IMG/VR virus record: IMGVR_UViG_3300010354_016665
Location: 1-32,179 of that record
Length of the DNA stretch: 32,179 bases
Strand: one strand, 5' to 3'
Source: a virus
The translations under genes were made by a program, and so were the position numbers. Each line of letters opens with the position of its first letter. Position 1 is the first letter of the stretch. Shown in pieces: positions 1 to 32,179 of this stretch. The notes beneath the pieces were generated by a model. It did no database searches. It was given only the letters and a program-made list of their open reading frames with translations, and was not told the DNA's origin.

Positions 1-5811: not shown

Positions 5812-8800
5812 TGACAGCCTCCGACACCAGCCGCGTCCAGGCGTACAACGCCACCCGAGAGCGCCTCGACGCCAGGCGGACCGCCCGGGTGAAGTGCAAA
5901 CCACCCAATCGCCAGTGCGGTAACCGCTGCATCCCACCCAACTGGGACTGCCGCCTCAAGGGCGAAGGGGAAGATGGCCATCTGCGCGCTGTTGGCAAAG
6001 GCTCTGACCCTGTCTCAGGCCTGGCCAACATCGAGCGAGGGCTCGGACGTTTGCGCACCGCTGCGGTCAAGCTCAGCTTTTCCGAGCTTGAGGGTGGACG
6101 CAAAGCGATTGCGCGAGGTACTGCAAAGCTTTCACCGGGAGACCTGAAGAAGAAGGAAGAAGTCAAGAAAAATGTTGACTTTTTCTTAGGACGTGTACTT
6201 CTACCAGCAACAGCTGTAGTAGGTGCTACTCTAATGCACCGCGGACTTAAAAACTTCAAAGGTTATCGCGAAGGCGTAGGTCAACAAATTGACGATTCTG
6301 CACGCTCAGCCATTAACTTAGTTCGTACAAATATCCCTATTTACGGAGACCGTGTACGTCGCCGCCAACAAATCGGAGTCGAAGCTGTTGGTGCGATTAA
6401 CCGCTCCGTGGGCTCGATCGAGTCCAGAGGTGCCGCTTCCCTAGCCCGTGAACCAGGCACAAGACGTAGCCTGAGCGAAATGGTGCGCAGCCAGACCACC
6501 TCCAATGTGGAGGGGACTGCAGCTGATGTAGAAAGCCTACTTACAGATTCACTTCGTTCAGTAGATGGAGCTGTTAATAACCGCTCCAGGCCTAGTCGGC
6601 TGTCCTATGACGTATGGGAAAGCCGGTCTCTGACGACTTTCTGGAGTACCCCGAGAACGCCTCGTGTCTCTCCAGTCAGTATTGGCCAGAACGGCAGTGT
6701 CTTTTCGATTCACGCAACAAATGATCTTCTAGCTAAAAGCTTCGGCTTGCCAGCTCCCAACGGTGGGGACTTAAAGCAAGAAGGGGAGCTTGTTATTAGC
6801 CGCATGACTCAGCTATTCAAAGCTACAGGCGCCGGTATCAAAACAAGCATGCGTGAAGCAGGGCTTAATCCTAAAGACCCCGATGCTGTTAGGAACTATA
6901 TAGGCAAAGTCGGTGGCAGTAGCTTAGCTGACAATCAAGCTACGCGCATACTGGTAGACACTGTAACCCGTTCAGATTATGAAACTCAAGCCAAGAGTCT
7001 CTACAAGAAAACGGTCTCCAGTTACGACAGGCTTTTTCAGAGAGTAGCTGATGATTTACAGCAAGCTCCTTCAATCGACTTAGTAGTCAATCGTGGAAAT
7101 GAAAAAGAACAAGCACGCCTGCGGAAAATGCGGCAGAATACATTCTACAATGATGCCATCGAAGCACACAGTGTCTTTATCGGTCGTGCGATTGACCTAC
7201 CCGCCCCTGTATATGGCACCTACACAGGCACACTAGCAAAGCGCACCTACCATACTAGGTTTGTTGCTGGTTCCAAACGATTAGGCACCAATAACGACGT
7301 CAACATCACGTTGACACGCACCGAAGCCTTCAACGCCGGTGTAGAAATCGCCCGAGCCACGGGTGCTCCCGAGCCTGCAACCACTCAGGAAGCCCTGGAT
7401 CTGGTCGTTCGCACGTACGGGCGCGAACTCGGGCAGAACGTCCGAGGCAACGCCATCGGCAGCATCAGCCTGGTGCAGCAGGCCACACGTTCCCGAGGGC
7501 AGACCTCAACAGAGGCCACCTCCCAGGAGCGCCCGGCCCGGCGTCGTCAACGCAGCCGCGACGCCATCATTCGTGATCTGATCCGCGCCGGCTACTCCCC
7601 CGAGGGCGCCGCCACCGAGGCCGATCGGATCATTGCATCACGTCGCCGGGCTGACGCTTACCTCCTTGTTCGCGAGGACTTCACTCCCACCCGAGAACGC
7701 ACGGGGAAACCCTGTGGTAAGAGTTTCATCGGCAAGAACGAAAAGTGCAGTAAGCCCGGAGCCAAGGGCTACGTCGATCCAGCTCAAGGTCAGAACCCTA
7801 CAACAGACCTGCTCAACAATGCTGCCAAAGTCGCCACGATTGCTAGTGGCGTCGCTACCGTGGTAGGAGCTATTAAAAATAGAAAAAAGCTACGTGTAGC
7901 CGCCCGAAAGGGAGATATTAAACTAAGGAAAGCGCTGAAGAAAAACAATAGACAAGCTCACAAAGCTTATGTACGTGTACGTGTTCAACGGCGTGCTGTT
8001 GGAGCGGTAGTAAGACAGCGCACAGCTGAAGTAGTACCCGAACTCTCGAAAAGAGTAATCAAGCGCTTGTCAAGCCAAGAGGTAACAGATGGTATTAACA
8101 AGCTTCCTAAGCAGTATAGAGAGCGGGCCAGTCGTCTTGTAGGAGATGCTAAGCTCTCAGCCGCCCACATGGCTCTACGAGCTCGCGGGGCTGAGATAAC
8201 AGATGTGGATACTGTTAATAACTTTAGTAACTGGCGCACAAAAAACGGCGCTATTCTAAGCACGGGATCAGTAGGCGAGAGCTTAGTTATTTACAACACT
8301 ACTCCACAAGAATCATTAGGGGGTGCCCGCACTTATTCTACTCAATTCCGAATTGATGGAGAGTTTGACGCCAAGTCAACCGCGGCTGCTAGCAACGCTA
8401 AAGGTATAGCCTCTTTAGTTAAAAAGATGTTCAATAGCCAAGTAGAACAACTACCCGACAATTCAATTATTTATGCCATTCCTTACGCTAACGACAAAAA
8501 GGGAGGCAAGAGAAGCGCTATTTATAGGAGATACGGCTTTAGGCAAGCCCTTTCTTCTGATGAGCGTTTATTTGCCATGAAAACGAAAGGTAAGTTTACT
8601 AAAATGAAAGACAGCCATATCGATCAAATCGCAGACTTAATTCGTAATGATTCTACCAACTTAGATGACAGCACAACTACTACACACAGAACAACCCGCT
8701 TTGACTTTACACCTAAACAAGAAAGAACTGGTAAACCTTGCGGTAAGAGCTTTATTCCAAAAAATCAGAAATGTACTAAGGCTACAACTGCGCGCTACAC

Positions 8801-10385
8801 AGAACAACAAGAGACATCAAACTTAGCGAACGACAAGCTTAAAGTTGCAGCAGGAACTGCAGCTGTCGCGGGTGGTATCGCAGTTCTAGCTGCTATGGGT
8901 GTATCACGCTCTCGTGTTTCCGCTTATAGGAAAAATGTATCTAAGTCAGCGTTAGAAGCCGAAAAACTAGCTTTAGAGCTTGAAAGGAAGTTTAGAGAAG
9001 ATGCCGCAAAAAGATTAAAAAAGCGTCCTCAAGATGTAACTGGATTTGAAGCCTCAGTGTATAACTTTAAGGATAAAGGGCGAGATGGAGGTTTCGGGTC
9101 TATGGATAGTGACCCCGCATGGTTTGGTCAAACTAAGAGCTCCAAAGGCGCCGTTGTAATGTTATCCTATGCTGATGACAATAAATTTACAAACCGCGGA
9201 CAAGGTAGCTATATGATGGCTAAAGGCGGTGCTTTTCAGCAGATATGGGGCGATCGTGATATTATACCATATTCAAATAACATCTCTCAGCCTGTAGATA
9301 AAATACCAGATGATTTGCAAGTTAAGAAACGTGAGGCTTTCATAGACAAAGCTGAGAAACTAGGAGGCGCTACAGGTAAGAACGTCGCAAAAGCTGGAAT
9401 GACAATAAAAGACACATTTAAGCGCTTTAAGTTTCTAAGGGAAAATATAGAAAGAGGCTTTAACCCAGATGCTGTGCGTGCAGCTGCTTTTGTTGTAGCT
9501 CAGCGCCGCTTAACCGGAAAGTCTGTAGATATAATGAGCTACAGCAATGGAGGAAACGTAGCTACAGAGACCCTAGCTATCTTAAAAGAGATGGGCTACA
9601 GGGATGTTAAAGTTGTCAACGTAGCAGGGCCTACATTTGGTATGTTCTCCCATAGTGAAGATAATATGCGCACATGGGTTAGTGAAGGTGACGACTTCTA
9701 CAAGATTTCTAAAGGGCTTGCCTTCCAAGGTGGCAACACCCGCATACTCAAAAATCCAAACATTCCTCACGGACTCAGCGAGAAAATAGACCCCAATAAT
9801 AGGGAGTACGGAAAAGACTATAGAGCTAATGTGAAAGCCAAAAACAGTTACACATTAGACGAGCAACTTCAACGTGAAGCCTATAAGTTTTTAACTGTAG
9901 ACCGTAAACGCTCAGGTGAGCTTCTTGACGAGGTCATATTCTTTATCAGCGAGAAAAAGCCCATGAAGGGCGACCTAGCCAACCTCTTCGGCAACCAGAG
10001 CGGGGTAAAAATAGCTGAGTTTACTAAGCGTATGAATAACACCCGAGACCGCGAAGCTACAAAGTCTCAAATACGTGATGAGATAGAAGATCTCATGTTA
10101 GAGCGCTGGTACGGTGGCTACAACCCTAAGAACGTCAAAAACGCTCAGAGAAAGATACGCTCCGAGTTAGAGCAACAAATCAACCCCGCTCCCCGCACCA
10201 CACAGCGACGCCCTCAAAGTGCTAACCAAATAGCTACTGACTTGATGAAGCAGAACCCCGGTATGAGTCGCGCAGCTGCCCTCAAGGAAGCGCGCCGTCG
10301 CATGTTGGAGAGCAAGACTGATTCTGCCATCTACCTTGACGCTTACAACCTCACCCGAGCGCGGCTTCTCACCGCATGCGCCTAG
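5811..10385 (+). CDS. Giant modular cargo protein with Cys motifs, GNAT-like and lipase-like domains
   Basis: 1524 residues from ATG 5811, which overlaps the portal stop (TGATG); a GTG five codons earlier is less likely. Three modules each begin with the C-G-x-x-x-I-x5-C motif: C36-C47 (with extra C29 and C40), C635-C646 and C977-C988. A hydrophobic segment follows each (about 121-145, 665-690 and 1010-1035). Module 1 cargo is unrecognised. Module 2 ends in a GNAT-like fold with I-Y-R-R-Y-G-F at 904-910. Module 3 has a nucleophile-elbow-like S-Y-S-N-G-G (1243-1248) with Ser1245, then E-G-D-D (Asp1294/1295) and P-H-G-L (His1320), in the order of a lipase-type triad. A-Y-N-x-T-R-x-R-L occurs at both ends (11-19 and 1511-1519). 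Head-gene context suggests a virion or head-assembly role; enzyme calls are by motif only. Confidence 0.8.
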   Translation: MTASDTSRVQAYNATRERLDARRTARVKCKPPNRQCGNRCIPPNWDCRLKGEGEDGHLRAVGKGSDPVSGLANIERGLGRLRTAAVKLSFSELEGGRKAIARGTAKLSPGDLKKKEEVKKNVDFFLGRVLLPATAVVGATLMHRGLKNFKGYREGVGQQIDDSARSAINLVRTNIPIYGDRVRRRQQIGVEAVGAINRSVGSIESRGAASLAREPGTRRSLSEMVRSQTTSNVEGTAADVESLLTDSLRSVDGAVNNRSRPSRLSYDVWESRSLTTFWSTPRTPRVSPVSIGQNGSVFSIHATNDLLAKSFGLPAPNGGDLKQEGELVISRMTQLFKATGAGIKTSMREAGLNPKDPDAVRNYIGKVGGSSLADNQATRILVDTVTRSDYETQAKSLYKKTVSSYDRLFQRVADDLQQAPSIDLVVNRGNEKEQARLRKMRQNTFYNDAIEAHSVFIGRAIDLPAPVYGTYTGTLAKRTYHTRFVAGSKRLGTNNDVNITLTRTEAFNAGVEIARATGAPEPATTQEALDLVVRTYGRELGQNVRGNAIGSISLVQQATRSRGQTSTEATSQERPARRRQRSRDAIIRDLIRAGYSPEGAATEADRIIASRRRADAYLLVREDFTPTRERTGKPCGKSFIGKNEKCSKPGAKGYVDPAQGQNPTTDLLNNAAKVATIASGVATVVGAIKNRKKLRVAARKGDIKLRKALKKNNRQAHKAYVRVRVQRRAVGAVVRQRTAEVVPELSKRVIKRLSSQEVTDGINKLPKQYRERASRLVGDAKLSAAHMALRARGAEITDVDTVNNFSNWRTKNGAILSTGSVGESLVIYNTTPQESLGGARTYSTQFRIDGEFDAKSTAAASNAKGIASLVKKMFNSQVEQLPDNSIIYAIPYANDKKGGKRSAIYRRYGFRQALSSDERLFAMKTKGKFTKMKDSHIDQIADLIRNDSTNLDDSTTTTHRTTRFDFTPKQERTGKPCGKSFIPKNQKCTKATTARYTEQQETSNLANDKLKVAAGTAAVAGGIAVLAAMGVSRSRVSAYRKNVSKSALEAEKLALELERKFREDAAKRLKKRPQDVTGFEASVYNFKDKGRDGGFGSMDSDPAWFGQTKSSKGAVVMLSYADDNKFTNRGQGSYMMAKGGAFQQIWGDRDIIPYSNNISQPVDKIPDDLQVKKREAFIDKAEKLGGATGKNVAKAGMTIKDTFKRFKFLRENIERGFNPDAVRAAAFVVAQRRLTGKSVDIMSYSNGGNVATETLAILKEMGYRDVKVVNVAGPTFGMFSHSEDNMRTWVSEGDDFYKISKGLAFQGGNTRILKNPNIPHGLSEKIDPNNREYGKDYRANVKAKNSYTLDEQLQREAYKFLTVDRKRSGELLDEVIFFISEKKPMKGDLANLFGNQSGVKIAEFTKRMNNTRDREATKSQIRDEIEDLMLERWYGGYNPKNVKNAQRKIRSELEQQINPAPRTTQRRPQSANQIATDLMKQNPGMSRAAALKEARRRMLESKTDSAIYLDAYNLTRARLLTACA
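7678..7751 (+). repeat. Module-boundary motif, copy in GC-rich codons
   Basis: Encodes D-F-T-P-T-R-E-R-T-G-K-P-C-G-K-S-F-I then K-N-E-K-C-S-K. The same peptide pattern recurs at 8704-8777 with different synonymous codons, marking the start of modules 2 and 3 in the giant protein. Confidence 0.85.
8704..8777 (+). repeat. Module-boundary motif, copy in AT-rich codons
   Basis: Encodes D-F-T-P-K-Q-E-R-T-G-K-P-C-G-K-S-F-I then K-N-Q-K-C-T-K. It is nearly the same peptide as at 7678-7751, but written with A/T-ending codons, so the two copies differ much more in DNA than in protein. Confidence 0.85.
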
Positions 10386-11251
10386 TCGAGCGCTACAACC
10401 AGATCCTCCGCACCACCGAGGACGCTACCATTCAGCGCCTGGACGCCGTCCTCGACGCCAGCTTCAACCGCCTGTTGCGCCGCGTCCGCGTCCACATGCG
10501 CGCCGGCTACAGCGACCCAGCCCAGCGCAACCTGGCCATCCTCCAACTGCTGCGCCGGCTCATCCCGAGCACGGTCCGCCCTGAAGCTCTTGACGCCTAC
10601 GACCGTGCGCTGCGCACCCTGGTCACTGAAGCCCAAAGGCTGGGCCTCCTCTCCGCGGCCGGCACCACCGAGGATGCCATGCCCACCAGGCCCCGGGTGG
10701 ATGTGACGATCCCCCTCGACGCCACGCTCGCTGCACTCCAGCAGGCCAAGACCTTCCTGTGGAAACACGGACAGACCTTTGCCGAAACCACAGCAACGCT
10801 CATCGCCCAGGGCATCACCGAAGGCCGGCCCACCGCTGCCATGGTCACCGACGCCCGCCAACGCCTGGATGTCGTCAAAAGCCGCGCGGAAACGATCGTG
10901 CGTACCGAAAGCCTGCGTGCTTACAACACCGCCAGCGACCGTTACTACAGCGCTCAAGGCATCGACACCGTTCTCTATTACGCCACGGCGGACGACCGCT
11001 CCTGCACAATCTGCGCCCCCCGCGCCGGCCGTATCTACCGCAGGGGGACAGTTACTACACCACTACATCCTAATTGCCGCTGCTACTTAGCTCCTTGGAG
11101 TCAGAACATCGCAGAACTTGATCCCGACTACGCTGAAATGCCCCAGCGCCACCGCAAAGAAGTCGCCGCTACATCACGATTCCCTGACGCCTCCATCCTG
11201 AACAAACGCGGCGTGTTTGAGCAGATCACACCAACACCGCTCAGCGTATAA
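10376..11251 (+). CDS. Mu F-like head morphogenesis protein
   Basis: 291 residues. This family (Phage_Mu_F, SPP1 gp7-like) is a minor head protein usually encoded right after the portal; it binds portal and enters or lines the head. The family signature is the C-terminal metal-binding-like segment: T-A-D-D-R-S-C-T-I-C-A-P-R-A-G, then P-L-H-P-N-C-R-C-Y (about 202-237). The preceding R-T-E-S-L-R-A-Y-N is also typical. The N-terminal half is helical and basic. The start overlaps the end of the giant cargo gene by 10 bases. No ADP-ribosyltransferase or other toxin domain is attached, unlike some MuF proteins. Here it is split from the portal gene by a 4.6-kb cargo gene, which is unusual. Confidence 0.9.
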   Translation: MRLVERYNQILRTTEDATIQRLDAVLDASFNRLLRRVRVHMRAGYSDPAQRNLAILQLLRRLIPSTVRPEALDAYDRALRTLVTEAQRLGLLSAAGTTEDAMPTRPRVDVTIPLDATLAALQQAKTFLWKHGQTFAETTATLIAQGITEGRPTAAMVTDARQRLDVVKSRAETIVRTESLRAYNTASDRYYSAQGIDTVLYYATADDRSCTICAPRAGRIYRRGTVTTPLHPNCRCYLAPWSQNIAELDPDYAEMPQRHRKEVAATSRFPDASILNKRGVFEQITPTPLSV

Positions 11252-11289
11252 GCCAACAGCGCATCAGCCTTACGCTGCATCTAGCCCCC

Positions 11290-11306
11290 GAGACCGTGCC
11301 GGTCTC
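11290..11306 (+). promoter_or_regulatory. Hairpin before the second cargo gene
   Basis: GAGACCG-TGC-CGGTCTC is a perfect 7-bp stem with a 3-base loop, 10 bases before ATG 11317. It is followed by a pyrimidine stretch without a T-run. It also covers the GTG at 11296, making that codon an unlikely start. It may modulate read-through or translation. Confidence 0.5.
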
Positions 11307-11316
11307 CTCTCTTCCG

Positions 11317-12144
11317 ATGCGCACCCCAACCAAAAAGCGCCCTCCTTTGGAAATGGAGCCCGGCGAAGGCAAGGCCCACGAGATGAAGGAGACCCCGGAA
11401 GAGGAAGTCCGTGAGGGCACCGAATCAGAAGAAGGCGAGGAATACCCCAAGAAGAGCCGCAAGCGCTCCGCCAAAGGTGCCAAGAGCACCAAGGCCCCCA
11501 TGGACGCCGAGTGCGGCTGCGGCGCCAAGGGGCGCAAGGGCAAGTGCGACGGCAGCTGCGGCAAAGCCATGAAGGACGGTGGCAACTACCCCATGAAGGG
11601 CCGCAGCGACGCCCTCACCGCCCCCGAATACCTGGCCGCCTGCGACCTCGGCATCCAGGGCCGCAGTCGCTCCTACATCCGAGCACGATTGGACGCTGCA
11701 GAACGCCTGGACCTGAAGTGTGGCAAAGGTGCAATTTCAAAGGGTGAAAAATGCCGGAAGGGTCCAGCAACGAAAGCCCAGGGCCCCAATGTAGGTGTTC
11801 AGATTGGTCAAGCTGCTAAGGGCGTAGGCCTAGGTGTACTTGAAGCCGGCAAGTGGGTCTCTGGCTACAACATTGGAAAAACAATCGCCACACGTGTAAC
11901 TGGCGGTAAAAATGAAAAAGCCTCTGGCGGAGCAAAAGCTGCAGCCGTCCTTGGATCTACTTTATTGCTAGCTGGAGCTGGCGGCCTTGGTGCAGCCCGT
12001 CGCGTTGGAGCTTTCGGTTCCACAGATCTTCAGCAACACGAGAAAAACCAAAAGAAAGAAAAGAAGTGGCGCCGTAGCGTCGGCTATAAAGATAGTGTCT
12101 ATGCCCCCGGCTTCTCCGTAGACTACGACCAACTGGCCCTCTGA
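11317..12144 (+). CDS. Cys-tag cargo protein with acidic/basic head region
   Basis: 275 residues from ATG 11317, chosen over GTG 11296, which lies in a hairpin. Residues 1-60 are charged and disordered-looking, first acidic (E-E-E-V-R-E-G-T-E-S-E-E-G-E-E) and then Lys/Arg-rich. A cysteine cluster follows (C66, C68, C77, C81). Residues 135-146 are the island's signature motif, C-G-K-G-A-I-S-K-G-E-K-C. Two Gly/Ala-rich hydrophobic stretches lie at about 165-186 and 208-230. The protein ends with the shared tag K-D-S-V-Y-A-P-G-F-S-V-D-Y-D. No enzyme domain is visible. The stop is two bases before the next ATG (TGACCATG). Most likely a structural or membrane-active member of the same family; function unknown. 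Confidence 0.75.
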   Translation: MRTPTKKRPPLEMEPGEGKAHEMKETPEEEVREGTESEEGEEYPKKSRKRSAKGAKSTKAPMDAECGCGAKGRKGKCDGSCGKAMKDGGNYPMKGRSDALTAPEYLAACDLGIQGRSRSYIRARLDAAERLDLKCGKGAISKGEKCRKGPATKAQGPNVGVQIGQAAKGVGLGVLEAGKWVSGYNIGKTIATRVTGGKNEKASGGAKAAAVLGSTLLLAGAGGLGAARRVGAFGSTDLQQHEKNQKKEKKWRRSVGYKDSVYAPGFSVDYDQLAL

Positions 12145-12146
12145 CC

Positions 12147-12222
12147 ATGCTTACCCCCAGCACTCTTCGCCTCGACCTCAAGTGTGGCAAAGGCGCAATT
12201 TCCAAAGGTGAGAAATGCACTA
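12147..12222 (+). repeat. Front-tag DNA repeat, copy 1
   Basis: The first 76 bases of this gene match the starts of the genes at 12710 and 13585 closely. CACTCTTCGCCTCGACCTCA starts at 12161 here, at 12724 in copy 2 and at 13602 in copy 3, identical in all three. Confidence 0.9.
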
Positions 12223-12707
12223 AAGGCGCAACCCAAGCTGTAGAAAAACACGCAAAGAGTAACAGAGCTCCCGGATTGCGTGCTGGGCAGGTCTATCGCG
12301 GTATGACCTGGGGTGAGCAGTTTAATTACCTGGCACGTACGAAGGCTCCAGGCAGGAAAGGTGTATTAAATGCGCGTGAACCAGTAGAAGGTTTTATTCG
12401 ACAAAACAGTAAAGCTTACGCTGGATGGGGAGCCACTGGAGGTGCTGTAGCAGGGACAGCTCTTGGGGGTTTAGGTATCGGAACCGCGGTGGGAGCAGGG
12501 ATTGGTGCAGGCGCTGGTGCAGTCGCAGGAGCGGGTCTTGGAGTGTTGGAAGCCGCAAGCGCAACCACATTTGGCTACAAATATGCAACACCTGACCGTA
12601 TTAAATCACGCAAAAAAGGAAAGACTTACTATCAATCTGGAGTTATACAACGCGACTCTATCTACGCCAAAGGTTTCAAAGTCGATCTCGCTCAGCTCTC
12701 CCTCTGA
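12147..12707 (+). CDS. Cys-tag protein with glycine-zipper membrane segment
   Basis: 186 residues. The front tag R-L-D-L-K-C-G-K-G-A-I-S-K-G-E-K-C is at residues 8-24 (C13-C24). A basic middle follows, then a long Gly/Ala segment at about 93-135 with many G-x3-G spacings (A-G-T-A-L-G-G-L-G-I-G-T-A-V-G-A-G-I-G), the look of a glycine-zipper transmembrane hairpin. The end is the shared tag R-D-S-I-Y-A-K-G-F-K-V-D. Glycine zippers drive tight helix packing in membranes and occur in pore-forming and ejection proteins; whether this one forms a pore is inference. The gene is two bases from each neighbour's coding region (TGACCATG at both junctions), so it belongs to one transcript with them. Confidence 0.8.
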   Translation: MLTPSTLRLDLKCGKGAISKGEKCTKGATQAVEKHAKSNRAPGLRAGQVYRGMTWGEQFNYLARTKAPGRKGVLNAREPVEGFIRQNSKAYAGWGATGGAVAGTALGGLGIGTAVGAGIGAGAGAVAGAGLGVLEAASATTFGYKYATPDRIKSRKKGKTYYQSGVIQRDSIYAKGFKVDLAQLSL

Positions 12708-12709
12708 CC

Positions 12710-12785
12710 ATGCTTTCCCCCGGCACTCTTCGCCTCGACCTCAAGTGCGGCAAAGGCTCCATCTCTCCCGGTGAGAAATGCACTA
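12710..12785 (+). repeat. Front-tag DNA repeat, copy 2
   Basis: Near-identical to 12147-12222 and the start of 13585. Preceded by the same TGACCATG junction as copy 1. Confidence 0.9.
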
Positions 12786-13588
12786 AAGGGCTTGCTACGA
12801 AAAAAACTAGCAACAAGAAGATTAAACAAGCTACATTTGCAGAAAAGGGGCTGGTAACTCTTGGAACAGCAGCTGCTGTAGGCGGATTAGTCTTAGCACG
12901 CAGCAAAAGAAACAACCCTAAATCGATTCAACGAGAAAGGGGGGCAAATGCTGTAGCCATCGCAGGCGGTGGACTCGGCTTAATTGGAGTAGGTCTCGGT
13001 ATTTACGGTGAACGAACAAAGAATCAGGGAGCACGCGACCTCGGGGCAGGCATAGCTCTTGCCGGTGGAATGTTTGCTTCGGCCGGCCGCGGTAGTGCTA
13101 AGGCCGAACAAGCACATAGACGCAGGATGCAAGAGTTTGAAAATATGAACTTTGAATCTCCAAATTGGACACCGCCAAATAGTGAAGGCTTTAATTCTCG
13201 CTACAGTAGAAGCTCCAACAGGCAGACTAGCACCGGAACAGACCCGAATCAGTGGTCACGCGAACAACAAAACGCCTACAAAAAACGACGCTGGCAAGAA
13301 TGGGCTAATGCTCAGCGCAGTTCAAACACTAATCAGTCTACTAGAGGCTCTAATAAAGCCGTACCCAACCCTTATCAGAGCTTAGGTATTCCCGAAACAG
13401 CTTCAGACAGAGACATAAAGAAAAAGTGGCTGGAGTTAATGCGTGCTAATCATCCTGATACTGGTGGCGACCCCGAGCGCGCAAAGATCTACAACGCCGC
13501 CTACCAAGAGATCCTTCGTCGCCGAGGCCGGCGCGACTCCATCTGGGCCAAAGGCTTTGAGGTTGACTGGGAAGCTATAGCACTATGA
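12710..13588 (+). CDS. Cys-tag protein with C-terminal DnaJ J-domain
   Basis: 292 residues. The front tag has C13-C24 (C-G-K-G-S-I-S-P-G-E-K-C). Hydrophobic Gly/Ala stretches lie near 46-63, 79-99 and 108-123. A Ser/Asn/Gln/Arg-rich linker follows. Residues about 220-270 are a J-domain, with N-P-Y-Q-S-L-G-I, K-K-K-W-L-E-L-M-R-A-N-H-P-D-T-G-G and the diagnostic His-Pro-Asp at 248-250. J-domains stimulate the ATPase of DnaK/Hsp70; here it would sit on the far side of membrane segments, so recruitment of host DnaK to a membrane or to the capsid is plausible inference. It ends in the shared tag R-D-S-I-W-A-K-G-F-E-V-D. It overlaps the next gene by four bases (ATGA). Confidence 0.88.
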   Translation: MLSPGTLRLDLKCGKGSISPGEKCTKGLATKKTSNKKIKQATFAEKGLVTLGTAAAVGGLVLARSKRNNPKSIQRERGANAVAIAGGGLGLIGVGLGIYGERTKNQGARDLGAGIALAGGMFASAGRGSAKAEQAHRRRMQEFENMNFESPNWTPPNSEGFNSRYSRSSNRQTSTGTDPNQWSREQQNAYKKRRWQEWANAQRSSNTNQSTRGSNKAVPNPYQSLGIPETASDRDIKKKWLELMRANHPDTGGDPERAKIYNAAYQEILRRRGRRDSIWAKGFEVDWEAIAL

Positions 13589-13662
13589 GTATTAACCCCA
13601 GCACTCTTCGCCTCGACCTCAAGTGCGGCAAGGGCGCCATCTCCCCTGGTGAGAAGTGCCAT
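13585..13662 (+). repeat. Front-tag DNA repeat, copy 3
   Basis: Start of the kinase gene, matching copies at 12147 and 12710. A more diverged copy inside the same gene (14470-14530) encodes S-R-L-D-L-K-C-G-K-G-S-I-S-P-G-E-K-C, and another at 11706-11760 encodes the motif in the gene at 11317. Confidence 0.9.
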
Positions 13663-16600
13663 AAAGGTTCAGCAACAAAGCCGAGCTCTGGGATTTTGCT
13701 TCCCGCTGGTATAGGCGTATTAGCCGTTACAGGAGGAGCGTTATCGCGCAGAAAATGGGCCCCTTCGGCTGAGAGAGCACTAAAAGAATTAGGTGCAGTC
13801 GTACCGTTACCACATACAGCACCCATACCACCCAAAGACTCTAAGTTTCTAGCGAAAGGTTATGCAGGTGCAATCTATACCGCAAAAGACAGAAAAACTG
13901 TGTTTAAGATTAACTTTAAGCGTACAGTAAGTGGGCGCAAAGCTTTTATGAAAGAATCCGCTATTCAGGCTAGGCTCCACGATAAAGGCGTTAATACACC
14001 TAACGTAGTAGCTTTTGACGGCAAACGCTCAATAGCGCAAATTGAATTCCTAGATGGTTACACAACTATGCACAGCTTGCTCGATTCCAAGACTAAGCAG
14101 AGCACGCGCACCGAGTACGCTGTAACATTCATTAAAGAGATGAAAAAGCTACATGAAGCTGGTTATACACATAATGATATGCACCTGGGAAACACAATGA
14201 TAAGAGAAGGAGACGTAAAGCTCATAGACTGGGGATACGCTAAGCCTATAAAGGATATGCCTAAATGGGGGTTGCGAAACGATCTTAAGCACGTAAGTGA
14301 TATGCTTAAAGATCTAGACCCTGAGCTCCAAAAGCGTTTTGCCCCAGCGGCCAAAGCTTTCGTAGATCAAAACCCAAGAGCTACCGCAGAAGACTACTCA
14401 AGATTCTGGGACCAATTTATAAAAGAATCTGGACGTAAAGATGCCGATGAGTATATGCACGGTAATATAAGCCGCCTCGACCTAAAGTGCGGCAAAGGCT
14501 CTATCTCCCCAGGTGAAAAGTGCCACAAGGGCGCAGCAACGAAAGTGGCCGCCATCGCGGCAGGTGCCCTGGTCGCATCTGGCATTACCGCTGCAGCAGT
14601 CAATCGACGCCCACCCAAAATCCGGCATCTGAAGGTCACGCCCCCGAGCGCGAGCTCCGCGAGCCCGAAACCCTCTGCACCCAGCGGTCCTCCCCGCCTC
14701 CCCGGCTCCACCCCCTATGGCCTGCTCCCCCCTGCCCGCCGGCCCAAATCCAAAACCCAGCGCATGCGGGAGAACACCGCCGCCTCCGTGCGCAACGCTG
14801 AAGCCGCCATCGGCCGCACAGCCCAAGCCGAGGTGACCCGCATCGCCCAGATCGGCAACACCATGGCCGCCACCGGCGAAGCCACCGGCATGGCCTTCAA
14901 GACCACCCTCCGAGAGCTCCGCTTGCGCACCGAGGCCGCCCGCCGCCGCTACGAACCGGGCTACCGCTCTATGCGCCGACAAGCGCAGCGCCCACCGGCC
15001 CAGCTCCCCGAGGGCGGCACCACCGAGTTCCAGGTTCCCTTAAACCCGCCGCAGTCTCTGACCCCCGAGCGCATCCGCACCCAGCGTGACCTTCGCACCG
15101 GCCAACCGCGGCGGCGCAAACCCCAGGGCTTTGGCCGTAGTGACGCTGCTGCGCATCCGCTCTACGGCACCACCTACATCGACCCCGCCCGTCCTCGGGG
15201 GGACGCCGAAGGCGACGGCAAGAAGTACACGAAGACCGTCACCAACCCCGAGACCGGCCGCAAGAACAAAGTCCGCTACGGCGCCAAGGGCTACAAGATC
15301 GCCCCCGGGACCGACAAGGGGGACCGCTACTGCGCCCGCTCCTTCGGCGACATGAAGTCCCACAACAAGAACTGCGCGGGCAAGGACCGCAACACTCCCC
15401 TCTGCCTCTCGAGAGCGAAGTGGAAGTGCTCGGGCAAGACCAGCCGCCGTGACGAGGGCCTGACGCCGGGAAAGCCCTGTGGTGCTTCTCACATCCCCAA
15501 AAGCCATAAGTGCAGTAAAGGTACGGGTCTTCCCACTAGCAACAACTCCCAGACTGCAGCTAAAGTTGCACTAAGCGCAGGCTTACTAGCAGGAGGACTC
15601 GTTCTGGCTAAGAAATTCCGGGGGCCATTCAAACCCCCAGTTACACGCGATGAATTGCGTGCTCAGGGTGCCGCCGCTGCGGCCAAACCCAAAATCTCCC
15701 CCGAGAACAACGACCGCATCATTCGCGAAGCCCTCGAGGCCAACAACAAAGCCGACTGGCAAGAAGACATCAACACCCGACGCCAAGCTGAAATCAACGC
15801 TGCCTGTCGGGGAGACAGCCTGGGAAAGACGCTCCCCCCACTGAAGCTTGACGCCTGGATCAATCCAACTCGGTGTCGTGCTTTCGGTGGGGGAGGTCAA
15901 TTCGGTTCCTATTTCATTCACCCCAGTCAAAAATACGGGGTTAAAACAGTCACTGATCCTGACAATGATTGGGTAGCGGATCGAGAATGGGAAATGCTCC
16001 AACAAGTTCGTGGACTTGGTGTAGGTGCCCCAGAACCGCTCGCCTTCAGAGGCAACAACGTAATAACAATGGAGCACATGAAAGGCTACCAGTCCGTAGC
16101 CAAACAATTTACGACTTACGGCAATGCCCCACTCAAGCTGAGACTTGACGTTATCCGCAATCTTAGCAAGCTTAACGTCGAAGGCATAGCCCACGGCGAC
16201 GCGCACGAAGGTAATGTCCTCTGGAACCCAAAGACACGCAAGACCGCTTTTATTGATTTCGGCTTTGCCACTACTATTGATGAATGGTCTGGCAGTACAC
16301 CGCACGGTCGCTCTGGAGTCGAGAATCTGACATGGGATATGGAAAGAGCTTCTGAGCGAATGATAAAAAGCGATCCCGGTCCTTACTTTTACGAATCAAG
16401 ATACAGACTCCAAAAGTTTCAACAGAAGTGGGACGAACCTCTTGCTTTCATCAGTAGCGCTGCAGAAGCCTACGCCGACGGGCGTGAACCCGAGCTGTGG
16501 CGCAGCGCCCAACGCACAATCAAGCGCTATTACATCGACCTCTCCCGTGAAGTCGTACGAACTGAGGGCTACCGCCCCCGAGTGCGCTCCCGCCTGGTAA

Positions 16601-16902
16601 GGGCCGACGGCCCCTCCACCGAGTACTACCGCACCCACCCCGAGGCCGCTGCCAAGAAGGTCCGCCACCAGGCCGAAATCAACCGCCGGCCCGAGGAACG
16701 CAAGCGCCGCGCCGCCCTGAACAAGGAGCGCCGCAGGCGCGGCATCGACGGCAAAGGCGGCCCAGACGTCTCCCACACCGTGGCCGGGAAAACCGTCCTC
16801 GAAGACCCCTCCACCAACCGGGCCCGCAATGGCCACGGCTCACGCCCTCGGTTGAAGCAGGACTCTGTATGGGCTGAGGGCTTCCACCCATTCAATCCAT
16901 AA
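13585..16902 (+). CDS. Cys-tag protein with two protein-kinase-like domains
   Basis: 1105 residues with three signature motifs (C14-C25, C302-C313, C632-C643). Kinase-like domain 1 (about 85-280) has a Gly loop K-G-Y-A-G-A-I-Y, Lys108 in V-F-K-I-N-F, H-N-D-M-H-L-G-N (catalytic Asp198) and I-D-W-G (Asp215). Kinase-like domain 2 (about 765-950) has F-G-G-G-G-Q-F-G-S, Lys787, H-G-D-A-H-E-G-N (Asp872) and I-D-F-G (Asp891). Both resemble the compact RIO/APH-like branch rather than eukaryotic Ser/Thr kinases, and both look catalytically complete. Between them are a Pro/Arg-rich low-complexity stretch (about 345-530) and a basic Cys-bearing domain (about 530-625). It ends D-S-V-W-A-E-G-F. The second tag is preceded by M-H-G-N-I-S, suggesting two former genes fused. 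Substrate unknown. Confidence 0.85.
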   Translation: MSINPSTLRLDLKCGKGAISPGEKCHKGSATKPSSGILLPAGIGVLAVTGGALSRRKWAPSAERALKELGAVVPLPHTAPIPPKDSKFLAKGYAGAIYTAKDRKTVFKINFKRTVSGRKAFMKESAIQARLHDKGVNTPNVVAFDGKRSIAQIEFLDGYTTMHSLLDSKTKQSTRTEYAVTFIKEMKKLHEAGYTHNDMHLGNTMIREGDVKLIDWGYAKPIKDMPKWGLRNDLKHVSDMLKDLDPELQKRFAPAAKAFVDQNPRATAEDYSRFWDQFIKESGRKDADEYMHGNISRLDLKCGKGSISPGEKCHKGAATKVAAIAAGALVASGITAAAVNRRPPKIRHLKVTPPSASSASPKPSAPSGPPRLPGSTPYGLLPPARRPKSKTQRMRENTAASVRNAEAAIGRTAQAEVTRIAQIGNTMAATGEATGMAFKTTLRELRLRTEAARRRYEPGYRSMRRQAQRPPAQLPEGGTTEFQVPLNPPQSLTPERIRTQRDLRTGQPRRRKPQGFGRSDAAAHPLYGTTYIDPARPRGDAEGDGKKYTKTVTNPETGRKNKVRYGAKGYKIAPGTDKGDRYCARSFGDMKSHNKNCAGKDRNTPLCLSRAKWKCSGKTSRRDEGLTPGKPCGASHIPKSHKCSKGTGLPTSNNSQTAAKVALSAGLLAGGLVLAKKFRGPFKPPVTRDELRAQGAAAAAKPKISPENNDRIIREALEANNKADWQEDINTRRQAEINAACRGDSLGKTLPPLKLDAWINPTRCRAFGGGGQFGSYFIHPSQKYGVKTVTDPDNDWVADREWEMLQQVRGLGVGAPEPLAFRGNNVITMEHMKGYQSVAKQFTTYGNAPLKLRLDVIRNLSKLNVEGIAHGDAHEGNVLWNPKTRKTAFIDFGFATTIDEWSGSTPHGRSGVENLTWDMERASERMIKSDPGPYFYESRYRLQKFQQKWDEPLAFISSAAEAYADGREPELWRSAQRTIKRYYIDLSREVVRTEGYRPRVRSRLVRADGPSTEYYRTHPEAAAKKVRHQAEINRRPEERKRRAALNKERRRRGIDGKGGPDVSHTVAGKTVLEDPSTNRARNGHGSRPRLKQDSVWAEGFHPFNP

Positions 16903-17024
16903 AGCGCCCGTGGTGCCAGAGGTGCCAGAGCCGGTGCCTGAAGATGGCCCATCCCAGGCCCAGCCAGGAGCTGGCGTGATAGCTGCCGGCTTGGCAGGTC
17001 ATAACGTAATGCTTCTGCATCGAC
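16903..17024. other. Short gap between kinase gene and antisense repressor
   Basis: 122 bases after the kinase stop. It is GC-rich with GGTGCCAGAGGTGCCAGAG, a short direct repeat of GGTGCCAGA at 16912-16930. No clear terminator or promoter is visible. A + strand frame runs through it into the XRE gene, but I do not regard it as a gene. Confidence 0.5.
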
Positions 17025-17240
17025 TTAAATCCCCTCGAGCACGTACACCGGCGTCACCCCATAGATCGCACAAAGCTCAAAGAGCTTCCCTACAGAAATC
17101 TCCACCTCCCCTTTCTCCAACCTCGAATAAGCCGCTTGGCTTACACCAAGCCGTTCCGCAACATCACTTTGAGTCAGCTGTGCCGCTACTCTCAACGCAC
17201 GAATTCGACTACACAGCATCAGCTGCCTGTAAATTGCCAT
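17025..17240 (-). CDS. XRE-family (Cro/C1-type) repressor-like protein
   Basis: 71 residues on the minus strand. A Cro/C1-type helix-turn-helix spans about 10-65: R-I-R-A-L-R, then L-T-Q-S-D-V-A-E-R-L-G-V-S-Q-A-A-Y-S-R-L-E-K-G-E, then the usual P-V-Y-V-L tail. It is a one-domain protein of normal size for the family, with no dimerisation or peptidase domain. No Shine-Dalgarno is evident before its ATG (complement of 17238-17240). It is the only minus-strand gene inside the head cluster and lies head-to-head with the protease/scaffold gene (start 17304), so the 63-base gap could hold an operator that controls both. Target and role are unknown. Confidence 0.88.
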   Translation of the reverse strand: MAIYRQLMLCSRIRALRVAAQLTQSDVAERLGVSQAAYSRLEKGEVEISVGKLFELCAIYGVTPVYVLEGI

Positions 17241-17254
17241 CTTGCGCCATACGC

Positions 17255-17272
17255 TTAGCGATTAGAGGCTAA
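17255..17272. promoter_or_regulatory. Possible operator between XRE gene and protease gene
   Basis: TTAGC-N8-GCTAA is a perfect 5-bp dyad in the divergent gap 17241-17303. Such dyads beside a divergent XRE gene are often its binding site. The arms are short, so this is a candidate only. Confidence 0.35.
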
Positions 17273-17303
17273 CGCTCTCAGCGAGCAGCGCTATTCTGCG
17301 TCC

Positions 17304-18572
17304 ATGGAAACATCGGTTTCTCGCTTCGATTTCGCGCCGATCATCGGCAGCGAAAAGACCGACGAGGGTTACCTCCGGGTCTGGTGCCGGGCTGCCCGAA
17401 CGGGCACCCAGCTCTATCGACGCGCCGATGGTTCTCAAGTTCGGGAGTATCGCCCCCCTGAGGAGGTGCAAAAGCCCGAATCCCTCGCCACGTTCGGCAT
17501 GAAGCCGGTCACGTGGACCCACCCCCCGGTCCTTCTCGATTCCAGCAACACCGCGCAGTTCTCCAAGGGCACCTCCGGTTCCCAGGTGAGATTCAACGAT
17601 GGTTTCGTCGAGGTCGCCCTGGTCATCACCGACCAGGACACCATCGAGAAGATCGAGCGCAAGGACGCCACCGAGGTCAGCGCGGGTTACCGCGTCGACT
17701 TCGACCCGACCCCAGGGATCACCCCCGAGGGCGAGTCCTACGAGGGCGTCCAGCGCAACATCCGGGTGAACCACATTGCGATCGTCCCCCGCGGCCGGGC
17801 TGGCCCGGAGGTCCGCCTGTTGCTCGATCGCATGGATGCGGCAGATGCCGTAGCCCTCCCCGAGGCCGCAAACCTCGACCAGCCCATCTCCCCCGCACGC
17901 AAACCCATGGCATCCATCAAGTTGGACGGCCTGGAGATCGATCTGCCCGCAGAAGCCGCTGGCGCGGTCCAGTCCTATGTCCGGGACACGGCACGCCAGC
18001 TCGATGCTGCCAACACCGAACTCGGTGAACTGCGGCAAAAGCTCGACTCTCTCCAAGCCGACTACGACGCCCTCGCTGAAGAGAAAGAGGCCGCCGAAGG
18101 CCGAGCCGACGCCCTCGAGGAGGCCCTCTCAGAGGCCGAATCCACCGGCGAAAGCCGCATCGACACCACCGAGCTCGACCGCCTGGTCGCCGCCCGCCTC
18201 GCCACCCTCCAGCAGCTCGCCCCGGCCTTCACCGAGGACTTCAAGTTCGACGGCATCGACGACGACGAGCTCTACGTCCAGGCCTTCCAGAACCTGACCG
18301 GCAACACCCCCCGGGAAGATGCCGCCCCCGAGTACGTCCGCGGCGTGGTCGACGGCATCCTCGCCGCCCGGGCCGACGCTGACCCTGACGACGACGAGGA
18401 GGAATCCCCCGAGGACGAAGGCGAAGACGACACCGATCGCGCTGACAGCACCGAGTCGCTGCGCACCGCCCTCCGCGGCGCCGGCAGCTCGTCCACGACC
18501 AAGGATTCGGTAGCCGCCTACCGCTCCCAGGTCAAGGAGAACTGGAAGCGTCCCCTCACCGCCACCAAGTAA
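17304..18572 (+). CDS. Prohead protease/scaffold fusion (DUF2213 type)
   Basis: 422 residues. Residues 1-175 fit DUF2213: R-F-D-F near the start, T-D-E-G-Y-L-R-V, P-E-E-V, S-L-A-T-F, P-V-T-W-T-H-P-P (69-76), V-S-A-G-Y (125-129) and N-H-I-A-I-V-P-R-G-R-A-G (156-167). I infer a prohead-protease role, with His157 and Ser126 as candidate active residues; the mechanism is not certain. Residues about 195-270 form a coiled coil, and 355-375 is a very acidic run (D-P-D-D-D-E-E-E), both typical of an internal scaffold. It is followed at once by cement and capsid genes, the normal order. It could process the tagged cargo proteins upstream, but nothing here proves that. Confidence 0.83.
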   Translation: METSVSRFDFAPIIGSEKTDEGYLRVWCRAARTGTQLYRRADGSQVREYRPPEEVQKPESLATFGMKPVTWTHPPVLLDSSNTAQFSKGTSGSQVRFNDGFVEVALVITDQDTIEKIERKDATEVSAGYRVDFDPTPGITPEGESYEGVQRNIRVNHIAIVPRGRAGPEVRLLLDRMDAADAVALPEAANLDQPISPARKPMASIKLDGLEIDLPAEAAGAVQSYVRDTARQLDAANTELGELRQKLDSLQADYDALAEEKEAAEGRADALEEALSEAESTGESRIDTTELDRLVAARLATLQQLAPAFTEDFKFDGIDDDELYVQAFQNLTGNTPREDAAPEYVRGVVDGILAARADADPDDDEEESPEDEGEDDTDRADSTESLRTALRGAGSSSTTKDSVAAYRSQVKENWKRPLTATK

Positions 18573-18582
18573 GGAGCTCCTT
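18571..18582 (+). promoter_or_regulatory. Shine-Dalgarno within a perfect palindrome
   Basis: AAGGAGCTCCTT is a 12-base perfect palindrome three bases before the cement ATG (18585). It contains AAGGAG and overlaps the protease stop TAA. An RNA stem could only partly form here because no loop is left, so duplex binding or chance are the likelier readings. Confidence 0.5.
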
Positions 18583-18584
18583 CC

Positions 18585-19205
18585 ATGGCTGTCACTTTTT
18601 CCCCGACCACTGTCACCAGCCCTGCTGGCGTTCAAGGCACCTACCCCCAACGCCAGGTCGTTGGGCACGAGGGCATGATCGCGGACCTGCAGGCTTATGT
18701 GTCGCGCAGCTACCGCAACCAGAGCGGCGCCGCCATCCCCTTCGGGGTTCTGGTCGCCACCGACAACACCCCCACCAGCAACGACGCCCTGGCGGTTGAG
18801 ATCGCCACCGGTGCCACCCTGATCCAGGGCATCACCGTGAGCTCGATGACCATGGAGGGTGCCAAGGCGGGAATGGTTTACACCCCAGTCCCGACCCCCG
18901 TGTACTCGGATGGCCGCATCGGCTACCCCGACAAAGAGACCCTGAACGTGCTTTCCAAAGGCGTGGTCTGGGTCTACAGCGCCACTGCCATCGCCCTCGG
19001 TGATGCCGTGCGCTTCTACAACGCCGACCACTCGGGCACTGTCGCCGGAGCCCTCCTGGGCCGCTTCACCAAAACGGCTGTCAACAACAAGACCGTCGCG
19101 ATCACCGCAGGTGCCCGCTGGCTGTCTGAAACCACTGCCGCCGGCCTGGTGATGCTGGAAATCGACATCCCGGCTTGCACGTTCGCCGCCGACACCGGCG
19201 CCTGA
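18585..19205 (+). CDS. Head cement/decoration protein
   Basis: 206 residues between the protease/scaffold and capsid genes, the usual place for a P22 gp24-like structural cement or head-stabilising protein. The sequence is beta-rich and Gly/Ala/Thr/Val-rich, with G-V-L-V-A-T-D-N, G-A-T-L-I-Q-G-I-T-V-S-S, S-K-G-V-V-W-V-Y and G-D-A-V-R-F-Y. That pattern of small beta strands carrying A-x-G-x-x-V turns is typical of the cement family. It has no signal peptide or membrane segment. It is translated from an AAGGAG site. It probably sits on the outer shell and locks capsomers after expansion. Confidence 0.75.
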   Translation: MAVTFSPTTVTSPAGVQGTYPQRQVVGHEGMIADLQAYVSRSYRNQSGAAIPFGVLVATDNTPTSNDALAVEIATGATLIQGITVSSMTMEGAKAGMVYTPVPTPVYSDGRIGYPDKETLNVLSKGVVWVYSATAIALGDAVRFYNADHSGTVAGALLGRFTKTAVNNKTVAITAGARWLSETTAAGLVMLEIDIPACTFAADTGA

Positions 19206-19222
19206 TCTCGGAGCTACCTCCC

Positions 19223-20134
19223 ATGACCACTGAAATTCGCAACGACGAGGTCGGCGTCTTTCTCGCCCGCGAACTCGAGACGATCCTGTCTCGTACCTTC
19301 GAGGTCGAATACGCCGACATCAAGTACAGCCAGCTGATCCCGATCTCCACCGAGGTCGGTCCTGGCTCCGACTCCTTCACCTACCGAGTCTTCGACAAGC
19401 AGGGCTCGATGAAGGTGATCGCCGACAAGGCGAACGATCTGCCGCGCGCTGACGTTCTCCGCAAGGAGATCAGCCACCCGGTACGGAGCCTCGGTGCCTC
19501 CTTCGCGTACACCATCCAGGAAACCCGCGCCGCTGCCATGGTGCAGGGCATGAACCTGGAGCAGCGCCGTGCCAACGCCGTGCGCCGCGCCTACGAGGAG
19601 AAGGTGCAGGAGATCGCCTTCTTCGGCGACCCCGCCTCCGGCATGAAGGGTTTCTTCAACAACGATCAGGTCGACAAGACCGTGCCGAACAAGTGGTTCG
19701 ACACCGCCACGACCGACGAAATGCTGGAGCTCCTGAACGAGGCACCAACCCGCCTCGTGCAGAACTCCAACATGAAGGAGATGCCCAACACCATGTTGGT
19801 GCCCTACTCGGTGTACCGCACGATCTCCACCACCCCGAGGTCGTCGGTTTCGGACACCACGGTGATGGAGTTCTTCCTGCGCACCAACCCGATGATCACC
19901 GCGATCGAGCCCATCAACGAGCTCGAAGCGGCCAAGTCTGGAGGCACCCTCTCCAAGGACCGGATCGTGGTGTACGACCGCAGCCCCGACAAGCTGCAAC
20001 TTCACCTTCCCCAACCCCTGGAGTTTCTGCCCCCGGTGCGTCAGGCCCTCGAGTTCACCGTCGCAGCCCATGCCCGCATCGGCGGTCTCGCGCTCTACTA
20101 CCCCAAGAGCGTGATGGTTCTTGAAAAGGCTTGA
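19223..20134 (+). CDS. Major capsid protein (DUF2184 type, HK97 fold)
   Basis: 303 residues from ATG 19223 with GGAG about ten bases upstream; the frame opens earlier (19175), but that part overlaps the cement gene end and looks non-coding. Features fit the DUF2184 capsid family: L-A-R-E-L-E-T-I-L-S-R-T-F-E-V-E-Y, then L-I-P-I-S-T-E-V-G-P-G, T-Y-R-V-F-D-K-Q-G, the R-R-A-x5-Y-E-E-K-V-Q-E-I-A-F-F-G-D spine helix region, G-F-F-N-N, and A-H-A-R-I-G-G-L near the end. This is the shell subunit and should be the most abundant virion protein. The gene set of protease, cement and this capsid type is consistent. No N-terminal delta domain is seen, fitting a separate scaffold. Confidence 0.87.
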   Translation: MTTEIRNDEVGVFLARELETILSRTFEVEYADIKYSQLIPISTEVGPGSDSFTYRVFDKQGSMKVIADKANDLPRADVLRKEISHPVRSLGASFAYTIQETRAAAMVQGMNLEQRRANAVRRAYEEKVQEIAFFGDPASGMKGFFNNDQVDKTVPNKWFDTATTDEMLELLNEAPTRLVQNSNMKEMPNTMLVPYSVYRTISTTPRSSVSDTTVMEFFLRTNPMITAIEPINELEAAKSGGTLSKDRIVVYDRSPDKLQLHLPQPLEFLPPVRQALEFTVAAHARIGGLALYYPKSVMVLEKA

Positions 20135-20183
20135 GCCCAGCTAACCGAATCCGAATAGAGTTGCACATTCACCCATTCCGGAC

Positions 20184-20600
20184 ATGATCCTCGTTTATCG
20201 CCCCGAACTTGAAAACCCCCCGATGGACAAGGAATGCACCATCGGTTTCTCGTTCCTCACGGGCAAGGGAACCTCGGACTACATCCAGATCGCCTCTGGT
20301 GTCACCCGCGACTTCCCCGAGGACGTGTGGGAGCAGATCCAGAGTTACGACGTGGTGAAGAACCTCCTCTCCCTCGGTGCTCTACGCATCGAGCGAGACG
20401 AGGCGACCACCATTCCCGTAGCAACGGAAGCACCCACAAGCGACACACTCAGCAATCTCCCGCTGACGACAGCTCTCGAACTCGTTGAAGCCTCCTTCGA
20501 CGTGGATCAGCTGCACCGTTGGCACGAGAAAGAGAGCCGCATCCGGTTGCGCAACTCGATTCAGAAACGCATCACCGCCATCACGGAGGGCAACGGGTGA
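20184..20600 (+). CDS. Head-tail connector-region protein
   Basis: 138 residues. The first 75 contain a small beta fold ending D-F-P-E-D-V-W-E-Q-I-Q-S-Y-D-V-V-K-N-L-L-S-L-G-A-L-R-I. This pattern (W-E-x-I then V-x-x-L-x-x-x-G-x-L) recurs in small phage head proteins encoded after the capsid gene. The second half is helical and charged (R-W-H-E-K-E-S-R-I-R-L-R-N-S-I-Q-K-R). The gene overlaps the next as TGATG. The exact role (adaptor or packaging-related) cannot be fixed. Confidence 0.6.
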   Translation: MILVYRPELENPPMDKECTIGFSFLTGKGTSDYIQIASGVTRDFPEDVWEQIQSYDVVKNLLSLGALRIERDEATTIPVATEAPTSDTLSNLPLTTALELVEASFDVDQLHRWHEKESRIRLRNSIQKRITAITEGNG

Positions 20601-20908
20601 TGGCCGTCCCGACAGCCACCGCTTTTCTCATCCGCTTCCCCGAGTTCGGTGAACAGCCGCTCGCGGTGGTCGAGGGAGCTCTGGCAGAGGCCGGCCGCTT
20701 CACCCCCGAGAGCGTGTGGAACCAACGCCACACCGACGCCGTCAGCTACCTGGCCGCCCACATCCTGGGCAGCCGCATCACCCAGATCGGCCAACAGGTC
20801 GGTGCGCTCTCGGGAAACTCCCAGGGGCAGGTGATGCTCTCCACCCTCTACGGCCAGGAGTACACGCGCCTGCGTGACTCTTTGCCCCTCACCGGATTCG
20901 TGGCCTGA
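20600..20908 (+). CDS. DUF4054-like head-tail connector protein
   Basis: 102 residues from ATG 20600, coupled to the previous stop (TGATG). It resembles DUF4054: F-L-I-R-F-P-E-F at the start, L-A-E-A-G-R-F, then V-S-Y-L-A-A-H-I-L-G-S-R, and a Gly/Ser/Gln-rich stretch before Y-G-Q-E-Y. These helical proteins form an adaptor ring under the portal. Its place after the capsid and before gp10-like genes fits that job. Confidence 0.7.
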   Translation: MAVPTATAFLIRFPEFGEQPLAVVEGALAEAGRFTPESVWNQRHTDAVSYLAAHILGSRITQIGQQVGALSGNSQGQVMLSTLYGQEYTRLRDSLPLTGFVA

Positions 20909-20910
20909 CC

Positions 20911-21309
20911 ATGGCAATCCCGAGCGCGACCCTTGCCAACTACGCCCCCTGGGGCAATGCCCAACTGGCGTTCCAGCTCGCCACGGGTGCCACCTCGACC
21001 GATCCCACCACGGGCAACACCGTGCAGGGCTCGCAAGTGGTGGAGTATCTGGCCGCGCTCACGATGGAAACACCCAACTGGACCGGCAAAGCGGGGGCGG
21101 ATGAAACCGTCTACCAATGCCGAGGGCGCCTTCTATCCCCTGCCGTGCTGGACAGCCGGATCACCAACGGCTCACAAGCCAATGCGGTGATCAACGGCTA
21201 CAAAGGCCGCTTTGAGCTGATCTTTGACCTTGCGATGGATGCTTTTCATCGCAACGATCTGCGCCAAAGCATTCAGGGCACATTCCGTGTGATTGGAGGT
21301 GGCATCTGA
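20911..21309 (+). CDS. Neck-region protein, unknown family
   Basis: 132 residues, two bases after the previous stop (TGACCATG). Beta-rich in its second half (Y-K-G-R-F-E-L-I-F-D-L-A, G-T-F-R-V-I-G-G-G-I). It sits where a head-closure or stopper protein is expected in siphoviruses, between the DUF4054-like adaptor and the HK97 gp10-like protein. I infer a neck role from position only. Its stop overlaps the next start (21309). Confidence 0.55.
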   Translation: MAIPSATLANYAPWGNAQLAFQLATGATSTDPTTGNTVQGSQVVEYLAALTMETPNWTGKAGADETVYQCRGRLLSPAVLDSRITNGSQANAVINGYKGRFELIFDLAMDAFHRNDLRQSIQGTFRVIGGGI

Positions 21310-21683
21310 TGGCCCGCCCTCAACGCAAACTCAGCCAGCAACTCGAGAGCGCCACCGCAGCCGCGGTGCAACAGCTCTCCACCTGGCTGGACATGCGCTT
21401 CACCCAGGAGATCTCCGAGGTGAAGTGGCCCTACCCCACCCCACCGAAGGTGCGGGACATCGTGGACACCGGCCGACTCCGCGCCAGCCAGACACGCGCC
21501 GTCGCCCCAGACGGCAGCGTGACCTTCACCTGGCCGGTGGAGTACGCCACCCAGGTCCACGAGGGCGGCGTCAGCCTCGAGGGGCAACGCTTCCCGGGCC
21601 GTCCCTGGACCAAGGCTCCTCTCGAGGAGGCCCCCGCCAAGTTCGGCCAGTTCCTGCGAGCACAGCTGGAGGAGGGCCGATGA
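21309..21683 (+). CDS. HK97 gp10-like neck/tail completion protein
   Basis: 124 residues. An N-terminal helix with A-A-A-V-Q-Q-L-S-T-W-L-D-M is followed by D-T-G-R-L-R-A-S and then V-E-Y-A-T-Q-V-H-E-G-G-V. The last is the hallmark of the HK97 gp10 family, with R-P-W-T-K-A-P-L-E-E-A after it. These proteins help join or finish the tail. It overlaps the previous gene by one base (end 21309) and the next gene as ATGA. Confidence 0.78.
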   Translation: MARPQRKLSQQLESATAAAVQQLSTWLDMRFTQEISEVKWPYPTPPKVRDIVDTGRLRASQTRAVAPDGSVTFTWPVEYATQVHEGGVSLEGQRFPGRPWTKAPLEEAPAKFGQFLRAQLEEGR

Positions 21684-22153
21684 CACTCACCGCCTACCCA
21701 CCGGTCACGCTGCTGCGGCGCACGATCGAGCGTCACATCCTCAACCTCTATGAGGCTGACGGCACCACCCTGCGGGCCCAGGCCCAATGGCCGGGGTTCT
21801 ACACCCTTCCGACCGGTGCCCGCATCCCCGCGGTCTATGTGGTCGGTGCCTCCATGGTGCCCGCGGCCTGGAAGGTGACTGGGATCGAATGCACCCTCGA
21901 GGATGTCCCTCAGGAGATCGAAAGCCCCGGCTCCTCCAGCGGCCTGGTGCAGTTCGAGCGCTGGGGCCTGCGCTTCACCAACTACGGCACCACCGAGGGC
22001 ACGGTGATGCCCACCTCGATGCTGGACATCCGGCGTCGCCTGGCCCGGGCCTTCCCCCGAGACCGGGTCACCTACATGCCCCGTACGGAGTCGACCTACG
22101 AGGCAATCACGGCTCAGATCAGCGGAGCCATCTTGAACCCCCCAATCCCCTAA
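21680..22153 (+). CDS. Tail terminator-like protein
   Basis: 157 residues from ATG 21680 (ATGA overlap). It contains R-I-P-A-V-Y-V-V-G-A-S-M-V-P, T-G-I-E-C-T-L-E-D-V-P, a F-E-R-W-G-L-R-F-T-N-Y strand and a helical L-D-I-R-R-R-L-A-R-A-F. Position directly before the tail tube gene is where the tail terminator (lambda U-like) is normally encoded. The function is inferred from order and size, not from a signature motif. Confidence 0.6.
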   Translation: MTLTAYPPVTLLRRTIERHILNLYEADGTTLRAQAQWPGFYTLPTGARIPAVYVVGASMVPAAWKVTGIECTLEDVPQEIESPGSSSGLVQFERWGLRFTNYGTTEGTVMPTSMLDIRRRLARAFPRDRVTYMPRTESTYEAITAQISGAILNPPIP

Positions 22154-22165
22154 GGAGTCACCACC

Positions 22166-23173
22166 ATGGCCGACTACGCCATCGGGCTCTCGTTCCACAA
22201 GGCGCACCGCACCCTGGTTCGTGCCGTGGAACTGTCCGCCCCCCGCCGCTACTTCGCCACCCGCGGCAGCGACGGCTTCGTCACGCTCCCCACCCTCGAT
22301 GCCGGGCAGTCTTACGTGGAACTGCAGGCCATCACCCAGAGCAACTTCCAGATCAACGACAACGACCAGGAGTTCCGCATCCTGGGCGATGACGGTTGGG
22401 CCGACAGCCTGATCACCGGATCCCGGGTGCAGGCGTCCAACACCGCCTACTTCATGAAGAACACCGAGATCAATAGCAGCGGTGTCCCCTTCTATCGTGG
22501 TAACTACGATGAGGGCTTTGCCCTGATCGAGAAATGCCGCTACAACAAAGACTTCGAGATCTACGTTGAGTTCCTCAAAGAGCTCGGCCAGCTCGAAGGC
22601 AACAGCGGTGACTGGGTCTACGACTTCACCGGCTTCAACTGCGTTCTCATGAACTTCAATGAGGGCAAGTCTGCCGAGGGGTTGACTGAAGTCACCTTCG
22701 ACATGATGTCCCGAGGACGGCCCGTCTTCGGCCGCTACAACGCAGGTTCCAGCCCTCTCAGCTTCGGAGGCATCCAATCCGGCCTGCTGCCGATCAACAG
22801 CGGTTCCCGCTGGGCCACGGTGGTTCCCGCCGACAATGCCTCTGCGGTTGTCGTGGGCGATGACCTGACCGTCACCTACGTGACCACCTCAGGCGGCGCC
22901 ACACCTGTCCAGGGCCTCGCTCTCGGGGCCAGTGACGGTGGTGGCTTCCGAGTTGAACTGGCCTCCTCGGGTGCGGTTGTGCCGGCCGCTGTGAGCCTGG
23001 CTTCCAACGTGGTGACCATCAACCCCGCTGCCAACCTGGCTGCCGGCACGATCTACCGTCTCCGCGTCTCCGATGGCGCCGTGACCCAGATCGTGGACGG
23101 CACCGGCGCCTACTCGGCCTCGGGTGTGCGCCGTCCCCTGGGAGGCTTCACCACCACCTTCCGGACGGCCTGA
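22166..23173 (+). CDS. Major tail tube protein with C-terminal Ig-like domain
   Basis: 335 residues with a strong AAGGAG site 11 bases before the ATG. Residues 1-205 fit a phage tail tube protein: V-T-L-P-T-L-D-A-G, F-Q-I-N-D-N-D-Q-E-F-R-I-L-G-D-D-G-W-A-D-S, Y-F-M-K-N-T-E, Y-R-G-N-Y-D-E-G-F. Residues about 214-300 form a separate beta domain (A-T-V-V-P-A-D-N-A, then V-S-L-A-S-N-V-V-T-I-N-P-A-A-N-L-A-A-G-T-I-Y-R-L) in the SbsA/Big_5 bacterial Ig-like style. Such domains decorate the outside of tail tubes and may touch cell-surface sugars. A terminator directly follows, consistent with a highly expressed structural gene. Confidence 0.82.
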   Translation: MADYAIGLSFHKAHRTLVRAVELSAPRRYFATRGSDGFVTLPTLDAGQSYVELQAITQSNFQINDNDQEFRILGDDGWADSLITGSRVQASNTAYFMKNTEINSSGVPFYRGNYDEGFALIEKCRYNKDFEIYVEFLKELGQLEGNSGDWVYDFTGFNCVLMNFNEGKSAEGLTEVTFDMMSRGRPVFGRYNAGSSPLSFGGIQSGLLPINSGSRWATVVPADNASAVVVGDDLTVTYVTTSGGATPVQGLALGASDGGGFRVELASSGAVVPAAVSLASNVVTINPAANLAAGTIYRLRVSDGAVTQIVDGTGAYSASGVRRPLGGFTTTFRTA

Positions 23174-23203
23174 TTTTCCTAGCCTGCAACTGAAGAGCAA
23201 CCC

Positions 23204-23227
23204 AGCCCCGCCCCGCGGGGCTTTTTT
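23204..23227 (+). terminator. Rho-independent terminator after the tail tube gene
   Basis: AGCCCCG-CCCCG-CGGGGCT is a perfect 7-bp GC-rich stem followed by six T (23222-23227). It lies 31 bases after the tail tube stop and seven bases before the next start, so it probably lowers expression of the tail genes relative to the head and tube genes. Confidence 0.92.
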
Positions 23228-23233
23228 GTAAGT

Positions 23234-23497
23234 ATGCCCCTCGAGCACGATCTCCTCACCGACCCCTTCCAGTCGGTCTACGCGGTGAACTGTCGAATAG
23301 AAGGCGACGCCCTTCACTGCGGCGCCCTCTACGTCGAACCCCAGAACCCCTTCCAGCTTATACGCTTATCGGATAACAGCGCTAGCCTGGATGTTGAGCT
23401 CCCAGACGACCTAGTCAATCAGTCAACCCTGAAAAAAGGCTGGGACGTCAAACTACACATTGCTTCCATCCATGAGCAAGTACAGCATTCTGTTTGA
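23234..23497 (+). CDS. Small tail-region protein, unknown
   Basis: 87 residues starting seven bases after the terminator T-run, with no clear ribosome site. It reads as a compact beta protein (V-Y-A-V-N-C-R-I-E, L-H-C-G-A-L-Y-V-E-P, L-I-R-L-S-D-N, W-D-V-K-L-H-I-A-S-I). It overlaps the tail chaperone gene by 26 bases. The second half has lower GC than the first, marking the edge of an AT-richer patch that runs to about 24000. No family recognised. Confidence 0.6.
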   Translation: MPLEHDLLTDPFQSVYAVNCRIEGDALHCGALYVEPQNPFQLIRLSDNSASLDVELPDDLVNQSTLKKGWDVKLHIASIHEQVQHSV

Positions 23498-24005
23498 AGC
23501 AGAAAAGTTTCACACTATCGGCCCTTTCCGCTTCCCCATTTTCGAGGATCTGACTCCAGGCGAAAGCCGGCAGATGGAGGCAATTAACAAGAAGCAGTCA
23601 AAGAATACATATAAGTCAATGAAGCTGGCTCAAAAAATCGCTAGGGACAATAAGCTAAAGATCAAGGACGCACTTGACGTTCTTAGCAACATTGCGATGG
23701 AGGAGAATCAAGAGTATCTCTTCAAATACGCAGATGACGTAGAAGAACTTACGAATGATGCGTTGAGCGAACTTGAGATGAAGGTTGAATATGTAACGAT
23801 CTTCATGCGCTACCGTGGCCAAGTAAAGCTACCACCGTCAGATAGCTGGGAAGCTACAAGCGACTGGACACACGAAGATACAGACGCACTCACCAGCAAG
23901 CGTCTCAATCAAATCTTTCAGTTAATCAAATGGGAACGTGATGGTTGGCCAACGGACGAAGAGGGAAAAGAGGAAGCGATCACAGTGACAGCAGTGACGA
24001 CCTAA
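23472..24005 (+). CDS. Tail assembly chaperone, short form (gpG-like)
   Basis: 177 residues from ATG 23472; a TTG four codons earlier is less likely. The protein is charged and helical, with F-R-F-P-I-F-E-D-L-T-P-G-E-S near the start and F-Q-L-I-K-W-E-R-D-G-W near the end. It lies between the tail tube and tape measure genes, the universal place for the two-frame tail chaperone pair (lambda G/GT). These proteins coat the tape measure while the tube grows and are absent from the finished tail. GGGAAAA near its 3' end offers a -1 frameshift to the longer form. The stop is at 24003-24005. Confidence 0.85.
   Translation: MSKYSILFEAEKFHTIGPFRFPIFEDLTPGESRQMEAINKKQSKNTYKSMKLAQKIARDNKLKIKDALDVLSNIAMEENQEYLFKYADDVEELTNDALSELEMKVEYVTIFMRYRGQVKLPPSDSWEATSDWTHEDTDALTSKRLNQIFQLIKWERDGWPTDEEGKEEAITVTAVTT
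23963..23969 (+). other. -1 programmed frameshift site GGGAAAA
   Basis: In the chaperone frame the bases read G-GGA-AAA, the canonical X-XXY-YYZ heptamer. A -1 slip re-pairs as GGG-AAA and continues into the frame open to 24460. Lambda G/GT uses the closely related GGGAAAG. I saw no strong downstream stem. Confidence 0.88.
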
Positions 24006-24460
24006 ATGCTGACGAGATTATCCAACAATGTGAGCGGGTACTGCGCACACCTTTAACGAACTGGGAGCGCATTTACATGCGAGTGCGCTCTTCCCCCTTA
24101 GGGGCAGACTTCCCCCGAGAGCGTTTTCTCCGCACACCAATCCGCGTGATTCTCGAGACCATCGAGTTTCTTGACAACGAGGAGAAGCGGCACTTCAACC
24201 TGATCTCATCCACCACAGCCAAGCTCTGTGTCCAGCTGGTGTGGACGGCCTACGGCTTTGCTGGCGGGAAGGGGCCCAAGCCTCAAGTCGAGCTCAAGGA
24301 CTTCCTGCCCTTCCCGGATTGGAGGCCCCCCGAGGACGGTCAAGAGGCTGGCCCATCCCCAACCACGCGAGCAATGCTGTCCCGCCTCCTCCGAGAACGT
24401 CGGATCCCCATGCCCATCTACACCGAGTTGATTTCTCCCCCCGAGATTTCCGTAGACTGA
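23969..24460 (+). CDS. Frameshift extension of the tail chaperone (gpGT-like T part)
   Basis: This frame is -1 relative to the chaperone and lacks a sensible start; it is best read as the extension made after slippage at 23963-23969. The fusion would be about 329 residues: 166 from the first frame, then about 163 beginning R-G-S-D-H-S-D-S-S-D-D, an acidic linker. The T part contains N-W-E-R-I-Y-M-R-V-R-S-S-P-L-G-A-D-F-P, I-L-E-T-I-E-F-L and L-V-W-T-A-Y-G-F-A. The T part normally binds tail tube subunits while the G part binds tape measure. It ends 18 bases before the tape measure gene. Confidence 0.85.
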   Translation, partial: RGSDHSDSSDDLNADEIIQQCERVLRTPLTNWERIYMRVRSSPLGADFPRERFLRTPIRVILETIEFLDNEEKRHFNLISSTTAKLCVQLVWTAYGFAGGKGPKPQVELKDFLPFPDWRPPEDGQEAGPSPTTRAMLSRLLRERRIPMPIYTELISPPEISVD

Positions 24461-24462
24461 TA

Positions 24463-24470
24463 AAAGGAGG
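24463..24470 (+). promoter_or_regulatory. Strong Shine-Dalgarno for the tape measure gene
   Basis: AAAGGAGG lies eight bases before the ATG at 24479-24481, one of the best ribosome sites in the window. It fixes the tape measure start. Confidence 0.85.
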
Positions 24471-24478
24471 ACTTCAAC

Positions 24479-27400
24479 ATGGCCGACTACGTTGTAAGAG
24501 TAGAAGCTTCAACTGAGGAGGCCGAGAAGAAGTTAAAACGTGTTGACGAGCGCGTTGTCAAACTCGACAAAGGCGCAACTGTTGATATTCGTCTGCCCTC
24601 GGCCGAGCAAACACTTAGCACTCTGGGCAAAATCGCTAGTGCGACCGCTGAGGTAGGCAAGCAAGCTTTAGCAATCAGCCGGGCAGCTAATATAGGCCCT
24701 GGGGCGGTTATCAACGATCTCGAGGAGCTCTTCGGGATTGTTAGTAGTGGTGCAAAAAAAGGTGTATCAGCACTCGAGCTTCTTAAGCGCTCTACACCAC
24801 AAAATATCCTAGGTAGCTCATTCCAAGTTGCGTCAGACCAAGCTGCAGCACTAGCTCAACGTATTTCCAATATAGGCTACGAGATTTTCGGTGTAACGCA
24901 ATCCGTCAGCCTTCTGCGCCAAGCCTTTGGCGGGATGTTCGATGAGACCATCGGGCGAGAAATCCGCCTGCAAGAGGCTCTGCTTCGCACCCGGACCACC
25001 TTGGCTTCCACGGCCGACGTGGCGATCGATGGAAAGCGCATCACCGACCCTTTCAAGGCGTTGGTCGCCCTCGAGGGCCCGATTGACCAGACCCTGAAGA
25101 ACATCCGCCGTCGCTCCCTCGACATTGCCGGCACCACCTCCGAGGCCATCGTGCAGGTCTTCGGCGTCGTTGCCTCGCAGGTGGGCGCCTTTGGTGGCGA
25201 CCTCAAGGATGCCGAGGACTTGGCCATCACCTTTGCCGGCGCCCTCGGGACAATCGGCATGGCCGACCCGATGCTGGCCACCCAGGAGATCCGCTCCATC
25301 CTGACCGGCAACATCGACCAGAACTCGGTGCTGGCCCGCAGCCTCGGCCTCACCAACGACCAGATCCAGAAGGCGAAGACCTCCACCGAGGGCTTAGTTG
25401 CGTTCTTGATGCGCAGACTACAAGCTTTCACCGTAGGTCAAAAAATTGCAGCCCAGGGCTTTGCTGGTATTACAAGTAACATTCAAGAGGTTAAAGAAGA
25501 AGCGCTGCGCTCTTTAGGTAAACCGTTACTGCAGCCATTACTTGACAGTCTTACAGACGTCTACGAGCGCCTCCAACTTGTTTTTGATCAAATCCTCAGC
25601 ATTGCTGACGGACTTGGTCGCATAGCGTCCGTCAGCTTCAGCGGAATAGTCAGTGGCATCAAGGCTGCACCGGTGCTGCAGGGGCTTGACACAAGAGCAC
25701 AGATTCAGATATTCGACGAGATTGACCAAAAAATAGCAAATGCTGCAGTAGCAGTGCAGAATCAAGTAGATATTATACGCCCCTTGATCTCTTCACTAGC
25801 AAACGAAGCTATAACAGCAGTTGCACTTATCAGCGATGGTTTAGGGGCCCTTTTAAGGGGTTTTGCAGCTTTTAAGTGGGAGCAACTAAAGATTCTTGCA
25901 ATCTCTATTAACAATATAGGCCGGATTCTAAATGCTACTATTATCCCTGCTCTTAACTCGATTCTAAAGCTATACGGACAACTACTTAGCAATAATGTTG
26001 TTCAATACATAGCACAAGTAGGAACAACAATGAAACTACTTGAATCAGTCGGCATTATGCCTGTAGTACGAGTTATAGGCTTTATATGGTTCGCGCTTTT
26101 GGAATCGGTAAAAACTTTTGTAGGATGGGTTAAAACAGTAATCAACTTAGTCAAGAGAGCTGTAGTAGCGATAAGAGACACAATAGCCAACAGTATTCAA
26201 GGCATAAGTCAAGGTATTGAAAGTCTCGGAAAGGCAGTGATCGGCAAAGTCACGTTTATCATAACTTCTGTGGTCATTTTAGTAGGACGCGCTATCAGTA
26301 GCTTAGGTCAGTTACTAATAAACTTCGCTTTAGTAGTTCAGAGTCAGGGTCCACAATACAATGCATTAGCTACAAAGATAGCAGACATAGGAAGAGCATT
26401 TACAAACATCAATGCAGCAGCACAAAGCGCTGTCAGACAGGTACAAACGGCGGCTCAACAAATGAGTGGGGGGCTGAATCAGGTAAAAGACGCGGGTATC
26501 AGGGCTAGTCAGTCAGTGAGAACTGTAGGTGCGACTATAGCAGCAGGTCTTACAAGCCTTGCAGGCGTAGTAGGGAAAAGGATAACACAAATGATAGGAG
26601 GCCTCATAGTATTCCAAGCGAAAATGCTAGGACTTCAGATATTAGTAGGCTTTTTAATAGATACAGCATCTCGTCTTATGCGGAATTTAGGAGAACCCAA
26701 TGAAAAGCTACGGGCAGCACAAGCACTAGACAGATTGACAACGTCTTACAAGAATTTAGGTGATAGCGCATCAGCAGCTGCGCGGGCACTTAAAAGTTTA
26801 GATGTTATACGCTTAAATGAACGTGCAGAAAGCTTAGACAAGAGGATTCAAGAAGAAGCCGATGCTTACTTAGCTGCACAGAAAAAGCTAAGTGAAGGAC
26901 AAAGATATATTAAGCGACTACAAGAAACTGAGACCTATGGCAATGTTAAGCCAGTTGGGATAGGTAGTGGCCCCCAAGACTCAGTCTTAGCAGAAGCACG
27001 AAAACAGATTAAGCAATATGAAGCTTTGACAGAAGAACGCGATCGTATTCGCAAGTACTTTGAAGAGCAAGAGAGTAGTGAGCAAAGAAAGCAAGACGTC
27101 CAAATCCTTGCCCGAGAACGTAAGGACATCGAAACCGCCATCGGCGAGTACCGCAAGGAGATCGAAAAAGACCTCCGAGATGAGCGCTTCAGAACCGCGC
27201 AAGAGCTGGCCAAACTCGAACAAAGCCTGGTCGAAGAACGCCGCCGGGTTGAACGCGCCGAGCTCGACCGGCAGCTGGCCCGCCAGAGCGAAGGCCTGAC
27301 CGGCGTCCAAGCCAGCCTCGCCCAGATCCTCGGCGACTACGAGCGCGGCCTGTTTGACGCGCAAACTGAAGCGCAGCGCAAGCAGTTTGAAGCCGTGCAG

Positions 27401-30151
27401 GCTCGGGAAAACTTAGAGAAGTCAGTAGCAGACTACAAACTTAAGCTCGAAGAGCAGACAGAACGCATGCGCAAGCGTATGGGTGAGTTTAACCAGAAGG
27501 TAGTAGACTACGAAGCAAAACAGCGCGAACGCGCAGCCAAAAAGGTACTTGAATACACAATTAAAGCTGCCCGTGTTGCAACTACAGGCTACATCCCAGG
27601 GCCTGACGACAAGCGTAAGTTTTTAGATGCTGTAGCAGGACAGGTAGCTAGTGCCGAAAAGATCTTGTCTTACTTATATGCCGGTGGAGCCAGAGAATTA
27701 GGCGTACAACCAGGCGCAGAACCAAAACAAATAGTTGATGCTGTTCTATCTGATAGAATGTTTAAGGGCTTACAAGAATTAGAGAAGCAAGGGCTTACAT
27801 GGGAGCAAGCACTTAATGGTCTGACTAAGAGACTACTTGGTCAAAGCCGCGCTGGTACGTTCGCCATACAAGCCGCCCGCGACGATTTCGCCCTTAATCA
27901 ATGGTACAACAAGGAAGAACCAGCCCCCAAGCCCGTTACAGGATTCAAAGACTTAGCTTCCGACAACGAAAAGTTTGCGAATGAACGTCGTGCGTTAGGT
28001 CAGCAGGTTATTAGCCTGCAAGAAAAGTTGACCAATTTAATTAGTAGGAACAATATCGGAGAAAACTTTAAGAATACTAGAGAAGCACTAAGCAAAACCA
28101 GTTTGTTTACTGACTTACCTTCAATACAAGAAGCAACAGTGAGCTTGCAAGATACTGCAGCGAATCTACGGTTGCTACAACAAGCAGCTGCATCTGGCTC
28201 TAACAAAGTTGAGCTACTCACTCAAAAGCTTGATGAGTTCGATCGATCTCTCCCGAGGGCGATCCAAGGTTTTGTTGATCTGACTCCAGAATTACGAGAG
28301 GCTACAGCTGAGCAGAAAACAGTAATGAAAAAAGTCTTGACAGATTCTTTCCTTCAGAGTCTTCAAACAGGAACAGCAAAACTCACAGATGAAGCTAATT
28401 ATTTCCTACAGAAATTCCCAAAAGAAATAAGAGAGCTCTTCACCATTGCAATAGCGACAGCAATTAGGGCGCGCAGACAAATCAATGACGTTGCCCCTAT
28501 CTTAGACAAAAACGAGCGTCTAGCGACAATATCCAGAGACCTAGCAGCTTTCAATACAGAGAACCGCAACTTTGTCCGAAACGGTCAAGTTGAACTTCTC
28601 GAGGGCTTCGGTCAAGCAGCTGCTGGCGACTCACCTCTGCGTCAACGCGGCTTCGAGGCAGAAATGATCAACCTCCGTCGCACGCTGGCGTTATCCGACT
28701 CGGGCAGGCTCCAAGACCCCGAGGGCGTGAAAGCACTACAAGACATGAATGACGCGACTCGCCGCAGCAGACAAGAGCTCGGCTTGTTTGAAGAAAGTCT
28801 AAAGGGAACAACTCAACGTATCGCACTAATCAAAGATCTAGCCCAAACGATGGTAACAGGTTACCGCAATATGTTCATGAACCTCGTTCAAGGTGGTGAT
28901 ATTAAGCAAGCCTTCACCGATCTCACCGAAAGTATCCAAGAACGAGTCGTAGGCGCATTCATGGAATACGCAACACGCCCGATCATTGATCAAATGGAGA
29001 AGACTCTGTTCCAGGCTTTGCGCACTCCAACACCAGAGGAATTAGCACAAAAGCATAGAGACTTACTGATGAAAACAAACAATACAGCCATGAGTTCATT
29101 AAATGCAGCAATAACAAACCTAGATAACACCATCAAAACCACTGCTGGACCCCACACCGGCATGGGTGGACCAGCACCAAGTCATGACGGCCCCCAGCAA
29201 GGTGGTTGGAAGATCGGTGGCGAGGTCGGTCAACACCTCGCTGCACCGGTAAAAGTTCCTGTTATTAAACCCCCTGTCATCGAAACTCCAAGCATTCCGA
29301 TTGATCAACTATCACAACCCATGCCTGAGTTGCTAACCAGTGACTTCATCAACTCCCAGCAACCACTTATTGATATGTCTTCTATATTTACAGAACAGAT
29401 GCAGCTATCCAATGAATCATTCAAGCGAATCGTCTCGTCCTCGAAAGAACTACCCAACAAGTTCAATACACTTCAAAAAACTCTAGGTGGTGTCATTCAA
29501 GGCATCGCCGGTGTTGCCATGGGCCTTGCAGGAGCCCAACAAATGAGCGGCGGCGGCACCTACAACACCCTGATGGGCCTAGCCGGCATCTTCGGAGCGA
29601 TCGGCTCGATTGCGGGAGCCTTCGGCAGCTTCGCGTCACTCACATCCAGCGCCTCCGCGGGCGTCAAGGTGCCAAACGCGCCACCGCCACCGCCAGCTCC
29701 TCCCCCGCCACCGCCAGCTCCTCCCCCGCCTCCGCGCGCCACCGGCGGCCCCGTCAGCGCCCGCATGCCCTACCTCGTCGGCGAACAGGGCCCGGAGCTG
29801 TTCGTCCCCAGCGCCAGCGGGCAGATCCTCAACGCCGACCGCAGCCAGCGCCTGTTCAACCAGACCCGCGAAGCTGCCGGCGCCACGGCCTTCGCCAGCA
29901 CCCGTAACGCCGTGGCCCAGCAGCAGGCGATGGCACGCGAGAACGACGCCGGCCGCGCCCTGGCCGATGCCCTGCTGGCCCCCGCCGATCCGCTGAAGGT
30001 GGCCTTCGAGACCACCCGCATCAACTCGGTCGACTACGTCACCGCCGACCAGTTCCAGCGCGGCATGGCCCAGTCCGCCGAGCGCGGCCGATCCCTCACC
30101 CTGGCCGCCCTGAAGAACAGCGTCAAAACACGCCGGATGGTGGGGGTATGA
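24479..30151 (+). CDS. Tail tape measure protein
   Basis: 1890 residues, the longest gene. Length sets tail length: at the usual 0.15 nm per residue this predicts a tail near 280 nm, which is long for a siphovirus. The N-terminus (V-V-R-V-E-A-S-T-E-E-A-E-K-K-L-K-R-V) is typical. Several hydrophobic stretches lie between about 430 and 750 (for example V-I-G-F-I-W-F-A-L-L-E-S-V and F-I-I-T-S-V-V-I-L-V-G), probably used to cross the membrane at DNA entry. Coiled coil runs at about 840-1050. Near the end is a proline-rich run, then the common tape-measure tail motif T-G-G-P-V, P-Y-L-V-G-E-Q-G-P-E-L-F-V-P. No lysozyme or peptidase domain seen. Base composition switches sharply inside the gene. Confidence 0.93.
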   Translation: MADYVVRVEASTEEAEKKLKRVDERVVKLDKGATVDIRLPSAEQTLSTLGKIASATAEVGKQALAISRAANIGPGAVINDLEELFGIVSSGAKKGVSALELLKRSTPQNILGSSFQVASDQAAALAQRISNIGYEIFGVTQSVSLLRQAFGGMFDETIGREIRLQEALLRTRTTLASTADVAIDGKRITDPFKALVALEGPIDQTLKNIRRRSLDIAGTTSEAIVQVFGVVASQVGAFGGDLKDAEDLAITFAGALGTIGMADPMLATQEIRSILTGNIDQNSVLARSLGLTNDQIQKAKTSTEGLVAFLMRRLQAFTVGQKIAAQGFAGITSNIQEVKEEALRSLGKPLLQPLLDSLTDVYERLQLVFDQILSIADGLGRIASVSFSGIVSGIKAAPVLQGLDTRAQIQIFDEIDQKIANAAVAVQNQVDIIRPLISSLANEAITAVALISDGLGALLRGFAAFKWEQLKILAISINNIGRILNATIIPALNSILKLYGQLLSNNVVQYIAQVGTTMKLLESVGIMPVVRVIGFIWFALLESVKTFVGWVKTVINLVKRAVVAIRDTIANSIQGISQGIESLGKAVIGKVTFIITSVVILVGRAISSLGQLLINFALVVQSQGPQYNALATKIADIGRAFTNINAAAQSAVRQVQTAAQQMSGGLNQVKDAGIRASQSVRTVGATIAAGLTSLAGVVGKRITQMIGGLIVFQAKMLGLQILVGFLIDTASRLMRNLGEPNEKLRAAQALDRLTTSYKNLGDSASAAARALKSLDVIRLNERAESLDKRIQEEADAYLAAQKKLSEGQRYIKRLQETETYGNVKPVGIGSGPQDSVLAEARKQIKQYEALTEERDRIRKYFEEQESSEQRKQDVQILARERKDIETAIGEYRKEIEKDLRDERFRTAQELAKLEQSLVEERRRVERAELDRQLARQSEGLTGVQASLAQILGDYERGLFDAQTEAQRKQFEAVQARENLEKSVADYKLKLEEQTERMRKRMGEFNQKVVDYEAKQRERAAKKVLEYTIKAARVATTGYIPGPDDKRKFLDAVAGQVASAEKILSYLYAGGARELGVQPGAEPKQIVDAVLSDRMFKGLQELEKQGLTWEQALNGLTKRLLGQSRAGTFAIQAARDDFALNQWYNKEEPAPKPVTGFKDLASDNEKFANERRALGQQVISLQEKLTNLISRNNIGENFKNTREALSKTSLFTDLPSIQEATVSLQDTAANLRLLQQAAASGSNKVELLTQKLDEFDRSLPRAIQGFVDLTPELREATAEQKTVMKKVLTDSFLQSLQTGTAKLTDEANYFLQKFPKEIRELFTIAIATAIRARRQINDVAPILDKNERLATISRDLAAFNTENRNFVRNGQVELLEGFGQAAAGDSPLRQRGFEAEMINLRRTLALSDSGRLQDPEGVKALQDMNDATRRSRQELGLFEESLKGTTQRIALIKDLAQTMVTGYRNMFMNLVQGGDIKQAFTDLTESIQERVVGAFMEYATRPIIDQMEKTLFQALRTPTPEELAQKHRDLLMKTNNTAMSSLNAAITNLDNTIKTTAGPHTGMGGPAPSHDGPQQGGWKIGGEVGQHLAAPVKVPVIKPPVIETPSIPIDQLSQPMPELLTSDFINSQQPLIDMSSIFTEQMQLSNESFKRIVSSSKELPNKFNTLQKTLGGVIQGIAGVAMGLAGAQQMSGGGTYNTLMGLAGIFGAIGSIAGAFGSFASLTSSASAGVKVPNAPPPPPAPPPPPPAPPPPPRATGGPVSARMPYLVGEQGPELFVPSASGQILNADRSQRLFNQTREAAGATAFASTRNAVAQQQAMARENDAGRALADALLAPADPLKVAFETTRINSVDYVTADQFQRGMAQSAERGRSLTLAALKNSVKTRRMVGV
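29680..29737 (+). repeat. Proline-coding 21-bp repeat in the tape measure gene
   Basis: GCCAGCTCCTCCCCCGCC recurs with a 21-base period (29692 and 29713), giving P-P-P-P-P-A-P blocks. It makes a stiff polyproline rod before the C-terminal domain. Copy number may vary between relatives. Confidence 0.85.
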
Positions 30152-30152
30152 A

Positions 30153-30626
30153 ATGACGATCGCAGTCTGCAACTTCATCCGATTTCGCTACAAAACCGGC
30201 GAATACGTGGATGGCTACAACTTCCAAAACTTCTTCGTAGACGAATGGCGCACCAGGGGCGGCATCGACTACCAGTTCGCCCCCTTCGCGGTCAGCACCG
30301 GCGCCGGCACCAAAGGCGGGGACCGCAGCGACGCAGCCCTGGTCAGTGTCCCCAGCGCCCTGGCCATGACCATCTTCGCCCAGGCCACCCTGGCTGACTG
30401 GCTCTGCGAGATCGCCGCGGTGCTGCTCGACCCCGAGACCTACAACGAGCTCCGCCTGATCACCACCGAAACCTGGGTCTGCTCCCGCCCGGAAACCACC
30501 ACCGAGCGCGCCGCCCTGCGCCTGGCCTCCCCGTTGGATGCGGTCGACGGCCAGGTGCCGCGCCGCACGCTCAGCAGCTACCTGGTGGGCAGCCTCCCCT
30601 CCTCCGGCTCGATCTCCACCCGATGA
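30153..30626 (+). CDS. Minor tail protein (lambda L-like position)
   Basis: 157 residues, starting two bases after the tape measure stop. It has beta-rich sequence with L-A-M-T-I-F-A-Q-A-T-L-A-D-W-L, L-I-T-T-E-T-W-V-C and a C-terminal V-P-R-R-T-L-S-S-Y-L-V-G-S-L-P-S-S-G-S-I. The last resembles the end of tail-tip adaptor proteins encoded between tape measure and NlpC/P60-like genes. It overlaps the next gene as ATGA. It probably joins the tail tube to the hub. Confidence 0.7.
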   Translation: MTIAVCNFIRFRYKTGEYVDGYNFQNFFVDEWRTRGGIDYQFAPFAVSTGAGTKGGDRSDAALVSVPSALAMTIFAQATLADWLCEIAAVLLDPETYNELRLITTETWVCSRPETTTERAALRLASPLDAVDGQVPRRTLSSYLVGSLPSSGSISTR

Positions 30627-31012
30627 GCACCAGCTGCTGGATGCGCTACGTCGGACTGCCCTACCGGATGGGCGCCGACCCCCGCCAAGGCCAGGCCACC
30701 GACTGCATCCGCCTGGTGCTGCGCGTCCTCGAGGACGCCGGCCTCAACCCGCCACCCGTGGAGCGCCAGTGGTACAAGTGGCTGGCAGAGGGAAATCTGG
30801 ATGCAATCAAACAGGACTGGTATGCACTGACAGAGCAAACCAATGGCCCAGAGCAATATGCAATGACCCTATTGCCATCGGCCGGCCTGTTCTGTATTGC
30901 AGTCGTTGTCGATGATGGTCTACTCGCCATCAGCGCTAGCCTCAACATTGTGAGCTGGATCCCCATCAACAGGCTCCAGCCCCTCAATTACAGGCGACTC
31001 AAGCGTGTCTAA
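30623..31012 (+). CDS. NlpC/P60-like tail-tip protein, no histidine
   Basis: 129 residues. The start fits the tail-associated NlpC/P60 (lambda K-like) family: W-M-R-Y-V-G-L-P-Y-R-M-G-A-D-P-R-Q-G-Q-A then T-D-C-I-R-L-V-L-R-V-L-E, with Cys28 at the nucleophile position. Active members need a histidine later in the fold, but this protein has no histidine at all; the expected place reads L-L-A-I-S-A-S-L-N-I-V. Thus it may be a structural, non-hydrolytic member or use another residue. The gene lies between the L-like and J-like genes, exactly where the family is encoded. Its second half is more AT-rich. It overlaps the next gene by eight bases. Confidence 0.72.
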   Translation: MSTSCWMRYVGLPYRMGADPRQGQATDCIRLVLRVLEDAGLNPPPVERQWYKWLAEGNLDAIKQDWYALTEQTNGPEQYAMTLLPSAGLFCIAVVVDDGLLAISASLNIVSWIPINRLQPLNYRRLKRV

Positions 31013-32179
31013 GCTGCCCCTTCTTCCCGCCGATCGCTACATCGCCGATCTGCTCGGGCTGAACGAAGAGCAGTACCGCTTCTACGTCGCTGAAGTGCGC
31101 CGCCGAGCGCAGGCCCAGCCGCAGCCGGCCGTTGTAGCAACTGGTACAGAACTGGCCACCATCGCCCTGGTGGCCAACCTGATCTCGATCGGTCTGACGA
31201 TCGCCGCCTCCTTCTTCAAGCCCCGGGCCCAGCCCCCACCGCGGCTGCAGCAGAACCAGACCCAGGGCACCACGATCACCAACGCGCGGCGGTTCATCCC
31301 GCGCACGGGATTCGACTCAGCCCAGGACGTGGCCTCGATCGGCGACGTGATCCCCCTGGTCTACACCCGCCGGGAGCAGATCAACGGCCAGTTCTTCGGC
31401 GGGGTGCGCATCAACGCCCCACTGCTCTGGTCCCAGGTGTTCGCGCGCGACCACGGCCTGGTGATGCGCGCCATCTACCTGCTCGGCGAGGGCCACCCCG
31501 GCATCGAGATCGACCCAGCCAACATCGCGCTCGGCAACAACACCCTCGGCTCCTACCTGCTGGGCACCACCGAGAGCGCCCGCTTCTCCGCCTACTTCCG
31601 GCCCAACGGCGGCCGGATCACAGCCTCCGACCTGCTGATCGGCACCAGCGACGACCCCGGCAGCGCCACCCCCGAGGACGTCTACGCCATCGAGGACGAG
31701 AACGGCCAGCTGGCCCCCTACTTCTGCCACGCCCGCCGCCCCAGCAGCCAGACCCAGTTCGGCGTCTACAGCCTGATCGGCAACGCCTTCGGCTTCAGGG
31801 TCAATCCCTCGCTGCGCCCGGGCGTCAACGCCCAGATCACGGTGGATGTGAGCGGCGGCGGCAAAAAGGGTGGAGCAAACGCCATGGGCCGGGTCGTCTG
31901 CGAGCCCGACTACGTGTCACTGGCCCAACGCGAAAAGTTCAAGGCCAAGTTCTCGGGCCGCTCCGGCCTGATCGCCCAGTCAGGCAACACCTGGACCTAC
32001 CACCTCAGCAACACCACAGACGCCGAAACACTGTTCACCGCCAGCGCCAGCGCCGCCACATGGAGCACCAGCAAGGAAATAACCAGCAATCCATTCTCGT
32101 TGATCAGCGACTCCACCGTTGCCTCCTGGCTGACTCTCAGTCCCGTTGTCGCCACCAGCAGCACGCTCACAACGACTGC
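31005..32179 (+). CDS. Tail hub/tip protein (J-like), 3' end cut by the window
   Basis: Open from GTG 31005 to the last base, at least 391 residues. After a short helix, residues about 50-67 are hydrophobic (I-A-L-V-A-N-L-I-S-I-G-L-T-I-A-A-S). Then comes a Pro/Gln-rich linker and S-A-Q-D-V-A-S-I-G-D-V-I-P-L-V-Y-T-R, followed by G-G-V-R-I-N-A-P-L-L-W-S-Q. This order is typical of the central tail hub or host-recognition proteins that follow the NlpC/P60-like gene. The early hydrophobic part recalls lambda I-like proteins, so an I/J fusion is possible. Receptor-binding parts should lie beyond the window. Confidence 0.75.
   Translation, partial: MSKLPLLPADRYIADLLGLNEEQYRFYVAEVRRRAQAQPQPAVVATGTELATIALVANLISIGLTIAASFFKPRAQPPPRLQQNQTQGTTITNARRFIPRTGFDSAQDVASIGDVIPLVYTRREQINGQFFGGVRINAPLLWSQVFARDHGLVMRAIYLLGEGHPGIEIDPANIALGNNTLGSYLLGTTESARFSAYFRPNGGRITASDLLIGTSDDPGSATPEDVYAIEDENGQLAPYFCHARRPSSQTQFGVYSLIGNAFGFRVNPSLRPGVNAQITVDVSGGGKKGGANAMGRVVCEPDYVSLAQREKFKAKFSGRSGLIAQSGNTWTYHLSNTTDAETLFTASASAATWSTSKEITSNPFSLISDSTVASWLTLSPVVATSSTLTTT

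Follow-up and report, generated by a model that had tools for sequence, protein, structure and literature searches.

An in-frame double-kinase protein among viral head genes and its relation to a candidate system of end-tagged, exchangeable enzymes

A single open reading frame among the head genes of a metagenomic virus (a 32-kb IMG/VR record, the 32,179 nucleotides of which are referred to here as the window) contains two complete kinase-like domains, and is best read as two fused kinase modules, which are usually encoded by separate genes. On sequence grounds, the kinases belong to a modular, swappable set of end-tagged enzymes, together with ADP-ribosyltransferases and J-proteins, and in related viruses kinase 2 appears to be joined to the module upstream by a programmed -1 ribosomal frameshift. 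We favor, with a probability of roughly 0.6, the interpretation that the tagged proteins are effectors docked in the prohead and ejected with the DNA, with a dose that is limited by frameshifting in the relatives; packaging, ejection, frameshifting, catalysis and substrates are matters that we infer rather than demonstrate.

The head-gene surroundings of the two-kinase ORF include TerL, portal, MuF, DUF2213 prohead protease and capsid protein genes, and the ORF itself is organized in the order tag 1, hydrophobic segment, kinase 1, tag 2, hydrophobic segment, linker, middle Cys-rich domain, tag 3, hydrophobic segment, kinase 2, phrog_6437 domain and C-terminal tag (Table 1). An earlier sequence-only reading of this DNA had described two complete kinase-like domains in one protein of the structural cluster, with separate Cys tags and hydrophobic segments ahead of them, and this description is borne out by the residues, Pfam and AlphaFold; to it we add tag 2 and its hydrophobic stretch, between the kinases, as well as two broader points: the kinases are modules, brought together by fusion, of a tag system that spans several proteins, and relatives usually attach kinase 2 through a putative frameshift. 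The 19-residue hydropathy maxima after the three tags are 1.73, 2.07 and 1.66, respectively. The middle domain is found in the head clusters of most relatives and shares 67-73% identity (79-89 aa aligned) with hypothetical proteins encoded by S-TIM cyanophages and by Roseobacter phage CRP-212, and the phrog_6437 domain forms its own ORF in some relatives (e.g. locus L139).

Table 1. Features of the portal–protease interval and the capsid gene in the window, with the modules of the two-kinase ORF.
Feature	Position	Strand	Remarks
Portal, left border of cargo interval	3976..5811	+	PF06381, E 5.6e-56
1529-aa multi-module protein in the portal–MuF slot, with two GKPCGKSFIxKNxKC-type tags	5796..10385	+	
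MuF-like minor head protein, not fused to effector	10376..11251	+	PF04233, E 8.6e-12
Tagged protein T1, C tag DSVYAPGFSVDYDQLAL	11296..12144	+	Same position in most relatives
Tagged cargo, Gly/Ala-rich hydrophobic middle, C tag DSIYAKGFKVDLAQLSL	12147..12707	+	
Tagged J-domain cargo, N tag and C tag DSIWAKGFEVDWEAIAL	12710..13588	+	DnaJ E 1.8e-7
Two-kinase ORF	13585..16902	+	1105 aa, one open frame
N-terminal Cys tag 1 RLDLKCGKGAISPGEKCHKG (aa 9-28)	13609..13668	+	
Hydrophobic segment 1 (aa 35-53)	13687..13743	+	Mean hydropathy 1.73
Kinase domain 1 (K-B family; H196-N-D198, D215-W-G217)	13840..14439	+	
Cys tag 2 RLDLKCGKGSISPGEKCHKG (aa 297-316), then hydrophobic segment (aa 321-339)	14473..14532	+	
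Middle Cys-rich domain (aa 543-622)	15211..15450	+	
G_GGA_AAG slippery heptamer, in phase, at kinase-2 junction	15468..15474	+	
Cys tag 3 GKPCGASHIPKSHKCSKG (aa 629-646), then hydrophobic segment (aa 657-675)	15469..15522	+	
Kinase domain 2 (K-A family; GxGxxG, K787, H870-G-D872, D891-F-G893)	15862..16464	+	
phrog_6437 domain (aa 1010-1087)	16612..16845	+	E 4.3e-22
C-terminal tag DSVWAEGFHPFNP of two-kinase ORF	16861..16899	+	
DUF2213 prohead maturation protease, right border of cargo interval	17304..18572	+	phrog_530, E 1.3e-81
Major capsid protein	19223..20134	+	Synteny with S-CBS4 major head protein

Kinase 1 contains the residues G92/G95, K108, E124, H196-N-D198, N203 and D215-W-G217, and kinase 2 contains G769-x-G771-x-x-G774, K787, E801, H870-G-D872, N877 and D891-F-G893. 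The two aspartates previously singled out as catalytic, Asp198 and Asp872, are correctly placed, and the Gly loop, Lys, HxDxxxxN and DxG attributed to both domains are all present, although kinase 1 has a reduced Gly loop, GxxG and not GxGxxG. Pfam matches of the whole ORF are to RIO1 (5.6e-19), APH (2.3e-13), Pkinase (1.1e-11), ABC1 (1.2e-11) and Kdo (1e-10); each kinase domain alone exceeds the Pfam RIO1 cut-off, and the APH and Kdo profiles also match the separate domains. Other profile searches point to the Bud32/RIO side, all under membership cut-offs; for Bud32, the KEOPS kinase, TIGR03724 gave 72 bits (two stretches summed) against a cut-off of 125. Comparison with the PADLOC defence kinases yielded nothing past general kinase similarity.

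AlphaFold models built with alignments of relatives (A1, 10 rows; A2, 15 rows) could have contradicted the kinase assignment by lacking the fold, and both have it, in its two-lobed form, with mean pLDDT of 84.1 for kinase 1 and 77.4 for kinase 2. The top VIA-align match is RIO1 in each case (Z 16.8, 3.1 A over 183 residues for kinase 1; Z 16.0, 3.3 A over 162 residues for kinase 2), followed by Bud32/PRPK, and kinase 2 also matches the RNA kinase Ark1 (Z 14.7); the top Foldseek rows are PRPK for kinase 1 and ordinary eukaryotic kinases for kinase 2. Both domains are closest to RIO1/Bud32-type kinases by Pfam, AlphaFold and structural alignment, with a common fold and common active-site motifs, but they have only ~15-22% identity to the aligned chains, fall below the NCBIfam cut-offs, and are viral, tagged and located in head genes. 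From the models and the residues, both have a predicted kinase fold and are probably active. Their substrates could nonetheless be RNA or small molecules instead of proteins, as with Ark1-like or APH-like enzymes, and this would be compatible with head delivery; the Ark1 alignment and the APH and Kdo profile matches are consistent with it, whereas the top matches are to RIO1 and Bud32/PRPK, and even though fold similarity does not settle substrate we regard this alternative as rather unlikely.

No match was found by tblastn to either kinase family in 50,697 phage records or to the 35-residue tag in phage records, and scanning viral contigs with the whole 1105-aa protein revealed no relative; relatives were reached instead through the capsid protein, a search with which recovered 244 related viral contigs with identity up to 92%, and through the tag pattern. 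Kinase domains are present in ~45-46 ORFs among these loci and form three groups, two of which, K-A and K-B, resemble kinase 2 and kinase 1, respectively. The K, E, HxD, N and DxG positions are invariant in both the K-A and K-B alignments, and every complete relative domain displayed retains the catalytic residues, including the Asp whose regular loss in homologues the sequence-only reading had named as evidence against it. That reading had also called for a phylogeny of each domain, and in a tree of 32 domains kinases 1 and 2 fall in different clades, each with support of 100/100, the window domains being on long branches. An intragenic duplication of one kinase is rejected because the families are separate and each groups with modules of other viruses, with the caveat of the long branches. 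A kinase-2 profile match is present in just 8 of the 13 large relatives, and kinase 2 is therefore evidently dispensable. We note that at one locus (L102, 2062-5498, minus strand) two adjoining kinase ORFs of different families are linked by a GGGAAAG overlap and not by fusion.

The tags extend well beyond the kinases. The N-terminal Cys tag, in its typical form M.LTP.TLRLDLKCGKGxISxGEKCxKG, has a core (RLDLKCGKGxISxGEKC) that is common to many head-cluster proteins, and it is often accompanied by a C-terminal tag, DS[IV][YW]AxGF; about 200 distinct tagged ORFs are present in the related contigs, with both tags on 91 and one only on some. Within the window the N-tag copies differ at 4-11 codons synonymously versus 1-3 not, of 20 codons, and since the differences are mostly synonymous it is the peptide that is conserved. 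Tag matches in all frames of both strands are confined to the portal–protease interval, both in the window and in the 70.7-kb relative G009 (9/9 matches), and a hydrophobic stretch lies behind the tag in 39% of cases, versus 9% of control windows, at a cut-off of 1.4. These hydrophobic stretches could also mean that Cys tag and hydrophobic segment together form a membrane anchor, not a head signal, on enzymes that act late to time lysis, exclude superinfection or defend against rival phages, and kinase 1 is weakly like PD-T4-6/Stk2-type defence kinases; the confinement of the tags to the portal–protease interval and the C-terminal tags common to several proteins make such an anchor quite improbable.

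The cargo of the tags is diverse, as Pfam searches of 75 representative tagged proteins identified kinase families (~9), DnaJ (7), ADP-ribosyltransferase (2) and lipase/hydrolase (1) domains, and the portal–MuF slot of relatives is often occupied by LRAT/NlpC domains and sometimes by a K-B kinase. One might suppose that the tagged enzymes serve head assembly inside the producing cell, for instance by phosphorylating core or scaffold proteins, with no delivery to the next host. Their genes are among late head genes, and kinases and J-domain proteins could aid assembly, but a hypervariable, swappable cargo in which ADP-ribosyltransferases and a lipase occur does not look like a set of assembly factors, and the kinase is absent from several relatives; we consider an assembly role unlikely. 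In the window, the modules of the 1529-aa ORF in the portal–MuF slot have no Pfam match; by eye, AIYRRYGFR forms a GNAT-like stretch and SYSNGG a motif like that of alpha/beta-hydrolases. In the K-A ORFs of L139, L148, L201, L164 and L158, a short W[KE]D end replaces the usual C-terminal tag and is possibly a second C-terminal signal.

In most K-A-bearing relatives the upstream ORF ends with ...RRD.(A)LTPGK.. and the K-A ORF is in the -1 frame, in which the match begins at GKVxGLxRxDAPxGxxGKPCG; as for a programmed -1 frameshift, there is an in-phase X_XXY_YYZ heptamer in the overlap and the -1 frame is open. G_GGA_AAG has been reported to be highly shift-prone in E. coli (PMC5009743), and GGGAAAG is present in 24 of 24 distinct GKV...GKPCG junctions across several upstream modules, although these junctions are related by descent and the counts are thus not independent. 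A set of 69 loci built on the middle domain comprises 17 with out-of-frame cargo, 4 that look vestigial, 2 in-frame fusions (L139 and the window) and 46 without the heptamer there. All 17 out-of-frame cargos have the in-phase heptamer behind the middle domain, against a background of 0.024% per codon, and the 46 loci without it variously have a stop, an in-frame fusion, a following ORF that has an ATG of its own, or a heptamer further downstream, the last as found on checking L089, L097 and L105. Seven -1 ORFs have no ATG, GTG or TTG ahead of the tag. The cargo behind the heptamer is kinase 2, an ADP-ribosyltransferase or a GNAT-like domain, and the exchange is illustrated by L114 and L169, which agree fully over 114 nt upstream and 103 nt downstream of the joint and then differ, the former continuing into a kinase and the latter into an ADP-ribosyltransferase. 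Downstream of the heptamer there are small hairpins, and neither a pseudoknot nor a stem there reached significance as a stimulatory RNA structure (z -1.7 to +1.35). The frameshift-linked cargo of L041 (6924-7571, plus strand) is GNAT-like by eye (AIYERWGFR), with no Pfam acetyltransferase match.

The frames are set in register in L139 by one extra G, and in the window a short deletion at the junction has the same effect: the heptamer is kept, the -1 frame after it closes after 13 codons, and the kinase-2 module is in frame, such that kinase 2 would be present on every copy. The source is a metagenomic virus record, and the difference between L139 and the frameshift form is one inserted base, both of which might suggest that the two-kinase ORF is an artefact of assembly or sequencing; however, the window junction is short of ~16 residues that are present in relatives, not of one base, and further in-frame fusions exist (L148, L199), so that an artefact is very improbable. 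More tentatively, with odds a little short of even, we suggest that these elements constitute a virion-cargo system, in which a two-ended tag loads exchangeable enzymes and a conserved joint (RRD..LTP-G_GGA_AAG, then GKVxGLxRxDAPxGxxGKPCG) swaps the last effector, a kinase, ADP-ribosyltransferase or GNAT-like domain, at a fixed low dose, the window representing a joint that collapsed into a permanent double-kinase fusion.

In the delivery mechanism that we propose, the tags would dock diverse enzymes in the prohead ahead of DNA packaging, in the manner of the capsid-targeting sequences of T4 or the cargo peptides of encapsulins, and the cargo would exit the head together with the DNA. The Gly/Ala-rich hydrophobic segment behind the N-terminal tag may help the cargo to pass the host membrane or to anchor there, and the RIO/Bud32-like kinases would phosphorylate host proteins, or possibly RNA, ahead of phage transcription; in relatives the second kinase, ADP-ribosyltransferase or GNAT-like domain would be a minor -1 extension made at the heptamer, leading to a low copy number of cargo. 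Delivery of head-gene kinases with the DNA had been proposed in the sequence-only reading against a background of T7 0.7-like early kinases. The location of the tags, the common terminal peptides and the injected-effector type of the enzymes point toward delivery; a T7 gp0.7-like identity is ruled out, as phrog_15752 reaches only E 0.71 in a PHROG profile search.

A precedent is provided by T4, with its capsid-targeting sequences and ejected Alt (PMC9026906). As with T4 Alt and the internal head proteins, short terminal peptides are common to otherwise different head-cluster proteins, the genes are in a head-gene context with a prohead protease nearby, and ADP-ribosyltransferases are among the cargo; the differences are an unrelated two-cysteine tag with a hydrophobic segment, kinase and J-domain cargo, and modules linked by a putative frameshift. 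In T4-type internal head proteins the peptide directs packaging and is cleaved off by the prohead protease; for the present tags both steps are putative. Polyvalent proteins, multidomain head-gene proteins with a presumed role immediately after entry (Iyer et al. 2017, PMC5512222), also contain kinase, ADP-ribosyltransferase and GNAT domains, and the cargo repertoire described here resembles the one suggested for proteins that enter along with phage DNA (PMC5512222; T4 Alt). In polyvalent-protein kinases, however, the C-terminal subdomain has been lost and an insert separates His from Asp (PMC5512222), whereas HND and HGD are contiguous in the window and both models have C-lobe helices; frameshifts have 0 occurrences in that paper. 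Unlike MuF polymorphic toxins, the window MuF is a separate 291-aa ORF with no effector fused. The joint resembles lambda G/GT-type -1 frameshifting in its in-phase heptamer, its upstream domain with a -1 module, and its place in late phage genes, but joins swappable head-cluster enzymes instead of tail-assembly chaperones. Each of these principles (targeted internal proteins, polyvalent effectors and -1 frameshifting) is already known; in a limited literature search we found no description of the tag pair, the cargo range or the frameshift joint. If our interpretation is correct, viruses that probably have abundant picocyanobacteria as hosts load a programmable enzyme set in each head, including protein-kinase-like enzymes that are rarely considered virion cargo, and a -1 frameshift that links swappable effectors to a common carrier widens programmed frameshifting past tail-assembly chaperones and hints at a means of fixing effector dose. 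The tags may also offer a bioinformatic handle on unknown injected effectors and a short, testable head-loading signal.

Judged by portal and protease, the isolated phages most closely related to the window are cyanophages (S-CBS4, 36-39%), and the sigma factor of a 70.7-kb relative (L211, 4310-5170, minus strand) is closest to the cyanobacterial RpoD/SigA family (TIGR02997, E 2.7e-68, which is below cut-off); for both reasons the hosts are likely, although not proven, to be picocyanobacteria. A scan of genome contigs found just two short MAG contigs (Microbacteriaceae, an actinobacterium), which are probably mis-binned. In the nearest isolate, S-CBS4, the tag patterns used matched nothing, and the corresponding interval contains glycosyltransferase and methyltransferase genes. 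Finally, upstream of the terminase genes in the window, an ORF at 968-1552 appears by eye to be dCTP deaminase/dUTPase-like.
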